Origin: Trichothermofontia sichuanensis B231
GTDB taxonomy: Bacteria; Cyanobacteriota; Cyanobacteriia; B231
Direction of reading: 5' to 3'
Assembly (NCBI RefSeq): GCF_026240635.1
Contig: NZ_CP110848.1
Coordinates: 4,359,741-4,423,740 of the forward strand
DNA: 64,000 nucleotides
Shown here: piece by piece, positions 1 to 64,000 of the stretch
Numbering within the stretch: position 1 is the first letter of the stretch
How the letters are laid out: each line of letters opens with the position of its first letter
Notes under the pieces: model-generated
Database searches by the model: none
What the model was told of the DNA's origin: nothing
Seen by the model: the letters and a program-made list of their open reading frames with translations, nothing else
Translations under genes and position numbers: made by a program

Positions 1-890
1 TAAGAAGAACTGTAACTCCCCATCAGGTCAATCTCACGTCGGTAGAGAATGTTGGGATTGAGGGGAATTTCTACTTCATCCGGGAATTCAGCAAAGAAGA
101 GAATTTTGCCCCCCTTGCGAGTACAATCGAGGGCTTGGAAAAACGCTTTGTCACTAGGAACGGCTAACAGGGTGGTATCGACCCCAAAGCCCTCTGTGCA
201 GGCGTGAATGTTCTTAACTAACTCGGGACTCCGGGCATCAAAGGCCGCCTCTGCTCCCACTTGTAAGGCTTTATTAATGCGGCTGGGTAAGAGGTCAGTA
301 GCGATCGCCCGTGCACCAAAGTAGCGCACCAGCATAATCAACATCAGACCAATCGGCCCAGCCCCGGTGACTAAAACCGTTTGACCGGGCGTCACCTGAG
401 CTTTTTTCACAGCCTTTAAGCAACAGTTGGTCGGTTCGACAAAACTGGCCTGGGCAAAGTTCACGTGATCGGGAATTCGGATGAGGCCCCCGTGGCGCAC
501 AATATGGCCAGGAATTTTGACATATTCGGCGAAGCCACCCCCGCTGGGGATGAAGCCTGCTGTGGTGGTGATGGTTTTGTAAATCTCGCACATGGAGAAG
601 TTATCGTTGAGGCAATAGCGGCAGTGCATACAGGGAATGTGATGTAGCACAACAACGCGATCGCCCACCTGCCAATCCTGAACACGCTCGCCAACCGCGG
701 CGATCGTTCCAGCCATTTCATGGCCAAAAATGCGCGGCGGTTCATAAAGGGGATAGCAAATTTTTTTAATGTCGGACTGGCACAACCCCACAACCCGCAC
801 CTGGACGAGAACCTCATCGGCCCCAATCTCTGGGATGGGAACTTCCTCATAACTCAGTTGATTAACACCCCGGAAAACCTGCGCCTTCAT
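1..890 (-). CDS. Zinc-dependent alcohol/polyol dehydrogenase (MDR family), 3' end missing
   Basis: The gene starts at the ATG complementary to 888-890 and runs off the left edge, giving 296 complete codons. The N-terminal GroES-like catalytic domain has a catalytic-zinc Cys in GLCQSDIKK and the GHEMAG motif. The structural-zinc pattern Cys-x2-Cys-x2-Cys-x7-Cys follows at about residues 86-100. The Rossmann motif VTGAGPIGL then marks the NAD(P) domain. This is the layout of medium-chain dehydrogenases such as sorbitol, threonine or alcohol dehydrogenases, which oxidise a secondary alcohol in the cytoplasm. The substrate cannot be told from the sequence. There is no strong Shine-Dalgarno sequence before the ATG, and the C-terminus lies outside the window. 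Confidence 0.85.
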   Translation of the reverse strand, partial: MKAQVFRGVNQLSYEEVPIPEIGADEVLVQVRVVGLCQSDIKKICYPLYEPPRIFGHEMAGTIAAVGERVQDWQVGDRVVVLHHIPCMHCRYCLNDNFSMCEIYKTITTTAGFIPSGGGFAEYVKIPGHIVRHGGLIRIPDHVNFAQASFVEPTNCCLKAVKKAQVTPGQTVLVTGAGPIGLMLIMLVRYFGARAIATDLLPSRINKALQVGAEAAFDARSPELVKNIHACTEGFGVDTTLLAVPSDKAFFQALDCTRKGGKILFFAEFPDEVEIPLNPNILYRREIDLMGSYSSS

Positions 891-1238
891 AAACCAATAA
901 CCACCCGATCAACAGGGAAATAGCAAACAGAACTGCCCTCTATCCTAGGGGGATTGGGGAGCGGCTCCAAGGGGGAGCGGCTAACCCTGGGCCAAGGGGC
1001 AACGCTAGGATGGGCCTCAGCAACCAGGAACGGCGAGGTTACAGAGTAACGCCAGACGGCTCTACCATGCCCATGCGCTCATGCTAGCGCAACGGAGTAA
1101 CCCTCACCGCACTGGCTTGTGCCTAATGCCTTTCTCCCGAAATCATTGTCTTGAAGAGGGGGAAATTACCAACTAAGATCGTTACCCTAGCGATAGCCGT
1201 ACTGTCTGGCTGCCTTCCCTACCGAACTGCTTTTCCCT
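891..1238. other. Intergenic region, nothing recognised
   Basis: This 348-bp stretch separates two divergent genes, so promoters for both should lie here. I see no convincing ORF, repeat element, structured RNA or clear -35/-10 pair. Confidence 0.5.
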
Positions 1239-2489
1239 ATGTGGATTCCACCCCTCTCTGACGAAGCCCTAGAGCGTTTAAACCAGGATCTCTACTCGGA
1301 GTCCCAGGCTAACCTGGACTATCTCGTGCTGGTTGTGAGTTCCTGTCTAATTGCCAGCTTCGGCTTGTTGAGCAATAGTGCTGCTGTGATTATTGGGGCG
1401 ATGATTATTGCACCCCTGATGTTACCGATTCGCGCGATCGCCTTTGCAGGCTTAACCAGCAATCGCGCCCTCCTGCTCCAGAGCTTACAGGCAATCGTCA
1501 TTGGTCTGCTCCTAGCCATTGGCCTCTCCTGGCTGGTGGGGAAAATTTTCAACGTGTCGGAATTTGGGTCCGAGGTCTTGGCTCGCACACAACCGAATTT
1601 ACTTGACTTGGGCATCGCCCTAGCCGCCGGTGCCATTAGCGGTTTTGCCAAAGTGCGCCCCCACGTCAGCGACGCCCTAGCAGGAACCGCGATCGCCGTT
1701 GCCCTCATGCCCCCCCTGTGTGTCGTGGGCCTGACCCTCTCCCAGGGCTTACTGGATTATAGTTTTGGGGCATTCCTCCTCTACATGACCAACTTGTTTG
1801 GCATTACCCTCGCCTGTCAGATCATCTTTGCCACCGCAGGCTGTGCCCAAAGACCTTACCTGGGACGGGACCTCACCTCCTGGATGACTATCCTGTTTAC
1901 CCTGGCCCTAGCCTTACCCCTGGGCCTGCGTACCCTCGCCCTGCTTCAACAATCCCGCATTCAGGCCAGCATTCGCAGTGTACTGTTAAACCGGACGATC
2001 ACCGTGGGGCAAAAAACCCACCTCAATCGGACCCGGGTGGAATGGGACCGCAAAATACCAACCGTGTATCTCTACGTGGTCGCTGATCAACCACCGACCC
2101 CACGACAAGTGGGCCTAGTAGAGCAATTTCTATCTAGAGAAATGGGACGAGCCTACGAGGTAGTGTTTGTCGTCAGTGAAGTTAAGGAAGTCCGATCGGG
2201 AGTTTATACCCCCCTGCCCAAGTGGCTACAAACCTCTCCTTCTGACTCCCAACCCCTGGCACCTACGACGCCAGCCTCGCCAACAGCTCCCCGCTACGAT
2301 CCGGCTGCGGCAACGCCCTCACCCCCCACCCAGAAACCCCTCTCTCCCCTAGAGACCCTCTCAACACCCACCCCTTCACCAGAAACCCTCACTCCCCAGG
2401 AGGACGCGCCGCCCCTAAACTCCCCAACTCCCGCTTTGCCCAATAACACCCCGCCCCCCTCTTCCCCTAATCCTGCTGGTCAACCATAG
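1239..2489 (+). CDS. DUF389-family membrane protein with Pro-rich tail
   Basis: The 416-residue protein opens with a short soluble stretch. About six hydrophobic segments follow between residues 28 and 245, including the DUF389 hallmarks SNSAAVIIGAMIIAPLM (residues 46-62) and the SGFAKVRPHVSDALAGTAIAVALMPP region (about residues 134-159). These belong to the uncharacterised 'hydrophobic domain' family, whose function is unknown. A cytoplasmic domain follows to about residue 330. The last ~85 residues are almost only Pro, Thr, Ser, Ala and Leu, a low-complexity tail that is not part of the family domain. The ATG at 1239 gives a good N-terminus for the family. The gene is alone: the next gene is on the other strand. 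Confidence 0.85.
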   Translation: MWIPPLSDEALERLNQDLYSESQANLDYLVLVVSSCLIASFGLLSNSAAVIIGAMIIAPLMLPIRAIAFAGLTSNRALLLQSLQAIVIGLLLAIGLSWLVGKIFNVSEFGSEVLARTQPNLLDLGIALAAGAISGFAKVRPHVSDALAGTAIAVALMPPLCVVGLTLSQGLLDYSFGAFLLYMTNLFGITLACQIIFATAGCAQRPYLGRDLTSWMTILFTLALALPLGLRTLALLQQSRIQASIRSVLLNRTITVGQKTHLNRTRVEWDRKIPTVYLYVVADQPPTPRQVGLVEQFLSREMGRAYEVVFVVSEVKEVRSGVYTPLPKWLQTSPSDSQPLAPTTPASPTAPRYDPAAATPSPPTQKPLSPLETLSTPTPSPETLTPQEDAPPLNSPTPALPNNTPPPSSPNPAGQP

Positions 2490-2552
2490 CCTTTCGCCTA
2501 AGGGATAGGTGACTTTTATCGAAACCGCCATCACGCAGGGACAATCTTCAAA

Positions 2553-2659
2553 TATAGTCAATCTAAATAAGAACGATACAGTTTTTCACTCCCCTCCCCC
2601 GCTCTGGGAGAGGGGCTGGGGGTGAGGGGGCTGTCTCAGCCTCAATTGCAATAACTATA
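2553..2659. repeat. ~105-bp interspersed element, copy 1
   Basis: One end begins TATAGTCAATC and the other ends TTGCAATAACTATA, so the tips form a short inverted repeat. The middle is a GC-rich hairpin (CTCCCC...GGGAGAGGGGC) followed by GGGGTGAGGG. The same sequence recurs at 3474-3582 and 9990-10096 (inverted relative to this copy), 37978-38071 and 41994-42089. There is no coding capacity. Confidence 0.8.
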
Positions 2660-2699
2660 AATCCGCATACGGGCGGATTTGCATACGGGCGGATTTATA
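2656..2699. repeat. Palindrome with a 16-bp tandem duplication
   Basis: TATAAATCCGC at 2656-2666 is the exact reverse complement of 2689-2699. Inside, the 16-bp unit GCATACGGGCGGATTT occurs twice (2665-2680 and 2681-2696). The structure lies 14 bp past the stop codon of the PadR-like gene and abuts element copy 1. It could be a 3' hairpin for that gene, but no T-run follows. An operator role is also possible and unproven. Confidence 0.6.
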
Positions 2700-2712
2700 A
2701 AGACAGGCGATT

Positions 2713-3078
2713 CTATGATGACTGAATGTTGATTCTACTGGATTGATGGACGTAATCTCCCCACAGGCGGGCCAAATCGCGTGCCCGTTGTCGACCTTCC
2801 GGAGCCACCTGGTACATGCGACGCGGACGTCCCCGGCCCTCGACTTTTTTCCAATATCCCACAATCGTTGTTTCATCTTCGAGGAATTTCAGAGCACCGT
2901 AGAGCACCGTATCCGACAAGCGATAGGCTGGATAGGTGTGTTCCAGTTGCTGAATCAATTCTGTCCCATAGGAATCCCGTTCTAGTAAAACTGACAAGAT
3001 GTAGCACACAGCCAGTTCTTTGTTCAGATAGATCGGTGGTGGGTCTCGAAAAAACCGATAAATGTCTTCAAACTTCAT
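2713..3078 (-). CDS. PadR-family transcriptional regulator, Pex-like
   Basis: Starting at the ATG complementary to 3076-3078, this is a 121-residue protein. It is a compact winged-helix domain: LNKELAVCYILSVLLERDSYGTELI forms the first helices, YPAYRLSDTVLYGALKFLEDE the recognition helix, and the wing follows at KKVEGRGRPRRMYQV. The GRGRPRRMY wing is typical of PadR proteins. The cyanobacterial clock protein Pex (period extender) is a PadR protein of similar size and N-terminal sequence, so a Pex-like role is possible, but I cannot prove orthology. The frame is open upstream to 3201, and an in-frame Met at 3093 could also be used. The short length leaves no room for the second PadR C-terminal domain. 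Confidence 0.75.
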   Translation of the reverse strand: MKFEDIYRFFRDPPPIYLNKELAVCYILSVLLERDSYGTELIQQLEHTYPAYRLSDTVLYGALKFLEDETTIVGYWKKVEGRGRPRRMYQVAPEGRQRARDLARLWGDYVHQSSRINIQSS

Positions 3079-3473
3079 GGTAAGTCGGTCCATGCGTTCA
3101 GACTGAGCGAGTAGACAAGCCAGACGATCGCGCCCATCAGCCGCAATCCGCTTTCCTGCTGGCAAGGGCAATTCAGACAACGTTCGCGCAGCATCTCGCA
3201 AGGCGAATCCCTTTGGAAATCACAGACATCTCCCTATTCCTTTGGCAGGAGGATTCCCCTGTAATAAGGCAGTGTCATCAGGCAGTCAATGCTGCCTACT
3301 CTAGAGCAGCTAAGAGCAAAATTCTGTTGCCTTGACAACCTAAGGACCGCAATTCCCCCCGCTAACCGGCAGTCTCCTAAGGCCCGCACAGATACGCCGC
3401 GTCGCCGTACCTCTCCCCTGAGAAATGGTGCCGCATCTCCCCCGAACAATCAAACCGATCGCCTACCCCGGCT

Positions 3474-3582
3474 AAGATCGTTATTGCGATTTAGGTTGAA
3501 ACAGCACCCTCACCCCCAGCCCCTCTCCCAGAGCGGGAGAGGGGAGTGAAGAACTGTATCGTTCTTATTTGGATTGACCATA
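3474..3582. repeat. ~105-bp interspersed element, copy 2 (in the 735-bp gap 3079-3813)
   Basis: This copy is inverted relative to copy 1. It reads from TTATTGCGATTTAGGTTGAA through a CCCTCACCCCCAGCCCCTC core to the end GGATTGACCATA. Its palindromic core overlaps chance ORFs in several frames. The rest of the gap between the PadR-like gene and ebfC holds no supported gene. Confidence 0.8.
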
Positions 3583-3813
3583 AATCCCAGCCAATAACAG
3601 CCAATAGTTAGGGGGCACTGCCCAACTAACGAGCACGCCCCCCAATTGCACATCCAGGCTGATGAACCAACAGGATGCTGCGAGACATAGCTATCCCTCG
3701 GTTGCTCAAGACAGCTAGGATGAGCCTTGGCCCACCTATCCTTGCCTGACACTGCACCCTCATCCGCATCGGATAATCCCAACTAGACGGCGACTGGGGT
3801 GCTAGATCAACCG

Positions 3814-4161
3814 TTACATCGGAATATTTAACCCACTGGTCAGCTCTTCCATTTGTCGCCGCATCTCTGCCGTTGACTTGTTGTAGGCATCCTTCATCGC
3901 CGTGGTTACCAAGTCCGAAAGGACGTCTGCTCCCTCGCCCAGGACATCGGGGGAAATTTCTACCCGGATTGGCTCCTGGTTACCCGTCATCACCACTTTG
4001 ACCAAGCCACCGCCCGCTTCTCCTTCAATCTGCATTTGCTCCAGATCTTCCTGGAGTTTCTTCGCCCCTTCCTGAACCTGCTGGGCTTTCTTAAAAGCTT
4101 CTGCAAGTTCCTTCATTTTGCCTAGGCCGAAGCCAAACCCTTGCCCTTGTCCTTTGGTCAT
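3814..4161 (-). CDS. ebfC: YbaB/EbfC family nucleoid-associated protein
   Basis: This 115-residue protein has a Gly/Lys-rich start ([27 protein letters not shown]), a long amphipathic helix and the [19 protein letters not shown] strand region. It ends in a helix with [18 protein letters not shown]. This matches the YbaB/EbfC fold, a small dimeric DNA-binding protein that coats the nucleoid. In most bacteria ybaB sits by dnaX-recR, but in cyanobacteria a place after murB is common. The start lies 62 bp downstream of the murB stop on the same strand, so it is probably the last gene of a murC-murB-ebfC operon. Confidence 0.9.
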
Positions 4162-4223
4162 AACCTTGCCATCTGTACTGCATTGAACACTTTAACATTG
4201 AAACTCACCCGGACTGGGTGGGT

Positions 4224-5252
4224 CTAAGCCAGTTGAAAATCTCCTAAGATCTTAACCTCTGGTTTGAGGTATAGAGACCAATGTTCCGCGACTCGCTCTT
4301 GAATATGGGTAATTAATCGGAAAATGTCGCTAGCAGTCGCATTTCCCCGGTTGAGAATAAAGTTGGCATGACGGTGGGCCACTTCCGCTCCGCCAATTTG
4401 ATGGCCCTTTAACCCTGATTGCTCAATGAGCCAGCCCGCTTTATAGGGGTGGGGATTACGAAACACACTGCCACAACTGGGGAGATGATAAGGCTGGCTG
4501 TTCTTGCGTTGCTCTAGGTTTTGACTAGTAATCGCCAATAATTTCTGGGGATCGGCCCCCGGTTGCAGTTGGAGGGTAGCCTGAACAACCAGTTGCGGCG
4601 TCGTCTGGAGGCGTGAACTGCGATAGCTGTAGTCTAAGTCAGCAGGGGTCAGCTCGCTCAGGCTCTCACCCCGATTCAAGACTTGAACACGGATCAACCG
4701 ATCGGCAGCACAGGTATCATGGGCACCCGCATTCATCACAACCGCCCCACCAACGGTGCCAGGAATCCCTACCGCCCACTCCAGTCCTTGCCAGCCCCGT
4801 TCCGCCGCTCGCCAAGCTAACCGGGCGATCGGCTCACCGGCTCCAACTGTTACCTGCCCTGTTTCTTCATCAAAGTGGATATGTCGCAGGTGACGGGTGC
4901 AGACAACTAGGCCGGGTAACCCCGCATCACTAACCAGTAAATTAGACCCCGCCCCCAATAAGGTGACCGGGAGACCCTCGCGCTCGGCCCAGGCTAAACT
5001 CGCTGCTAAATCGGCAATTCGTTGGGGCGCCGTATACCATTCCGCTGGCCCCCCTACCCGGAAGGAGGTAAGGCTGGCTAGGCGCACATTGGGTTTAATC
5101 ACGCAGTCGCTTCCCGGCAACTTCAGGGAGGTTCTTCCCGACTTGAGCACGACTAAGGGTCCCGTCGGTCGCTCGTGCAAGGCAGACTTCGACTTCTCAG
5201 CAAGGGACTGGGGTGAGGATTGCAAACTAGGAGGGTTATAGGAGAGAGTCAT
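4224..5252 (-). CDS. murB: UDP-N-acetylenolpyruvoylglucosamine reductase
   Basis: MurB reduces UDP-GlcNAc-enolpyruvate to UDP-MurNAc with NADPH and FAD in the cytoplasm, a committed step of peptidoglycan synthesis. FAD-domain motifs are visible: TSFRVGGPAEWY, TLLGAGSNLLVSD and the GIPGTVGGAVVMNAGAH region. The catalytic Ser lies in SCGSVFRNP, and the C-terminal Glu region is at ILNRGNATASDIF and beyond. I chose the ATG at 5252 (342 residues). The frame stays open to an ATG at 5327 inside murC, giving 367 residues with an unusual extension, so translational coupling to murC by overlap is possible. Neither start has a clear Shine-Dalgarno sequence. Confidence 0.92.
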   Translation of the reverse strand: MTLSYNPPSLQSSPQSLAEKSKSALHERPTGPLVVLKSGRTSLKLPGSDCVIKPNVRLASLTSFRVGGPAEWYTAPQRIADLAASLAWAEREGLPVTLLGAGSNLLVSDAGLPGLVVCTRHLRHIHFDEETGQVTVGAGEPIARLAWRAAERGWQGLEWAVGIPGTVGGAVVMNAGAHDTCAADRLIRVQVLNRGESLSELTPADLDYSYRSSRLQTTPQLVVQATLQLQPGADPQKLLAITSQNLEQRKNSQPYHLPSCGSVFRNPHPYKAGWLIEQSGLKGHQIGGAEVAHRHANFILNRGNATASDIFRLITHIQERVAEHWSLYLKPEVKILGDFQLA

Positions 5253-5304
5253 GTCGGGTTCGCAAGAGTTTTTTATAGATGGGCAAGGGACCAGAACCAG
5301 CAAA

Positions 5305-6840
5305 CTAGACCAGCAAAGCGGGATCACGGTGTCGAGCCGATGGTGAGGCCGCTGTCTGCGATCGATAAAACGCCATCATCTCTGGGATGACCTGATTTAA
5401 ATTACCGGCTCCCAAAAATAACACCAGATCCCCAGCCGCTAAGGTTTGGCTGAGATAGGTTGTAACGGCTTGCAATGAAGGCTGATACACAACCTCTGGA
5501 TGATGCGCCTGAACCAGTTGTGCTACCTGCTCTCCGGTAATGCTGCCTGAATTGACTTCACCGGCGCTGTAGATGTCAGTAATGACCACCCGATCCGCGT
5601 CGCCAAAGGCTTGAGCAAACTCTGTGAGAAACGTTTGGGTGCGACTATAGCGATGGGGTTGGAAAACCGCGACAATCCGCTGGATCACCTCAGTCGCAGC
5701 CTCGTCAGGCGGGAATGCCCCCTCCGCCGCTAAGGCACTGATCGGGTTGCCAATCTGCAGACGGGCAGCCGCCAAGGTGGCCCGTAATTCGCTCGGATGG
5801 TGGGCATAGTCATCAACGAAGGCGATCCCCGCTGCTGTTCCTCGGTGCTCAAAGCGGCGACGGGCACCCGTAAACTCACCTAGAATTTGAGCGATCGTGG
5901 CGAACTCCAACCCTAAATGACGCCCTACCGCAATGGCAGCCAAGGCATTACTCAGATTATGAGATCCCAAGAGACGGAGGGAGAGCCTGCCCAACACCTG
6001 CCCTCGTTCCCAGATGCGGGCCTGGGTACCACTGGCTAGATATTGGACGGCATCAGCAGTATAGGTTGGGCCTAAGGCCGGGTCCAAGCTGTAGCTAATC
6101 GCGGGAGGGCACTGGTCGCGAACCGTCGGGCAGTCAATGCAGCCAATGACAATACCACAGCGCTCGGCAAAGGTTTGGAATGTGGCCACCACCTGCGCGA
6201 GCGATTGATAATAGTCAGGATGATCCAGTTCAATATTGGTGATGATTCCGATGGTGGGAGCAAAGCGGGTCAACGAGCCATCGGACTCATCCGCTTCGGC
6301 CACCAAATAGGGTCCCTTGCCCACACAGGCATTGCCCCCCCAAGCATTCACCTCTCCCCCTATAATCACCGTTGGGTCAAGGTTGGCTCGCCAGAGAAGG
6401 TAGCCAATCAGGCTACTGGTGGTCGTTTTACCGTGGGTTCCTGCCACCGCAATGCTCTGGTAGTCCTGCATCAAAGCGGCTAATAATTCCGAACGGTGGA
6501 AGATGGGACAGCCCAAAGCGACTGCTGCTTGGTACTCAGGGTTGGCAGCGGCGATCGCCGTCGAGCAAATAACCTGGGGTAACTGGGGCTGATCCCGATT
6601 CACTGCCGTGGGGGTGGTCGTCCCACAACGCGCGAGTTGTTCTAAATAGGTGGCATTTTGTTGCCACACTATTTGGACCCCTAATGCCTGCAAGCGTTCC
6701 GTAATTGGGTTGAGCCGAATATCCGAACCGGAAACCGGGAGCTTACGCTTCGCCAAGACGTAAGCAAGGGCTGACATACCGATCCCACCAATACCGATAA
6801 AGTGGAATGGCCTGCCGCTGAAGTCTATTGAATTCAGCAT
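5305..6840 (-). CDS. murC: UDP-N-acetylmuramate--L-alanine ligase
   Basis: MurC joins L-Ala to UDP-MurNAc using ATP, the step after MurB. The 511-residue protein shows an N-terminal Rossmann motif (FIGIGGIGMSALAYVLAKR), the Mur-ligase P-loop GTHGKTTTSSL at about residue 134, EADESDGSL, and TNIELDHPDYY. The C-terminal domain has DDYAHHPSELRATL and FQPHRYSRT. The ATG is preceded by a good Shine-Dalgarno sequence (AAGGAGCGAGG directly upstream, complement of about 6841-6852). It is the first gene of the murC-murB-ebfC run, and the two mur genes lie end to end in pathway order, C before B, as is common in cyanobacteria. It is slightly longer than E. coli MurC (491 residues) because of a linker at residues 77-90. 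Confidence 0.96.
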   Translation of the reverse strand: MLNSIDFSGRPFHFIGIGGIGMSALAYVLAKRKLPVSGSDIRLNPITERLQALGVQIVWQQNATYLEQLARCGTTTPTAVNRDQPQLPQVICSTAIAAANPEYQAAVALGCPIFHRSELLAALMQDYQSIAVAGTHGKTTTSSLIGYLLWRANLDPTVIIGGEVNAWGGNACVGKGPYLVAEADESDGSLTRFAPTIGIITNIELDHPDYYQSLAQVVATFQTFAERCGIVIGCIDCPTVRDQCPPAISYSLDPALGPTYTADAVQYLASGTQARIWERGQVLGRLSLRLLGSHNLSNALAAIAVGRHLGLEFATIAQILGEFTGARRRFEHRGTAAGIAFVDDYAHHPSELRATLAAARLQIGNPISALAAEGAFPPDEAATEVIQRIVAVFQPHRYSRTQTFLTEFAQAFGDADRVVITDIYSAGEVNSGSITGEQVAQLVQAHHPEVVYQPSLQAVTTYLSQTLAAGDLVLFLGAGNLNQVIPEMMAFYRSQTAASPSARHRDPALLV

Positions 6841-7505
6841 CCTCGCTCCTTACACACCACACCAATAACACGCGATATCATACAGGAAATTTTTTTAACC
6901 TGTGAACCCGTTTCGGTTTCGCAGGGATGCCTGCCATCACGAAACCTGTTCAAACGTTAGCTAATTGCCAGTACGATCGCGATTGATCTGCTCTGAAGTC
7001 TATCCTAGTCTTCCCAGATTTCCATCCCCTCACTATGCCTTAACATCAACTGCATCAACTCCTTGTCTCTGCACGGCTGTTGGCACTACGTCCGGAGGTT
7101 TTCCAGATGATATCGGTCCGACCCCTAGAACCGGGGCGATGACGGCAACGCAATCAGGCAGCCCTGTTTGACTCCTCCCCTCACTGCCGATTGCGGTTAT
7201 GCCTAATCTTGACTCACATTTTCAACCGGTGGCCTCCCATCCCCCCATGAGTCCCTGCCCCGCGCGGTCAGCCCCCGCAACTACGGTGGAACAGGGGTAG
7301 CCCTGCCTGCTGACCCTGCCGGGGGCGGCTGAGTACGGGGACAGATGGCGTTGCCACCTTCGTATTCCTACCCCATCTCTGATTGCCTGCCGGTGGGATC
7401 AGCCAGATTGGGAATTTTCCCTCAGAACCCCGTACCCCTTTGCGGTATGATCGGGGTCATTACCAGGCTGAATCAAACTGATTGAATTTTAGAGGGTAAG
7501 ACGCA
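6841..7505. other. 665-bp divergent intergenic region between murC and gap2
   Basis: Promoters for murC (left) and gap2 (right) must lie here. Apart from the foldable stretch at 7266-7326 (listed separately) I see no gene. A 68-codon frame at 6965-7171 has no family features or ribosome-binding site. A GAGGG at about 7491-7495 is the likely Shine-Dalgarno sequence for gap2. Confidence 0.5.
7266..7326 (+). promoter_or_regulatory. Possible alternative-fold RNA leader upstream of gap2
   Basis: GGTCAGC (7266-7272) can pair with GCTGACC (7309-7315), enclosing an inner hairpin CAGGG-GTAG-CCCTG (7292-7305). Alternatively GCCCCCG (7271-7277) can pair with CGGGGGC (7320-7326). The two outer stems use overlapping bases and exclude each other, as in attenuators. 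It sits about 180-240 nt before the gap2 start, and no T-run follows. Whether it is transcribed is unknown, so this is a weak call. Confidence 0.25.
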
Positions 7506-8522
7506 GTGGTTAGAGTCGCTATCAATGGGTTCGGACGCATCGGGCGTAACTTCTTGCGGTGCTGGTTGGGCCGCGAAAACTCCAATTTAGAGGTGGCAGC
7601 GATCAACGACACTTCTGACCCTAGAACGAATGCTCACCTGTTGAAGTATGACTCGATGCTGGGGACCCTCAAGGGGGTTGAGATTGCCGCTGATGATAAT
7701 TCCATCACTATCAATGGCAAGACGATCAAGTGTGTCTCCGATCGCAATCCAGAGAACTTGCCGTGGCGAGATTGGAACATCGATCTGGTGATTGAAGCAA
7801 CGGGCGTCTTCGTTAGCAAAGAAGGAGCCTCGAAGCATATTAATGCTGGGGCAAAGAAGGTATTGATTACGGCTCCTGGGAAGGGGGCGGATGTGGGAAC
7901 CTTTGTCATGGGGGTAAACCACACCGAATATGAGCACGATCGTTACGACGTGATCAGCAACGCCAGTTGTACGACTAACTGCTTGGCACCCGTGGTTAAA
8001 GTGCTGCATGAGCAATTTGGCATTGTCAAGGGCATGATGACCACCACCCACAGCTACACGGGTGACCAACGTCTGCTAGATGCCAGCCACCGCGATGTGC
8101 GACGGGCACGGGCGGCAGCGCTGAACATTGTCCCCACCACTACAGGGGCAGCCAAGGCCGTTGCCTTAGTGCTGCCGGAACTGAGCGGCAAGCTCAACGG
8201 GATTGCCCTACGGGTGCCTACCCCCAATGTGTCGGTGGTAGACTTTGTGGCACAGGTGGAAAAGCCCACCTTTGCAGAACAGGTGAACGAAGTGCTGCAA
8301 GCGGCAGCCGAGGGGCCTCTCAAGGGTATTCTGGAGTACTGTGATTTGCCTCTGGTGTCGATCGACTATCGGGGTCATGATGCCTCGTCGATCGTGGATG
8401 CTAGCCTGACAATGGTTATGAATGGCGATATGGTTAAGGTTGTCGCCTGGTATGACAACGAGTGGGGTTATAGTCAGCGGGTTGTCGATTTGGCTGAACT
8501 TGTAGCTTCCAAGTGGCGCTAG
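7506..8522 (+). CDS. gap2: Glyceraldehyde-3-phosphate dehydrogenase, Calvin-cycle type (Gap2)
   Basis: The 338-residue enzyme begins with GTG at 7506. It has the NAD(P) Rossmann motif INGFGRIGR, the active-site [12 protein letters not shown] with the catalytic Cys, the catalytic His region [30 protein letters not shown], and [13 protein letters not shown] at the C-terminus. The stretch [21 protein letters not shown] after the Rossmann fold is the cyanobacterial Gap2/plastid GapA-GapB pattern, which accepts NADPH. It reduces 1,3-bisphosphoglycerate in photosynthetic carbon fixation and can act in gluconeogenesis. It lacks the CP12-like tail of plant GapB. The gene is monocistronic, with a palindromic repeat 29 bp past the stop that could end or stabilise the transcript. 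Confidence 0.96.
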
Positions 8523-8551
8523 TGTCTGGTTCCACTGAAATTGGTTCAATC

Positions 8552-8663
8552 GGCTCTCCTGAGGTTATGGTGGGGGCGCTATGCGCCCCCACCATAACCT
8601 CAACATTTCAGCTCGTTTATTTGTAGTTGCTGACACTGTTTACCGCTCAATCTCAGAAGGGCC
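8552..8663 (+). repeat. ~113-bp palindromic-cap element, copy 1
   Basis: The ends are GGCTCTCCTGAG and TCTCAGAAGGGCC, imperfect inverted repeats. Inside is a near-perfect long palindrome (about 8561-8602: GAGGTTATGGTGGGGGCGC facing its own complement). A conserved arm containing TTTATTTGTAGTTGCTGA and CACTGTTTACC follows. Two further copies are at 33343-33455 (inverted) and 34395-34509. It lies just after gap2. Confidence 0.85.
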
Positions 8664-8745
8664 GTTCCACTTAAATTGCAGAGTGGGTCTGTTGGGCCTT
8701 GCAGGCTCGACAGTCAGTCTACAGCCCATGCTTTTAAGTTATGAA

Positions 8746-8970
8746 TACAGCCTTTACCTAATTCACTCAGTACACCGTTAAGGTTTGGATTTTCGATCCG
8801 ACCGGCAGCCCTCATCCCCCAACCCCTTTTCCCACAAGGGGCGAAGGGGAGCCGGATTTTCAAGTCCCTCTCCCGCTCTGGGCGAGGGATTTAGGGTGAG
8901 GGTAACACCTGTAGACTACGCCTATCCTACCCAGGTAAAACTGTACTTTATGATTAAGGTAAAGGCTGTA
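8746..8970 (+). mobile_element. MITE-like element (TACAGCCTTTACC ends), copy A
   Basis: The element is 225 bp long. The left end TACAGCCTTTACCT is the exact reverse complement of the right end AGGTAAAGGCTGTA, and the imperfect match continues inward. Each tip begins or ends with TA, as expected if a CAGCC-ended element sits in a duplicated TA target of the IS630/Tc1 type, but the palindromic tips make this ambiguous. The centre carries the CCCTCATCCCCCAACCCC and CTCTCCCGCTCTGGG GC-rich modules. There is no ORF for a transposase. Confidence 0.8.
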
Positions 8971-9087
8971 CCTGCCCAAGTCAGTGAGAATTTTCAATGC
9001 TATGACCAGTGAAAATTTTCCTCGAAAGCATTGACGTTCTTCCGATCTTGAGCCAGAATGAGAAACTGCGGTACGATACCATCTATG

Positions 9088-9171
9088 CGGAACTGGCGGA
9101 ATTGGTAGACGCGCTAGATTCAGGTTCTAGTGTCTGATAAGGACTTCCGGGTTCAAGTCCCGGGTTCCGCA
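9088..9171 (+). tRNA. tRNA-Leu (anticodon CAG)
   Basis: The acceptor stem GCGGAAC pairs with GTTCCGC before a discriminator A at 9171. The D-arm region GGCGGAATTGGTAGAC follows. The anticodon stem CTAGA/TCTAG encloses the loop TTCAGGT with anticodon CAG. A long variable arm (GTCTGATAAGGAC) marks a class II tRNA, and the T-arm is CCGGGTTCAAGTCCCGG. The 3' CCA is not encoded. It lies 20 bp before the SpoU methyltransferase gene. Confidence 0.97.
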
Positions 9172-9191
9172 TTTAAGCCAGAGAGACTTTG

Positions 9192-9974
9192 ATGTTAACC
9201 AGCCTGCAAAATCCGCTGGTCAAGCAGCTACGCAAACTTCAGCACGCTAAAGAACGGCAGCGCCAGCAACAGTTCTTAATTGAGGGAACGCATCTGCTGC
9301 AAGAAGCGCTGGCTGTGGGCTATCCCTTGCAAACTGTCTGCCATACCGATAGCTGGCAGGCCCGCTATCCTGCCCTGTGGCATCAGGTTACCCAGCAGGC
9401 TGTTCGGGTGGAGGTTGTGAGTCCAGAGGTGTTGGCGGCGATCGCGACGACGGTGCATCCAGATGGAGTCATTGCTGTTGCCCATCAGGGTCAGCGTCCA
9501 CTAGCGGCTCCTGTTTACCCCCACTTGGGTCTGCTGGTAGACACGCTGCAAGATCCGGGTAACCTGGGCACCTTAATTCGCACGGGGGTGGCTGCGGGTG
9601 CCGAGGGACTCTGGCTCAGTCCGGATAGCGTTGATCCCTACCATCCCAAGGTCTTGCGGGCATCGGCAGGGCAATGGTTTCGACTCCCGTTAACGGTTGT
9701 TACGGATTGGCGATCGGCGATCGGCAACTGGCAAGCCCAAGGGATTCAGGTTGTTGCGACCTGTCCCACGGCATCGCTCACGTATTGGCAGGTCGATTGG
9801 CATTTCCCGACCCTGATTTTGTTGGGGAATGAGGGCGCCGGTTTGTCGGCGGAGTTGCTGACAATGGCCAATGTGCAGGTGCGGATTCCCCACTTTGGGC
9901 CAGTGGAGTCCTTGAATGTGGCGATCGTCGCAGCCCTGATGCTGTACGAAGTGCAGCGCCAACGTCAGTTATAG
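9192..9974 (+). CDS. SpoU/TrmH-family RNA 2'-O-methyltransferase
   Basis: The 260-residue SPOUT-class enzyme transfers methyl from SAM to a ribose 2'-OH of tRNA or rRNA. The N-terminal substrate-binding domain has QNPLVKQLRKLQHAKERQRQQQFLIEG split over the first 35 residues. The three SpoU motifs are in order: DTLQDPGNLGTLIRTG, LILLGNEGAGLS and PHFGPVESLNVAIVAALMLYE. The knot motifs are intact, so activity is expected, but the target nucleotide is unknown. A TTG at 9189 precedes the ATG at 9192; I take the ATG, 20 bp after the tRNA-Leu. The gene ends inside a tandem decamer array that also supplies the stop codon. Confidence 0.9.
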   Translation: MLTSLQNPLVKQLRKLQHAKERQRQQQFLIEGTHLLQEALAVGYPLQTVCHTDSWQARYPALWHQVTQQAVRVEVVSPEVLAAIATTVHPDGVIAVAHQGQRPLAAPVYPHLGLLVDTLQDPGNLGTLIRTGVAAGAEGLWLSPDSVDPYHPKVLRASAGQWFRLPLTVVTDWRSAIGNWQAQGIQVVATCPTASLTYWQVDWHFPTLILLGNEGAGLSAELLTMANVQVRIPHFGPVESLNVAIVAALMLYEVQRQRQL

Positions 9975-9993
9975 TCAGTTATAGTCAGTTATA
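9964..9993 (+). repeat. Decamer tandem repeat over a stop codon
   Basis: The unit GTCAGTTATA occurs three times in a row (GTCAGTTATAG, then GTCAGTTATAG, then GTCAGTTATAG sharing bases) and merges into the TATAGTCATTGC tip of the next element. The first unit encodes the last codons and TAG of the methyltransferase gene. Confidence 0.8.
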
Positions 9994-10096
9994 GTCATTG
10001 CAATTTAGGCTGAAACAGCACCCTCACCCCCAGCTCCTCTCCCGCTCTGGGAGAGAGGAGTGAAAAACTGTATCGTTCTTATTTGGATTGACCATA
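9990..10096. repeat. ~105-bp interspersed element, copy 3
   Basis: It begins TATAGTCATTGCAATTTAGG, has the CCCTCACCCCCAGCTCCTC core and ends GGATTGACCATA. It is nearly identical to copy 2 (3474-3582) and in the same orientation. It starts 16 bp after a stop codon. Confidence 0.85.
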
Positions 10097-10124
10097 TCGG
10101 TTAAGAGTGGATGATGGGTGAGGG

Positions 10125-10367
10125 TTAATCCCGTTGCTGTTGGAGGTATTGATCAATATCGGCGATCGCCTGCTCCAATTCGCTTGGATTGAAGCCAAGA
10201 CTGGATTCTCGCTCTAGACACCGGGGCGATTGTTCCGCCGTTGGGTAACACACCGGGGATAGTGGGGCCGGGGAGGCGGGAGCCATCGTGTCGCCTGCTA
10301 AGGCTTGTAGCGACTCCAGGAAAGCCCGATTGGCTTCCCGACGCAGGTCTCGTGATTGTTGATTCAT
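10125..10367 (-). CDS. Small hypothetical protein, cyanobacterial type
   Basis: From the ATG at 10367 this is an 80-residue soluble protein. It has a charged N-terminal helix (MNQQSRDLRREANRAFLESLQAL), a Pro/Ala-rich middle and a C-terminal acidic helix (SELEQAIADIDQYLQQQ). No membrane segment or catalytic motif is visible. The layout of a FLESL helix, a low-complexity linker and an EQAIADIDQYL helix resembles small conserved cyanobacterial proteins of unknown function, but I cannot name a family. The frame extends to 10400. It stands alone, pointing away from lpdA. Confidence 0.6.
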   Translation of the reverse strand: MNQQSRDLRREANRAFLESLQALAGDTMAPASPAPLSPVCYPTAEQSPRCLERESSLGFNPSELEQAIADIDQYLQQQRD

Positions 10368-10778
10368 AGCGTCTCCAAGTTGAAGGCCAGCACTCTGCAC
10401 TCCCTTTCTACTGAGAATTCCCTCCGACCCGCGCGGAGATACCAGTAGTTTTATGTATTTCTTCTGTATTTCTTCCCTCTAAATGGAAGCGTCAGTGACC
10501 GGAAACCGGGGCGTTGACTCATCAAATCTTCATAAAGGTCCGTAGAATCATCCCTCCTTAACCAACAGAGAGGAATTCGGGGGGTAGGCACAGAGGCAAT
10601 AGGAAGACAAGGGGAGGTAATGGGATGGGGTCCCGTCCCACTTTGATGACCTGCGATGACGTGCTTTGACTATATGCTGGATTACATTCAGTGATACATT
10701 CAGAGAATTGGGCAAATGCCGGGTTAATAACCAAATGCCTGGTCGAGACTGCCCGGATTGTCTCTTTGGGAGGGGAGC
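10368..10778. other. Intergenic region before lpdA
   Basis: This gap of about 410 bp lies between divergent genes. I see no repeat element or RNA gene. GGGAGGGGAG at about 10768-10777 is a strong Shine-Dalgarno stretch that supports the GTG start of lpdA at 10779. Confidence 0.5.
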
Positions 10779-12224
10779 GTGAGTCAAGCCTTTGATTATG
10801 ATCTGGTGATTTTAGGGGCTGGTGTGGGCGGTCATGGGGCCGCGTTACATGCGGTCAGCAAGGGTCTCAAGACGGCGATCGTCGAGGCAGCGGACATTGG
10901 GGGAACCTGTGTCAATCGGGGCTGTATCCCCTCCAAGGCCCTGCTAGCGGCAGCGGGGCGGGTTCGGGAACTGCGGAACCAACATCACCTTCAGGCATTG
11001 GGTATCACCGTGACTCAAGTTAACTACGATCGCCAGGGCATCGCCGACCACGCCAAGAATCTGGTGACCAAAATCCGGGGCGACATGGCGGGTTCCTTGA
11101 AACGGCTGGGGATTGACGTGATCCAAGGCTGGGGACGGCTGGCTGGTCCCCAAAAGGTCACCGTGACCACCGCGGGGGGGGACACAACCGTGACAGCCCG
11201 TGATGTGATTTTGGCCCCAGGATCAGTCCCCTTTGTACCCCCAGGGATTGAATTGGACGGTCGCACGGTCTTTACCAGTGACGACGGGTTGAAGTTGGAA
11301 ACGGTCCCCCCCTGGGTGGTGATTGTTGGTAGTGGCTACATTGGCCTGGAGTTTGCGGATATCTATTCCGCCCTGGGATCGGAAATCACGATGGTCGAGG
11401 CCCTCGCTACCCTGATGCCGGGATTTGATCCCGATATCGCTACCCAGGCCCAACGGGTGCTCATTGGTCCCCGTGATATTGAAACCCATGTGGGCACCCT
11501 GGCCTATAGGGTGATACCGGGATCCCCCGTTGTCGTTGAGTTAGCGGATGCGAAGACGAAGGAAATTATTGATGTTCTGGAAGTAGACGCCTGTTTGGTG
11601 GCCACCGGGCGAGTTCCGGCCACAAAGGATTTGGGGTTGGAGTGCGTTGGGGTGGATCTCGATCGCCGAGGCTTTATCCCCGTAGACGATCGCATGGCCG
11701 TCCTGGTCAACGGTCAGCCGGTCCCTCATCTGTGGGCGATCGGAGACGCTACGGGCAAGATGATGTTGGCCCATGCGGCATCAGCCCAGGGCATCGTGGC
11801 AGTGGAAAATATGTGTGGCCACGATCGCACGGTCAACTATCAGAGCATCCCCGCTGCCACCTTTACCCATCCTGAAATTAGCTTTGTCGGGTTAACGGAA
11901 CCCCAGGCCAAGGAAAAGGCCCAGGCGGAAGGCTTTCCGCTGGGAGTTACCCGCAGCTACTTTCGGGCCAACTCCAAGGCGATCGCCGAGGGTGAGACTG
12001 ACGGTCTAGCCAAAATCATCTACCGCCAGGATACGGGGGAACTCCTCGGTGCCCACATTTTCGGCCTTCATGCAGCGGATCTCATTCAGGAAGCCGCCAA
12101 TGCGATCGCCCAACGCCAGTCAATTCGCGAACTAGCCTATATGGTTCATACCCATCCCACCCTCTCAGAGATTCTCGATGAGGCCTACAAGCGGGCACTG
12201 CCCACGCTAATGGCGTCGGCTTAA
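10779..12224 (+). CDS. lpdA: Dihydrolipoyl dehydrogenase
   Basis: This E3 flavoprotein reoxidises dihydrolipoamide of the pyruvate dehydrogenase and glycine cleavage complexes with NAD+. The FAD motif [14 protein letters not shown] is at the N-terminus. The redox disulfide is [16 protein letters not shown], the NAD Rossmann motif is [16 protein letters not shown], the second FAD motif is LWAIGDATG, and the C-terminal catalytic His-Glu pair is [13 protein letters not shown]. The GTG at 10779 follows a strong purine-rich site and gives 481 residues; a TTG at 10758 would add 7. The length suits the cyanobacterial/plastid LPD family. It converges with the GNAT gene, overlapping it by 4 bp. The gcvH gene at 51083-51475 encodes one of its likely partners. 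Confidence 0.95.
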
Positions 12225-12904
12225 TACGTGGGTCCACAATGGGGTTGGGGGAGCGAGCATTCGAGGGCAACCCGCTTGTGGAGCAGTAACTGTTGCGGAC
12301 GCCCTAGGGTAAGGATGTAGGCCAGGGGTAGGGGAGCGGATTTCAGGTGGTAGCCCAATTTGAAATAGAGCTGCTTCGCCGGTTGGTTATTGTCCAGAAC
12401 GTGGAGATACAGATCGGCAAACCCCCAGTCACGAGCCACCTGTTCACAGGCTTGGAGCAAGTGTTGGGCAGCCCCCCGGCGGCGGTAGGGGGCGCGGACA
12501 GCCAGATTGGAGAGATAGAGATAGGGTTTACTCTGGGGTTGCCAGAGAGAGGCGGTGCGCAGGGTCATCTCGATCGTGCCGACCAGGACTTCCTCAGTTG
12601 TTGTCAATTCCGCCTCCCCCCACTCCCGCACGGCTACCGCCACCAGACAGGTATAGTAGGGATTGCGGGAATAGAGACGGCTGCGCAGATCCTCATACAT
12701 CCCCCAGCGCAAGAGCGGATACAGCAAACGTAACCAACCTGTTTGGGGATGGAAGCTTTCCGCCAGAATATCGGCCAACACGCTCACATCCCCCGGCTGC
12801 GCTGGTCGGGCAATGAAATGCGCAGGAGGGTATGCGCCTGTGGCAAATTCTGGTTCACAGGAGGTGGAGGAAGCGTTCACAACGGCAGCAACAAGCGACT
12901 GCAT
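12221..12904 (-). CDS. GNAT-family N-acetyltransferase
   Basis: This 227-residue protein has a GNAT fold at about residues 33-200. The acetyl-CoA loop is visible as [27 protein letters not shown] (Q/RxxGxG/A type), preceded by the strand [10 protein letters not shown] and followed by [23 protein letters not shown], a classic motif B. Such proteins acetylate an amine from acetyl-CoA. The N-terminal 25 residues look disordered. The substrate is unknown. Related cyanobacterial and plastid GNATs acetylate protein N-termini or lysines, but this assignment is an inference. Its 3' end overlaps lpdA by 4 bp tail to tail. Confidence 0.85.
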
Positions 12905-13174
12905 AAGATTCTAGACTGTCCACCCGGTAAGATCGGTACTCTTGAGCCAAAATTTCTCAAATTCCCAGATGCTGCCTTCCCCCTTACCCTTGAGTCACCC
13001 TTGAGCCGGTGTGCTCAGCCCCATTCCCAACCCGCTGTCTCCCCTGTCTCGAAAACTCATGCCCCCAAAACTGATCACCAGGAACGGAATTAGGCAACCC
13101 CATCCTCGCTAAACTGGATTCCAGCTTGCTCCGTATGCCGCATCACTCCCTAGAAAACGTTATCCAATTGCAGC

Positions 13175-14569
13175 ATGGTAGATCTAACCCCCAACTCTAG
13201 TTTTAGCCTGACCCTTCGGATTGAACTGCCCAACCGGGCCGGCATGTTGGCCAGCGTCACCCAAGCGATCGCGCAAGCGGGGGGTAACCTGGGTCAAATT
13301 GATCTCGTGGACCAAAATCGGCGAGTTTCGGTACGGGATCTGTGTGTTGATGCCGCCAGTACCGAACATGCCGAGCAAATTGTCCAGGCTGTCTCGGCCC
13401 TAGACGAGATCAAGATCCTGACGATTTACGATCGCACGTTTAACCTGCACCGTCGGGGCAAGATCAGTGTGACCTGTAAGCTGCCGTTAAAAAACCAATC
13501 GGATTTAGCGATGGCCTATACGCCCGGTGTGGGGCGTATTTGCATGGCGATCGCCCAGGACCCGGAACAAGTCTACAAACTGACGATTAAGCAAAATACG
13601 GTGGCGATCATCACCGATGGCAGTGCGGTATTGGGGCTGGGAAACCTGGGACCGGAAGCGGCCCTGCCCGTGATGGAGGGGAAGGCCATGCTGTTTAAGT
13701 CCTTTGCCGATATCGATGCCTTTCCCATTTGTTTGGCCACCCAGGATACGGAGGAAATTATCCGCACAGTGAAGGCGATCGCGCCAGTGTTTGGTGGTGT
13801 TAATCTGGAGGATATCAGTGCTCCCCGGTGTTTTGAGATTGAAGCTCGCCTGCAGCAGGAATTGACTATCCCTGTCTTCCATGATGATCAACATGGGACT
13901 GCGATCGTTTCCCTGGCGGCACTGTACAATGCCCTGAAACTGGTGAAAAAATCCCTCGCTTCAGTCCGGATTGTGATCAATGGAGCGGGGGCTGCCGGGA
14001 TCGCGATCGCCCGCTTGTTGCAAAAGGCCGGAGCCACTACCGTGTGGTTGTGCGACTCCCAAGGGTTGTTGACCCAGGATCGCGCCGATCTTAATCCCCA
14101 AAAGCGAGAATTTGCCGTGGATGCCCCCGCTAGGACCCTGGCCGATGCCCTCAAGGGCGCTGATGTATTTCTGGGCGTGAGTGTCCCAGGTGCTTTAACG
14201 GTAGAGATGGTGCGATCGATGGCTCAGGACCCGATCGTCTTTGCGATGGCCAATCCCATTCCCGAAATTCAACCAGAGTGGGTGGAGTCGGAGGTGGCGG
14301 TAATGGCCACGGGACGGAGTGATTACCCCAACCAAATCAATAACGTACTGGCCTTTCCTGGTATTTTCCGGGGGGCATTGGACTGTCGGGCCAAGGCCAT
14401 TACCCCCAGTATGTTCCTGGAGGCCGCGGGGGCGATCGCCTCCTTGGTGAGTGCCAGTGAACTCGATCGGGAATATATTATCCCCTCAGTATTCGATGAG
14501 CGCGTCGTTGCGACCGTTGCCGCTGCCGTCCAACGGGCAGCCCGTGACGAGGGGATTGCCCAGGCGTAA
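13175..14569 (+). CDS. NAD(P)-dependent malic enzyme with N-terminal ACT domain
   Basis: Malic enzyme oxidatively decarboxylates malate to pyruvate. Residues 10-85 form an ACT domain (LRIELPNRAGMLASVTQAIAQAGG, then the VDAASTEHAEQIV helix), a ligand-binding regulatory module. The catalytic part has LAMAYTPGVGRIC, TDGSAVLGLGNLGPEAALPVMEGK, the metal site FHDDQHGTAIV and the nucleotide motif VINGAGAAGIAIARLL. At 464 residues it equals a bacterial short-type malic enzyme (about 385-400) plus the ACT domain. An amino acid or related effector probably controls activity, but which one is unknown. The gene is preceded by about 270 bp of intergenic DNA and seems monocistronic. Confidence 0.92.
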   Translation: MVDLTPNSSFSLTLRIELPNRAGMLASVTQAIAQAGGNLGQIDLVDQNRRVSVRDLCVDAASTEHAEQIVQAVSALDEIKILTIYDRTFNLHRRGKISVTCKLPLKNQSDLAMAYTPGVGRICMAIAQDPEQVYKLTIKQNTVAIITDGSAVLGLGNLGPEAALPVMEGKAMLFKSFADIDAFPICLATQDTEEIIRTVKAIAPVFGGVNLEDISAPRCFEIEARLQQELTIPVFHDDQHGTAIVSLAALYNALKLVKKSLASVRIVINGAGAAGIAIARLLQKAGATTVWLCDSQGLLTQDRADLNPQKREFAVDAPARTLADALKGADVFLGVSVPGALTVEMVRSMAQDPIVFAMANPIPEIQPEWVESEVAVMATGRSDYPNQINNVLAFPGIFRGALDCRAKAITPSMFLEAAGAIASLVSASELDREYIIPSVFDERVVATVAAAVQRAARDEGIAQA

Positions 14570-14705
14570 CCTCCTGCTGCGGAGGCTTTGCCAACCGGGT
14601 GGAACGGATTGTTCCCCAACGTCCTCAGAGGGCTAAGGGTCCCATTCTAGCCCCAATCTGGTCTACCTAGTGTTAGCCTAAAAGGTAGCGATGTGAGAAG
14701 ACGAT

Positions 14706-16976
14706 ATGCGTGTCCTTGTAATAGCGGTCTACACCCTAGCTGGTCTAGGGAGTGGATGGCTAGTGTGGGGCGATAATGCCCGCGCGAGTACGCCAACAGG
14801 TGTGGCTCAGCCATTGCTAGTGGCGGGCCAAGGGATGGCTTCCCCACGGGAACGCTTCGCACCCTCCCCCTATCCGGTACCTACTGCCGTTAGCCCAACC
14901 TCTGGGACTACTGGCTCAACGCCCCCTAATGGTACTCACCAGTATTATCGTACCCAGTATTACCAAGACTACCAGTCTGTTCCGGTTGATTCGTTTCATA
15001 TTACAGACCCGACGACATCACTGACCACAGGTCCCTCTCTGTTGCGGCCTCCCAAACCTAAGTCAGTTATAGTCCCTACACGGGGAGATGAAACGGGGTT
15101 GTCGGCAGTTCCTACCCCCAATGGGGGGAGGCAACCACCTGTCGTCATTCCTACCCGTCCCCTGCCGCCGCCAACGGGTACCCACCTGCCGCCAATGGAC
15201 GATACCTTGGCGCCCTTCTCGCTAGAACCGGGCAGGGCTGTGATGGTGGGTGAAGTGCGAGTGGTGGGTGGGAACCTCAGTATTGCTCAGTTTGTGCAAA
15301 ATACGGTGACCACCCAAGCGGGGGGAACTGCCACCCGTGAACAACTAGAGCAGGATGTGGCGAATTTGCTCGCTACGGGGATTTTCCTAGGGGTGAGCTA
15401 CCAGACCTATAGTGCCAGGGATGGCCTGCTAGTGGTTTTTCGCGTGCAGCCGGTCGTGGTGCGATCGCTGCAACTTTTGGGGGCCAAGGTCCTCAACCCG
15501 GCCAAGGCAACGGAACTTCTAGGTATCCAGCGCGGTGTGATGATTGACCCGATTGCTCTGGATGCGGGTGCGCACAAGATCAACCAATGGTATCAGGAGA
15601 AGGGCTACACCCTAGCCAAGGTGTTGGCGATCCGTGCCAGTCGGGAAGGGGTGGTAGTTTTGGAGGTGGCGGAGGGAGTGATTGGGTCGATCGCCTTTCG
15701 TTTTTTCGATCGCGATGGCAATCCCGTGGATGCCAATAACCAGCCGATTCAGGGACGCACAAAGGAGTCATTTTTGCGGGAGCAGGTGAAGCTCCGGGAA
15801 GGGGAAGTCTTCCGGGAACCGGTGGCCCAGGGTGACCTGCAACGCTTGTATGGATTGGGGTTATTTGGCGGGGTGGGTCTTTCCCTCAGAGGCGAGGCGG
15901 ATCAGGTGGCGGTGATCTATGACCTGCAAGAAATCCCCTCGCGATCGCTCAACTTTGGGGGAGGCTACAGTGATAGTGCCGGGATCTATGGCATGCTCAC
16001 CTATAGCGATCGCAACTTTAAAGGGCTGGGGCAACAGTTGGGGACGAATCTCTTGGTGGGGACGCGGGACGCACAGTTTGATGTGAATTTTAAGAACCCC
16101 TACCGGGATACCGCCCCTGATCGCCTAGGGTACGCGTTTAATATTTTCCGCCGCCGCACCTTGGCCCTGACCTTTACTGGCGGTGACCCAGAGGTAGATC
16201 TGCCCAATAACGATCTGCCGCGCTTGGGGCGCTTTGGGGGGAGCTTGGCTTTGGAGCGCCCCTTGAGTCCAACGTGGATAGGGGCACTGGGTCTGAGTTA
16301 TGTGCGAGCGAGTGTGCGCGATAGTGACGGCAACTTGTCGCCCAAGGATGAGTTAGGCAATAACCTGTCCTTCAGCGGTACAGGGATCGATGATTTGCTC
16401 ACGGTGACCTTTGAGGCCGTCAAGGACCAGCGGAATCATCCTACCAACCCCACTCAAGGGTCACGCCTTTCATTGAGCATGGAGCAGTCGATTCCTGTCG
16501 GCTTGGGAAATGTTTTGATGAATCGGGTACGGGCCGACTATCGTTATTATCTGCCCGTGGATTGGCTCAAATTTGCTGATTCGCCTGAGGTATTGGCCTT
16601 CAATATCCAGGGTGGCACCGTCATGGGCGATTTACCGCCCTATGAGGCGTTTAACTTGGGCGGATTAAATTCAGTACGAGGGTATGGCCTTGCCGAGGTG
16701 GGCAGTGGTCGTACCTATGTGGTGGCTTCGACGGAATATCGCTTCCCAATTTACAAAATTTTTAGTGGGGTAGTTTTTGCCGACTTTGGTTCGGATCTAG
16801 GTTCTGGGGATACGGTGCCAGGGGAACCGGCAGACATTCGCGGCAAACCGGGAACCGGCTTTGGGATGGGGCTAGGAGTACGGGTGCAATCGCCAGTGGG
16901 CCTGATCCGTGCGGACTATGGTATTAACGATGAGGGAGATGCCCTGCTGCAATTCGGGCTTGGCCAGCGCTTTTAG
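14706..16976 (+). CDS. Omp85/BamA-family outer-membrane protein
   Basis: The 756-residue precursor has a signal peptide (about residues 1-28, ending near ARAST), a Pro/Thr-rich linker to about residue 175 and then POTRA domains (VGEVRVVGG at ~180, VVRSLQLLGAKVL at ~250, IGSIAFRFFDRDG at ~330). The C-terminal 16-strand barrel begins near SRSLNFGGGYSDSAG. The lid-loop motif NSVRGYGLAE and the terminal phenylalanine are present. Omp85 proteins insert barrel proteins into the outer membrane; the plastid relative is Toc75. The Pro-rich linker before the POTRA domains is typical of cyanobacterial Omp85. The gene converges with the response-regulator gene, overlapping it by 4 bp. Confidence 0.92.
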   Translation: MRVLVIAVYTLAGLGSGWLVWGDNARASTPTGVAQPLLVAGQGMASPRERFAPSPYPVPTAVSPTSGTTGSTPPNGTHQYYRTQYYQDYQSVPVDSFHITDPTTSLTTGPSLLRPPKPKSVIVPTRGDETGLSAVPTPNGGRQPPVVIPTRPLPPPTGTHLPPMDDTLAPFSLEPGRAVMVGEVRVVGGNLSIAQFVQNTVTTQAGGTATREQLEQDVANLLATGIFLGVSYQTYSARDGLLVVFRVQPVVVRSLQLLGAKVLNPAKATELLGIQRGVMIDPIALDAGAHKINQWYQEKGYTLAKVLAIRASREGVVVLEVAEGVIGSIAFRFFDRDGNPVDANNQPIQGRTKESFLREQVKLREGEVFREPVAQGDLQRLYGLGLFGGVGLSLRGEADQVAVIYDLQEIPSRSLNFGGGYSDSAGIYGMLTYSDRNFKGLGQQLGTNLLVGTRDAQFDVNFKNPYRDTAPDRLGYAFNIFRRRTLALTFTGGDPEVDLPNNDLPRLGRFGGSLALERPLSPTWIGALGLSYVRASVRDSDGNLSPKDELGNNLSFSGTGIDDLLTVTFEAVKDQRNHPTNPTQGSRLSLSMEQSIPVGLGNVLMNRVRADYRYYLPVDWLKFADSPEVLAFNIQGGTVMGDLPPYEAFNLGGLNSVRGYGLAEVGSGRTYVVASTEYRFPIYKIFSGVVFADFGSDLGSGDTVPGEPADIRGKPGTGFGMGLGVRVQSPVGLIRADYGINDEGDALLQFGLGQRF

Positions 16977-17722
16977 CACTTGAGCGTCCAGTCATTACAG
17001 CCTTCACCATCTAGGCCAGTATTAAAGGATTTCAAGAGACCAAACTGGTTTAATAGTAGAATATGCTGTGGCGTCAGAAGCCGTTGCAACTGATTGAGAT
17101 TATCTAATAACTCTACCTGATAATTGAGTTCTTCTTGCAGGATTTTTAAGTAGCGCTCGCGTTGCAGGTCAGAAACCGGAGATTGTTCAAACAGTTCTAA
17201 CACTAACTTAATGTTGGTGAGGGGATTGCGCATTTCTTCAATGAAATTACCCAGGGCTTGTTGCAGAATCTGGTTAGTCTGTTGTAGGGACTCCTGGGCA
17301 CTTCTCAAGAGAGTGGATTGCTGGCGCTCCCGCTCTAGGTGCTGAAGCAAAAGCTCTTGGCGTTGCAGTTGGCTACGGATGGCGGCCAATAGCTCTGCAT
17401 GGGTAAAGGGTTTCGTAATAAAGTCATTGGCCCCCTGCTCCATACCAAGACGTTGATTGACCCGATCGTTGAGTCCGGTCAGCAAAATAAATGGGATCAG
17501 TTGGGTGCGACTATCCTCATGCAGGGTTTTGAGAACGGTATAGCCATCGACATCAGGCATCAAGATATCGCAAAGAATGAGATCGGGGCACACTTGCCGA
17601 GCTAAAGCAACTCCTTGCCTGCCATCGGCAGCCTCGATCGGGCGAAACTGTTCTGCAATTAATAATTGGCGGATGGTGTGGCGAGTATCAGGATCATCAT
17701 CAATTACCAGGATTTTTTTCAT
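16973..17722 (-). CDS. Receiver protein with a kinase-like dimerisation domain lacking the phospho-His and ATPase domain
   Basis: Residues 1-120 are a canonical receiver: acidic D8-D10, phospho-acceptor D52 in LILCDILMPDVDG, T82 and K104 in ITKPF. A coiled coil (about 121-155) leads into a HisKA-like segment, GNFIEEMRNPLTNIKLVLELF, where a kinase would have S-H-E-L/M-R-N-P-L. Here the His position is Glu162. No N, G1 or G2 box follows, and the protein stops at 249 residues. It therefore cannot autophosphorylate and is best seen as a response regulator whose output is a dimerisation-type helix pair. It lies 96 bp after the histidine kinase gene on the same strand, the natural partner. Confidence 0.85.
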   Translation of the reverse strand: MKKILVIDDDPDTRHTIRQLLIAEQFRPIEAADGRQGVALARQVCPDLILCDILMPDVDGYTVLKTLHEDSRTQLIPFILLTGLNDRVNQRLGMEQGANDFITKPFTHAELLAAIRSQLQRQELLLQHLERERQQSTLLRSAQESLQQTNQILQQALGNFIEEMRNPLTNIKLVLELFEQSPVSDLQRERYLKILQEELNYQVELLDNLNQLQRLLTPQHILLLNQFGLLKSFNTGLDGEGCNDWTLKC

Positions 17723-17818
17723 ATCCAGGCAGTCATCGGCTCACAGGACGAGGGACAAACGAGCAGTGGCTGGTGTGCTGGGGGCCTTGCTCAGGGGTTG
17801 CGAGCAAAATCAGGAGCA

Positions 17819-20275
17819 TCATTCCAACAGCCTTAAGGGGAATTTTACGATGACGGTTGTGCCTAAGCCAACCTCGCTCGTCAGAGCAATTGTACCCCCG
17901 TGAAGGGTTACACATTTTTGCACAATCGCTAACCCTAAGCCAGTCCCCGGAATGTTGCCCACGTTTTTTCCCCGGTAGCAAAATTCAAAGAGATGGGCTT
18001 GATCCTCTGGTGGAATCCCCAAGCCGTGATCGGTCACCTGTAGCCACACCTGATCCCCTTGATGACCATAGGTTACCTGAATCGGGTTGCCTTGGGGAGA
18101 ATACTTCAAGGCATTACCAATCAGGTTGGTCAAAATTTGCTGGAGCAGTTTTTTATCAGCCCAAATTACACTGGGAAATGCCGGATCACCCACCAGTGTG
18201 ATTGGGGTTGGCAAGCCATATTCCCGGTACAAACTCCGAATGACTTGCTCACTGAGGACTCGTAGATCTAGGGGTTCTAGCCATAGCTGCAACTGCCCCG
18301 TCTCTGCTTGATCAAGCATGAGGGTTTCTTCCAGTAGCGCGGCGAGATGTTGAGCTTTGCTCTGAATCAGGGCTAGTTCGGCGAGTTGTTCCTCACGAGA
18401 CCATTCATAGCGTTGCAGTAGCTCGGCGGTTGACAAAATCGTGGTCAGCGGATTGCGAAATTCGTGGGAGGTCAGGCGGAGAAAGCGCGATCGCATTTCC
18501 CCCAATGCCTTCTCTTGTGCCAGGGCATGGAGAATTTCCGTTTCCACCTGTTTATAGCGCGTAATATCCCGAAAGATAATCACGCTGCCCTGGATCTGGC
18601 CTGTTGCTGGGGTGAGGGGATGGGCTGTAAAGCTGAGCCAAGTGCCGGGGGCTGACTTCCCAGAGAGATCACAGGGAGCATCGGGGGGCAGAATATAGAC
18701 TTCCTGATTGTCCACAACCTCGCCCCGCATGGCCCGTTGAAGGGGAAACTCATCGGGCGGACAGGGAGTTTGCCGATCCGTTTGATAAAAGCAGGGGGTA
18801 TGATGGGGTCCCCAGGTAGGGAGTTCCCCCAAACGGTTGCCCGTCGGTAGGAGTTGGAGCAGTTGGCGAGCCGTAGCATTGCTGAGACGCACTTGCCCAG
18901 AGGCATCCAGGACAATCACGCCCTCACTCATGCTGTCGAGGACTGCCCGCAAGATCTGGGTTTGCTGGTTGAGGGTGGTCTGACTGGCCTGGAGCGCTTG
19001 TTCGATCGCCTTTTGATCGGTAATATCTTCCAACGCGACGATCGCATAGATGGGTTTGCCGTTAATATCATGCAGGAAAGAAACCGTGGTCTTACACCAG
19101 ACGATCGCCCCATCTTTGCGGAAAAAACGCTTTTGGATGGGGTGGCTGTGAACTTTGCCCGCCAATAGATTTTGCATATAGGCGGCACAAGCAGGCAGAT
19201 CATCCGGATGGGAAATTTCCTTATAGGTAATGCTTAAAAGTTCTGCCTCGCTGTAGCCCAGAATATCGCAAAGTTTACGATTTACCCGTAGGTATCGACC
19301 TTCGCCTATCGTCGTCTGGGCCAACCCAATTGCAGCGGCATCAAATAACCGACGAAAAGCATCTTCACTTTCCTGCAGCCGTTGCTGGATTTGCTTATAG
19401 GGCTGGATATTACGCCCGACAGATTGGATTTCGTAGAGGCGACCCTGGGCGTCAAATTGACCGCGATTACTCCACTGAAAGTAGGCCATTTCGCCATTGG
19501 CTAGGGCGAGGAGATGTTCCGTGTAGGCAACAGGCTGATCGGGCGTGAGTGAGCGCAGCGCTGCCTGGACCTGAGCGCGCTCCGACGGCGGAATGAGCTG
19601 CAAAAACTGTTGCCCCACCAAGTCCGTTTGTGATTGACCGAGAACTCGACAATAGGCGTCATTTACCGCAATCAGTGTTGTATCCGGTAACGCTCGCGTG
19701 ATCAATTCGGTTTGGTCGGCGATCGCCGCCCAGGCAGCAATCGCGGTGCCTGGGGTTAGGGCGGTGGGGGCAGCGGGGGCACTAGGAGTGCTGGGGCAGG
19801 CGAGGTCCGGGGGCGGGGGGACACTAACCAGGTGGTAGTTGACCCGAACAGTTTCGGCCTGATCATCGCGGTAGGCATAGCCTTGAACAGGCAGGGTTGT
19901 GCCATCCTGGGCCACTAGGGTCAAACGAACGGCTTCAGAGGATTGGCCTTTCTGGACGCGTTGCCAGGAGTCATACCCCGCTTGCCGACTGTCTACCTGT
20001 AACAATTGGAGCCAGGACAGGGTGGTCAGGGTTGTTAGGGGATAGCCGAGTCGAGCAATTGCTGACGGGTTAGCCTCGCACAGCCGACCGTCTACCGCAA
20101 CCACTAGCCGCAGTTCCCGAGTGTCTTGGCGGCTGGTTGCTGACTGGGGGAAAGCAGTTACCTGTTGCAGATGGGCCTGCCAGAACGTTAAAGCAGCCAT
20201 AGCTGGGGTTCCCCGATCGGGCTTAACCTCGTCACCAAGCATGGGCAATCTGCGGGGGGAGGTATCAGCCGTCAT
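17819..20275 (-). CDS. PAS-rich sensor histidine kinase
   Basis: The 818-residue soluble kinase has no membrane segment. I see about four PAS-like units: residues ~50-150, ~185-300 (ELITRALPDTTLIAVNDAYCRVLGQS), ~305-425 (PAS/PAC ending IYAIVALEDITDQ) and ~440-575 (AVLDSMSEGVIVLDASGQV). The HisKA box FLRLTSHEFRNPLTTIL keeps its His. The ATPase has the N box LTNLIGNALKYSP, G1 DHGLGIPPEDQ and G2 GTGLGLAIVQK. It should autophosphorylate and hand phosphate to the receiver encoded just downstream. The signal is unknown. PAS domains often bind haem, flavin or small ligands, but I see no diagnostic Cys of a LOV domain. Confidence 0.9.
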   Translation of the reverse strand: MTADTSPRRLPMLGDEVKPDRGTPAMAALTFWQAHLQQVTAFPQSATSRQDTRELRLVVAVDGRLCEANPSAIARLGYPLTTLTTLSWLQLLQVDSRQAGYDSWQRVQKGQSSEAVRLTLVAQDGTTLPVQGYAYRDDQAETVRVNYHLVSVPPPPDLACPSTPSAPAAPTALTPGTAIAAWAAIADQTELITRALPDTTLIAVNDAYCRVLGQSQTDLVGQQFLQLIPPSERAQVQAALRSLTPDQPVAYTEHLLALANGEMAYFQWSNRGQFDAQGRLYEIQSVGRNIQPYKQIQQRLQESEDAFRRLFDAAAIGLAQTTIGEGRYLRVNRKLCDILGYSEAELLSITYKEISHPDDLPACAAYMQNLLAGKVHSHPIQKRFFRKDGAIVWCKTTVSFLHDINGKPIYAIVALEDITDQKAIEQALQASQTTLNQQTQILRAVLDSMSEGVIVLDASGQVRLSNATARQLLQLLPTGNRLGELPTWGPHHTPCFYQTDRQTPCPPDEFPLQRAMRGEVVDNQEVYILPPDAPCDLSGKSAPGTWLSFTAHPLTPATGQIQGSVIIFRDITRYKQVETEILHALAQEKALGEMRSRFLRLTSHEFRNPLTTILSTAELLQRYEWSREEQLAELALIQSKAQHLAALLEETLMLDQAETGQLQLWLEPLDLRVLSEQVIRSLYREYGLPTPITLVGDPAFPSVIWADKKLLQQILTNLIGNALKYSPQGNPIQVTYGHQGDQVWLQVTDHGLGIPPEDQAHLFEFCYRGKNVGNIPGTGLGLAIVQKCVTLHGGTIALTSEVGLGTTVIVKFPLRLLE

Positions 20276-20470
20276 TGCCCACCCCCTTTTCGATCAGGGG
20301 CCACTGCCGATGGGTTAGCGCTCAAACGGGGTGAGTTCTCAGCAAGAAGGGCAATACGGTGGATCATGCACAATTTAGGCTTAAAACCTTCAATAAAACC
20401 TTAAAACAATGTGGGCTAACCCTGTCGGCTAGGGCAGTTCAACGGTTCCAACCCAAATTCCACTCCCAGT

Positions 20471-20770
20471 TACAGCCTTTACCTAATTTACTCAGTACCC
20501 AGTTAAGATTTGAACTTTGATCCTACCAGCAACATTCCAGTTGGGTAACCAGTAGCCCCTGATTAACTGACCAAACGCGAACTGCCCTCACCCCAACTCC
20601 TGTCCCAGATCAGACGAAGTGCTTACCGAGCCCGGGTTTGGGATTCAAGTCCCCTTCGCCCCTTGTGGGAGAAGGGATTTAGAAAAGGGATTTAGGGTGA
20701 GGGCCACACCAGCGGGCGGCACCCAGCCTACCCAGGTAAAGCTTTACCTTATGATTAAGGTAAAGGCAGT
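20471..20770. mobile_element. MITE-like element, copy B (mosaic, ~300 bp)
   Basis: The left tip TACAGCCTTTACCTAATTTA is intact. The right tip is degraded (AAGGTAAAGGCAGTT in place of GGCTGTA). The element is ~75 bp longer than its relatives: at about 20540-20640 it contains a block (ACCAAACGCGAACTGCCCTC and onward) that also occurs near 25194, so it seems to hold an insertion or recombinant segment. It lies upstream of the tsaC-like gene in the 618-bp gap 20276-20893, which contains no other feature I can support. Confidence 0.7.
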
Positions 20771-20893
20771 TTATTGTTAATTTATTGGGTGGCCGGATGT
20801 GGGTCAATCCTGCCTGATACCCATTCCTAGCTTGGGTACACTCAACTTGACTGGCTGGTGGTCGCGTTTGATTACCCTGTTAAAAGAAGAAGT

Positions 20894-21484
20894 ATGCCAC
20901 TTGTCTCCCTAGAGACCCTGATCACTGGTGCGATCGCGGGCCAACTCGTCAGCTTTCCCACGGATACAGTGCCTGCTCTGGCCACCCGTCCTGAGCACGC
21001 CGATCAGATTTTTGCGGCGAAACAACGTCGCCCCGACAAGCCCCTGATCCTAATGGCTGCCACTGCCCCAGCCCTATGGCCTTTTACGACCGGAAGTCCA
21101 GCAGAACAGGCCATTTGGCAAGCGATCGCCGATCGCCACTGGCCGGGTGCTCTCACCTTAGTGCTGCCCGCCAGTACCCAGGTGCCGCGATCGCTGAACC
21201 CACTTGATCCGACTACGATCGGGCTGCGCGTCCCCAATGCTGAGATCACCCGCATGATCCTGAGCCAAACGGGTCCTCTGGCAACGACCAGTGCCAACCT
21301 CTCCGGAGAACCCCCGCTGGTGGATATGCGTGCGATCGCTGAGCAATTTCCCAGTGCCCTCGTGCTTGACCCCACCAGCCTCCCCAGCCCGCCTGTCCCA
21401 ATCTCAGGCATTCCTTCCACAGTGGCTAAATGGCAAGATGGCAACTGGCAGAGCCTGCGGCAGGGAGCTATTACCCTAGACTAA
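20894..21484 (+). CDS. Threonylcarbamoyl-AMP synthase-like protein (Sua5/YciO/TsaC family)
   Basis: The family makes L-threonylcarbamoyl-AMP from Thr, bicarbonate and ATP for the t6A37 modification of ANN-decoding tRNAs. The 196-residue protein has the nucleotide site at VSFPTDTVPALATRPEHADQIFAAKQRRPDKPL with the KxR-x-x-x-K/PL signature. It also has WPGALTLVLPAS, TIGLRVPN and TTSANLSGEPPL, where the SAN loop binds the ligand. There is no extra Sua5 domain, so it is TsaC/YciO-sized. I chose the ATG at 20894 after an AAGAAGAAG ribosome-binding site; the frame opens at a GTG at 20858. YciO and TsaC cannot be told apart by eye. Confidence 0.88.
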   Translation: MPLVSLETLITGAIAGQLVSFPTDTVPALATRPEHADQIFAAKQRRPDKPLILMAATAPALWPFTTGSPAEQAIWQAIADRHWPGALTLVLPASTQVPRSLNPLDPTTIGLRVPNAEITRMILSQTGPLATTSANLSGEPPLVDMRAIAEQFPSALVLDPTSLPSPPVPISGIPSTVAKWQDGNWQSLRQGAITLD

Positions 21485-21561
21485 AGCTGTCCATTAAAAT
21501 TAGAGACGGTTAGGTTAAAAACGGCTAAAAACAGTAGAAGCAGAGGGGTTAGGGTATCCGT

Positions 21562-22257
21562 ATGACGGGCAAAATTTTGTTGGTTGATGATGAACCGGGG
21601 TTGCGGGAAGCCGTGCAGGCGTACCTGGAAGACAGTGGCTTTACGGTGCGTGTGGCCAGTGATGCTCGCGAGGGGTGGCAAATCCTGACCCAATATCTGC
21701 CCGATCTGGTGATTACCGATATCATGATGCCCCAGGTCAATGGCTACGAGTTTCTTAAGCAAATGCGGGATGATCCCCGTTTCAAAGCCCTGCCTGTTGT
21801 CTTCCTGACGGCAATGGGAATGACAAAGGATCGCATCCAGGGGTACCAGAGCGGCTGCGATGCTTATCTGTCGAAACCGTTTGACCCTGATGAATTGGTG
21901 GCGATCGTGGAAAATTTACTGGAACGGCGGGCGGCGAGTGCTGGGTTGGGGGCCGATGGCGACGGTGAGCCGAACATTGCCGATATGGCTCGCCAAATTG
22001 CCGAGATTCGCGCCCTGCTGACCCAGCAAGGTGTGGTAGTCCAACCTAGTCAGGCGATCGACATTGACCTGACGCCGCGTGAACAAAGTGTGCTGAATTT
22101 AGTCGCCGAAGGACTGATGAATAAGGAAATTGCCCGACGCTTGGAGACCAGTGTGCGTAATGTTGAGAAATATGTTAGCCGCTTGTTTGGGAAGACGGGC
22201 ACCAATAGTCGCACGGAACTGGTTCGTTTTGCTTTGGAACATGGGTTGGCCAAATAG
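21562..22257 (+). CDS. NarL/FixJ-type response regulator, Rre1/Ycf29-like
   Basis: The receiver domain (residues 1-120) has the acidic pair in LLVDDEPG, the phospho-Asp in LVITDIMMPQVNG and Lys in YLSKPFDPDEL. A linker leads to a LuxR-type helix-turn-helix at about residues 170-230: LTPREQSVLNLVAEGLMNKEIARRL and RNVEKYVSRLFGKTGTNSRTELV. The VRNVEKYVSRLFxKTGTNSRTELVRFALEHGL ending is the pattern of Ycf29, the plastid-encoded regulator, and its cyanobacterial counterpart Rre1, which acts with Hik2 in stress and redox control. That equivalence is from memory, not from an alignment. It stands 77 bp downstream of the tsaC-like gene on the same strand. Confidence 0.82.
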   Translation: MTGKILLVDDEPGLREAVQAYLEDSGFTVRVASDAREGWQILTQYLPDLVITDIMMPQVNGYEFLKQMRDDPRFKALPVVFLTAMGMTKDRIQGYQSGCDAYLSKPFDPDELVAIVENLLERRAASAGLGADGDGEPNIADMARQIAEIRALLTQQGVVVQPSQAIDIDLTPREQSVLNLVAEGLMNKEIARRLETSVRNVEKYVSRLFGKTGTNSRTELVRFALEHGLAK

Positions 22258-22573
22258 TGGCTACTGAAAACCAAAAGGGTCTATCGTGCACCGATGTTGC
22301 CCATCCCATGACATGACCTTTTTTTGACGAGCAGATCAGGACGTTGCCACGTATTCCTGCCTCTTTAGCATAGGGTGAATGTCAATAACTATCTTACCGC
22401 CAATGCTTTGCAATAACAGGTTAAGGTTGTTGATGGCAACACCCGAAATACCTCAGCTTCTCACAACGTCACTTCTACAAAGTTTTATGGCGATATGATA
22501 CAAATTCCCTGATACAGCCCATGCTAAGAAGAGGGGGTTAGACCCCCCACCGCATCTATCCACACCGATATCT
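22258..22573. other. Intergenic region, nothing recognised
   Basis: This 316-bp gap between two same-strand genes shows no repeat element, RNA gene or strong promoter match. No T-rich terminator stands out after the response regulator. Confidence 0.45.
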
Positions 22574-22876
22574 ATGAGCATTGCCAGTCAGCTAGACCTG
22601 CTTATTCAAGAACTCCGGCTTTTACCACCGCAATATGGTCGCCGAGCGCTGGAAATTGCTCGCTCCCTGCGTCGTCAACTATTAGGGAGCTACCAGGCCC
22701 CCACCCCTAGGGTTGAGCCTCACTACAAGATCGGTCAGGGTCTTCATGCTGCTCTGGTTAACTACCTGCTGCGCCAACCAGACGAGCAAGCACAAACGCT
22801 CCTTGTAGAACTTGGTGCCGTGGAGGCGGAATGGCAGGGGGTGGTTTGCAACGGAGCCAAGCGGCACCGAGAGTAG
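22574..22876 (+). CDS. Small hypothetical protein
   Basis: The 100-residue soluble protein is mostly helical: SQLDLLIQELRLLPPQYGRRALEIARSL and a C-terminal pair around GLHAALVNYLLRQPDEQAQTLLVELGAVEAEW. It starts with an ATG in a plausible context. I recognise no domain. Amphipathic helix spacing and codon use like its neighbours, including a GCTCGCTC stretch, support a real gene. It ends 30 bp before the convergent IMPase gene. Confidence 0.5.
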   Translation: MSIASQLDLLIQELRLLPPQYGRRALEIARSLRRQLLGSYQAPTPRVEPHYKIGQGLHAALVNYLLRQPDEQAQTLLVELGAVEAEWQGVVCNGAKRHRE

Positions 22877-22906
22877 GATCGATTGACGGGTTGGAGGGCT
22901 TCTGTC

Positions 22907-23767
22907 TTAGCTAAGGGCGATCGCTTGGCAAAGATCACGGTGGACGGTGGGGGACGCGGCAATAATCAGGCCGGGACGGCGATAGGCAGGACAGTCTGCG
23001 AGGGGGGGCAGGGGAAGTCCCTCATGGGTCGTGACGATCGCGCCCGCTTCTTGGGCCATAAAGGCTAGGGCTGCTCCATCGATGAAATTACCATTGCGAA
23101 TGATGACCCCGGCCAAGTCCCCGTTGAGTATCCCATTGACGTTAGGGACGGGGTGAGTCGGGGAATAATCGGTAGCAATGTCAATGACCGTGTAGTCTTT
23201 GCGTAGGACAGGGGCGTACTTTCCCATTCCCAGGCCTAGCAAAATGGTTGGCGGGGGATTCTGGATACGGAGGGGTTGGCAGTCGTCCAGTTCAGCCCTG
23301 AGGGGACCGTACCAACACCCCTGATGGCGCAAGGCATAGTAGTAGGTATTCTGGGCCGGAGTGAGGGCGATCGCGGCTTCGTAGTCATCGGTATTAAGAA
23401 CGCTGAGGATGATTTGATAGTTATTGTGCCCATCTAGGTAAAACTGGGTACCATCGATCGGGTCGAGGGCAATGAGGTACTCATCGGCAGGTCCCAGGGC
23501 GATCGCTCGGAGGTATTTGGTGTTGTAGGATTGCTCATACTCTTCGCCGTAGAAACGCAGGTGGGGGAAATGGGCTAAAATTGCCACCTCTACCAAGGTT
23601 TGGATGGACAGATCGGCATCACTGAGGGCAGCCCCAAAAACACTATCAGCCGCTTTGGCAGGACGGCGGGTAATTTGCGGTTGAATCTGACGGGCATAGG
23701 CGGCTGCTAGGCGTAGCGATGGGAGTAAGGTGGCCAAAATTTGGCGAGGGGTAGGGGTCGAAGACAT
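22907..23767 (-). CDS. Inositol monophosphatase-family phosphatase
   Basis: This 286-residue protein belongs to the Mg2+/Li+-sensitive IMPase/FBPase/CysQ fold. The metal-site motifs are present: GEEYEQ (first acidic pair), LDPIDGTQFY (the DPIDGT signature) and NFIDGAALAFMAQEAGAIV (the third, WDxAA-like, where Trp/Asp appear as IDGAA). It should remove phosphate from a sugar, inositol or nucleotide phosphate. The substrate is not evident. The start at 23767 follows the MSSTPTPRQIL N-terminus; the frame continues to 23809. It is divergent from the UPF0367 gene with about 160 bp between them. Confidence 0.85.
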   Translation of the reverse strand: MSSTPTPRQILATLLPSLRLAAAYARQIQPQITRRPAKAADSVFGAALSDADLSIQTLVEVAILAHFPHLRFYGEEYEQSYNTKYLRAIALGPADEYLIALDPIDGTQFYLDGHNNYQIILSVLNTDDYEAAIALTPAQNTYYYALRHQGCWYGPLRAELDDCQPLRIQNPPPTILLGLGMGKYAPVLRKDYTVIDIATDYSPTHPVPNVNGILNGDLAGVIIRNGNFIDGAALAFMAQEAGAIVTTHEGLPLPPLADCPAYRRPGLIIAASPTVHRDLCQAIALS

Positions 23768-23930
23768 CAAGCACTGACCGTCACAACTCTGCTGAGGATA
23801 GTTAAACACGTTTTTCTGGGCAATACGCCAGTGGCGTTAGCAAGCGACCCGCTTTCCTACTCCCCCACCTGGTGCTTAAGTTCGCAGCGATCGGCTAGGA
23901 TAGGCTTGCTGTACTCATCACGATCGGCCC

Positions 23931-24224
23931 ATGTTTCTTCTCGAATTGGTTCTGCGCTATTCCCCCGTCTCCCTATCGGTGCAACGGAAGTCAGAGGAAG
24001 ATGCAATGGCGCTCTATCGGCAAATCCTGGGGGTGATGCAAGACAGTGCCGCGACGCCGTTGTTGGAATTAACCTGCGAAAAAGAGGTTGATAAAAAAAT
24101 CGCCGTTTTGACGGGTGAGATTCTCGCCGTCCAATTGTCCGAGAAATCTGGGACCGCCGCGGCGTCAGGACGCCCCCCAGGTTTCTTTGCCCTGGCCAGT
24201 GAAGCCAAAAGTGAGGGAGCATAG
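23931..24224 (+). CDS. UPF0367 family protein
   Basis: This 97-residue protein matches the cyanobacterial UPF0367 family. It begins MFLLELVLRYSPVSLSVQRK, continues with EDAMALYRQIL, then LLELTCEKEVDKKIAVLTGEI and AVQLSEKSG. It ends in a GRPPGFFALASE signature. The function is unknown in the family, and no catalytic residues are apparent. The small mixed alpha/beta layout suggests a binding protein. The next gene, an ABC ATPase, starts 19 bp after its stop, so the two are probably co-transcribed. Confidence 0.9.
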   Translation: MFLLELVLRYSPVSLSVQRKSEEDAMALYRQILGVMQDSAATPLLELTCEKEVDKKIAVLTGEILAVQLSEKSGTAAASGRPPGFFALASEAKSEGA

Positions 24225-24243
24225 GGGGCTGGTATTGCCACCG

Positions 24244-25002
24244 ATGAGCAGCACACGCCAGGGAGATGACGCAGCGGTGGGTAACGATACCCCTGGAAGC
24301 CGCCTTGCGGCAGGAAGTGCTTCGTCAACCCCGCCGCCGGCAATCGTGGTGGATCAGGTTTGTTTTCAATGGACACCAGCCCACTGGGTATTGGACCATT
24401 GCTCCCTCACGGTGCCCCAGGGCGAGTTTTGGATGTTATTGGGCACCAACGGCAGTGGTAAATCGACCCTCTTACGGCTGCTGGCAGGGCTATTGACTCC
24501 CCAGTCGGGCCATACCCAGGCGTTGCAACCGGTGGGCTTTGTGTTCCAAAACCCCGATCATCAACTGGTGATGCCTACCGTGGGGGCAGATGTAGCCTTT
24601 GGCCTCGTAGCGGAGCAATTGACCCCGGCCCAAGTCCGGGAGCGGGTGTGGGAAGCGTTATTTGCCGTGGGGCTGGCGGAATTGGAACGGCGACCAATCT
24701 ATGCCCTCAGTGGTGGGCAGAAACAACGGGTGGCGATCGCCGGGGCGATCGCCCGTCACAGCCAGGTATTACTGCTGGATGAACCCACAGCCCTCCTCGA
24801 CCCTGATAGCCAGCGAGATCTCGTGAGTCGGGTCCAGGCATTGGTTAAGCAGCGGGGCATAACGGCCCTCTGGGTGACCCACCGACTAGAGGAATTGGAC
24901 TATTGTGATGGGGCGTTTCTGCTTCAGGATGGGCGCGTCCTTCGCCAGGGAGACCCGCAAGTCTGTAAGCAGCAGTTGATGCAACCCGGCCTCATGCCTT
25001 AA
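24244..25002 (+). CDS. ABC transporter ATP-binding protein, ECF/CbiO-like
   Basis: The 252-residue ATPase starts at ATG 24244; the same frame is open from 24115 inside the previous gene but that extension is not ABC-like. The Walker A is LLGTNGSGKSTLLRLL, the Q-loop QNPDHQLVMPTVGADVAFGL, the signature ALSGGQKQRVAIAGAIA, the Walker B VLLLDEPTALLDPDS and the switch His WVTHRLEELDYC. The NPDHQ..PTVGADVAFGL block is typical of energy-coupling-factor (CbiO/EcfA) ATPases, which power vitamin or metal uptake, and of the plastid ABCI relatives. No membrane component is encoded next to it, so its partner must be elsewhere. It follows the UPF0367 gene by 19 bp. Confidence 0.9.
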   Translation: MSSTRQGDDAAVGNDTPGSRLAAGSASSTPPPAIVVDQVCFQWTPAHWVLDHCSLTVPQGEFWMLLGTNGSGKSTLLRLLAGLLTPQSGHTQALQPVGFVFQNPDHQLVMPTVGADVAFGLVAEQLTPAQVRERVWEALFAVGLAELERRPIYALSGGQKQRVAIAGAIARHSQVLLLDEPTALLDPDSQRDLVSRVQALVKQRGITALWVTHRLEELDYCDGAFLLQDGRVLRQGDPQVCKQQLMQPGLMP

Positions 25003-25095
25003 GGTTGATCGATCGAGACAGACCAGGAAAAGCGAGGTGATGACGAAATCCTTAAACGTTGGGGGTTGACCAAACCAATGTGTGATTGGTCAATG

Positions 25096-25137
25096 TGTGC
25101 TTGACCCAGTGTGCTTGACCCAGTGTGCTTGACCCAG
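25096..25137 (+). repeat. 14-bp tandem repeat, three exact units
   Basis: TGTGCTTGACCCAG occurs three times head to tail at 25096-25109, 25110-25123 and 25124-25137. It is non-coding and lies about 90 bp after the ABC ATPase stop, in the 607-bp gap 25003-25609. Confidence 0.9.
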
Positions 25138-25193
25138 CGAACTCGAAAGAAGGTTATAGAATGGAACTCAGGAAGAGGGGGATACTCTGATGG

Positions 25194-25348
25194 ACTGACA
25201 AAACTCGAACTGCCCTCACCCCAACCCCTCTCCCGGAGTGGGCGAGGAGTCAGGTTTTGCAGTTAAAGTGCCTTCGCCCCTCGTGGGAGAAGGAATTTAG
25301 AAGTGAGGATAGATTTAGAAGTGAGGATAGATTTAGAAGTGAGGATAG
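25194..25348. repeat. GC-rich repeat block plus 18-bp tandem repeat
   Basis: The block ACTGACAAAACTCGAACTGC leads into CCCTCACCCCAACCCCTC and the TTCGCCCC...GGGAGAAGG module seen in the MITE-like elements. It matches the extra block in copy B (about 20567-20700). It ends in ATTTAGAAGTGAGGATAG repeated exactly three times (25295-25312, 25313-25330, 25331-25348). There is no coding capacity. Confidence 0.75.
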
Positions 25349-25410
25349 AGGAGTGAGCAGTGAGGGAAACTGAGCAACTATTTCTGTTCCCTTTCCTCTC
25401 TTCCCTCAGG

Positions 25411-25500
25411 AGCATCTCAGTTGGGCAACATGCAGCCCTCATCCCCCAACTCCTTCTCCCAAAAAGGGCGAAGGGGAGCCGGATTTGTAAGCCCTTCTCT
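25411..25500. repeat. Repeat fragment with AGCATCTCAGTTGGG end
   Basis: It begins AGCATCTCAGTTGGGCAACA (then TGC) and continues into the CCCTCATCCCCCAACTCC and AAAAGGGCGAAGGGGAGCCGG modules. The same 23-bp end is found inverted at 40406-40428, so this is the tip of a further repeat type. Confidence 0.7.
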
Positions 25501-25609
25501 CTCCTCAGATATCTCTCCTCATCTAAGGGGCAAAGGTTGGGTCAGTCAACCAGGGGAAATATTTTAGGCACGTAAATAAGAAATAATCGTCATTGCCAAT
25601 GCTGCGCTT

Positions 25610-28600
25610 ATGGTAGAGCGGCAACCGTTTTCCCATGATTTAGTTTTTCCCCCTGGCTGGGAAAATACCCCTGAGACTGTCAAAACTTGGGTCATCGCCC
25701 AAATTTTCAGTTCCGATCGCGCCAGCACAAATTTGTCAAATCATGCCGAGCGTCTGAGCCAGGTAATTCAATCACAAACAGATTTGATCCTGCGATCGTT
25801 ACCTGACACCACGATTACTTTTGCCAATCAGGCACTTTGTCAGGCTTTGGGGCGTCCCCTGGAAGAGGTCATTGGGCGGCGGTGGTGTGAATTTGTCCCC
25901 CCCGAAGAGTTAGAGGTGCTCGATCGTAAGATTGCTGCCCTTACACCGGAGAATCCTATTTTTGAAAATATCAATCAGGATTATCGGGCTGATCAGCAAA
26001 TAGGCTGGACCCAATGGATCAATTTGGGGATTTTTGATGAGCACGGGCAATTAGTTGAAATCCAATCCGTGGGAAGAGACATTACCGCTCTCCAGCAGAA
26101 AATCCGTCAGGAACAGGCCCTGAATCGCGTCTTTCAGGCAATCCGTAACTCACTGGATCTGAACACTATCTTTGCGACAGCTACAGCTGAGACAGCTCAA
26201 TTGTTAAAAAATCTGGATTGCTTCGTGGTGCAGTACCTGCCAGAACAGGGGCGCTGGCGGCATATTGCCGAATATCGCCATCATCCAGATACCCCAACAC
26301 TGATTGGCCTAGAGATTGCAGATGCGGGTAATCCTTTTGCCCATCAATTAAAGCAATTACAGCATGTCTGTGTGACAGATACGGCTAACTTAGAGGATGC
26401 CATTAACCGAGAAGTTGCCCAGGTGCAACCCGGGGCTTGGTTGTTGATTCCCCTCGTGGTTGATGGCCAATTATGGGGAAGTTTTACCATTACAACCCCC
26501 CACCGTCCTTTTGTCTGGCTCGATGAACAGGTTGAGGTTGCTCAGGCCGTTGCCAATCAACTGGAAATAGCCATTCAGCAGGCTAATCTTTATCGACAGG
26601 TGCAGTTGGAATTAGAGGAGCGCCGTCGGGTAGAAGCGGCGTTACGGGAGAGTGAAACGCGGTTTCAAAATATGGCGGCGAATGTACCAGGGGCTATTTT
26701 TCGCTATCTGCTACGCCCAGATGGCTCCGATGGGGTGTTGTACATGAGTCCGGGATGTTATGGACTCTGGGAAGTTGAGGCAGAGGCAGTGGTGGCTGAT
26801 GCCAGCCTTCTCTGGGAAATGATTCATCCGGACGATCGACCTGCCATGTATGAATCGGTCATGCAATCGGCCCAGACTTTGGAACCCTGGTCGTTTGCGT
26901 GGCGGATTATCACCCCCTCTGGTCGCGAGAAATGGTTAGAAGCAGCGGGCCAACCCACGCGATACCCCAATGGCGATATTATTTGGGATACCTTAATCCT
27001 GGATGTGAGCGATCGTAAACAGGCAGAAGCCGCCCTACGGGAGAGTGAAACCCGCTATCGCCTGTTAGCGGACAATATGAATGATCTGGTGTGTTTACAT
27101 GACCTACAGGGGCGCTATCTCTACGTGAGTCCCTCCTGCGAGGCATTGTTGGGTTACCGCTATGATGAGTTGCTGGGCCAAGATCCCTATACTTTTTTCC
27201 ACCCGGACGATCGCGATCGTATTTACCAGGAAGCCCATGCAACAGCGATGAGGGGTAAACCCATCCCTATTACCTATCGCATTCGCCAAAAGTCCGGCAA
27301 CTATATCTGGTTTGAAACCCTGACCAAACCGATTCTGGATGCAACCGGGCAGGTGGTGCAACTCCAAACCACCTCACGCGATGTGACTGAGCGAGTACGG
27401 GTAGAAAAACAATTACAATACGATGCGCTGCATGATGCCTTAACGGGCTTACCCAATCGATGTTTACTCATGGAGCGGTTGGAGCTAGCGATTAATCGCG
27501 CCCGACGCTTAGATAACTATCACTTTGCAGTTTTATTTTTAGATCTCGATCGCTTCAAAGTCATCAACGACAGTCTCGGGCACCTAGCTGGTGACCAATT
27601 ATTGATTGCGATCGCCCAAAAGCTCCAGTCCACCCTCCGGAGTATTGATCTAGTTGCCCGTTTAGGGGGGGATGAGTTTGTTATCCTTTTGGAAGAAATT
27701 CACGATATTCAAGAGGTCATTCGGGCAACGGAACGCATTTTTGCTACTTTAGAAAGTCCCCTCATTCTCGAAGGTAGAGAAGTGTATACCACCGTAAGCG
27801 TTGGCATTGTGTTGGGTAGCCGAGCCTATATTCAGGCTACTCACCTCTTGCGGGATGCGGATATTGCCATGTATCGGGCTAAAAATCAGGGTAAAGCTCG
27901 TTATGCAATTTTTGATGTTGAAATGCATACCCAAGCATTAAGTCGTTTGCATTTGGAAAATGATCTCCGTCGGGCGATCGCGCAGCAGGAATTCATCCTG
28001 CACTATCAACCGATCGTGGCCTTACAGACTGGCCAACTGGTCGGGTTTGAAGCCCTGATCCGCTGGCAACATCCAAGCGAAGGGTTAAAATTTCCCGGTG
28101 ACTTCATCCCGATTGCCGAGGAAACTGGGTTAATCACTGCCATCGATTATTGGGCAATGGCAACGGCCTGTCGGCAATTGGTGCAGTGGCATCGGGCTTT
28201 TCCCGCCCTCGCCGATCTGAAGGTCAGTGTCAACCTTTCAGCTCAAGATTTACGTCGCCCAGATTTATTGTCCCAAGTCGATCAAATTCTGGTGCAAACA
28301 GGCTTACCGAGCCATTCCCTCACCTTAGAAATTACTGAGAGTATGTTAATTGATAATGTTGAAGCCACGATTGCGACCCTGGGTAAATTAAAAGCCCGTG
28401 GCTTACAAATTAGTATTGATGACTTTGGGACAGGCTATTCATCATTAAATTATCTACATCGATTGCCGATCGATAGTTTTAAGGTTGATCGTAGCTTTGT
28501 TATGCAAGTTGAAGCTGGGCACAATAAGCATCAAATTGTAGCAACCATTATCACCCTGAGCAATCAGTTAGATCTAGATGCGATCGCGGAAGGGATTGAA

Positions 28601-28723
28601 ACCCAGACCCAACTCGAACAGCTACGTAACCTGGGCTATCAATTTGGCCAAGGTTACCTCTTTGCCAGACCCTTGGACCCGGCAGCCGTCGAAACCCTAT
28701 TAGCCCACCAGACCAACTGCTAG
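25610..28723 (+). CDS. PAS-GAF-PAS-PAS-GGDEF-EAL cyclic-di-GMP protein
   Basis: The 1037-residue protein is soluble. Order: PAS (about 55-165), GAF (170-335), PAS (350-470), PAS/PAC (475-600), GGDEF (610-770), EAL (780-1030). The cyclase active site RLGGDEFVIL is intact, and RSID five residues before it is a standard inhibitory I-site. The EAL domain has FEALIRWQHP, NLSAQDL, EITESML, IDDFGTGYSSLNYL, KVDRSFV and AEGIETQ, so it also looks catalytically complete. It probably makes and breaks c-di-GMP under sensory control. The first PAS (DLILRSLPDTTITFANQALC) resembles that of the histidine kinase at 17819-20275. It appears monocistronic. Confidence 0.93.
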   Translation: MVERQPFSHDLVFPPGWENTPETVKTWVIAQIFSSDRASTNLSNHAERLSQVIQSQTDLILRSLPDTTITFANQALCQALGRPLEEVIGRRWCEFVPPEELEVLDRKIAALTPENPIFENINQDYRADQQIGWTQWINLGIFDEHGQLVEIQSVGRDITALQQKIRQEQALNRVFQAIRNSLDLNTIFATATAETAQLLKNLDCFVVQYLPEQGRWRHIAEYRHHPDTPTLIGLEIADAGNPFAHQLKQLQHVCVTDTANLEDAINREVAQVQPGAWLLIPLVVDGQLWGSFTITTPHRPFVWLDEQVEVAQAVANQLEIAIQQANLYRQVQLELEERRRVEAALRESETRFQNMAANVPGAIFRYLLRPDGSDGVLYMSPGCYGLWEVEAEAVVADASLLWEMIHPDDRPAMYESVMQSAQTLEPWSFAWRIITPSGREKWLEAAGQPTRYPNGDIIWDTLILDVSDRKQAEAALRESETRYRLLADNMNDLVCLHDLQGRYLYVSPSCEALLGYRYDELLGQDPYTFFHPDDRDRIYQEAHATAMRGKPIPITYRIRQKSGNYIWFETLTKPILDATGQVVQLQTTSRDVTERVRVEKQLQYDALHDALTGLPNRCLLMERLELAINRARRLDNYHFAVLFLDLDRFKVINDSLGHLAGDQLLIAIAQKLQSTLRSIDLVARLGGDEFVILLEEIHDIQEVIRATERIFATLESPLILEGREVYTTVSVGIVLGSRAYIQATHLLRDADIAMYRAKNQGKARYAIFDVEMHTQALSRLHLENDLRRAIAQQEFILHYQPIVALQTGQLVGFEALIRWQHPSEGLKFPGDFIPIAEETGLITAIDYWAMATACRQLVQWHRAFPALADLKVSVNLSAQDLRRPDLLSQVDQILVQTGLPSHSLTLEITESMLIDNVEATIATLGKLKARGLQISIDDFGTGYSSLNYLHRLPIDSFKVDRSFVMQVEAGHNKHQIVATIITLSNQLDLDAIAEGIETQTQLEQLRNLGYQFGQGYLFARPLDPAAVETLLAHQTNC

Positions 28724-28819
28724 GGACCGTCGCTAAACTCAATACACTGCGATAGGATGGTCGCTGGGCAAGCGGGTACGATACCATCCTTAGTATGTAT
28801 ACTGCACAACACCCACATC

Positions 28820-29179
28820 ATGGAGCCAGACTCGCTGCCGACTGAGGTTATTCTGACGCACCCCCGGCGAACCTTGGGGTGTGTGCATCTGGAGGGAAAT
28901 CTGCAACCGGGCAGCTATCTCGACTTTCAAGGGCAGACCTACACTGTGCTGGAACGCCGACACCGCTATCAGTTTCGATCGGGCCGTTATCGTCTCCATC
29001 AAATCGCTCTCTATGTCCAATCGGCTCCCCACCGGTTAGCTGAAAAGAGTTGGGTGGATGGCCGTTGGGTCATTGGCGATGCTACCTGCCAATTTAATGC
29101 TCTGTCAGAACTGATTCGCTGTGCGGTCCATCCTGAAGGTCCCTGTGAAACCTGTCGCTCCTATGAACCACGGGAATAG
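28820..29179 (+). CDS. Conserved cyanobacterial protein, DUF6464-like
   Basis: From ATG 28820 this is a 119-residue protein; the frame is open from 28757. Its N-terminal half is beta-rich (PGSYLDFQGQTYTVLERRHRYQF). The C-terminal half carries the pattern GDATCQFNALSELIRCAVHPEGPCETCRSYE, with four Cys that could bind metal or form disulfides. That Cys-rich ending is what I associate with DUF6464 proteins, mostly from cyanobacteria and of unknown function. It lies just before the WecG/TagA gene (9 bp gap to the start I favour), so the two may be co-transcribed. Confidence 0.7.
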   Translation: MEPDSLPTEVILTHPRRTLGCVHLEGNLQPGSYLDFQGQTYTVLERRHRYQFRSGRYRLHQIALYVQSAPHRLAEKSWVDGRWVIGDATCQFNALSELIRCAVHPEGPCETCRSYEPRE

Positions 29180-29188
29180 GGTGTGGGC

Positions 29189-29938
29189 ATGGATAAGGTC
29201 AAAATTCTCAACATAGAGCTGGATAACCTCTCCCAGGCGGAAATGCTGGCCCAACTTCAGGAGGGGGTGGTATTTACCCCCAACGTCGATCACCTGATGC
29301 GGCTCCAGTGGGATCGGGCCTTTTTCGACGTCTATCAGGAGGCTACCTATAAGGTTTGCGATAGTAAGATTATGCTGTATGCGGCGGCTTTTCTGGGCAC
29401 GCCGCTGAAGGAAAAGCTCTCCGGGTCAGATTTTTTCCCGGCTTTTTACACCTACCACCGCAATAACCCTGACATTCGCATTTTCTTACTGGGTGCGGCT
29501 GAGGGTGTTGCGCAACAGGCCCAGGCGAATATCAATGCCAAGGTGGGACGGGAGATCATTGTCGGTGCCCATTCCCCCTCCTTTGGTTTTGAGAAAAATG
29601 CGGCGGAGTGTGAGAGGCTGATCGATCTTGTGAACCAATCAGGCGCAACGGTTCTCGCCGTGGGGGTGGGTGCCCCGAAGCAGGAAATGTTTATCCACGC
29701 CTATCGCCACCGGATGCCCCAGATCAAAATTTTCCTGGCGATCGGGGCGACGATCGATTTTGAGGCGGGGAACGTGAAACGATCGCCCAAGTGGATGAGC
29801 GAGATCGGTCTAGAGTGGTTATATCGGCTGCTGGCTGAACCGAAGCGGCTCTGGAAACGCTATTTGGTGGATAATCCCCCCTTCCTATGGCTGATCCTCA
29901 AGCAGAAATTGCACTGCTATTGCGATCCTTTTACTTGA
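29189..29938 (+). CDS. WecG/TagA/CpsF-family glycosyltransferase
   Basis: This 249-residue protein transfers a sugar (often ManNAc or a uronic acid) to a lipid-linked acceptor during surface polysaccharide synthesis. Family landmarks are FTPNVDHLMRL, YKVCDSKIMLYAAAFLGTPLKEKLSGSDFFP, RIFLLGAAEGVA, GAHSPSFGFE, LAVGVGAPKQE and FLAIGATIDFEAGNVKRSPKWMSEIGLEWLYRL. The last is the GT26 C-terminal signature. I chose ATG 29189 rather than the GTG two codons earlier. No membrane segment is seen, so it acts at the inner face of the membrane. The Wzy-like gene at 30852-32219 may belong to the same pathway. Confidence 0.9.
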   Translation: MDKVKILNIELDNLSQAEMLAQLQEGVVFTPNVDHLMRLQWDRAFFDVYQEATYKVCDSKIMLYAAAFLGTPLKEKLSGSDFFPAFYTYHRNNPDIRIFLLGAAEGVAQQAQANINAKVGREIIVGAHSPSFGFEKNAAECERLIDLVNQSGATVLAVGVGAPKQEMFIHAYRHRMPQIKIFLAIGATIDFEAGNVKRSPKWMSEIGLEWLYRLLAEPKRLWKRYLVDNPPFLWLILKQKLHCYCDPFT

Positions 29939-29991
29939 GCCAACGGGTGGGCTGCTGGCAACCGGGCAGCAGTGTAAAATAGGGCTGAAAA

Positions 29992-30867
29992 ATGCACTGT
30001 GGGTTGTCCAGGGAGGAAGGTATTTTGGACGAGTTACGGTCTGCCCTAGAGTTAGCCACCGAAGATGAACTCCGCCACCTCACCCAGCTCCTGTTCTGTC
30101 GGCGGCTCAATCCCTTGGATTACCTGCAAACCCCGGATCCGCTTGAGGTGCAAAGCCTGGATCGCGATCGCTGGCTGGCCAGCTTGGAGCAGCGGTTTCG
30201 TTTTCTGGCGGCGGATGGCCTGACGGTGCTGCAACAGAAGACCGATCGGGTTGCCTATCGCCAGGTGTTGCTGCGGGTGTGTCACTATCTCAAAATCCCC
30301 TATCGCGAGTCACTGCCTACTACGGATCTCGAAGCGGAAATTTTTTTGCACCTGATGCACCAGGCCTGGCAACATCTGTCTTCTAGTGAACAGGATCGCC
30401 TGCGGGTCCGGGTACAACGTGCCTTGGCCCAGATAAAGCCGGGTGAACCGCTGCCCGCCAGCCTTCAGCATGACCCGATCGGCCTGCTGCTCAAGGGGGG
30501 GAGTGCGCTGGCGGTAACCTCGGTGCTGCGCCCCTTGCTACTGCGCCAGTTGGCCCACCAGATGGCTATCCAGATGGCTACCTACCAGGTGGCCAAACAA
30601 ACCTTAGTCAGGGGCGGGATGGCGGCTGTCAGCCAACTCCACAGCCAGGTGATGTTACAAACGGCGAAACGGGGGCTGGCGCTAACTGCGGCCCGACAGG
30701 CGCTTTTGCGGGGGATGTTTGCCTGGTTAGGGCCGGTGTTGTGGGCCTGGTTCCTGACCGATCTGGGGTGGCGGGCGATCGCCACCAATTACGGTCGCAT
30801 TATTCCGGCGATTTTTGCTTTGGCCCAAATTCGCCTCCTACGCTCTGAGCATTGGGAGATCGCTTGA
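29992..30867 (+). CDS. YaaW/UPF0174-like protein
   Basis: The protein has up to 291 residues. The N-terminal half is helical and soluble: DELRSALELATEDELRHLTQLLFCRRLNPLDYL, followed by YRQVLLRVCHYLKIPYRE. The C-terminal ~120 residues are rich in Ala, Leu and Gln and end in a hydrophobic segment (FAWLGPVLWAWFLTDLGWRAIA). This resembles the YaaW/UPF0174 family of unknown function. A TTG at 30025 is preceded by GGGAGGAAGG and may be the true start, while ATG 29992 has no good site. The 3' end overlaps the Wzy-like gene by up to 16 bp, so the two are probably translated together. Confidence 0.6.
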   Translation: MHCGLSREEGILDELRSALELATEDELRHLTQLLFCRRLNPLDYLQTPDPLEVQSLDRDRWLASLEQRFRFLAADGLTVLQQKTDRVAYRQVLLRVCHYLKIPYRESLPTTDLEAEIFLHLMHQAWQHLSSSEQDRLRVRVQRALAQIKPGEPLPASLQHDPIGLLLKGGSALAVTSVLRPLLLRQLAHQMAIQMATYQVAKQTLVRGGMAAVSQLHSQVMLQTAKRGLALTAARQALLRGMFAWLGPVLWAWFLTDLGWRAIATNYGRIIPAIFALAQIRLLRSEHWEIA

Positions 30868-32219
30868 CTCGCCCTCTGTCAGTCTGCCATTGGGGGGTCG
30901 GGTCACGATCGCCGGCGTTCTGGATGCAGCTCTTCTGTGGCCTGTTCCCCTTCAGCCCGATCCTCGCTGGTTTAAGTTTTGGGGTCGTGCTGGTCCAGGT
31001 CTTCCGGCAGCGGGCAACCGTGATGGCTCAGCGTCCCCGTAATCGCGCCCTGGCTGCCTTGAGTGGATGGCTCCTGTTCACGGCAATGGTGGCTGAGGAT
31101 CGGGGCAGTGCGCTCTTGGGATTGGCGAACTTTTTGCCCTTTTTCCTGTTCTTTGCTGTCGTGCAGGAACTGGGGATGAGCATGGCCCAGGTTCGCCGTC
31201 TGGCCTGGATTCTGGTCATGGGGGCACTCCCCGTGATTGCGATCGGTCTGGGACAGATTTACGGCGGCTGGGCTGGTCACGTGCGGCTGCTGGGGGGCCT
31301 CGTTGATTGGGTGATCGAACCCACGGGGACCCCACCGGGACGCATGGCCTCGATCTTTGCCTATGCCAATGTGCTGGCCAGTTACCTGGTGATGACCTTC
31401 GCTCTAACGCTGGGCTTGTGGGTGGAGGCATGGACAACGCTGCGCCAGGGGCAACCCAAAGCGGTAGCTGCCAACTTCTGGCCGCGATCGCCCTGGCGTT
31501 TCCCCTGGAAAGCCCCTATCCTCTGGCGAATCGGCTGCCTCACCCTGGCTGTCATCGTACATCTGGTGGCTATTTTACTGACCGACTCGCGTAGTGCCTG
31601 GGGGATTACGGCGATCGTGGGTCTGGCGTTTGCCATCTATTGCCGCTGGTATGGGGTGATCCTGGTGGGATTGGGGATGATCGCCAGCGTGTTCTGGGCA
31701 GCTTTTGGTTTCTGGGGTCGATCCGGATTCCGGGCGATCGTGCCCACGTTCCTATGGGCAAGGTTGACAGATCAGAATTTTCCCGATCGGCCCCTGGCTT
31801 CTCTACGGATCACCCAATGGCAGTTTGCCGCGACCCTAACCCAGACGCGCCCTTGGACGGGGTGGGGCCTGCGTGCCTTTTCCCGCCTCTATGAAGCGGC
31901 AATGAATTACTGGCTAGGCCATCCCCATAACCTGTTCCTCATGCTGGCTGCGGAAACGGGGATACCCGCTACCCTGGGCCTGATGGCGATCGTCGGTACG
32001 GTCCTTTATCAGGGAGTCCGTCAGTGGCGGGTCTGGGATCAGCAAGGGGACACAGAAAATGCCTTGCTCTTGTTTACCGTTGGGATGGCCTTTGGTGCCT
32101 GCCTGCTCTTTCACCTGTTTGATGTGCCCCTGTTTGATGCCCGTATTAATGGACTCGGGTGGTTGCTCCTGGCCGCGATCGCTGGTTGGCAAGGTGATCC
32201 CAGCCCCCATAAACCTTAA
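30852..32219 (+). CDS. O-antigen ligase/polymerase (Wzy_C) family membrane protein
   Basis: The protein has up to 455 residues and about ten membrane segments. The central periplasmic loop contains the Wzy_C/WaaL motif around LRITQWQFAATLTQTRPWTGWGLRAF and GHPHNLFLMLAAETGIPATLGL; the Arg and the HPHN His are the residues usually linked to ligase activity. Such proteins polymerise or ligate lipid-linked glycans. Cyanobacterial IctB belongs to the same superfamily but I see no special likeness. The start is unclear: TTG 30852, TTG 30864 (after GGGAG) or ATG 30924. It converges with the TerB gene, overlapping it by 4 bp. Confidence 0.85.
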   Translation: MGDRLTRPLSVCHWGVGSRSPAFWMQLFCGLFPFSPILAGLSFGVVLVQVFRQRATVMAQRPRNRALAALSGWLLFTAMVAEDRGSALLGLANFLPFFLFFAVVQELGMSMAQVRRLAWILVMGALPVIAIGLGQIYGGWAGHVRLLGGLVDWVIEPTGTPPGRMASIFAYANVLASYLVMTFALTLGLWVEAWTTLRQGQPKAVAANFWPRSPWRFPWKAPILWRIGCLTLAVIVHLVAILLTDSRSAWGITAIVGLAFAIYCRWYGVILVGLGMIASVFWAAFGFWGRSGFRAIVPTFLWARLTDQNFPDRPLASLRITQWQFAATLTQTRPWTGWGLRAFSRLYEAAMNYWLGHPHNLFLMLAAETGIPATLGLMAIVGTVLYQGVRQWRVWDQQGDTENALLLFTVGMAFGACLLFHLFDVPLFDARINGLGWLLLAAIAGWQGDPSPHKP

Positions 32220-32962
32220 CAGTAGCGGCTGACATCCTCCCCACAGTCATCTGCCAAATAGCAAAGGGCACGGAAGCGCAACCCGACCAGTTGCTCGTAC
32301 AAGGGATTGAGCTTACACAGGGGCGGAATGTGGACGACCTTATGGCCAAATAAGACAATATCCCGCTCGAAGGGACATTGGGGGGGAATCATTTTGCATA
32401 GAAAGCGGGCCAAGCGAGGGTCATGAACCTCCAGGCCATCGAGCCAATCTTGAATCGGACGCAGGGGGTGTACGCCTGTACTATCAGGCGAGCGCAGAGG
32501 TGAGGCGACCCCTGTCACTAGGCCCTCTTTATGGATAGCCGTCGTTTCCCCTGTATGGATAGCCGTCGTTTCCCCTGTCTCTGGATCATCAGGGGTGTGC
32601 AGGGTGGTGCGCAGGGCAGCCAAGACACCCAGATCCAAGTTAAGGGCCGTGGCATAACTGTGGAGGAGTTCGTCTTCAGGTACCGAGTAAACCCCATCTG
32701 CGATCGCCACCATCACCGCCGTGCGCAGAAAATTCTCGCGGGTTTTGGGTTCCGGTCCCAACCCTTCAGCCAGTTCATCCGGTGTAATCGCCGTGAAGTG
32801 GTCCAGATCGATCGCGGGTTCCATTTCGGCCTGGAGCAGTTCACGAATCAGATCCTTTTCTTCCGGGTCGAAGTGGCCATCAGCCCAGGCCAAAGTGATT
32901 AAGCCGCGTAGCCAAGTGGCAATTTGTGTGTTGGTATAGGTTGCTTGGATGACTCGTGTCAT
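32216..32962 (-). CDS. TerB-like plus Mo-dependent nitrogenase C-terminal domain protein
   Basis: Residues ~10-135 form a TerB-like helical bundle (WLRGLITLAWADGHFDPEEKDLIRELL; AVMVAIADGVYSVPEDELL), with repeated acidic motifs that bind metal in TerB proteins. Residues ~165-248 match the small domain called 'Mo-dependent nitrogenase C-terminus': DWLDGLEVHDPRLARFLCKMIPPQCPFERD, then HIPPLCKLNPLYEQLVGLRFRALCYLADDCGEDV, with four conserved Cys. In cyanobacteria this domain occurs widely outside nitrogenase, so its name does not imply nitrogen fixation; no nif genes are here. The linker carries an in-frame tandem duplication (see 32529-32576). It converges with the Wzy-like gene. Confidence 0.85.
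   Translation of the reverse strand: MTRVIQATYTNTQIATWLRGLITLAWADGHFDPEEKDLIRELLQAEMEPAIDLDHFTAITPDELAEGLGPEPKTRENFLRTAVMVAIADGVYSVPEDELLHSYATALNLDLGVLAALRTTLHTPDDPETGETTAIHTGETTAIHKEGLVTGVASPLRSPDSTGVHPLRPIQDWLDGLEVHDPRLARFLCKMIPPQCPFERDIVLFGHKVVHIPPLCKLNPLYEQLVGLRFRALCYLADDCGEDVSRYC
32529..32576 (-). repeat. 24-bp in-frame tandem duplication in the TerB-type gene
   Basis: TATGGATAGCCGTCGTTTCC (then CCTG) is repeated exactly at 32529-32552 and 32553-32576. It encodes GETTAIHT followed by GETTAIHK in the linker between the two domains. The copies are identical, so the duplication is recent, and being 24 bp it preserves the reading frame. Confidence 0.9.
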
Positions 32963-33083
32963 GCCCCACTCCCCCTCATGGCGTACTGACTCAATTCTAG
33001 AAGATTCTGGTGAAGGGGTCGTGGATAAAATCTGTCAGCAAAATCTTAAAGCTTTTTAAAATTAGTGAAAGCATAAACCGAAG

Positions 33084-33255
33084 ACCCTCATCCCCTAACC
33101 CCTTCCCCTAAGTTGGGAGAAGGCGAACCGATCGTGCTCACATGAAATGTGACGTATGGTTAAAGGAAACCATTATTTCTCCCAAGTTGAAAAAAAGATG
33201 ACCGATCGCACTCCCCTCGCCTGCCCTGGGAGAGGGGCTGGGGGTGAGGGCAATC
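33084..33255. repeat. GC-rich repeat fragments
   Basis: Two fragments of the common modules lie here without clear tips: CCCTCATCCCCTAACCCC...GGGAGAAGG (about 33087-33124) and CTGGGAGAGGGGCTGGGGGT (33219-33248 region). They start the repeat-filled gap 32963-33716, which holds no gene. Confidence 0.6.
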
Positions 33256-33342
33256 CACAATCAATCATCAACAATACTTCAAATTTCAAATACTTCAATT
33301 AATCAGCAATTAATCAGCCCAATCTCCTTAACTAAGGTAGTC

Positions 33343-33455
33343 AGTCTCTTCTCAGATTTTGATGTAAACAGGATAAGCAACTACCCATAAATGATCTGAA
33401 ACACCAAGTTTATCGTGGGGGCGCTACCCGCTCCCACGATAAACTCAGGAGAGCC
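33343..33455 (-). repeat. ~113-bp palindromic-cap element, copy 3 (inverted)
   Basis: Read on the minus strand it starts GGCTCTCCTGAG, has the palindrome around GTGGGAGCGGGTAGCGCCCC (slightly degraded), and continues ATCATTTATGGGTAGTTGCT. It ends TCTGAGAAGAGACT. It is the most diverged of the three copies. It ends 11 bp before MITE copy C. Confidence 0.8.
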
Positions 33456-33466
33456 GGTAGCCAAGC

Positions 33467-33690
33467 TACAGCCTTTACCTTAATCATAAAGTACAGTATT
33501 ACAGGGGTAGGATGGGTGCACTCTGCTGGTGCGGCCCTCACCCTAAATCCCTCTCCCAAGGCGGGCGAGGGACTTGCCAATCTGGCTCCCCTTCTCCCCA
33601 TTTGGGAGAAGGGGGTGGGGGATGCGGGCTGCCGGTCGGATCGAGATCCAAACCTTAACTGTGTACTGAGTAAATGAGGTAAAGGCTGTA
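33467..33690 (-). mobile_element. MITE-like element, copy C (inverted)
   Basis: It is 224 bp. The tips are TACAGCCTTTACCT (left) and AGGTAAAGGCTGTA (right), perfect for 14 bp. The interior matches copy A in reverse: TTAATCATAAAGTACAG near the left tip and TGTACTGAGTAAATG near the right tip. It ends 27 bp from the mntP stop. Confidence 0.85.
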
Positions 33691-33716
33691 AGGTAGCTCA
33701 ATTTAAGCTAACACTT

Positions 33717-34271
33717 TTAGATCGATAACATTTTAATACCAAGCAAAATCAAGATAACGCCACCCAGAAATTCAACTTTTTCACCCAAATGGCCTGAAAT
33801 TCGTTTCGCTAAAAATAGGCCAAGGTAGGTAGATAGAAAGGCCCCAATACCAATGACAAGGGAATATAATGCAACGGGTTTACCGATCAAGCCAAGGGTT
33901 ACCCCAACGCCTAGAGAATCAATACTGGTCACACTGGATACAAACAGAATTTTCAACAAGCCGTGGACTTTGACTGCATGGGTTTCGCGGGGGCTAGACG
34001 ATCGCATTTCCTGGTAAGACTGGTAGCACATGTGCCCCCCCACAGCACACAGGAGAAAAAAAGCCACCCAATGATCGTAGTTAACAATAAAATTTTCAGC
34101 AATGCGACCTAGAAGAAATCCTAAAAAAATAGCAAATCCTTCAGAAAAGCCAGAACTAAGGGCAAAGAATAAAGCCCGACGATGAGAAAAGCGACGAAAT
34201 CCTAAAGCCAGAGCCGCAGAAAATGAATCGATACTCAATACCAATGTAAAGATCAATAATTCCAAGAGCAT
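33717..34271 (-). CDS. mntP: MntP/YtaF-family manganese efflux protein
   Basis: The 184-residue protein has six membrane helices in two repeats of three, as in MntP. The paired acidic motifs are present: SIDSFSAALALGF in helix 1 and TSIDSLGVGVTLG in helix 4, whose Asp residues are essential in E. coli MntP. It probably exports Mn2+ across the plasma membrane, important in cyanobacteria with high Mn pools for PSII. Other YtaF members have no known substrate, so Mn is an inference. I looked for a yybP-ykoY Mn riboswitch upstream and saw none. The gene lies between inverted copies of the 113-bp element. Confidence 0.8.
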   Translation of the reverse strand: MLLELLIFTLVLSIDSFSAALALGFRRFSHRRALFFALSSGFSEGFAIFLGFLLGRIAENFIVNYDHWVAFFLLCAVGGHMCYQSYQEMRSSSPRETHAVKVHGLLKILFVSSVTSIDSLGVGVTLGLIGKPVALYSLVIGIGAFLSTYLGLFLAKRISGHLGEKVEFLGGVILILLGIKMLSI

Positions 34272-34336
34272 TTGCTATTTTGTCTATCCTGGGGAGGGGG
34301 TTGCTAGGATCTTACCAAAAAAGGCAACCACTCCCA

Positions 34337-34363
34337 TAAAAAAAGCACCTCTTGTAAGGTGCT
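34337..34363 (-). terminator. Rho-independent terminator after the pnt operon
   Basis: On the minus strand AGCACCT pairs with AGGTGCT around a 6-nt loop (34344-34363), followed by a run of seven T. It faces transcription coming from pntB and lies upstream of mntP, so it separates the two units. Confidence 0.85.
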
Positions 34364-34394
34364 ACTTCAATCTTGAATCATTTATGAAAATACT

Positions 34395-34509
34395 GGCTCT
34401 CTTGAGTTTATGGTGGGGGCGCTACGCGCCCCCACCATAAACTCAACGTTTCCGATCATTTATTTGTAGTTGCTGATACTGTTTACCCCAAAATCCCAGA
34501 AGAGCCAAA
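34395..34509 (+). repeat. ~113-bp palindromic-cap element, copy 2
   Basis: It begins GGCTCTCTTGAG and ends CCCAGAAGAGCC. The central palindrome is perfect: GAGTTTATGGTGGGGGCGC faces its complement around TA/C. The arm CATTTATTTGTAGTTGCTGA is shared with copy 1. It starts 17 bp after the pntB stop codon (in pntB orientation) and precedes the terminator. Confidence 0.85.
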
Positions 34510-34525
34510 ATACTGAGGTTAAAGT

Positions 34526-35944
34526 CTAGAGTTGCTTAACTTCTGCAACCAGCTTGGAAACCATATCTTTGGCATTACCAAAGAGCATCAAGGTCTTGTC
34601 CTTATAGAACAGGCTATTATCCACCCCAGCAAAGCCCGTACTCATCCCCCGCTTGATCACGATCGTATGTTGGGCACGATCGACATCCAGGATAGGCATC
34701 CCATAAATCGGGCTACTGGGATCTTCCCGGGCTGCCGGATTGACCACATCATTGGCCCCAATGACCAGAGCCACATCTACCCGTTCAAATTCCGGGTTGA
34801 TATCGTCCATATCATAAAGCTGGGTATAGGGGACATTGGCTTCGGCCAGTAGCACATTCATGTGACCAGGCATCCGTCCAGCGACGGGGTGAATCGCGTA
34901 CTTAACATCAACCCCTAGACGCTCCAGTTGATCCGCCAGTTCTCGCACGGAATGCTGGGCCTGGGCTACGGCCATCCCATAACCGGGCACAATCACCACC
35001 GATCGCGCATAGCCCAGCATCATCGCCCCTTCTTCCGGATCGATCGTATGGACCACCCGATCGGTTTGACCCCCAGCGCCGGCTGCCGCAGTTCCCTCAC
35101 TGGTACCAAAGGCACTGAACAGGACATTGGCCAGCGATCGATTCATTGCCTTACACATAATGTTGGTCAGGATCAACCCCGACGCTCCCACCAGTGCCCC
35201 AGCAATGATCAGCATATTGTTATACAAAATGAACCCGGCGGCACTGGCTGCCAACCCTGAATAGGAATTGAGCAGCGAAATCACCACCGGCATATCGGCC
35301 CCGCCGATCGGGATCACAAACAGAACCCCCAGGATCAGGGAAATCGCCACCAGCCCCCAGAACACGTTCAAGCTGTAGGGATGGATCAGTAGGTAGAGAC
35401 TGCCCACCACAAACCCAGCCAGCAGAAGCGCATTCACCGGCTGCTGCAACGGGAAGGTAATCGGCGCACCGGTAATGAGTCCCTGGAGTTTGGCAAAGGC
35501 CATCAGGCTACCCGTGAAGGTGACTCCCCCAATCAGAACCCCCAGGCAGATGGTCAGGTTGGCATCCAAGGGAACACTAGCGGTCCCCTGTAAACGCCAG
35601 AACTCGGCAATGGCGATCAGGGCAGAGGCTGCCCCCCCTAACCCATTGAGAATTCCCACCATCTGTGGCATATCAGTCATCGCCACGGTTTTGGCAATCA
35701 CTAATCCAATCAGAGAGCCGATGAGAATCCCCACCAGCACCATTTCATAGTTCACCACCTGCCGATCCAGCAACGTGGCAATGATCGCGATCGCCATCCC
35801 CACCGCCGCAAGTCCATTGCCCTGCCGCGCCGTTGCCGGGGAACCCAATTGCTTGAGACCAAAAATAAACAGAGAGGCAGCCAGCAAATAACTCAGTTGA
35901 ATGCCAGTCGGCAAAAATTCATTCAGGGTGCTCAGGACACTCAT
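34526..35944 (-). CDS. pntB: NAD(P) transhydrogenase subunit beta
   Basis: PntB carries most membrane helices and the NADP(H)-binding domain III of the proton-pumping transhydrogenase, which reduces NADP+ with NADH driven by proton flow. The 472-residue protein has eight to nine N-terminal helices with GNGLAAVGMAIAII, GILNGLGGAASALIA and PVVISLLNSYSGLAASAAGF. The NADP domain follows, with VIVPGYGMAVAQAQHSVRELAD, AIHPVAGRMPGHMNVLLAEA, VALVIGANDVVNPAA and VIKRGMSTGFAGVDNSLFY. All key motifs are present. The start overlaps the pntA2 stop by 4 bp (ATGA type), showing translational coupling. In cyanobacteria the complex is in the thylakoid membrane. Confidence 0.96.
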   Translation of the reverse strand: MSVLSTLNEFLPTGIQLSYLLAASLFIFGLKQLGSPATARQGNGLAAVGMAIAIIATLLDRQVVNYEMVLVGILIGSLIGLVIAKTVAMTDMPQMVGILNGLGGAASALIAIAEFWRLQGTASVPLDANLTICLGVLIGGVTFTGSLMAFAKLQGLITGAPITFPLQQPVNALLLAGFVVGSLYLLIHPYSLNVFWGLVAISLILGVLFVIPIGGADMPVVISLLNSYSGLAASAAGFILYNNMLIIAGALVGASGLILTNIMCKAMNRSLANVLFSAFGTSEGTAAAGAGGQTDRVVHTIDPEEGAMMLGYARSVVIVPGYGMAVAQAQHSVRELADQLERLGVDVKYAIHPVAGRMPGHMNVLLAEANVPYTQLYDMDDINPEFERVDVALVIGANDVVNPAAREDPSSPIYGMPILDVDRAQHTIVIKRGMSTGFAGVDNSLFYKDKTLMLFGNAKDMVSKLVAEVKQL

Positions 35945-36234
35945 GCCTTGACCTCTTTCTTCTTAAACATTTGCAACATGCGATCGGTGACCAGGAAGCC
36001 CCCCACCACATTGACCGTGGCCAGGATCACCGCTAACAGGCCCAGGGCCACGGGAAGGTTCCAATCCCGCGCCCCCGCCACCAGTAGTGCCCCCACCACC
36101 GCAATCCCGGAGATGGCATTCGCCCCGGACATCAGCGGCGTATGGAGGGTCGGCGGCACCTTGTTAATCACCTCAAAGCCCACAAAGGCGGCCAGCACAA
36201 ACACAACTAAACTCGTAATCAATGCTTCGGGCAT
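35941..36234 (-). CDS. pntA2: NAD(P) transhydrogenase subunit alpha part 2
   Basis: The 97-residue protein has three membrane helices: ALITSLVVFVLAAFVGFEVI, the TLHTPLMSGANAISGIAVVGALLVA stretch and ALGLLAVILATVNVVGGFLVTDRM. The last ends MFKKKEVKA. This is domain IIa, split off from the soluble alpha part as is usual in cyanobacteria and other bacteria with three-subunit enzymes. PNT HTPLMSGANAISGI is the conserved family motif. It lies 71 bp after pntA1 and overlaps pntB by 4 bp. Confidence 0.95.
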   Translation of the reverse strand: MPEALITSLVVFVLAAFVGFEVINKVPPTLHTPLMSGANAISGIAVVGALLVAGARDWNLPVALGLLAVILATVNVVGGFLVTDRMLQMFKKKEVKA

Positions 36235-36305
36235 GATGCGTCATGACTCCTTTGGGAACGCTCTGGTTAAACACTTTGCTTCAACACCAGGGTTAACCCC
36301 CCTGG

Positions 36306-37478
36306 TTAACCAACCGCAGACGGCTGGTTATGGACCGCTGCCAATTCATCCCGCACCCGCTGATTAGTTACCTGACCCGCATGGGCCACGCAGGTATTGC
36401 GGATGATGTCATCCTCGAAGTTGAGGTTGAGGGCCTGATCCTTGATCAGCAATTGCAGGAGAGCCGCCAGGTTTTTGGCATACATCTGACTGGCATGAAC
36501 GGGCATGGCTGCGGCCAAATTGATCGGGCCAATAATCGTAACCCCATTACGCTTGACATCCTTCCCCGGTTCCGTACAGGCACAGTTGCCCCCCTGCTCT
36601 GCTGCCAGATCCACTAGGACTGCGCCGGGTTTCATTTGCTCCACCATTGCCTCAGTCACCAGGATGGGCGCACGGCGACCCTGGACCTGTGCTGCGGTAA
36701 TCACCACATCCGACTGGGCCACATGGGCAGTGATGACTTCCCGTTCCTTTTGCTTGGCCGCTTCCGAGAGTTCACAGGCATACCCCCCCTCGGCACAGGT
36801 TTCCTCATCCAGTTCCACTTCAACAAACCGCGCCCCCAGGCTTTGCACCTCTTCCTTCACTTCCGGGCGGATATCAAACCCCTCAACGACTGCCCCCAAC
36901 CGACGGGCAGTGGCGATCGCCTGTAACCCCGCGACCCCCGCCCCCATCACCAATACTTTGGCCGGGGGGATCGTCCCGGCTGCTGTGGTTAACATCGGGA
37001 AAAACTTAGGCGAGACCGTAGCTGCAATCAGGACCGCCTTGTATCCGACCACCGACGCTTGCGATGAGAGGGCATCCATGCTCTGAGCGCGGGTGGTGCG
37101 CGGGATCATTTCCATCGCAAAGGTGGTGATCTGGCGCTCGGCAAGGGCCTGGATGCGCTGAGGATTCCCCAAGGGATTCAGAAAGCCAATCAGCACTGCT
37201 CCTGGCTTGAGGCGATCGGCCTCCCATCCCCCCTCTGGCAAGCCCTGGGGTGGATTCAGCTTCAGGAGAATATCCGCCTGGGACCAGAGGCTATAAGCAT
37301 CCGGAACAATGGTCGCACCCACAGCGGCATAGGCCTCATCACTAAAAAAGGCCCGATCGCCCGCCCCACTTTCAACCAACACTTCGATCCCTTGCTTGAC
37401 CAGCCGTCCGGCCACCTCTGGAACCAAGGCCACGCGGTTTTCACCCACCGCTATTTCTTTCGCAACTGCAACTTTCAT
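36306..37478 (-). CDS. pntA1: NAD(P) transhydrogenase subunit alpha part 1
   Basis: The 390-residue soluble NAD(H)-binding domain I. The alanine-dehydrogenase-like N-terminal half includes ENRVALVPEVAGRLVKQG and QASVVGYKAVL. The NAD Rossmann motif is KVLVMGAGVAGLQAIATARRLGAVVEGFDIR, and the conserved DVVITAAQVQGRRAPILVTE and GAVLVDLAAEQGGNC follow. The three genes are in the order A1-A2-B on the minus strand and form one operon ending at the terminator at 34337-34363. The gene has its own 5' region of about 1 kb that is free of genes. Confidence 0.95.
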   Translation of the reverse strand: MKVAVAKEIAVGENRVALVPEVAGRLVKQGIEVLVESGAGDRAFFSDEAYAAVGATIVPDAYSLWSQADILLKLNPPQGLPEGGWEADRLKPGAVLIGFLNPLGNPQRIQALAERQITTFAMEMIPRTTRAQSMDALSSQASVVGYKAVLIAATVSPKFFPMLTTAAGTIPPAKVLVMGAGVAGLQAIATARRLGAVVEGFDIRPEVKEEVQSLGARFVEVELDEETCAEGGYACELSEAAKQKEREVITAHVAQSDVVITAAQVQGRRAPILVTEAMVEQMKPGAVLVDLAAEQGGNCACTEPGKDVKRNGVTIIGPINLAAAMPVHASQMYAKNLAALLQLLIKDQALNLNFEDDIIRNTCVAHAGQVTNQRVRDELAAVHNQPSAVG

Positions 37479-37977
37479 CGGGTCTCCCTTTGCTCACTTG
37501 CTTCGCTTAGACATCGCTAAGGTATCCAGGTAGTCAGATCCACTGACCTACCCCTTCACCAACCACGAACGATCCTAACCACGGGCGAGATCCGGGCTAT
37601 GGACAATCGGGGTTGTCTAAAACCCTTGGGACTTGTCTTGCATAGTAGGACGATCCCCTGATTCTAAATGGGGATCTTTACCTTGTTTTCAGGTTGTTTC
37701 ATGGCTTGGAGACCTGTTGATTCAGTCGTCACCCAACTCCATCACAAAATCTGTATTTTTTCTTTAATTTTCTTCAAGGAGATTGTTCTAAAAAAAGTAT
37801 CGTGAGACATCAACTAACTAGCAACTAACTAGCAACGAGCTAGTTATTAGCATTAGCAGCGTTATGAGCAGCTTGCCAAACTAGGTCTCAGAGTGCAGAT
37901 TCTTGAGAACCTCAGCAATTTTGTTGAAAGTTTCATCAAAGTCCTAAATTAAAGTCTTAAACAAGAGTTATAGTTAT

Positions 37978-38071
37978 TTCAGATTAGAAAGAGATGTTTA
38001 AGCCTCTGTCCCAGAGCAGGAGAGAGGTTGGGGGTGAAGGTACTGTTTCAGCCTAAATTGCAATGACTGTA
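37978..38071. repeat. ~105-bp interspersed element, copy 4 (variant left end)
   Basis: It starts TATAGTTATTTCAGATTAG and AGAGATGTTTAAGCC, then the hairpin CTGTCCCAGAGCAGGAGAG and GTTGGGGGTGAAGG. It ends TTTCAGCCTAAATTGCAATGACTGTA. The right end matches copies 1-3. The left end matches only copy 5, so there are two subtypes. Confidence 0.75.
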
Positions 38072-38313
38072 ACATTTGAGTCCGGAGCCTTATCTACAGC
38101 CCCCCCAAGCATAAAGTACCGTTTTACATCGGTAGGATAGGTACCTTATAAACAGTTTCGAGGTAAAGCGTTTCGAGGGCTAGAGAGACAAACACTCAAA
38201 CTAAAAATTCCCCACAATTATCGCCAGATCGATCACCGTGGGGAAAGTTAACTTGAACGAGAATGTTTTCTGCAGCAAGAATTTATCCTAAATACAGCCT
38301 TTAATACAGCCTT

Positions 38314-38500
38314 TACAGCCTTTACCTTAATCCTAAAGTCCAGCTTTACCGGGGTAGGCTGGGTGCAGCCCACAGGTGTGGTCCTCACCCTAAATCCCTC
38401 TCCCAGAACGGGGGAGGGACTTGAAAATCCGGCTCCCCTTCTCCCAAATAGGGAGAAGGGGTTGGGGATGAGGGCTGCCGGTCGGATCGAGAATAAGGGT
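38314..38500 (-). mobile_element. MITE-like element, copy D (one end missing)
   Basis: It begins TACAGCCTTTACCTTAATCC and has the same interior in inverted orientation, but instead of the second tip it fades at about 38500, directly before a gene's stop codon. Just before the tip, AATACAGCCTTT occurs twice more (38292-38313), as if the end had been duplicated. Confidence 0.7.
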
Positions 38501-38510
38501 TAGGCTAAAG

Positions 38511-39410
38511 TTATTGAACCTGATAATAGGCTTGGGGACCACTCCAGACATTATCCATCATTTGGCCAAAGATGAGGGGTTGATCCGTATTGGCCAGCCG
38601 TGTTTCACTGCGCGTATCGACGGACCACAGGGGCCAGCTTTCATCCCCCAACTCCCCAGCTTGGAAAAGCACCCGATCGGGATGTTCCTGACTCCAGCCC
38701 AGCAGAATGGCATTGCTATACATCATCCGCGTAGGCGCAACCGTAACCGCTTGACCACTCCGTCGTTCCCAAATCACGGCATAGTCAGACGCATCCGAGG
38801 TATTAAAGAATCCCTCAAACTGGCGGGCTAGCAAGCGATCGCTATTCTCACTCCAGGCGATCGGCACAATCATAGAAATAGCACCGGGTTGCTCTGCTTC
38901 CCGATTGGGTGTGCGGGGATTCGTAGCCAGAGGCGAGGTAGCGGTCACAACCTGTAAGTCACCTGTTCTGAGGTTTTCCAGGAACATCACACTACTCACT
39001 CGGCTACGATACATCTCCGGTTGTACTTGCATCTGGAGACGGCTATAGGCTGCATAGTTCCCGTCGGGGGAGACAAGGGATCGACTCCGGTAATAGCGTA
39101 AGCCTGCCCCCTGACTGGAACTCACCTCATTTTGAGTCGCCAACACCCAATTCCAGGGAACCGGATGGGGGCTATTCAGGGGATCGAGTTGGACCGATGA
39201 TTCCATCATGGCGGGGGCAGCAAGGGCGGACGGTGAGGCAGGGGTCGTTGCGGGATGACTGGATTCACTGGCGGGGGAAGTTGTCACATCTGGTTTAGCA
39301 AGGGCACCTTGACTCCCGATTAAGATGCCGGGTACCCACAGAAGGGCAACGGCTAACCCCAAACACGACTGAATTCGACCCCGGAGAGCATGAATGGTAA
39401 ATTTAAGCAT
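38511..39410 (-). CDS. Secreted hypothetical protein, beta-propeller-like
   Basis: The 299-residue precursor has an N-terminal signal peptide (LGLAVALLWVPGILIGSQGALA, cleaved near ALA-KPD) and an Ala/Ser/Pro-rich linker to about residue 80. The mature domain has repeating strand patterns with SPDGNYAAYSRLQMQV, WSENSDRLLARQFEGFF and LGWSQEHPDRVLFQAG, like the blades of a WD40 or TolB-like propeller. I cannot assign a function; the likely location is periplasm. Start: ATG 39410, with TTG one codon earlier. The stop codon lies at the degraded end of MITE copy D. Same-strand neighbours are far away. Confidence 0.65.
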   Translation of the reverse strand: MLKFTIHALRGRIQSCLGLAVALLWVPGILIGSQGALAKPDVTTSPASESSHPATTPASPSALAAPAMMESSVQLDPLNSPHPVPWNWVLATQNEVSSSQGAGLRYYRSRSLVSPDGNYAAYSRLQMQVQPEMYRSRVSSVMFLENLRTGDLQVVTATSPLATNPRTPNREAEQPGAISMIVPIAWSENSDRLLARQFEGFFNTSDASDYAVIWERRSGQAVTVAPTRMMYSNAILLGWSQEHPDRVLFQAGELGDESWPLWSVDTRSETRLANTDQPLIFGQMMDNVWSGPQAYYQVQ

Positions 39411-39721
39411 CAAAACACAATCTCTAGACGGCAGCTTTTAGTGTGAGCAGCGACGCCAGAAAGAGCAGGTTAATAATTTCGGCTTCCTTTTTATGTATAG
39501 CAAGTTGATCCAGATAGACCAAAGCTGTTGATTAAAGTTTGCCCATAACCTTAGCATTTCTTCACGATCGCCCGGTTGATTGTGGATTGGCGCAGAATGG
39601 CGAGTATTCTTTCACGCTTGGTGCGATCGAGTAGACGGTATCCGAGCGATTGCCCCCCACGCTTCCCTGGCCCTGTGTCTGATAATCTAGAGAACGTAAC
39701 GAAACCTTACAGAACGCAGTT
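39411..39721. other. Divergent intergenic region before ndhN
   Basis: This 311-bp region serves as promoter space for ndhN and the secreted protein gene. I see no repeat element or RNA gene. Confidence 0.45.
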
Positions 39722-40198
39722 ATGGCACTCCTCACCACCGGTAAGCGCTTTATTCGAGACCTGGAAGCTAACGGTGCTTTAGGGCTATACATCCCCCTGG
39801 AAGGCGGCTTTGAAGGTCGCTATCAACGCCGATTGCGCAATGCAGGCTATCCAAGCATTCACCTTTCTGCCAAGGGATTGGGGGATTTGTCAGCTTATCT
39901 GATGGGCGTGCATGGGGTACGTCCACCGCATCTGGGTAAAAAGACTGTGGGTAAGGATGCGGCAGTGGGCAATGTGTATTTTGTGCCGCCGATCGTGGGG
40001 ATGCACCTGGAACAACTGCCCTCGCAGGCGAAGGGGCTAATCCTCTGGTTAATCGAAGGCTATGTCTTGAGCGAACAGGAACTGGCCTATCTCGCCGCGT
40101 TGCCCAGTTTGGAACCCCGCCTGAAGGTTGTGGTCGAGATGGGAGGGGAACGCAGCTTTACCTGGAAGCCTTTGAAGACGCTCTTAGCGGCTGCCTGA
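39722..40198 (+). CDS. ndhN: NAD(P)H-quinone oxidoreductase subunit N
   Basis: NdhN is a peripheral subunit of cyanobacterial and plastid NDH-1, which takes electrons from ferredoxin to plastoquinone in cyclic electron flow and respiration. The 158-residue protein matches the family from end to end: MALLTTGKRFIRDLEANGAL, then LYIPLEGGFEGRYQRRLRNAGY, LGDLSAYLMGVHGVRPPHLG, VYFVPPIVGMHLEQLP and GLILWLIEGYVLSEQEL. It has no membrane helix, as expected for the stromal-side connecting domain. The gene is alone; other ndh genes are not in the window. Confidence 0.95.
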   Translation: MALLTTGKRFIRDLEANGALGLYIPLEGGFEGRYQRRLRNAGYPSIHLSAKGLGDLSAYLMGVHGVRPPHLGKKTVGKDAAVGNVYFVPPIVGMHLEQLPSQAKGLILWLIEGYVLSEQELAYLAALPSLEPRLKVVVEMGGERSFTWKPLKTLLAAA

Positions 40199-40310
40199 CT
40201 CTATTCCAGGTTAATGAATCGAGTCGATTTGTCTCCAGTGGTAAACTGAAGCCTAGGCGGCGGCTTGTCGACGCTACCAGCCGCCCATCACTGATTGGGT
40301 AATCTTACTT

Positions 40311-40428
40311 GTGTGACTCTCACCCTAAATCCTTCGCCCAGAACGCGAGAGGGACTTGTCAATCCGGATCCCCTTCGCCCTTTTTGGGGAGAAGGGATAA
40401 GGGCCGCATGTTGCCCAACTGAGATGCT
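40311..40428 (-). repeat. Repeat element with AGCATCTCAGTTGGG end
   Basis: On the minus strand it starts AGCATCTCAGTTGGGCAACA, runs through CTTATCCCTTCTCC and GGGCGAAGGGGATCCGG, and ends near GGATTTAGGGTGAGAG. The same tip occurs at 25411. It lies in the 343-bp gap between ndhN and the Nif11-type gene. Confidence 0.7.
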
Positions 40429-40541
40429 CCCCACTGATTGGCTGGTGGCTAATTTGTAACTACTTGAAATATTGAACCGCAACAGCATCCGCTATTCTGA
40501 AAATGGGTTCCTTTGTTTTGTAGCTTGAGCTACCGTTTACT

Positions 40542-40832
40542 ATGTCTAAAGATAATGTCTTTCGATTCTTTTCCAAGGCAGCTAAAAATGATCAGTTAAA
40601 AGATAAGCTGCAAACGGTGACAAGTCCGGCGGATCTGGTTAGCTTAGGCAAAGAGGAGGGGTTAGAATTTTCCTCAGAGCATGTGGACGAGGTGATTGGA
40701 GAATTAAAGGAGCAACCGGATTTCTTCCGATCGCTAGCTGCTGCTGTTTTAGAGGTTTTTACCCCTTCCCATGATGACTACCCGGAAGTGGGCGTACAAC
40801 CTTTTAGCGGTGATCCCAATCCCCATCCCTAA
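40542..40832 (+). CDS. Nif11-domain protein
   Basis: The 96-residue protein has a Nif11-type domain at residues 1-65: DNVFRFFSKAAKNDQLKDKLQTV, then SPADLVSLGKEEGLEFSSEHVDEVI. In many cyanobacteria such domains are leaders of ribosomal peptide natural products, but others are stand-alone proteins of unknown role. Here the C-terminal ~30 residues (FTPSHDDYPEVGVQPFSGDPNPHP) contain no Cys and no Gly-Gly cleavage site before them, and no LanM or other modifying enzyme is nearby. A peptide-precursor role is therefore not supported. The window has no nif genes. The gene is probably monocistronic. Confidence 0.8.
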   Translation: MSKDNVFRFFSKAAKNDQLKDKLQTVTSPADLVSLGKEEGLEFSSEHVDEVIGELKEQPDFFRSLAAAVLEVFTPSHDDYPEVGVQPFSGDPNPHP

Positions 40833-40951
40833 AGGTTCAAGGACGGTTGGTTCTGGAGATTCCCAAACGCAATCCTCTCCCGTTGAGGGAGCACCTCACG
40901 ACAGGCTCAAGCGAGAGTGCTGGCAGGTTCACGGCTCTGGTCGGGGCTACG

Positions 40952-41236
40952 TCAGGCTCCAGTCGAGGATGCCTGCCTCTGATCTGTTTCTGTGGCTGAG
41001 GTTACGGCAGATGTTACGGCGGTTTCCGGAAAGCTAACGTCTTCGCAGAGGTCGGCGATCGCCCCCTCCCAGCCAATGCTGGTTAGGCAAATGCGATCGC
41101 CTTCGCTATAGGGATGCAATACCCATAAGCCCTCATTATTCCGGCGAAACACTTCTACTTGGGGGCGTATTTGGGAAATTAAAACGTATTCTTGCAAGCT
41201 TTCTAGGTGGCGATAGTCGGTGAACTTTGGGAAGCG
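40952..41236 (-). pseudogene. 3' remnant of a Uma2-family (DUF820) gene
   Basis: The minus strand encodes the last third of a Uma2-type protein: KFTDYRHLESLQEYVLISQI, then VEVFRRNNEGLWVLHPYSEGD and SIGWEGAIADLCEDVSF. The N-terminal two thirds, which hold the nuclease-like active site, are missing. The frame continues into unrelated sequence to 41428 and overlaps the neighbouring plus-strand Uma2 gene. Its first recognisable codon lies only about 4 bp from the start of that gene. It is most likely a dead fragment left by rearrangement. Uma2 proteins are PD-(D/E)XK-like and very abundant in cyanobacteria, with unknown biological role. Confidence 0.75.
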
Positions 41237-41239
41237 GCA

Positions 41240-41964
41240 ATGGCAGAGATGTGCAACCTGCCAACCGGTCTGGAGAGCAACGAACCCCCCTTGGAAAGTG
41301 ATCGACACCGAGAACAAATTGATCTCAAATTGATCTATTGATTCGACTTCTGCGCTGGTACTGGCGGGAAGGGCAGGCAACGCCTCCCCCCAATTACCGG
41401 GCTGATTATTATGTTTCGGGAAACACAACGATTTACTACAGCCTAGACCAGCAGCAAGCGAGAAAGTTTCGTGGGCCGGATTTCTTCGTCGTCCTGGGTG
41501 TCGAGAATCGCCTGCGTAAGAGTTGGATCGTTTGGCAAGAGCAGGGCCAATATCCCCATGTGATTATTGAATTACTCTCACCCGCCACTGCGAAGGTCGA
41601 TCGGGGCTTGAAAAAACAACTCTACCAGGATACGTTCCGCACACCGGAGTATTTCTGGTTTGACCCTAATACCTTGGAATTTGCTGGATTTTACCTAGTT
41701 GCCCGGACTTATCAGCCAATCGCAACGAATGACCAGGGTTGGCTGTGGAGTCAGCAGTTACAGCTCTATTTAGGCATCTATCAGGAGCAACGCCGGTTTT
41801 TTACCCCGACGGGTGAGTTAGTCCCCACACCAGAAGAGATGGCTGAAACTGAACGTCAACGGGCTAAATTTGCCCAACAGCAGGTCGATCTTGAACGCCA
41901 GCGCAATGAACGGCTCATGGCCCAATTACGTGTCCTGGGAGTTGATCCGGATCAGGCTGTCTAG
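41240..41964 (+). pseudogene. Uma2-family (DUF820) gene with an 11-bp frameshifting duplication
   Basis: The body at 41338-41964 encodes LLRWYWREGQATPPPNYRAD, VSGNTTIYYSLDQQQARKFRGPDFFVVLGV, then VIIELLSPATAKVDRGLKKQLYQ and EYFWFDP, all typical Uma2. The frame lacks a normal start. A second frame from ATG 41240 encodes LPTGLESNEPPLESDRHREQIDL, the expected N-terminus, then hits a stop. The two frames join perfectly if one copy of CAAATTGATCT (41315-41325 and 41326-41336) is removed, giving EQIDLLIRLL. The gene is thus a recent pseudogene, unless TTG 41338 is used. A C-terminal coiled coil (TERQRAKFAQQQVDLERQRNER) is present, as in many family members. Confidence 0.85.
41315..41336 (+). repeat. 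11-bp perfect tandem duplication
   Basis: CAAATTGATCT is repeated exactly twice. The added 11 bp shifts the reading frame of the Uma2 gene, as described above. Confidence 0.95.
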
Positions 41965-41993
41965 CTTGACAGCAACCGCCAGCCATTTGCAGT

Positions 41994-42089
41994 TATAGTC
42001 ATTGCAATTGAGACTGAAACAGCCCCCTAACCCCTCTCCCGCTCTGGAAGAGGGGCTTAGACATCTCTTGCTCATCTGAAATAGCTATA
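41994..42089. repeat. ~105-bp interspersed element, copy 5 (variant left end)
   Basis: It reads TATAGTCATTGCAATTGAGA, then CTGAAACAGCCCCCTAACCC and CTCTCCCGCTCTGGAAGAGG. It ends AGACATCTCTTGCTCATCTG and AAATAGCTATA. It matches copy 4 in reverse orientation. It fills most of the gap between the Uma2 gene and the mnmG stop codon. Confidence 0.8.
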
Positions 42090-42103
42090 TACAGTTTATC
42101 CGT

Positions 42104-44044
42104 TTATGCGATGTGGCTAGCGGTTGCCGCGACCTGGCGATTTTGGACTTCTAAGTAAATCAGGAGCGCATTGATATCGGCAGGATTGACCCCCCCAATC
42201 CGGGAGGCTTGCCCGATCGTCAAGGGACGAATTTTCGCCAGTTTTTCCCGTGCTTCCATCGAGAGGGTTGCGATCGCAAAGTAATCCAGATCGGCAGGTA
42301 GAGGCCGATTTTCCTGACCCGCAATCTGGTCAATTTGTTGTTGCTGGCGGTGAAGGTAACCGGAGTATTTGATCTCAATTTCAGTGGCTTCCCGTTCCTG
42401 ATCGCTTAGGGCTGGATTTCCTAGACCATAGCGATCGAGGTCAACATAGTGGAAACCCGGTCGTCGCAGGAGATCGGCCAGGGTAATCGATCCCCGGATC
42501 GATTGCTCCATTTCTGTCGCTAACTGTTGGGCGATCGGATCCTGCTGTTTCAGGCGGGTGCTATAGAGGCGTTCCTTTTCAGCGGTGATGTTGGCTTGTT
42601 TTTGGGTGAATTGCTGCCAGCGGCGATCGTCGATCAGGCCAATTTCCCGACCGAGAGGCGTGAGGCGCTGGTCGGCATTGTCGGAGCGCAGCACCAGGCG
42701 ATATTCCGATCGCGAGGTCAACATGCGATAGGGTTCGCGCAATTCCTTGGTACACAAGTCGTCGATCAGGGTGCCGATATAGCTTTGCTCACGGGGGAAG
42801 ACGATCAGCGCTTGGCCCTGGACCAGCCGGGCGGCGTTGATACCTGCGACAAGGCCCTGGGCTGCGGCTTCTTCATAACCTGTCGTTCCGTTGATCTGAC
42901 CCGCACAGAAGAGGCCCTCAACTTTTTTAGTCATCAGGGTGGGGTAGCACTGGGTCGCGGGCAGGTAGTCGTACTCAACGGCGTAGGCAGGCCGCAGCAT
43001 TGTGCACTGTTCCAACCCTGGCAGGGTACGCAGCAGTTGCAGTTGTAGGGTTTCGGGCAGGCCCGTGGAAAAGCCCTGGATATAAAGTTCTGGGATATCG
43101 CGACCTTCGGGTTCGATGAAAATTTGGTGGCTTTCCTTATCGGCAAAGCGGACAATTTTATCCTCAATGCTGGGGCAGTAACGCGGTCCCTTGGCATCCA
43201 CCCAGCCGCCATAGACGGGCGACAGGTGCAGATTTTCACGGATGAGCCGATGGGTTTCGGTAGTCGTGCGGGTCAGGTAGCAGTTCATTTGCTCCCGCTC
43301 AACCCAGGCAGCGGGGTCAAAGCTAAACCAGCGGTTATCGGTATCCGGGGGTTGGGGTTCCATGCGGCTGTAATCGACCGATCGCTTATCCACCCGTGCT
43401 GGCGTGCCAGTCTTGAGGCGATCGGTTTCAAAGCCCAGGCGATTCAGGGTTTCCGTCAGGCCGATCGCCGCAAATTCTCCGGCTCGGCCCGCTTGCATGG
43501 ACTTATTGCCCACCCAAATGCGTCCGCCCAAAAAGGTCCCGGTTGTGAGGATGACAGCGCGACACGCGAAGGCGACCCCAAAGTAGGTTTGGACACCGAT
43601 CACCTCATCGTTGGCACCCAGGATCAGATCGGTGACCATACCCTCCCGCAGGACTAGATTGGGCTGATTTTCGACAATGCCCTTCATGACGGCGGCATAT
43701 TCGCGCTTATCAGTTTGCGCCCGCAAAGCCCAAACCGCAGGACCACGAGAAGCATTGAGCAATCGCTTTTGTAAATAGGTGCGATCGGCCATTTTGCCAA
43801 TTTCGCCACCCAGGGCATCCACTTCGTGAACCAGTTGCGACTTGGCGGGACCGCCCACGGCAGGGTTACAGGGTTGCCACGCGATTTTATCCAGGTTGAG
43901 GGTGAGGAGTAGGGTACGACACCCCAGGCGGGCAGTGGCGAGGGCAGCTTCACAGCCCGCATGACCAGCCCCGACGACAACGACATCGAAGGCGTCTTGA
44001 AAGTCGATGAGACTAGGGGAGGCAGAGGCGGCAACAGTCAGCAT
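42104..44044 (-). CDS. mnmG: tRNA uridine-5-carboxymethylaminomethyl modification enzyme
   Basis: MnmG (GidA) works with MnmE to add the cmnm5 group to wobble U34 of several tRNAs, using FAD, NADH and a folate methylene donor. The 646-residue protein has the FAD motif [22 protein letters not shown], the [26 protein letters not shown] motif, [11 protein letters not shown] and [11 protein letters not shown]. It also has the C-terminal helical MnmE-binding region [22 protein letters not shown]. Length and motifs are complete. The N-terminal 12 residues are an extension of unknown importance. It is on the opposite strand from its neighbours and seems alone. Confidence 0.96.
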
Positions 44045-44341
44045 GGTTAATAGGTTAATAGGATGAGGAAGCGCTCACTTGCTATCTTAACGAATGACGG
44101 TCTCAACAACCGGATCGACCAAACTCATCACCAAAGGTGTGGCTGGGCACTCGTTGACTTCAGGGGGAAGCTGATCTGCTCAATACCTCATCGCCCCCTA
44201 GCGCGATCCTGGCCTCACCGCCGCCCAATGCCAACCTAGAACTGACCTGCATTGCCGCATTCCCCCTGACCTCAGTTCTGGATGGTCAGCAAAACGCTGT
44301 GAGAATGAGTTCGCTCATCTCCTGCAACTGCGAGATGTCAC

Positions 44342-44370
44342 TTGACAATCTCTCACAAACCGCTTATACA
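44342..44370 (+). promoter_or_regulatory. Sigma-70-type promoter before the 44407 gene
   Basis: TTGACA (44342-44347), a 17-bp spacer and TATACA (44365-44370) form a near-consensus promoter. It stands about 36 bp before the ATG at 44407. The rest of the 362-bp gap 44045-44406 shows nothing else. Confidence 0.75.
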
Positions 44371-44406
44371 TGATAATTGGATGCTAGATACTCAAAAGCC
44401 ATAAAA

Positions 44407-44652
44407 ATGAAAAGGCATCTTAGTGAGGTCATTGTTTACAAAGGTGGGAGACCCCAAAGTGGTGCCCGAGTCGAGATTGGTTTTACAGCCTTGTTTGCGA
44501 TGGGCATGACTGATTCGGTCTATACCAATGGTAACGGCGTGGCTCGCATTTATCACGATAGTGAAGGTGAGGCCAATATTTTTGTTAATGGGACTAAAGC
44601 GGGTAAAGAGCATTTCCCAAATCGGGTGATGGTCGATCTGGATTGGCTATAA
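44407..44652 (+). CDS. Small hypothetical protein, beta-sandwich-like
   Basis: From ATG 44407 this is an 81-residue protein without signal peptide or membrane segment. The strand pattern EVIVYKGGRPQSGARVEIGF, then DSVYTNGNGVARIYHDSEGEANIFVNGTKAG resembles carboxypeptidase-regulatory-like or Big-type immunoglobulin folds (a G-x-P-x-x-G-A-x-V followed by T-N-x-x-G). The function is unknown. A strong promoter match precedes it, and a MITE-like element begins 12 bp after its stop. The frame could also start at 44377, but that would lie just behind the promoter, so I prefer 44407. Confidence 0.65.
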   Translation: MKRHLSEVIVYKGGRPQSGARVEIGFTALFAMGMTDSVYTNGNGVARIYHDSEGEANIFVNGTKAGKEHFPNRVMVDLDWL

Positions 44653-44664
44653 CTAAAATCCCGA

Positions 44665-44885
44665 TACAGCCTTTATCTAATTGACTCAGTACACAGTTAA
44701 GGCTTGGACTCGATCCGACCGGCAGCCCTCATCCCCCAACCCCTTCTCCCAAATAGGGAGAAGGAGAGCCGGATGTTCAACCCTCTCCCGCTCTGGGAGA
44801 GGGATTTAGGGTGAGGGCCACACCCGCGGGCTGCACCCATCCTACCCCGGTAAAACTGTACTTTATGATTAAGGTAAAGGCTGTA
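44665..44885 (+). mobile_element. MITE-like element, copy E
   Basis: It is 221 bp with tips TACAGCCTTTATCT (left, one mismatch) and AGGTAAAGGCTGTA (right). The interior has TTGACTCAGTACACAGTTAA, the CCCTCATCCCCCAACCCC module and TACTTTATGATTAAGG. Same orientation as copy A. Confidence 0.85.
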
Positions 44886-45291
44886 ATGCCAAGCATTGAG
44901 ACATCAGGTAATTCATATAATCCATAGCACGGCAAGGCGGCCAGCACCTTTACCGTCCCCCGCTGATGACAAACGCCTTTCTGACACGCGTTGCTGACAC
45001 ACGCTGACACACTAGGACCCGGCGCGGGGATACAGCACTGTTCATAGCCCCGATCGCACCCCACCCCTCTATGCGCCCAGCAGGGAACTCTCTACGGCTA
45101 AAGTTTTAGTGTGGCTAAAGTTAGCTGATCATCCTCCATCCCCCGATCGAACGGATGGCTAATCAGGCAGCAAATCAATCACACGTTAGCCAGAGGCTTG
45201 AGCCAGAGGCTTGGATCATCGGTCCTGGCAATTGGGAAAGAGCAGGCAATAGGCAGGATTACCCAGAAGACTTGTCAGGCAGAGGCAAGAT
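44886..45291. other. Intergenic region, nothing recognised
   Basis: This 406-bp gap lies between MITE copy E and the DUF5132-like gene. Near 45190-45215 the string AGCCAGAGGCTTG is repeated in tandem (twice). GAGGCAAGAT just before 45292 could serve as the ribosome-binding site for the GTG start. I see no gene or structured RNA. Confidence 0.45.
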
Positions 45292-45855
45292 GTGAGTAGA
45301 GTATTAAATAGAACTGTTCTGACAACAATGACCGCCTCTACCGCCGATTCTGAGTTTGCCCTCCCCTCCCCTGCCGAAGTCCTTTCTGGATTCGCTGTTT
45401 TGATAGTGGCCCCGGCCATAATTGCCTTTAATACTGCCGCTAAGGACCCGACGCTACGCAGTTGGTTGAAACAGGGGATGGCGTTGACTGAGCAGAGCCG
45501 TGAGGCGATTGCCGTTGCCCAGGAACATTGGGAAGACCTTACGGCTGAAGTCCAGGCTGAACTGATCAACGATCGGCAAATTGCAACACCCCCAACCGCT
45601 CGTCTCACCACTGAACTACAGACGATCGCCATCACCCTTGATGTCCAAACTCGTGCCTTGACCCGTGGCTGGGTAGACTTGAAAACGCTAGTTCCCCTGG
45701 GATTGGGCGCGATCGCCCTGCGGCAATTATTGACCAAAGGCTTACAATTAGACGCCATCCCCTGGTATGTCCTGCTTTGGTACGCCTTCGATAGTTTCGT
45801 GATCCTCAACCGAACCCCAGCAACCATAACCCGTGATGAACCCCCAGAGCGCTAA
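45292..45855 (+). CDS. DUF5132/HMA-associated membrane protein
   Basis: The 187-residue protein has one hydrophobic segment (VLSGFAVLIVAPAIIAFNTAA, about residues 29-49). An amphipathic region follows, with LTEQSREAIAVAQEHWEDLTAEVQAEL, the pattern I know from DUF5132 proteins. The C-terminal part has a second hydrophobic stretch, WVDLKTLVPLGLGAIALRQLL, and IPWYVLLWYAFDSFVILN, which resembles the tail of HMA-like domain proteins found beside P-type ATPases. Together with the ATPase gene 370 bp downstream it is likely a partner of that transporter. GTG 45292 has a modest ribosome-binding site; ATG 45328 is an alternative start. It is flanked by inverted MITE copies E and F. Confidence 0.7.
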   Translation: MSRVLNRTVLTTMTASTADSEFALPSPAEVLSGFAVLIVAPAIIAFNTAAKDPTLRSWLKQGMALTEQSREAIAVAQEHWEDLTAEVQAELINDRQIATPPTARLTTELQTIAITLDVQTRALTRGWVDLKTLVPLGLGAIALRQLLTKGLQLDAIPWYVLLWYAFDSFVILNRTPATITRDEPPER

Positions 45856-45861
45856 GCTATC

Positions 45862-46084
45862 TACAGCCTTTACCTCAATCATGAAGTACAGTTTTACCGA
45901 GGTAGGGTGGGGCAGCCCGCGGGTGCGGCCCTCACCCTAAATCCCTCTCCCAGAGCAGGAGTGAGACTTGAAAATCAGGTTCCCCTTCGCCCCACTTGGG
46001 AGAAGGGGTTGGGGGATGAGGGCTGCTGGTCGGAGCGAAATCCAAACCTTAACTGTGTACTGAGTAAATGAGGTAAAAGCTGTA
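45862..46084 (-). mobile_element. MITE-like element, copy F (inverted)
   Basis: It is 223 bp with tips TACAGCCTTTACCT and AGGTAAAAGCTGTA (one mismatch). The interior is that of copy C, in inverted orientation relative to copies A and E. It begins 7 bp after the stop of the DUF5132-like gene and lies upstream of the ATPase gene; AAATATAAAACTC repeats follow at 46140-46170. Confidence 0.85.
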
Positions 46085-46224
46085 TCTTGTGAAATAACCA
46101 TCCTCTTATGGGATAGCCGTCTCGGCTGTCACTCTTTTAAAAACTCAAAATATAAAACTCAAAATATAAAACTGAAAATTTGAAACCCAAAATCTAAAAC
46201 CTAACCTCCTTCTCGTGATGGACC

Positions 46225-49200
46225 GTGATTCAGGCAATCCACACCAACGTTCCTGGTAGAGCCAGATACAAGGTAACGGCTTTGTATCGATCGCCAACCC
46301 TAAAACGCTATCTCGAAGATTATCTCAGCGCTGATCCAGATATTGTATCTGTAACAGCAAATCCGCTAACGGGGACGGTGCTGATTCGCTTCAAGCCGGA
46401 TTGTCCGGTCACAGAAATAGCAGCACGGTTGGGCGAGGCGATGCGGCTATGGGAACAGGGGGAACCGGAGAAACAAGAAGGGATGCGTGAGGAAAGCGGC
46501 CAGTGGCAGGCGGCGGGTACTGGTGAGGACACAGATGAGGGGACGGGCGGCATCGTCGGCGAGGAAGGGGTCAGTGGGCTGACTCCACCGGTCAAGGGGC
46601 TGTCCACTGCGATCGAGGGGGAGGATTGGTATCAATTGCCGCTGGCGGCGGTGCTGCAACGGTGGGGGACGGATGCTGAACGTGGTCTGTCTGTCACCAT
46701 GGCTGGTCAGCGGTTAGTTGAATATGGACCGAATCAACTGGAGACGGCAGCGGGACGATCGGACCTCAGTATGCTGCTGGAGCAGTTCACGACCTGGCCC
46801 GTAGCGTTGCTCGGTGGGGCAGCGCTCCTGTCGGGGCTGACGGGGGGCCTGGTGGATGCGATCGTGATTATGGGGGTGGTGGGGGTTAATGCGGTGATTG
46901 GCTATGTGACGGAAAGCCAATCAGAGAAAATTATTCGCTCCCTGCGGCAGGGCGATCGGCCTCTGGTCCAGGTGCGGCGCGATGGCGAGGTGTTGACCAT
47001 CCCGACGGAGGAAGTCGTGCCGGGGGATCTGCTGCTGCTGCGATCGGGCAATTATGTGGCAGCCGATGCGCGGTTGATCCAGGCGAACAACCTGAGTATT
47101 GATGAGTCGGCCTTGACGGGGGAAAGTATTGCCGTCAGTAAGCGGGTAGTGGACTTGGGAGCGGCCATAGTACCCCTAGCGGAACGGGTGAATATGGTGT
47201 TTAAGGGCACATTCATCGTTGGTGGCGAGGGGTTAGCGGTGGTCACGGCCACGGGGTTGGCGACGGAGATGGGCAAGATCCAAACCCTGGTCGGGGAAAC
47301 GGCAGTCATGGAGACACCGCTGCAACGCCAACTGGGGGAAGTCAGTCGACAATTGGTGTTGCTCTGTGGGGGCGTGTGTGGTGCGATTTTTGCGATGGGT
47401 CTGGCCCGGGGCTATGGGTTATTGGAGATTTTGAAAACCTCGATTTCGTTGGCCGTGGCTGCGGTGCCGGAAGGGTTACCCACGGTGGCGACGACGACGC
47501 TGGCCCTAGGGATTCAGAATATGCGCCAGCGCAACATTTTGATCCGGGGCCTGAATGCGGTGGAAACCCTGGGATCGGTACAGGTGGTGTGTCTGGATAA
47601 GACGGGAACCCTGACCCTGAACCAAATGGCGGTGGTAGCCATGCACTTGGCAACGGCAACCCTGGAATTCGCACCTACGGGGGAACAGGTTAGCGTTGAG
47701 TTTACGGGTGGCTCGGCGACGATCGATGCGATCGCCCGGCAACGGCTGCTGGCAATTGGGGTCCTGTGCAGTGAAAGTGAGATCCACCGGGCGGCGGACG
47801 GTACCTATACCGTCAAAGGGACGGCGACGGAAAACGCTCTGGTGAATCTGGCGATCGCCCAATCCGTTGATGTACTGGACCTACGCCAACGCTATCCTCG
47901 ACGGCAACTCAATCCCCGTACCGATAGCCGCAACCTCATGAGTACGATCCATGACACGCCCGATGGCAAACCGTGGGTTGCTGTCAAGGGCAGTCCGCCG
48001 GAGGTGTTGGAACGATGTCGGGCCTTTCTCGATCAAGGGGTGGTCAAACCGCTTACCCTCAAGGATCAGCAAGCATTGGAAATGGCCAATCAGGGCCTTG
48101 CCGATCGCGCCCTGCGGGTGCTGGCAATGGCCTATCGGGACTTAGATCCCGATCAACCCGACGGCGACCCAGAACAGGATCTGATCTGGGTAGGTTTGGT
48201 CGGACTGGCTGATCCCATCCGCGAGAGGGTGCCGACGCTGATTGAACAGTTCCACCAGGCCGGGATTGCGACGGTCATGGTGACGGGCGACCAGAGTCCG
48301 ACGGCCTACGCGATCGGACGGCAGTTGCATTTGAACCGGGATCGGCAACTGAAAATCCTCGATGCCTATGATCTGTCTACCCTGGAGCCAGAAGCCCTTA
48401 CGGCCCTGGCGGATAAGGTGGATATTTTCGCCCGCATTAGCCCAGCCGATAAGCTGCAAATCGTGCGGGCACTGCAATCGACCAACAAAATTGTGGCGAT
48501 GACCGGCGATGGCATTAACGATACCCCGGCCCTGAAGGCGGCCAATGTAGGGCTGGCGATGGGGTCGGGTCGGGCGGGGGTGGTGCATGAGGTAGCGGAT
48601 GTGGTGATCCAGGATGACAACCTGAGTACGATCATTGATGCCGTTAGCCAGGGCCGCACGATCTATAACAACATTCGCAAGTCGGTTCATTTCCTGTTGG
48701 CAACCAACCTGAGTGAAATTATTGTCATGGCGATCGCGACCCTCTTTGGCTGGGGCGAACCCTTGAATGCACTACAACTGCTCTGGCTAAACCTGGTTAC
48801 TGATGTTTTCCCCGGCCTGGGCTTGGCCCTGGAACCGCCGGAACCCGATATCCTGAACCAACCGCCCCGCGATCCGAATACACCAATTATTCGTAACCAA
48901 GATTTTCAACGGATCGGGCTTGAGGCAAGTGTCTTGTCCTTTTTTACCCTGGTAGCCTATGGCTATGCCCTGGGGAAATATGGCCTGGGTCCCAAGGCAA
49001 GTACAGTGGCCTTTATGAGTTTAACGATCGGGCAGGTGTTGCACACCTTTAGCTGCCGGTCCGAAACCCATCGCTGGTTCGATGCGGAAAAACTCCCCCC
49101 CAATCCCTACGTTGAGGCCGCGATCGTCGGTGCCCTCGTTTTGCAACTGTTGCCCCTGGTGGTACCGGGCCTGGGTAAGATCCTCAAGATCACGCCCCTG

Positions 49201-49293
49201 GACCCCTGGGACTATGGGGTGATTGCCAGTGCGGCCCTGTTGCCCTTGCTGATCAACGAAGCGACCAAAAGGAATCCATCGTTAAAAGCCTGA
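46225..49293 (+). CDS. P2-type cation-transporting ATPase with N-terminal HMA-like domain
   Basis: The 1022-residue protein begins (GTG 46225) with an HMA-like fold lacking the CxxC metal site: TNVPGRARYKVTALYRSPTL and IVSVTANPLTGTVLIRFKP. After a charged linker, the cation-ATPase N-domain (LQRWGTDAERGLSVTMAGQRLVEYGPNQL) leads to the membrane core. Helix 4 has VAAVPEGLP, the phosphorylation site is CLDKTGTLT with D458, the ATP site VKGSPPEVLERC, the hinge MTGDGINDTPALK, and helix 6 NLVTDVFPGLGLALEPP. The PEGLP and NLVTD motifs fit Ca2+/Mn2+-type P2 pumps, not the CPx metal pumps usually fused to HMA. The next gene starts 14 bp on. Confidence 0.88.
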   Translation: MIQAIHTNVPGRARYKVTALYRSPTLKRYLEDYLSADPDIVSVTANPLTGTVLIRFKPDCPVTEIAARLGEAMRLWEQGEPEKQEGMREESGQWQAAGTGEDTDEGTGGIVGEEGVSGLTPPVKGLSTAIEGEDWYQLPLAAVLQRWGTDAERGLSVTMAGQRLVEYGPNQLETAAGRSDLSMLLEQFTTWPVALLGGAALLSGLTGGLVDAIVIMGVVGVNAVIGYVTESQSEKIIRSLRQGDRPLVQVRRDGEVLTIPTEEVVPGDLLLLRSGNYVAADARLIQANNLSIDESALTGESIAVSKRVVDLGAAIVPLAERVNMVFKGTFIVGGEGLAVVTATGLATEMGKIQTLVGETAVMETPLQRQLGEVSRQLVLLCGGVCGAIFAMGLARGYGLLEILKTSISLAVAAVPEGLPTVATTTLALGIQNMRQRNILIRGLNAVETLGSVQVVCLDKTGTLTLNQMAVVAMHLATATLEFAPTGEQVSVEFTGGSATIDAIARQRLLAIGVLCSESEIHRAADGTYTVKGTATENALVNLAIAQSVDVLDLRQRYPRRQLNPRTDSRNLMSTIHDTPDGKPWVAVKGSPPEVLERCRAFLDQGVVKPLTLKDQQALEMANQGLADRALRVLAMAYRDLDPDQPDGDPEQDLIWVGLVGLADPIRERVPTLIEQFHQAGIATVMVTGDQSPTAYAIGRQLHLNRDRQLKILDAYDLSTLEPEALTALADKVDIFARISPADKLQIVRALQSTNKIVAMTGDGINDTPALKAANVGLAMGSGRAGVVHEVADVVIQDDNLSTIIDAVSQGRTIYNNIRKSVHFLLATNLSEIIVMAIATLFGWGEPLNALQLLWLNLVTDVFPGLGLALEPPEPDILNQPPRDPNTPIIRNQDFQRIGLEASVLSFFTLVAYGYALGKYGLGPKASTVAFMSLTIGQVLHTFSCRSETHRWFDAEKLPPNPYVEAAIVGALVLQLLPLVVPGLGKILKITPLDPWDYGVIASAALLPLLINEATKRNPSLKA

Positions 49294-49307
49294 AACGGAG
49301 GGAAGTC

Positions 49308-50495
49308 ATGCGACATAACTGTATGTTTACCTCGGAATCGGTAACCCCTGGCCACCCGGATAAATTATGCGATCAGATTAGTGATGCGATCGTCGATCGC
49401 CTCCTGCAACAGGATCGCCAAGCACGGGTTTTGACCGAGTGTGCCATTTCCAAAGCGATTGTGTTTCTGTCAGTCCAATTTGTAGCCAAGCGATCGGTCG
49501 ACTTTACCATCATTACCCGCCAAGTGATTGACCAGGTAGGCTATGACCATCCCCCCTTTCGCGGCCATAATTGCTCGATTTTATCCAGCATCGAAGAACA
49601 ATCCCCGGATCAGATCCAAAATTTTGATGAGCATCAGTTAGACGAACAGGCTATCGATCGTATCCCTGTGCGGAACCAGGCCAATCTGTTCGGCTTTGCC
49701 TGCAATCAAACTCCAATGCTCTTGCCGTTACCGATTTGGCTAGCCCATAAATTAGCCCAGTATCTTGATAAAGCCCGACGCCATCAACTGCCCTATCTGG
49801 CTCCTGATGGCAAAACCCAGGTCGGCGTGGAATATAACCATCACAAACCGCACCGTATCCATAGTGTGACACTCGAAGTCAGCCAAAATACCCCCGATCT
49901 GCCCAGCTTAAAACAACTGCAAGCCGATATCCACGAGGTTGTGATTAAACCCGCCTTTGCCGATGAACCCCTGCAACCCGACGCCCACACCCAGATTTTT
50001 ATTAACCCCAATGGTCCTGTCATTACCGGAGGCCCCTTGATTCATGCCGGATTAACCGGGCGCAAAAATGGCATTGATACCTATGGTGAGTATTCCAAAC
50101 ACAGTAGTGCTGCCCTGAGCGGTAAAGATCCCCTACGCATCGATCGCATTGGGGCCTATGCCGCCCGCTATGCGGCTAAAAATGTGGTTGCTGCCGGTCT
50201 TGCCGAAGAATGTGAAGTGCATTTGAGCTATTCGATCGGGCAGGCCGGCCCCGTCAGCATCGAAGTCGAAACCTTTGGTACGGGTAAGGTTCCGGAAGAA
50301 GAAATTATTCGCCGTCTGAGTCAGCATTTTGACTTCCGTCTAGCGGGCATCGTCCAGCAATTTGATCTGCGCGGCCTGCCGGCTCGGCATCCCGATGGCT
50401 TCTTCCGCAAGCTAGCCACCTTTGGCCATGTCGGACGCCCGGATTTAGATCTACCCTGGGAGAAAATCGATAAAATCAGCTATTTGATGGCATAA
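49308..50495 (+). CDS. Divergent S-adenosylmethionine synthetase-like protein
   Basis: The 395-residue protein aligns with MetK along its whole length. It keeps SESVTPGHPDKLCDQISDAI (H14, D16 and K17 of E. coli), E42 in LTEC, Q98 in EEQSPD, K165 in DGKTQV, R244-K245 in AGLTGRK, and K265, K269 and D271 in LSGKDPLRIDR. But E55 (GGEIT) is Gln in LSVQF, D118 of GAGDQG is Asn in VRNQA, and D238 of MGDCGLTGRK is His in IHAGLTGRK. These acids contact or surround methionine, so ATP may bind while the normal substrate does not. The active-site loop is also altered. ATG 49308 follows ACGGAGGGAAG. It lies between the ATPase and an RNase III-like gene, 14 and 3 bp apart. Confidence 0.8.
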   Translation: MRHNCMFTSESVTPGHPDKLCDQISDAIVDRLLQQDRQARVLTECAISKAIVFLSVQFVAKRSVDFTIITRQVIDQVGYDHPPFRGHNCSILSSIEEQSPDQIQNFDEHQLDEQAIDRIPVRNQANLFGFACNQTPMLLPLPIWLAHKLAQYLDKARRHQLPYLAPDGKTQVGVEYNHHKPHRIHSVTLEVSQNTPDLPSLKQLQADIHEVVIKPAFADEPLQPDAHTQIFINPNGPVITGGPLIHAGLTGRKNGIDTYGEYSKHSSAALSGKDPLRIDRIGAYAARYAAKNVVAAGLAEECEVHLSYSIGQAGPVSIEVETFGTGKVPEEEIIRRLSQHFDFRLAGIVQQFDLRGLPARHPDGFFRKLATFGHVGRPDLDLPWEKIDKISYLMA

Positions 50496-50498
50496 ACA

Positions 50499-50972
50499 TT
50501 GAGCAGCAAGAACCCAATGTTAATCGAACAGAAACTCAACTACTTTTTCTTTGACAAGGAAATCCTGAAACGCTCGCTAATTCGCCCTTCCTACGCGATC
50601 GCTCGCCAGGAAGCTGGGGAACCTTGCGAAGATCAAGTTGCCTATAGTGTAGTCGGTGATGCCATCCTGCGTATGGTGTTAACCGAATTCGCCCTGCGAT
50701 CGGCCTGTCAAACTGAAGCCGAAATCAGTGATTGGTTAGAGTTTCGCTTAACCGAATCCGCCCTAGTCAGTATTAGCGAAGCCTTAATGATCGGTCCGTT
50801 TATTAAACTTAGCGATGCCGAAAAAGCAGACCGAATTGATGAAACCCCTGAAGCCTTAGTCCAGACCTTCAAAGCAATCCTAGGTGCAGCCTATTTTGAT
50901 GGCGGCTTTCATACCGTGCGTAAAATCCTAAAAACCTTATTTCAGGAACACCTACCGCCGGATTTAAACTAG
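50499..50972 (+). CDS. RNase III-fold protein with degenerate catalytic residues
   Basis: The protein has 157 residues from TTG 50499 or 151 from ATG 50517. The RNase III helical domain is recognisable: KLNYFFFDKEILKRSLIRPSYA, EDQVAYSVVGDAILRMVLTEFAL, EISDWLEFRLTESALVSISEAL and EALVQTFKAILGAAYFDGG, then the last helix. Compared with E. coli RNase III (E38, E41, D45, D114, E117), only D45 is kept (D54 here); the others read as Val47, Ser50, Gln and Lys. No dsRNA-binding domain follows, as in Mini-III. Cleavage activity is unlikely; RNA or protein binding is possible. It overlaps nothing but starts 3 bp after the MetK-like stop, so the two are surely co-transcribed. Confidence 0.75.
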   Translation: MSSKNPMLIEQKLNYFFFDKEILKRSLIRPSYAIARQEAGEPCEDQVAYSVVGDAILRMVLTEFALRSACQTEAEISDWLEFRLTESALVSISEALMIGPFIKLSDAEKADRIDETPEALVQTFKAILGAAYFDGGFHTVRKILKTLFQEHLPPDLN

Positions 50973-51082
50973 TTCCCTCGTTCAGTTGAATTGCGTTGCT
51001 TGGGGCAAATACTGGGTAACCCACCCAGAGAACTCGCCCATTGGTAACGCCCCCATCCCTAGGTGGCTGTTAGGGGTCACCT

Positions 51083-51475
51083 TCATGCGTCACCTTCTAC
51101 CTGTTGACGATACTCAGCAGCAGAAAGGGCATCATCGAGGTCATTCAAATTGGCAACGCGCACCTTGAGAAGCCAACCCTCACCGTAGGGATCAGCCGCT
51201 AATTGCTCCGGTGCCGCGACGATCGCGTCATTGCGTTCAATCACCGTCCCCGACACAGCGGCATACAGTTCTTCCACCGCCTTAACCGATTCAACCGTGC
51301 CCATGACCTCCCCTTTCGTCAGGGCATCGCCCACTTCCGGCAATTCAAGGAACACGATATCACCCAGTTGATCAATGGCAAAAGCACTAATGCCGATCGT
51401 GGCAATTTCACCCTCAAGCCGCACATACTCGTGGGTGTCTAAATACTTCAGATCTTCAGGATATTCTAGGGACAC
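51083..51475 (-). CDS. gcvH: Glycine cleavage system H protein
   Basis: The 130-residue H protein carries the lipoyl arm of the glycine decarboxylase complex, which in photorespiration turns glycine into CO2, ammonia and methylene-THF. The start is GTG 51475 ([20 protein letters not shown]). The lipoylated Lys is K65 in [12 protein letters not shown], and [13 protein letters not shown] and the [13 protein letters not shown] region complete the family pattern. The length is normal. Its partners P and T proteins are not in the window; the E3 component is LpdA at 10779-12224. Confidence 0.95.
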
Positions 51476-51577
51476 CGTTTTACCTCAGACAACGATCGAT
51501 TGCAAACGATAGATTACATTAGCCAATCCAGCCTTTTACCTTCAACCTTTTGCCTTTTGCCTTTTGGCTGTGGGCGG

Positions 51578-52960
51578 TTATTGAGGATTGTTGCGGGGTT
51601 GGACAAAGAACCAGGGAACCACCGCATCATACAGGCGATCAGCAAGGCGACGATTCCCCTCGTCCGTCAGATGCACCGGGCTGTAGAAGGCTTGCTCTGG
51701 AAAATCCGCATACAGATTGTACAGGTTCAATGTGGTTAAACGATTGGGAAATTCCTGCTTCAGAGCACTGGTTTTGGCTTCTAGGGCTTGATACCCAGCA
51801 GCGATCGCCTGCCGATAGGTGGGGCTAAGGTCCTTGAGAAGAGCAGTTTCATTGGGATGGGGGGTGTCGCCCCGTCCCGTAATTTCCGGTTGTAGGGCAA
51901 TGATTAAGGGTTTCTGGATAGCCGTCGTCAGACGAGCAATCTGGCGAAGGTTATTCTGATAGCGATCGACCCGTTGATTACGCTCCGCCTCATCCTTAGG
52001 CAGTTGCTGCGTCAGGGAAGCCCCATCGATTGTCATCAGGCTAGTGCTAGCCTCCGGTTGCGGCGATCGCAAGAACCAGTAATGTACGCCTTTAACGAGA
52101 TAAGTATCCGCCACCCACTCTGAGGCTTGCTGGCGCAGGTGGTGGAAGAAATGACTACCCGCATGGTTCAGGAATTCCGTCGCCATGGGAATGTCTGTGG
52201 CTTCTGTGTTGCTGCTGAGCAGCAGATCTGGATAACCGTTGAGGACAATCACTAAATCGGGGTTATACTGCAATACCTGCTGGGCAACCTGAACCAATTC
52301 ATTACCCGACGTATAACCGGGAACCGCAGCATTAATCACCCGATAGGTCCCTTCCCGCAGGCGAGGGGGGCGGGCAAGGGCACGATCGACTTCATCTTTG
52401 TAGTAAGGCAACACTTCGGGGCGGAAGCGCTCTGGATGGTTGGTTTGATCTGCAATCCGCTCATTCAGACGCTTCTCTAGACGCGCCGTAAAGGTTGTAT
52501 CATCGCTAGAACTCAGGCTACCAAAGGCAGTTGAACCACCAATCACAAAAATACGAAGTTCACCCTGGGGTTTCTGGAGCGGCAACTGGGCCTCATCGCG
52601 AAACCCCTGAGCATTGATTTGCCAGAAGGCCGTTCGCTGGTCAGGCAGCAGACGATACCCTCTCAAGATGCTGCGTTGGACCTGGAGTTGGCCCTGGTTA
52701 CGCAGGCCGTCGATCGGGCGATTGCGATCGCTGACAAATTGCAACCGATAGGCTGTCACCCGTTCCGGTTCGCCTTCATAGGCCCGGATGGCACTGCTAT
52801 CTCCCCGCACGACGGCAACCAGCCGCACCAACAGTTCCAGCGTTATTAGGGTAAGGGGAATTCCTAGCAACACGATCGTGGGCCAAAACCAACGAGGCCG
52901 TTGTTGTCGTCGATATTTGCTGCGATAGGGGCTACTACGGCGAAACATGGAATTCAGCAT
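51578..52960 (-). CDS. SGNH/GDSL-hydrolase-like membrane-anchored protein
   Basis: The ~460-residue protein begins with a basic stretch (MFRRSSPYRSKYRRQQRPR) and one membrane helix (FWPTIVLLGIPLTLITLELLVRLVAVV). The rest should lie in the periplasm. SGNH features: FVIGGSTAFGSLSSSDDTTF (the Ser block), NAAVPGYTSGNELVQV (Gly block), LVIVLNGYPDLL (Asn block) and YSPVHLTDEGNRRLADRL (the His block, with HLT). Such proteins are esterases or acyl-transferases on polysaccharides. The His block has SPVH where many have DxxH, so activity is not certain. The start is unclear among ATG 52960, ATG 52948 and ATG 53023; I chose 52960. It seems monocistronic. Confidence 0.8.
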   Translation of the reverse strand: MLNSMFRRSSPYRSKYRRQQRPRWFWPTIVLLGIPLTLITLELLVRLVAVVRGDSSAIRAYEGEPERVTAYRLQFVSDRNRPIDGLRNQGQLQVQRSILRGYRLLPDQRTAFWQINAQGFRDEAQLPLQKPQGELRIFVIGGSTAFGSLSSSDDTTFTARLEKRLNERIADQTNHPERFRPEVLPYYKDEVDRALARPPRLREGTYRVINAAVPGYTSGNELVQVAQQVLQYNPDLVIVLNGYPDLLLSSNTEATDIPMATEFLNHAGSHFFHHLRQQASEWVADTYLVKGVHYWFLRSPQPEASTSLMTIDGASLTQQLPKDEAERNQRVDRYQNNLRQIARLTTAIQKPLIIALQPEITGRGDTPHPNETALLKDLSPTYRQAIAAGYQALEAKTSALKQEFPNRLTTLNLYNLYADFPEQAFYSPVHLTDEGNRRLADRLYDAVVPWFFVQPRNNPQ

Positions 52961-53183
52961 GGAAATGGTAATCTGGCAACGGGCACAGGCAACGGGCACA
53001 GGCGACGGGTTAGCTAGAAACACATTGGCCCCAGCGGCGCCCCTTGCTGACTAGCAGTATACGCGACTGGCTGTCCCTCCCTGTGGAATACCCGCCCCTC
53101 CCCAGAGGGAAGTCTAATGCGAAGCTAACCGCTACAATCTTGAAATTGGGTCTTGAAATGGGGACAATGCCATACCAGAAGCT

Positions 53184-53696
53184 ATGCCAAAAAAACTCCT
53201 GTTCGTTTGTTTAGGCAATATCTGTCGATCGCCGGCTGCCGAAAACATTATGCGCCACTTGGTTGAGCAAGCGGGGTTGAGTGATGCGATTACCTGTGAC
53301 TCAGCCGGGACCTCGGCTTATCATGTGGGGAGTCGTCCGGATGCACGGATGCGTCGAGCAGCAATGGCCTACCGTTTAGAGTTAGTGGGGCAGGCACGTC
53401 AGTTTGAGCGGGCAGATTTTGAACGCTTTGATCTGATTCTGGCAATGGACCAGGCTAACTACGAGGATATCCTGGCGCTCGATCCTCAAGGACACTACCA
53501 CTCCAAGGTCAGGCTAATGTGTGACTTTTGCCGCCATCATCGCGATCGCGAGGTTCCCGATCCCTACTATGGTGGCCCCGATGGGTTCAACTATGTCCTG
53601 GAATTGCTGTTTGATGCCTGCGAGGGGTTACTCAGCCACCTCACCCAGACTGATGTCAACCCGATCGCCCATCAGTCGCCGCAACCGACCCCCTAA
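53184..53696 (+). CDS. Low-molecular-weight protein-tyrosine phosphatase
   Basis: This 170-residue cytoplasmic enzyme hydrolyses phosphotyrosine. The P-loop CLGNICRSP (C9 to R15, the C-x5-R signature) is at the very N-terminus. The general-acid Asp is in EVPDPYYGG. The DSAGTSAYHVGSRPDARM and LILAMDQANYEDIL motifs match the family. It is slightly longer than the typical ~155 residues because of a short tail. In cyanobacteria LMW-PTPs are linked to photosystem phosphorylation (SynPTP), but I cannot assign targets. The ATG follows about 160 bp of spacer after the divergent SGNH gene. Confidence 0.92.
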   Translation: MPKKLLFVCLGNICRSPAAENIMRHLVEQAGLSDAITCDSAGTSAYHVGSRPDARMRRAAMAYRLELVGQARQFERADFERFDLILAMDQANYEDILALDPQGHYHSKVRLMCDFCRHHRDREVPDPYYGGPDGFNYVLELLFDACEGLLSHLTQTDVNPIAHQSPQPTP

Positions 53697-53901
53697 CCCC
53701 CAGGACAGCCTACGGCCCTTATCCCCCATCTTCACGTTCCTAGGCCTGCCTGCGCACAGTGACTAACAGGACGGCTACAGGGTCGGGCTTGCCTCGAAAC
53801 CTTGACAATTAATCCCTGTCAACGCACGGAATTGTTGGCCAATGGTTGGATAATAGGGGATTGTTGTTCACGCACGATTCCCGGTAAGGGGGCAAAGATT
53901 C

Positions 53902-55101
53902 ATGGGCCGCGCCGAAAAAGTTGTCCTGGCTTACTCCGGTGGAGTAGATACCTCCGTCTGTATTCCCTATCTCAAGCATGAGTGGGGGGTCAAAGAAGTG
54001 ATCACCCTCGCTGCTGATTTGGGTCAAGGGGATGAACTCGAACCGATCCGTGAGAAAGCCCTCAAGTCTGGGGCTGATCAATCATTGATTGTGGATGCTA
54101 CCGCCAGTTTTATTCAGGACTATGCTTTCCCCGCGATCCAGGCCAATGCCCTCTACGAAAATCGCTATCCCCTCTCCACGGCCCTCGCCCGTCCCCTGAT
54201 TGCTAAGCTCCTAGTGGAAGCGGCGGAGCAATACGGGGCCGATGCGGTTGCCCACGGCTGTACGGGTAAAGGCAATGATCAGGTGCGATTTGATGTGGCG
54301 ATCGCAGCCCTAAATCCCAAACTGAAAGTCCTCGCCCCGGCACGGGAGTGGGGGATGAGTCGCGAGCAGACAATCGCCTATGGTGAACAGTACGGTATTA
54401 GCGCTCCGGTCAAAAAATCTTCACCCTACAGCATCGATCGTAACCTCCTCGGTCGGAGTATTGAAGCCGGCCCCCTAGAAGATCCGTGGTTTGAACCGCC
54501 TGAGGAAATTTATCTATTAACCAAAGCGATCGCAGATACCCCTGACACACCCACCTACATTGAAATTGGCTTTGAACAGGGGATGCCGACCCACATCGAT
54601 GGAGAACGCCTTAGCCCTGTTGATCTAGTCACCCGTGTGAATCAAGTCGCAGGTGAACATGGCATTGGCCGTATCGACATGATCGAAAACCGCCTTGTGG
54701 GGATTAAATCGCGGGAAATCTACGAAACCCCTGGCCTGATTGTTCTGATCCAGGCCCACCGTGATTTAGAAAGCCTAACCCTCACCGCCGACGTGACCCA
54801 CTACAAGCGCAACCTGGAAGAAACCTATGGCCAACTGGTCTATAACGGCCTCTGGTACAGCCCCCTCAAGGCGGCATTGGATGCCTTTATTCAGCAAACC
54901 CAACAACGGGTCACGGGCACGGTGCGCATGAAGCTGTTCAAGGGGCAGGCGACGATCGTCGGTCGCCAATCTCCTAACTCCTTGTATAGCCCTGACTTGG
55001 CCACCTACGGCGCTGAAGATGTTTTTGACCATAAGGCTGCCGAAGGTTTCATCTATGTTTGGGGGTTACCGACCCGCGTCTGGGCCGAGAAAACCCGCTA
55101 G
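53902..55101 (+). CDS. argG: Argininosuccinate synthase
   Basis: ArgG joins citrulline and aspartate using ATP, the penultimate step of arginine synthesis. The 399-residue enzyme has the PP-loop [16 protein letters not shown] near the N-terminus, the citrulline/Asp site [26 protein letters not shown] and [21 protein letters not shown]-terminal [17 protein letters not shown] and [11 protein letters not shown] complete it. Length matches the bacterial enzyme. The ATG is preceded by about 205 bp after the LMW-PTP gene. It converges with the S4-domain gene 24 bp away. Confidence 0.97.
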
Positions 55102-55125
55102 CCAATTAACTCCCATCAATTCCCA

Positions 55126-55905
55126 TCAATAAAATCGACTTAACTGCACCCGATAACGCGCTTTCTTCGTTACGGCAATTTCACCGACGGTTAAGCGTCC
55201 CTTCCCTCGGATGGCGACCAAATCGCCACTTTTTAACGGTGTACTTGCCTGGGTCACCGTTTTCCAATTCACCCGTACTTCCCCCGCGGCGATCAGCTCT
55301 GTCATCTTGCTGCGAGAAAGGCCAAATCCTGCTGAAGCGATCGCGTCCAACCGGAGGGAGGCCTCCACCGTCGTCAGTTCCTTTTGGCGAGGGGCGGACA
55401 CCTTCAACTCATCCAGGGCAATTACCTGGGTTTTCACAGGGACCGATCGCACCTGGGTCAGATTTAATTCCAAGAAGGTGGCAATGTCTGGGGCGACGAT
55501 CGCCTGGGCACCCCGCTCCCCCAACACCAGGATATCGCCCACCTTCTCCCGTACAATTCCCGTGCTGAGGATTGCCCCCAGAAAATCCTGATGGCTGGCC
55601 GTGTCGAATAGAAAATTCCCCGCGATCGCTAAAACCGTTAACGCCACCTGCTCGCTGGTCAAAGGTAGCTCTGATCGCGCCACGACCACCCGCTGCCGTT
55701 CTGCCTGGGGATAACCTCCCCAAGCCACTAACTGGATCTCGGTGAGGCCACAAAACCGCTGTTGGACTTCCATCCACTCCGGCGGTGAGAGAAAATCACT
55801 GGTGACTGGCTCCCAGGTTTTCAGCGCCTGCTCAGCCAAATCAATCAAGCGCACCAGCGTTTCGCGATGTTCTGCGCCCTTGAGTAAGTTTTCCCTGGGT
55901 AGCAT
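55126..55905 (-). CDS. Photosystem II S4-domain protein
   Basis: From ATG 55905 this is a 259-residue protein (frame open to 55944). The N-terminal part LPRENLLKGAEHRETLVRLIDLAEQAL and the middle YPQAERQRVVVARSEL are the YlmH-like region. The C-terminal S4 RNA-binding domain (SLRLDAIASAGFGLSRSKMTELIAAGEVRVNWK, about residues 180-245) ends in ARYRVQLSRFY. This is the family called 'PSII S4 domain protein' in cyanobacteria and plants, found with PSII preparations and thought to bind RNA, but the true role is unclear. It converges with argG and diverges from the Nudix gene. Confidence 0.9.
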   Translation of the reverse strand: MLPRENLLKGAEHRETLVRLIDLAEQALKTWEPVTSDFLSPPEWMEVQQRFCGLTEIQLVAWGGYPQAERQRVVVARSELPLTSEQVALTVLAIAGNFLFDTASHQDFLGAILSTGIVREKVGDILVLGERGAQAIVAPDIATFLELNLTQVRSVPVKTQVIALDELKVSAPRQKELTTVEASLRLDAIASAGFGLSRSKMTELIAAGEVRVNWKTVTQASTPLKSGDLVAIRGKGRLTVGEIAVTKKARYRVQLSRFY

Positions 55906-56007
55906 AGTCACTGTGATGTTGCGCGCTGAACCGACCGGTCCCAACCATCCGGACTAACATAATAGTCATACCCTAAGCATAGTCGTTGGGGATAGGTGCT
56001 GACTGGG

Positions 56008-56445
56008 ATGATGAGCATAGCACACGTGGCAATTGCCATCCTATATCAGGGCGATCGCGTCCTGATGCAACTGCGGGATGACACACCGGGCATTATCTAC
56101 CCCGGTCACTGGGGTTTCTTTGGTGGCCACTTGGAACCAGGAGAGACCCCAGAAGTGGCCCTCCGACGGGAACTCCAGGAAGAGATTAATTACGTCCCTC
56201 CCCAGGTGACCTTATTCGGTCAGTATCCCGGTGAATTTGCCCTGCGGCATGTTTTCCAGGCCCCCCTAACCGTCGGCCTTGATCAACTCGTCCTCGGCGA
56301 AGGCTGGGATATGCAACTCTTGCCGCTCGCGTCCATTGAACGGGGAGAGCATTACTCCGAGCGCGTGGGCCGCCTGTGCCCCATCGGCGCCCCCCATCAG
56401 CAAATTCTGCTCGACTTTTGGCAGCGTTGCCGCCCGAAGCGGTAG
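56008..56445 (+). CDS. Nudix hydrolase
   Basis: The 145-residue protein has the complete Nudix box, GGHLEPGETPEVALRRELQEEINY (G-x5-E-x7-REUxEExGU, with Asn-Tyr in place of the last Gly-hydrophobic pair). It is preceded by PGHWGFFGG. The family cleaves nucleoside diphosphates linked to other groups, for instance NTPs or nucleotide sugars, with Mg2+. Substrate is unknown; I see no MutT-specific residues. The frame opens at GTG 55996; ATG 56008 and 56011 follow, and I chose the first ATG. Confidence 0.9.
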   Translation: MMSIAHVAIAILYQGDRVLMQLRDDTPGIIYPGHWGFFGGHLEPGETPEVALRRELQEEINYVPPQVTLFGQYPGEFALRHVFQAPLTVGLDQLVLGEGWDMQLLPLASIERGEHYSERVGRLCPIGAPHQQILLDFWQRCRPKR

Positions 56446-56549
56446 GCTCAGACACTGTCCCGGTTGGTCCCCCGTAGCGTTAGTTACAAACTCCTGACAA
56501 ATGCCCTGTTACCCTAAAGGTCTGTTTACGCTGAGGAATTGAGACGGCT

Positions 56550-57329
56550 GTGAGAGCAATCCGCGTCCAGATTGTTGGCGGCAATCCCCACTTGCGATCG
56601 TTGCTGGGTTGGCATCTACAGCAAGGGGGGTACAAAGTTTCCCAATCACCTGGTATTCATCCTGCCCGGGAAACCTTTCTCTCTTTTCAACCCACCTTGG
56701 TGGTCTTAGATACCGAATTGCCCGATGGTGATGGTCTGGAATTGTGTAGTTGGCTGCGGCGACATCCTCAGGTATTGATCTTGATGCTCTCTGCCCGCAG
56801 TACGGAGGCTGATGTCGTAGCGGGCCTCAAAGCGGGAGCGGACGATTACCTAACCAAGCCCTTTGGGATGCAGGAATTCCTGGCCCGGGTGGAAGCGCTC
56901 ATGCGCCGGAGTCGTTCGCTCGTCCCCCCCGCCTCCCTCGACTACGGTGATCTCAAGATCGACTTGGTGCAACGGCGAGTCCGCTTCCAGGAAACAGATA
57001 TTGATCTAACGCCCCAGGAGTTTAGCTTGCTCTATGTGCTGGCCCAAGCCGAGGGGGTTCCCCTCAGCCGTTCAGAGCTACTGCGACGGGCATGGCCGGA
57101 CGCGATCGACAATCCCCGGACGGTTGATACCCACATTCTATCCCTACGCAAAAAAATCGAAGTGGACCCTCGCCAGCCTAGCCTAATTCAGACCATTCGG
57201 AACGTCGGTTACCGCTTCAACCCGGAAATTTTGCAGGCCAGTGAGGAGATGGCTCCCCCAGCCAGTAACAAGTCCCTGGTCACGACCTCTCCTGCCTTGA
57301 TGGGGAGCGAACGGCGTGCGAGAAGTTAG
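56550..57329 (+). CDS. OmpR-family response regulator with atypical receiver
   Basis: The 259-residue protein (GTG 56550) has a receiver of about 120 residues and an OmpR winged helix (LTPQEFSLLYVLAQAEGVPLSRSELLRRAWPD, TVDTHILSLRKKIEVDP, IRNVGYRFNPE). The phospho-acceptor Asp (VVLDTELPDGDGLEL) and Lys (YLTKPFG) remain, but the N-terminal acidic pair that binds Mg2+ is replaced by Gly-Gly: VGGNPHLRS instead of VDDE. Phosphorylation by the usual route is thus doubtful. The cyanobacterial regulator NblR is a known case of an OmpR protein with an atypical, phosphorylation-independent receiver; orthology cannot be judged here. No kinase is next to it. Confidence 0.87.
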   Translation: MRAIRVQIVGGNPHLRSLLGWHLQQGGYKVSQSPGIHPARETFLSFQPTLVVLDTELPDGDGLELCSWLRRHPQVLILMLSARSTEADVVAGLKAGADDYLTKPFGMQEFLARVEALMRRSRSLVPPASLDYGDLKIDLVQRRVRFQETDIDLTPQEFSLLYVLAQAEGVPLSRSELLRRAWPDAIDNPRTVDTHILSLRKKIEVDPRQPSLIQTIRNVGYRFNPEILQASEEMAPPASNKSLVTTSPALMGSERRARS

Positions 57330-57847
57330 TTCCTGTTCTGTCAATCTCGACAAAACCTCTTAAAATGGAATTATCGCCCCCGTATCCTCCCCAAATCTGG
57401 CTATCTTATCGAGATTGAGTGTCTATATCAGACAGAATCAGACAGATACCAGATGGATATCAGTACGGATCTCAGCGATGGATACAGTGTGATTGTACTT
57501 AAGAACTTAGGTTCGATATCAGATACATTGAGATACGAGGTACCAGATGAGCTAACTAATGGAGAGGGTAAGGGATAATCTGTTCTCAGTGGATTTGGCG
57601 GGAATTATCTTGCAAAGCATCCCCGTTTAGGGGTAGCGAACCAACCAAGGAGGAAGAGGGTAATGGCCTCGATGGGTGCCGCAATCGTCGCCAAAAGTGC
57701 TGATACTGTCCCAAAATGCGTTATTCTCTACAGCAAGTTACCTAACTGAGCGATGAGGGTTGGATTGCCACTGTCTTTTTGATCCCCTTGAGGGTATCGG
57801 GGGTTAAGTTTGTACTGATCGAGCGATCGGCTCAGGAGACGTAGATA
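57330..57847. other. 518-bp intergenic region with a small ORF
   Basis: The left part (57420-57560) is AT-rich with many irregular AGATA/ATCAGA strings (for example CAGACAGAATCAGACAGATA). These are not a clean tandem array. The right part holds the small ORF at 57663-57749. No RNA gene is recognised. Confidence 0.45.
57663..57749 (+). CDS. Possible 28-residue small protein
   Basis: The ATG at 57663 is preceded by a strong Shine-Dalgarno stretch (AAGGAGGAAGAGGG, about 57648-57661). It encodes MASMGAAIVAKSADTVPKCV then ILYSKLPN and a stop. It is not hydrophobic enough to be a photosystem small subunit and matches nothing I know. The ribosome-binding site is better than that of most long genes in the window, so translation is plausible. 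It could be a leader ORF for the gene 99 bp downstream. Confidence 0.35.
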   Translation: MASMGAAIVAKSADTVPKCVILYSKLPN

Positions 57848-58159
57848 ATGTTGCACCGTAAACTTTACCAACTCTGTGCGGAAGGCCGTGAGGTTTGTAT
57901 TTTCCTGCGGGATCAGCAGCGTTGGTTAGAGCGGGTTCGTATCCTGGATATTGAAGGTGACCTCGTTACTCTGCGCTATGAAACGGAGGAAGAGGATGAA
58001 ATCTGCTCCTGGGAGGAGATGGTGCGCCTGGAAAGTATTGGTGCAGTGACCCAGAAGTTGGCCTCCGTACCCCGTGGCGATGTGGAACCGCTGGTCTCGG
58101 AGGATTGCCCGGAGGCGGAGCAATTGCCCGATCGCCGTCCTAACCCCAATTTAGACTAA
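57848..58159 (+). CDS. Conserved cyanobacterial protein, DUF6679-like
   Basis: The 103-residue acidic protein starts MLHRKLYQLCAEGREVCIFL, continues RDQQRWLERVRILDIEGDLVTLRYETEEEDE and ICSWEEMVRLESIGAVTQKL, then ends in a low-complexity acidic/Pro tail. The first 70 residues look like a small beta-barrel with the pattern V-x-I-x-D-I-E-x-D-x-V-T-L-R-Y-E, similar to SH3-like or Sm-like folds. I associate it with DUF6679, a small cyanobacterial family without known function. No membrane or catalytic features are seen. Confidence 0.65.
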   Translation: MLHRKLYQLCAEGREVCIFLRDQQRWLERVRILDIEGDLVTLRYETEEEDEICSWEEMVRLESIGAVTQKLASVPRGDVEPLVSEDCPEAEQLPDRRPNPNLD

Positions 58160-58232
58160 AGCGTTAGGCCCAGCAAGATCTGGCTCCTAGCGCCTCTCTC
58201 TAGACACCGGGAGTATTTCCCTGAGAATCGAG

Positions 58233-59222
58233 CTAGTTCATTAAGTCTGCTAATTCGGTAAAGTCTAACAGGGCCTCTGCCAATGCCTCCAATTGTGGCA
58301 AGGATAATGTCTGTACTTGTGCAGCCAGAGCCGGGGGCAGGTTCCCAATCCGGCGAGTGAGTAGTCGTAGGATCAGCGATCGACCCTCTTCCTGTCTGCC
58401 TTCTTGGCGACCCTTTTCAATGCCAAGGCGCTCAATACTGGTGATGTAGGGCATATTTCCCTCCTGTTCGTAGGCGGTGATGATTTCCCAAACTTCGGCT
58501 GCGAGTGCTTGCGGTAATTGTAGAATCCAATCAATAAAACGGAAGAGGTTGATAACGTCCTGACGCGGGTAGCCTTTTTCGTACAATCGCCGGATTAGGT
58601 GGATCTTCCCAGTTTTGCGTTGTTGCAGATCTCGTTTACTGGTCAGGCTCTGGAGATGGGCCAAGACGACGATCACGAAGGGGTTGGGGCTGGCTTCGAG
58701 TTCATCAGTGCGATCGCGGTAGTCCAACGGTTTAACGATCGGAAAGTGAAATTCGAGGCGGCAGTTGAGGATTTCCTGGCGGTGAACTTGGGGTCGCCAC
58801 TGGGGATTGGTGTTGCCGAGGATGGCAAGACTGAGGACGGGGCGGTTGTAGCGGTCACTGATCCGGTAGTTGTAGACATACATCCGTTCGAGGAAGTGGG
58901 GATCTTTGCGGCCCTGGACTTCGATGTGGATGAGAATCCAGGTTTCGGAGCCGTCGTGTAACCAGACCTTGACGAGTTTGTCGGCAAAGCGTTTACTCCG
59001 TTCGGCAGCAGGGACGATTTTCTGGAGTTCTTTGTCGAGGAATGCGTGGGGTTGGTGCCAGTCGATCGCCGCATGAACGTTGGGGAAGAAGAACTGGAGG
59101 AATTCGGGGAAGTACTGTTCGATGATTTCTTTCCAGGGTGAGTCCTGATCGGTGTGCTGCGCCTGTGGAGAGGCAACTTGAACCTCGCTGGGTTCCCAGG
59201 ACGGTGAGGGGGGATGGCTCAT
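58233..59222 (-). CDS. Rpn-family recombination-promoting nuclease/putative transposase
   Basis: The 329-residue protein belongs to the PD-(D/E)XK-like Rpn group (YhgA-like). After a Ser/Pro-rich N-terminus come FFPNVHAAIDWHQPHAFLDKELQKI and ADKLVKVWLHDGSETWILIHIEVQGRKDPHFLERMYVYNYRI, which hold the D, the E-x-Q of the nuclease core. C-terminal GIEKGRQEGRQEEGRSLILRLLTRRIGNLP is the DUF4351-type helical tail. E. coli Rpn proteins are DNases that raise recombination, but the many cyanobacterial members are unstudied. Motifs are intact. It stands alone, convergent with the DUF6679-like gene. Confidence 0.88.
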   Translation of the reverse strand: MSHPPSPSWEPSEVQVASPQAQHTDQDSPWKEIIEQYFPEFLQFFFPNVHAAIDWHQPHAFLDKELQKIVPAAERSKRFADKLVKVWLHDGSETWILIHIEVQGRKDPHFLERMYVYNYRISDRYNRPVLSLAILGNTNPQWRPQVHRQEILNCRLEFHFPIVKPLDYRDRTDELEASPNPFVIVVLAHLQSLTSKRDLQQRKTGKIHLIRRLYEKGYPRQDVINLFRFIDWILQLPQALAAEVWEIITAYEQEGNMPYITSIERLGIEKGRQEGRQEEGRSLILRLLTRRIGNLPPALAAQVQTLSLPQLEALAEALLDFTELADLMN

Positions 59223-59435
59223 GGGGATATTCTAATCCGCCTAGCCGTCGTTCCCAGCTATCCCACCAAGGTGGCAGGCGATCGGCCAGTCAATCGAGAC
59301 AGTGGCAATTCCAAGGTCTGTAGGCCATAATGCCAACCAGTGTTTCCAGTGTTTCGTTCAGCGACTGGGATGGGCATAGTTAATTAAGAGGAGCGCCTAT
59401 GGCGATCGCCCTGGGCTAACTAACGAGGGTGGGTG

Positions 59436-59795
59436 ATGAGAAGTTCTGATCCATTTGGCGAACGAGCGCTTCAGCGTCTTCAGGGGTTTATTTGCCTGAT
59501 TCCGGTGATTGGCTTCATTCCAGCCCTGTGGACCCTATTGCGCCAGCAGGGGAGCAAGGAGCAACAAACCGCCAGTCGTTTGGCCATCACCCTGACTTTG
59601 GGCTGGTTATTGGGCTATGTATTGCTGGGATGGGGTGCAAAGACCACGGAATTTGCTCATCTACCGATGTTATTGACGAGTAGCCTGCTAACATCAGGAT
59701 ACTTTTTAGCCAGCTTCTGGCTGATGGTCCGCCTATGGCGACGGAAACGGCTTTACCTCCCCTGGGTCAGTGAAGTCAGCGATCGCTTACCATAG
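59436..59795 (+). CDS. Small membrane protein, unknown
   Basis: The 119-residue protein has three hydrophobic segments: LQGFICLIPVIGFIPALWTLL, then LAITLTLGWLLGYVLLGWGA and LLTSSLLTSGYFLASFWLMVRLW. It ends in a basic cytoplasmic tail (RRKRLYLPWVSEVSDRLP). The PVIGFIPALWTLLR loop resembles small conserved cyanobacterial membrane proteins whose role is unknown. A GTG precedes the ATG at 59436 by one codon. It lies 53 bp before the LCP gene on the same strand, so the two may be co-transcribed and act on the cell envelope together (inference). Confidence 0.7.
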   Translation: MRSSDPFGERALQRLQGFICLIPVIGFIPALWTLLRQQGSKEQQTASRLAITLTLGWLLGYVLLGWGAKTTEFAHLPMLLTSSLLTSGYFLASFWLMVRLWRRKRLYLPWVSEVSDRLP

Positions 59796-59848
59796 GAGGC
59801 GATCGGCGCTAGCTTCTGGTTTATGCTTTCACCTACGGCTCTGCAAGT

Positions 59849-61453
59849 GTGAGGAAATCCGTGTCCACGCGCAAACATCCTGTGCCCCCCCCGCCCCGCA
59901 GCCCCCACCGCGTTGCCCCAGTTGGCAAACGGAAGGTCGTCAAAAAGCGGCGCTTGGGCTGCCTGTGGTTGATGTTCAGTCTGCTCGGTGCTGCCACCCT
60001 ATCGGCAACAGCAGGGGCATTGGTCGCGCTTTCCCTCAATAGTACCCCCCTGATGCAGCGGCAGTTGAGTGCAGAAGAGGCCGCTGTCTTTGGCGGGGAT
60101 AACCGCATTGCCGCCTCCCGCAACCTGCGCCTGCCCGAACTCACCCGCCCAGTGAATATCCTAGTCCTGGGGGTTAAGGTCCTCAGTTCGGATCTGGATG
60201 ATCCCCCGCCGGAAACGAAAAACCTGGGCTACCATGCCTTGGTGAATTCCTTTGAGGGGCTGTCGGACACGATGCTGCTGTTGCGCTTCGACCCGGTCCA
60301 TAAGCGCCTAAGCGTGCTGTCCATCCCCCGTGATACGCGCACCAATGTGGAGGGGTATGGCGTCACCAAGATTAATGCGGCCAATGCCTATGGGGGGCCG
60401 GCCCTGAGTGCCAAGGCCATTAGTCAACTTCTGGGGGGGGTGGGCATCGATCGCTATGTGCGGATCAACGTTCAGGGCGTAGGCAAACTGGTTGAAGCCT
60501 TGGGCGGGGTGACGGTGAATGTGCCCAAGGATATGCGCTATCGGGACGATAGCCAGCGCCTTTATATCAACCTGAAGGCGGGTAAGCAGCATTTGGATGG
60601 GGATGCAGCCCTGCAATTCCTGCGCTTCCGCTACGACGAGTATGGTGATATTGGGCGTGTCCAGCGGCAACAGTTACTCATGCGTGCCCTGGTTGAACAA
60701 ACCCTAACCCCCATGACCATCACCCGGCTGCCGAAAATCCTGTCGGTCATCCAGTCCCATATCGACACCAACCTGAGTGTGGAAGAACTCCTGGCACTGG
60801 TCGGGTTTGCAACCGAAGTCGATCGCTCCCAGGTGCAAATGCTGATGTTACCAGGGGACTTTAGCGGCCCCAATGATTTTGGCGATCACCTCAGTTACTG
60901 GATACCCAACTACCAGCAGATTGATGAACTGGTGGCCACCTATTTTGATCATGGTTATGATTCCCTACCGCCGCCGACCCCGGCAATGCTGCGCGTGGCC
61001 CTACGGGATGATACGGGGGAATCGGCAAGCACCATGCACTTCCTCGCAGAAGCACTCCGGCAGGCAGGTTATAGCAATGTTTACAATGCCGATACGGTCA
61101 CCGTTCTTCAGGATCCGCCACCGATCACCCGCATTGTAGCCCAGCGGGGTGATTTCCAGAGTGCGACTGCCCTGCAACAGATCTTAGGCTTTGGCGAAGT
61201 CCGGGTAGAAAGCACCGGTGATCTGAATTCCGATATCACGATCCAACTGGGCAAGGATTGGTTTGAGCAGCAACAGCGGGTCGCCGATCGCGTCCAAGCC
61301 CACGACTTTCAGCCCAAAGAATCCCTTGCACCCAGCCGTGATCCCTACTCCACCTGGGATAGCCAGGGAGCCACACGCCCCAGCCTAGAGGCATTCCCGC
61401 AGAGCGACCCCTACAACCCACCCTACTCCCTACCCGACTCCCAAGTTTACTAA
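59849..61453 (+). CDS. LytR-CpsA-Psr (LCP) family envelope transferase
   Basis: The 534-residue protein attaches glycopolymers from lipid carriers to peptidoglycan or a related acceptor. The basic N-terminus is followed by one membrane helix (LGCLWLMFSLLGAATLSATAGALVALSL). The LCP core has DTMLLLRFDPVHKRLSVLSIPRDTR, TKINAANAYGGP, VDRYVRIN-like IDRYVRINVQGVGKLVEALGG and FRYDEYGDIGRVQRQQLLMRAL, with the Asp and Arg residues that bind the pyrophosphate. Residues ~385-470 are a LytR C-terminal domain (LRVALRDDTGESASTMHFLAEALRQAG). The tail is Pro/Ser/Tyr-rich. GTG 59849 or GTG 59861 could start. Confidence 0.93.
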   Translation: MRKSVSTRKHPVPPPPRSPHRVAPVGKRKVVKKRRLGCLWLMFSLLGAATLSATAGALVALSLNSTPLMQRQLSAEEAAVFGGDNRIAASRNLRLPELTRPVNILVLGVKVLSSDLDDPPPETKNLGYHALVNSFEGLSDTMLLLRFDPVHKRLSVLSIPRDTRTNVEGYGVTKINAANAYGGPALSAKAISQLLGGVGIDRYVRINVQGVGKLVEALGGVTVNVPKDMRYRDDSQRLYINLKAGKQHLDGDAALQFLRFRYDEYGDIGRVQRQQLLMRALVEQTLTPMTITRLPKILSVIQSHIDTNLSVEELLALVGFATEVDRSQVQMLMLPGDFSGPNDFGDHLSYWIPNYQQIDELVATYFDHGYDSLPPPTPAMLRVALRDDTGESASTMHFLAEALRQAGYSNVYNADTVTVLQDPPPITRIVAQRGDFQSATALQQILGFGEVRVESTGDLNSDITIQLGKDWFEQQQRVADRVQAHDFQPKESLAPSRDPYSTWDSQGATRPSLEAFPQSDPYNPPYSLPDSQVY

Positions 61454-61477
61454 ACGCAGAAAATCACTCCCCTACCT

Positions 61478-61510
61478 GGCACGAAGCCCCCCTGAGTGCG
61501 ACTTCGTGCC
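61478..61510. terminator. Hairpin between convergent LCP and accB genes
   Basis: GGCACGAAG (61478-61486) and CTTCGTGCC (61502-61510) form a perfect 9-bp stem around a 15-nt loop. It lies in the 107-bp gap between two convergent genes, where a bidirectional terminator is expected. No T-run follows on either strand, so terminator function is uncertain. Confidence 0.4.
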
Positions 61511-61560
61511 CTTGGTGCCTTAGTGGTGAAAAAACGACTCATTACAACCAACTCAACGCA

Positions 61561-62085
61561 TCAGTCAGGCTTCACCCGCATCAACACCTGACCAAACTCC
61601 ACCGGGTCCGCATTTTCGATCAAAATCTCCACGATCGTCCCACTGACCTCCGATTCCAACTCATTCATCAACTTCATCGCCTCCAGAATACAAACCGTTT
61701 GGCCCACCCGGACGTGATCCCCCACCTCCACATAGGGCGGTTCATCGGGGGCTGGAGCGCGGTAGAACGTCCCCACCATTGGCGACGTAATGTCCACAAG
61801 CCGACTACTAGCACTGGAAGGCGGGGGGGCCGACGCCGCTGAAGCCTCCTGAGGTGGAGCGGCTGGAGGCGACACCCCTGGCGTTAGAGCCACGGCAGGT
61901 GTCTGCGCAGGCGGCAGGCTAACAGGAGGAACCGCTAGAGCTGTAGGCGCTAATTCCCCGCCCCCTAGGGCCGATCGTCGCCGGATTGTCAGTTCAAAAT
62001 CTGCCGCCTTCAAGGTCAACTCCTCAATCTCCGTTTGATCGAGGGTGGTTAATAGATCCCGCAGTTCACTAAATTCTAGTTGCAC
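61561..62085 (-). CDS. accB: Biotin carboxyl carrier protein of acetyl-CoA carboxylase
   Basis: AccB carries biotin for acetyl-CoA carboxylase, the first step of fatty acid synthesis. The 174-residue protein begins with GTG 62085 (MQLEFSELRDLLTTLDQTEI). It has an Ala/Pro-rich linker at residues ~38-95 and the biotinyl domain with VGTFYRAPAPDEPPYVEVGD and the biotin Lys in ILEAMKLMNELESEV. The length and the Pro/Ala linker match the usual AccB. It starts 3 bp after the efp stop, so the two genes form an operon, an arrangement found in most cyanobacteria. Confidence 0.97.
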   Translation of the reverse strand: MQLEFSELRDLLTTLDQTEIEELTLKAADFELTIRRRSALGGGELAPTALAVPPVSLPPAQTPAVALTPGVSPPAAPPQEASAASAPPPSSASSRLVDITSPMVGTFYRAPAPDEPPYVEVGDHVRVGQTVCILEAMKLMNELESEVSGTIVEILIENADPVEFGQVLMRVKPD

Positions 62086-62088
62086 AGC

Positions 62089-62646
62089 TTATTCTCGACC
62101 CAGGTAGGAATCTGTACGCGTATCAATGCGAATCCGTTCACCCACGGAAATAAACAGGGGAACCATCACCTGTGCCCCAGTTTCCACGATCGCGGGCTTG
62201 GTCCCGCCCGTGGCCGTATCCCCCTTGACCCCTGGATCAGTTTCCGTGACTTCCAGGACCACCGAGTTGGGCAGTTCCACCTCAATCACCTGCTGTCCCC
62301 AGAAGATGACATTGACCTCCATTCCCTCCTTGAGGTACTTGACGCGATCGCCAATTTGATCAGCGCGTAAATGCCCTTCCTCATAGGTATTCATATCCAT
62401 AAAGACGAAGTCTTCGCCGTCCTTATAGGTATGCTGCATGGTCCGTTTTTCCAGGGTGGCCTGGGGGACCATTTCCCCGGCCCGGAACGTCCGTTCAACG
62501 ACATTCCCGTTTTGAACATTTTTGAGCTTGGTGCGTACAAACGCCGATCCCTTACCCGGCTTAACGTGTAGAAACTCTTGCACCCGCCAAACCGAACCAT
62601 CGAGTTCGATCGTGGTGCCCGTGCGAAAGTCGTTGCTGGAGATCAT
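62089..62646 (-). CDS. efp: Elongation factor P
   Basis: EF-P helps ribosomes through polyproline stretches. From ATG 62646 it is 185 residues (the frame is open to 62709). The three domains are visible: KOW-like N-terminal ([21 protein letters not shown]), with the loop [17 protein letters not shown] carrying the conserved Lys at the tip, then [21 protein letters not shown] and the OB domain ending in [15 protein letters not shown]. Length is standard. The gene leads the efp-accB operon and diverges from the cyclophilin gene with 240 bp between them. Polyproline proteins are abundant here (DUF389 protein, Omp85, LCP), which are plausible EF-P clients. Confidence 0.97.
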
Positions 62647-62886
62647 GAATCCGCCACTCGGAGAGAACAATCGGCATTTTATTCTACCCCCCTGCCGGGG
62701 CTTCTCCAAACTTTCTTGTTTCTGGCAACGGTTTGAGATCGCAAACGTTCTTGGGGAACTGCCCTATGGCAAGATAGGAGCAAGCCCCAACGCGTGAGCG
62801 TTTCAACGTTTCCCTACGCCCGCGTTCTCGCGTTTGCGTACCCGCGTTCCCGGCTACCTAAATGATGATATCCCTCACCTGAAATT

Positions 62887-64000
62887 ATGTTGCATTTGCT
62901 TTACAAGCTATCCTTATGGCCCCTGTGGGTCGCCCGTTGCCTCAAAGGGGCGGCGATCGTAGTGGCCTTGAGTCTGTGTCTGGGGTTGGTAGCAACCCCC
63001 GCCCAGGCAATGGTGCTGGCGGCACTGCCTGCGGGGAATCCGATCACCGATGGCAAGGCCCTGCTGCGCCATGCCCTGCCCATTGATAACCCCCCCGTGC
63101 GGGAATTGCAGGCCAGTCTGGAAGATATCAGTACCCAATTACGGGCGAATCGGCGGTGGCCAGCGGTGGCACGGGATGTACAGCAAGCACGGCGGGTCCT
63201 CGAAGGCCAGCGCGACGATCTCCTCGCCAGTGTAACCCCAGCCTACCAAGCCAAGGCCACCGAAATTCTGGCTAGCTTGGAGAACTCGCTCGATCGCCTG
63301 CAAGCCAGTACCGAGGCCAAGGATAAGGAAGCCGTGTGGACCGAGCGTGCCCAGGCCCTCGATCTGGTGGGCGAACTGGAGGAATACATGGTACAAGCTT
63401 TCCCTTTCGAGATACCCACCGCCTATCAAAACCTCCCCCAACTGAAGGGACGGGCCACGATCGCCATGAAAACCGATCGGGGCGATTTGACCATTGTGGT
63501 CGATGGCTATAATGCCCCCATAACCGCAGGGAACTTTGTTGATCTGGTGCAACGGGGATTTTATGATGGTCTGGAATTTACCCGTGCCGAGGATGGCTAT
63601 GTCTTGCAGGCCGGTGATCCGCCTGGAGAGGCAGTCGGCTTTATTGATCCTCAAACAAAAACCTATCGCGCCATTCCGTTGGAAATTCGGGTCCAGGATG
63701 ATCCGGTGCCCATCTACGGCGTGACCCTGGAAACGGCTGGTCGCTACCTGGAACAACCCGTGTTGCCCTTCTCCGCCTACGGCACCGTGGCTATGGCCCG
63801 CCCCAGTGATGACCCCAATGGAGGGTCGTCCCAATTTTTCTTCCTACTATTTCAACCGGAACTAACCCCGGCGGGGTCGAACCTGCTCGATGGTCGGTAT
63901 GCGGTCTTTGGCTATGTCACCGAAGGCAAGGAAGTTCTGGGCAAGCTCAAGCAGGGCGACAAGATCATCTCCGCTAAAGTCATTAGCGGGGCTGAAAACT
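62887..64000 (+). CDS. TLP40/Cyp38-like lumenal peptidyl-prolyl isomerase, 3' end missing
   Basis: The protein has 371 codons in the window and continues past the right edge. The N-terminus is a long signal peptide (CLKGAAIVVALSLCLGLVATPAQA, cleaved near AQA-MVL). It is followed by a helical bundle (residues ~40-175: LQASLEDISTQLRANRRWPAVARDVQQARRVLEG and more). The cyclophilin domain starts near residue 195 with ATIAMKTDRGDLTIVVDGYNAPITAGNFVDLVQRGFYDGLEFTRAEDGYVLQAGDPP, then PNGGSSQFFFLLF and YAVFGYVTEG. This is the layout of spinach TLP40/Arabidopsis CYP38 and cyanobacterial relatives, which assist PSII assembly in the lumen. Confidence 0.92.
   Translation, partial: MLHLLYKLSLWPLWVARCLKGAAIVVALSLCLGLVATPAQAMVLAALPAGNPITDGKALLRHALPIDNPPVRELQASLEDISTQLRANRRWPAVARDVQQARRVLEGQRDDLLASVTPAYQAKATEILASLENSLDRLQASTEAKDKEAVWTERAQALDLVGELEEYMVQAFPFEIPTAYQNLPQLKGRATIAMKTDRGDLTIVVDGYNAPITAGNFVDLVQRGFYDGLEFTRAEDGYVLQAGDPPGEAVGFIDPQTKTYRAIPLEIRVQDDPVPIYGVTLETAGRYLEQPVLPFSAYGTVAMARPSDDPNGGSSQFFFLLFQPELTPAGSNLLDGRYAVFGYVTEGKEVLGKLKQGDKIISAKVISGAEN

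Follow-up and report, generated by a model that had tools for sequence, protein, structure and literature searches.

A divergent MetK paralogue encoded beside an HMA_2-bearing P2A-type cation ATPase in cyanobacteria

Genes at the locus

The window analysed here is a stretch of 64,000 nucleotides belonging to the complete 4.44-Mb genome of the cyanobacterium Trichothermofontia sichuanensis B231 (labelled G000). On its forward strand, positions 49308-50495 encode a protein of 395 amino acids, named MetK2 below, whose MetK fold was recognised from Pfam domains, an NCBIfam model, alignments and a structure model. The reading frame is intact and matches all three Pfam SAM-synthetase domains (E values from 3e-31 to 9e-51), in agreement with a preliminary description of this DNA that had proposed a full-length MetK-like protein. 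The same description expected the standard metK of the organism to lie elsewhere in the chromosome, and it was indeed found at C1:4082105-4083328, its product sharing 48% identity with MetK2. The gene in the window is a real gene and not a spare metK. With TIGR01034, the NCBI metK equivalog, MetK2 scores 366.8 for a cut-off of 309.4, so that an automatic pipeline would name its gene metK. The structure model (mean pLDDT of 85.4) superimposes on MAT crystal structures with TM scores between 0.83 and 0.88, and the predicted fold is the MAT fold. Its low-confidence stretch, residues 247-272, is expected to include loops of the dimer interface, which is missing from this monomer model.

Fourteen base pairs upstream of the MetK2 start, and on the same strand, ends the gene of a P-type ATPase (46225-49293), and a likely ribosome-binding site for MetK2, GGAGGG (49297-49302, forward strand), sits in the gap that follows the ATPase stop codon (49291-49293). 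The encoded protein, 1022 amino acids long, is a P2A-type cation ATPase with an N-terminal HMA_2 domain, as assigned with the Pfam families E1-E2_ATPase, Cation_ATPase_N, Cation_ATPase_C and HMA_2. Matches belonging to its subfamily score above 1100 bits and all others below 800. The motifs DKTGT, LTGES, PEGLP and TGDGIND are present, together with the N..E of M5 and the N..TD of M6, which are invariant in the motif columns of the alignment. The nearest PDB structures are those of two Ca2+ pumps, LMCA1 of Listeria and human SPCA1. Since the window ATPase scores below the cut-offs of the NCBIfam Ca-ATPase equivalogs (557.5 versus 798.3 for the PMR1 type, 511.3 versus 703.4 for the SERCA type and 395.5 versus 507.05 for the PMCA type), Ca2+ can only be named as its probable cargo.

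The HMA_2 domain, delimited by alignment, occupies residues 1-73 of the ATPase (46225-46443, forward strand) and was modelled with a mean pLDDT of 96.1. H6, G11, R12 and R14 are invariant along the alignment, in which no conserved cysteine is found. The model has a strand-strand-helix-strand-strand-helix topology, with an extra strand ahead of the usual first one, and resembles the HMA domains of CopZ-type metallochaperones (TM score of about 0.7), none of the Foldseek matches reaching E < 0.001. In the window ATPase, the only one scanned for it, PF19991 (HMA_2) scores 26.7 against a gathering cut-off of 30. A second, partial match to HMA_2 (PF19991, 25.4 bits, below the cut-off of 30) is carried upstream by a protein of 187 amino acids (45292-45855, forward strand) that also contains a DUF5132 domain (PF17195, 41.9 bits, cut-off 25). 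This small protein is encoded near 14 of 23 MetK2 loci and at none of 11 loci without MetK2, a fragment being found at a twelfth such locus, which is decaying (G162); it would be an optional third member of the module.

Downstream, an RNase III-like protein without a dsRNA-binding domain (PF14622, 45.8 bits) is encoded at 50499-50972 on the forward strand, with a start that more likely lies at ATG 50517. Scans of the window for promoters and terminators gave results at chance level.

The MetK2 family and its active site

A profile built from three divergent sequences was run on a class sample of 390 cyanobacterial genomes, 15 of which contain MetK2 matches of 659-825 bits, the next-best matches reaching at most 487 bits. 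With eight further genomes from a second sample of 386, the family totals 23 MetK2 genomes. Each of the 15 MetK2 genomes found in the class sample has at least one additional MetK match. In a tree of 73 proteins, the MetK2s form a single clade with 100/100 support and a stem of 1.93 substitutions per site, which falls outside the cyanobacterial MetKs and also outside the other bacterial MetKs sampled. Close MetK2 pairs display dN/dS values of 0.05-0.09, which indicates that these genes are under purifying selection. The window protein, whose branch is long (0.64), has a glutamine at the Arg55 position of the family and may therefore be atypical of it. A horizontal or plasmid origin was rejected, as a tblastn search of 72,556 plasmids with one MetK2 returned standard MetKs only, with at most 50% identity over length.

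The active sites of the 23 MetK2s were compared with those of 51 standard MetKs, using the numbering of E. coli MetK. In the E. coli enzyme, H14 acts as the acid in catalysis, and the ribose is bound by D163 and D238; together with E55, D238 also holds the amino group of methionine, the carboxylate of which is held by Q98 and K269 (PMC1282579, PMC3853416). Twenty-seven sites are fixed differently between the two sets. On the nucleotide side, H14, E42, D163, K165, R244, K245, K265 and D271 are kept in all 23 MetK2s, and D16 and K17 in every one except the copy of G494, which is truncated at its 5' end. In the window protein, these ten positions (H14, D16, K17, E42, D163, K165, R244, K245, K265 and D271) are occupied by H16, D18, K19, E44, D167, K169, R252, K253, K273 and D279, respectively. 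F230, involved in adenine stacking, is kept in 15 of the 23 and replaced by leucine or valine in the other eight. The methionine side is altered at the four positions E55, Q98, D238 and K269, all of them invariant in the 51 standard MetKs aligned: D238H and K269R occur in 23/23 MetK2s, E55 is an arginine in 22 and a glutamine in G000 only, and Q98 is replaced by leucine in 18. The substitutions G253E, G258S, F262L, Q188S and E129Q are each present in the whole family, while D118 is variable (N, D, E, T or S). The gating loop GAGDQG reads VRNQA in the window protein, and GAGDQG is found in none of the 15 MetK2s aligned over it.

Judging from these residues, the ATP, triphosphate and metal site of MetK2 is intact and its methionine site is rebuilt, and MetK2 probably no longer holds methionine. 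In human MAT, D238 corresponds to D258, and D258G, which lies in the SAM pocket, is a disease mutation (PMC3793261). As D238 also touches the ribose, D238H could weaken nucleotide binding as well. The preliminary description had read several of these changes correctly from the window protein alone, which has Q57, N123 and H246 at the positions of E55, D118 and D238 and lacks GAGDQG. On a family scale, the glutamine at E55 is nevertheless a peculiarity of G000, and D118 is not a fixed difference. The residues listed there as retained (H14, D16, K165, R244, K245, K265 and D271) are present, except that K269, also on that list, is an arginine (R277 in the window protein) here as in all members. 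Its broader proposal, that the protein is neofunctionalised and differs from the housekeeping MetK, is supported by the separate clade, the fixed differences, and the contrast between a preserved ATP half and an altered methionine half.

Linkage of MetK2 to the ATPase and joint loss with HMA_2

An HMA_2-bearing ATPase gene lies directly upstream of MetK2 on the same strand in 23/23 loci, which cover eight family codes of cyanobacteria. This conserved partner, only 14 bp away in the window, had been overlooked in the preliminary description. The two genes are separated by -4 to a few hundred bp, and by about 1.1 kb in G494. At this last locus (L157, 6506-8770), an opposite-strand ORF of 283 amino acids, possibly a mobile element, is found between the ATPase gene and metK2, and the 5' end of metK2 is missing. 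The pairwise distances among MetK2s and among their ATPases are correlated (r = 0.95, with none of 2000 permutations as high), as expected of a pair inherited together. These observations show that the linkage between the MetK2 and ATPase genes is obligate.

Twelve other genomes encode an ATPase of this subfamily but no intact MetK2. HMA_2 is absent or detached in all ten of these ATPases whose N-terminal status is readable, contig ends interrupting the other two (G242 and G342), and a remnant of the domain is detectable in G162 only. On a tree of the ATPase core, HMA_2 changes six times and MetK2 six times, and they do so together in 6/6 independent pairs (sign test, p = 0.031), six being the smallest number of pairs able to give p < 0.05. 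Since HMA_2 is encoded 5' and MetK2 3' of a pump core of 2.7 kb that is retained, one deletion cannot remove both. The module of G162 (L121, 1613-5252) is caught in decay: its metK2 remnant is interrupted by a stop and has lost a large internal part, and its HMA_2 is frameshifted off the pump. Among the six independent losses, those of G162 and G041 are at decaying loci where damage has reached the ATPase as well. No conserved replacement gene was seen at the loci without MetK2. The joint loss of MetK2 and the HMA_2 domain supports a functional link between the two.

The surroundings of the module vary between genomes. In many loci of family f32 (L079, L080, L082, L083, L157, L158, L159, L163 and L164), a pyridoxamine-5'-phosphate-oxidase-like gene lies near the module and faces away from it, and ribosome-hibernation-like and PLD-like genes come next in some loci of this family. 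In G134 (L084, 445-5766), several small ORFs sharing the string FPFNWFPQRV form an apparent repeat array downstream of the module. A riboswitch control of the MetK2 locus was rejected: a scan of nine loci with Rfam returned a single match, a cobalamin riboswitch (RF00174, 35.2 bits) at 15707-15940 of L080 (G096), more than 5 kb from the ATPase start and not linked to it.

Possible roles of MetK2 and relation to known systems

MetK2 is probably a new part of the control of the pump rather than a spare SAM synthetase. The mechanism that we tentatively favour, with a likelihood that we place a little short of even, is that a neofunctionalised MetK2 works with the HMA_2 domain of the upstream P2A-type cation (probably Ca2+) ATPase. 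As suggested by its conserved residues, MetK2 would still bind ATP and, like MetK, probably cleave it at either C5' or the triphosphate. It would take a ligand other than methionine and more acidic than the ammonium end of methionine, given that arginine at position 55 and histidine at position 238 replace a glutamate and an aspartate. The basic HMA_2 domain would then read the nucleotide-bound state or the product of MetK2 and turn the pump on or off depending on the state of the cell, the RNase III-like gene being a local neighbour outside this mechanism. Both the chemistry of MetK2 and its physical contact with HMA_2 are deduced here from sequence. In its furthest-reaching form, which we regard as possible though on the unlikely side, a MAT-fold enzyme adenosylates or otherwise activates a non-methionine substrate by means of ATP, and the basic HMA_2 domain senses the product or the nucleotide state and gates the cation pump.

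Alternatively, MetK2 could be a catalytically dead nucleotide sensor that binds ATP (or PPPi) without any transfer, docks on HMA_2 and gates the pump by energy state. The loss of the methionine pocket is compatible with this scheme, a pure regulator needs no second substrate, and the joint loss with HMA_2 fits a docking partner. However, the catalytic residues for ATP, PPPi and metal, including H14, are invariant beyond what mere binding needs, and the positions of the rebuilt pocket are fixed rather than drifting, so we hold a dead sensor to be rather unlikely. The basic triphosphate-contacting residues (K165, R244, K245 and K265), all kept, could also serve a tripolyphosphatase or another polyphosphate-handling enzyme that has lost the first half of the MetK reaction and retained the second, and a negatively charged ligand is favoured by both E55R and D238H. 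Yet the retention of the ribose-binding D163 in all members and of F230 in most of them points to continued binding of a nucleoside, and no polyphosphate gene was recognised beside the locus; we consider such an activity improbable.

An indirect link to the pump would result if MetK2 paired with the standard MetK in the manner of a prozyme, with heterodimers altering SAM synthesis. In our own numbering, R244 and E42 of E. coli MetK are taken to correspond to Arg264 and Glu57 of the human enzyme. In MAT dimers, the active sites lie at the interface and draw residues from each of the two subunits, and the inter-subunit salt bridge formed by human Arg264 and Glu57 (PMC3793261) is kept in 23/23 MetK2s. 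A precedent for this kind of partnership is the S-adenosylmethionine decarboxylase of trypanosomes (PMC6221367). Against it, the presence of MetK2 tracks the HMA_2 domain of the pump and nothing that was seen in SAM metabolism, and there is little chance that this is its role. It is more doubtful still that MetK2 is an additional SAM synthetase of the ordinary kind, either moonlighting or induced by stress, whose active-site changes are tolerated. Its score above the TIGR01034 cut-off and its intact fold would be in line with such an enzyme, but E55, D238 and Q98, invariant in the standard MetKs, are replaced in nearly all MetK2s, and the loss of D258 in human MAT causes disease, as mentioned above.

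Finally, the preliminary description had grouped MetK2 and the RNase III-like protein into one module. The two genes are adjacent on the same strand in G000, and the gap of 3 bp given there holds with a TTG start; since 10 of 11 homologues examined start at ATG 50517 or only a few residues away from it (MLIEQKL... versus MSLEQNL...), a gap of 21 bp is more likely. The protein does have Val, Ser, Gln and Lys at the positions of E38, E41, D114 and E117, as described; with Asp and Glu at D45 and E65, four of the six catalytic acids are replaced. Its relatives (30-51% identity) are found in 31 of the 390 cyanobacterial genomes, mostly without MetK2, and make up a family of proteins of about 150 amino acids lacking a dsRNA-binding domain, the window copy being one of its most degenerate members. 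E41 and E65 are missing in all 11 relatives aligned (L135-L145). Only four of the 31 genomes also have MetK2 or a remnant of it (G000, G038, G134 and G162), and in the last three the RNase III-like gene sits at an unrelated place. The preliminary description itself named restriction of the pair to this genome as evidence against a module, and the search of other genomes found just that. These proteins are a small degenerate family whose adjacency to MetK2 is a local arrangement; as the pair occurs at 1/23 MetK2 loci, the RNase III-like protein was rejected as a partner and a joint module is hardly credible.

To our knowledge, bacterial and eukaryotic SAM synthetases make up one structural family with one known reaction. 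A clade such as MetK2, under strong purifying selection, with its ATP half preserved, its methionine half exchanged and its inheritance tied to the regulatory-looking HMA_2 domain of a pump, would give the first indication that this family has taken on another function. The activation of a non-methionine substrate considered above would mean a new function for a fold so far associated with SAM synthesis alone, as well as a new mode of P-type ATPase control. Its link with the HMA_2-ATPase may also bear on Ca2+ or Mn2+ control in cyanobacteria. At a practical level, pipelines will label MetK2 genes as metK, and genome-scale models of cyanobacteria and metK copy counts may be wrong as a result.

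Compared with known systems, MetK2 shares with MetK (TIGR01034; PF00438-PF02772-PF02773) the three-domain fold, the catalytic histidine, the basic residues for ATP and PPPi, the metal-binding acids and the salt-bridge pair. It differs from MetK in all four methionine-holding side chains (E55R, D238H, K269R and mostly Q98L), in the loss of GAGDQG, in 27 fixed sites, in its separate clade and in its strict linkage to a cation pump. As a protein, MetK2 is a variant of the MAT family that fails the methionine-site features and passes the fold, ATP-site and automated-annotation tests. The window RNase III-like protein is akin to RNase III and Mini-III in its helical RNase III domain, and it differs from them in its replaced catalytic acids and in belonging to a separate cyanobacterial family that is unlinked to MetK2 elsewhere. 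The ATPase has the P2A catalytic motifs and the M5/M6 cation motifs of LMCA1, SPCA1/PMR1 and SERCA, from which it is set apart by its extra N-terminal HMA_2, its own subfamily, equivalog scores below the cut-offs and, relative to SERCA, a glutamine at the position that we read as Glu908. CoBaHMA domains have been described together with cyanobacterial calcyanin. As a tentative lead, the HMA_2 domain of the ATPase may belong near them, judging from its HMA-like fold with a strand before the usual first one, its invariant histidine and two arginines on the first strands, the absence of CxxC, and its fusion to a P-type ATPase. We know of no HMA_2 or CoBaHMA domain coupled to a MetK paralogue, and the open-access papers searched describe neither a link between a MAT-fold protein and an ion pump nor a MetK2-pump pair. 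Together, the pump and MetK2 may constitute a module of a new kind.
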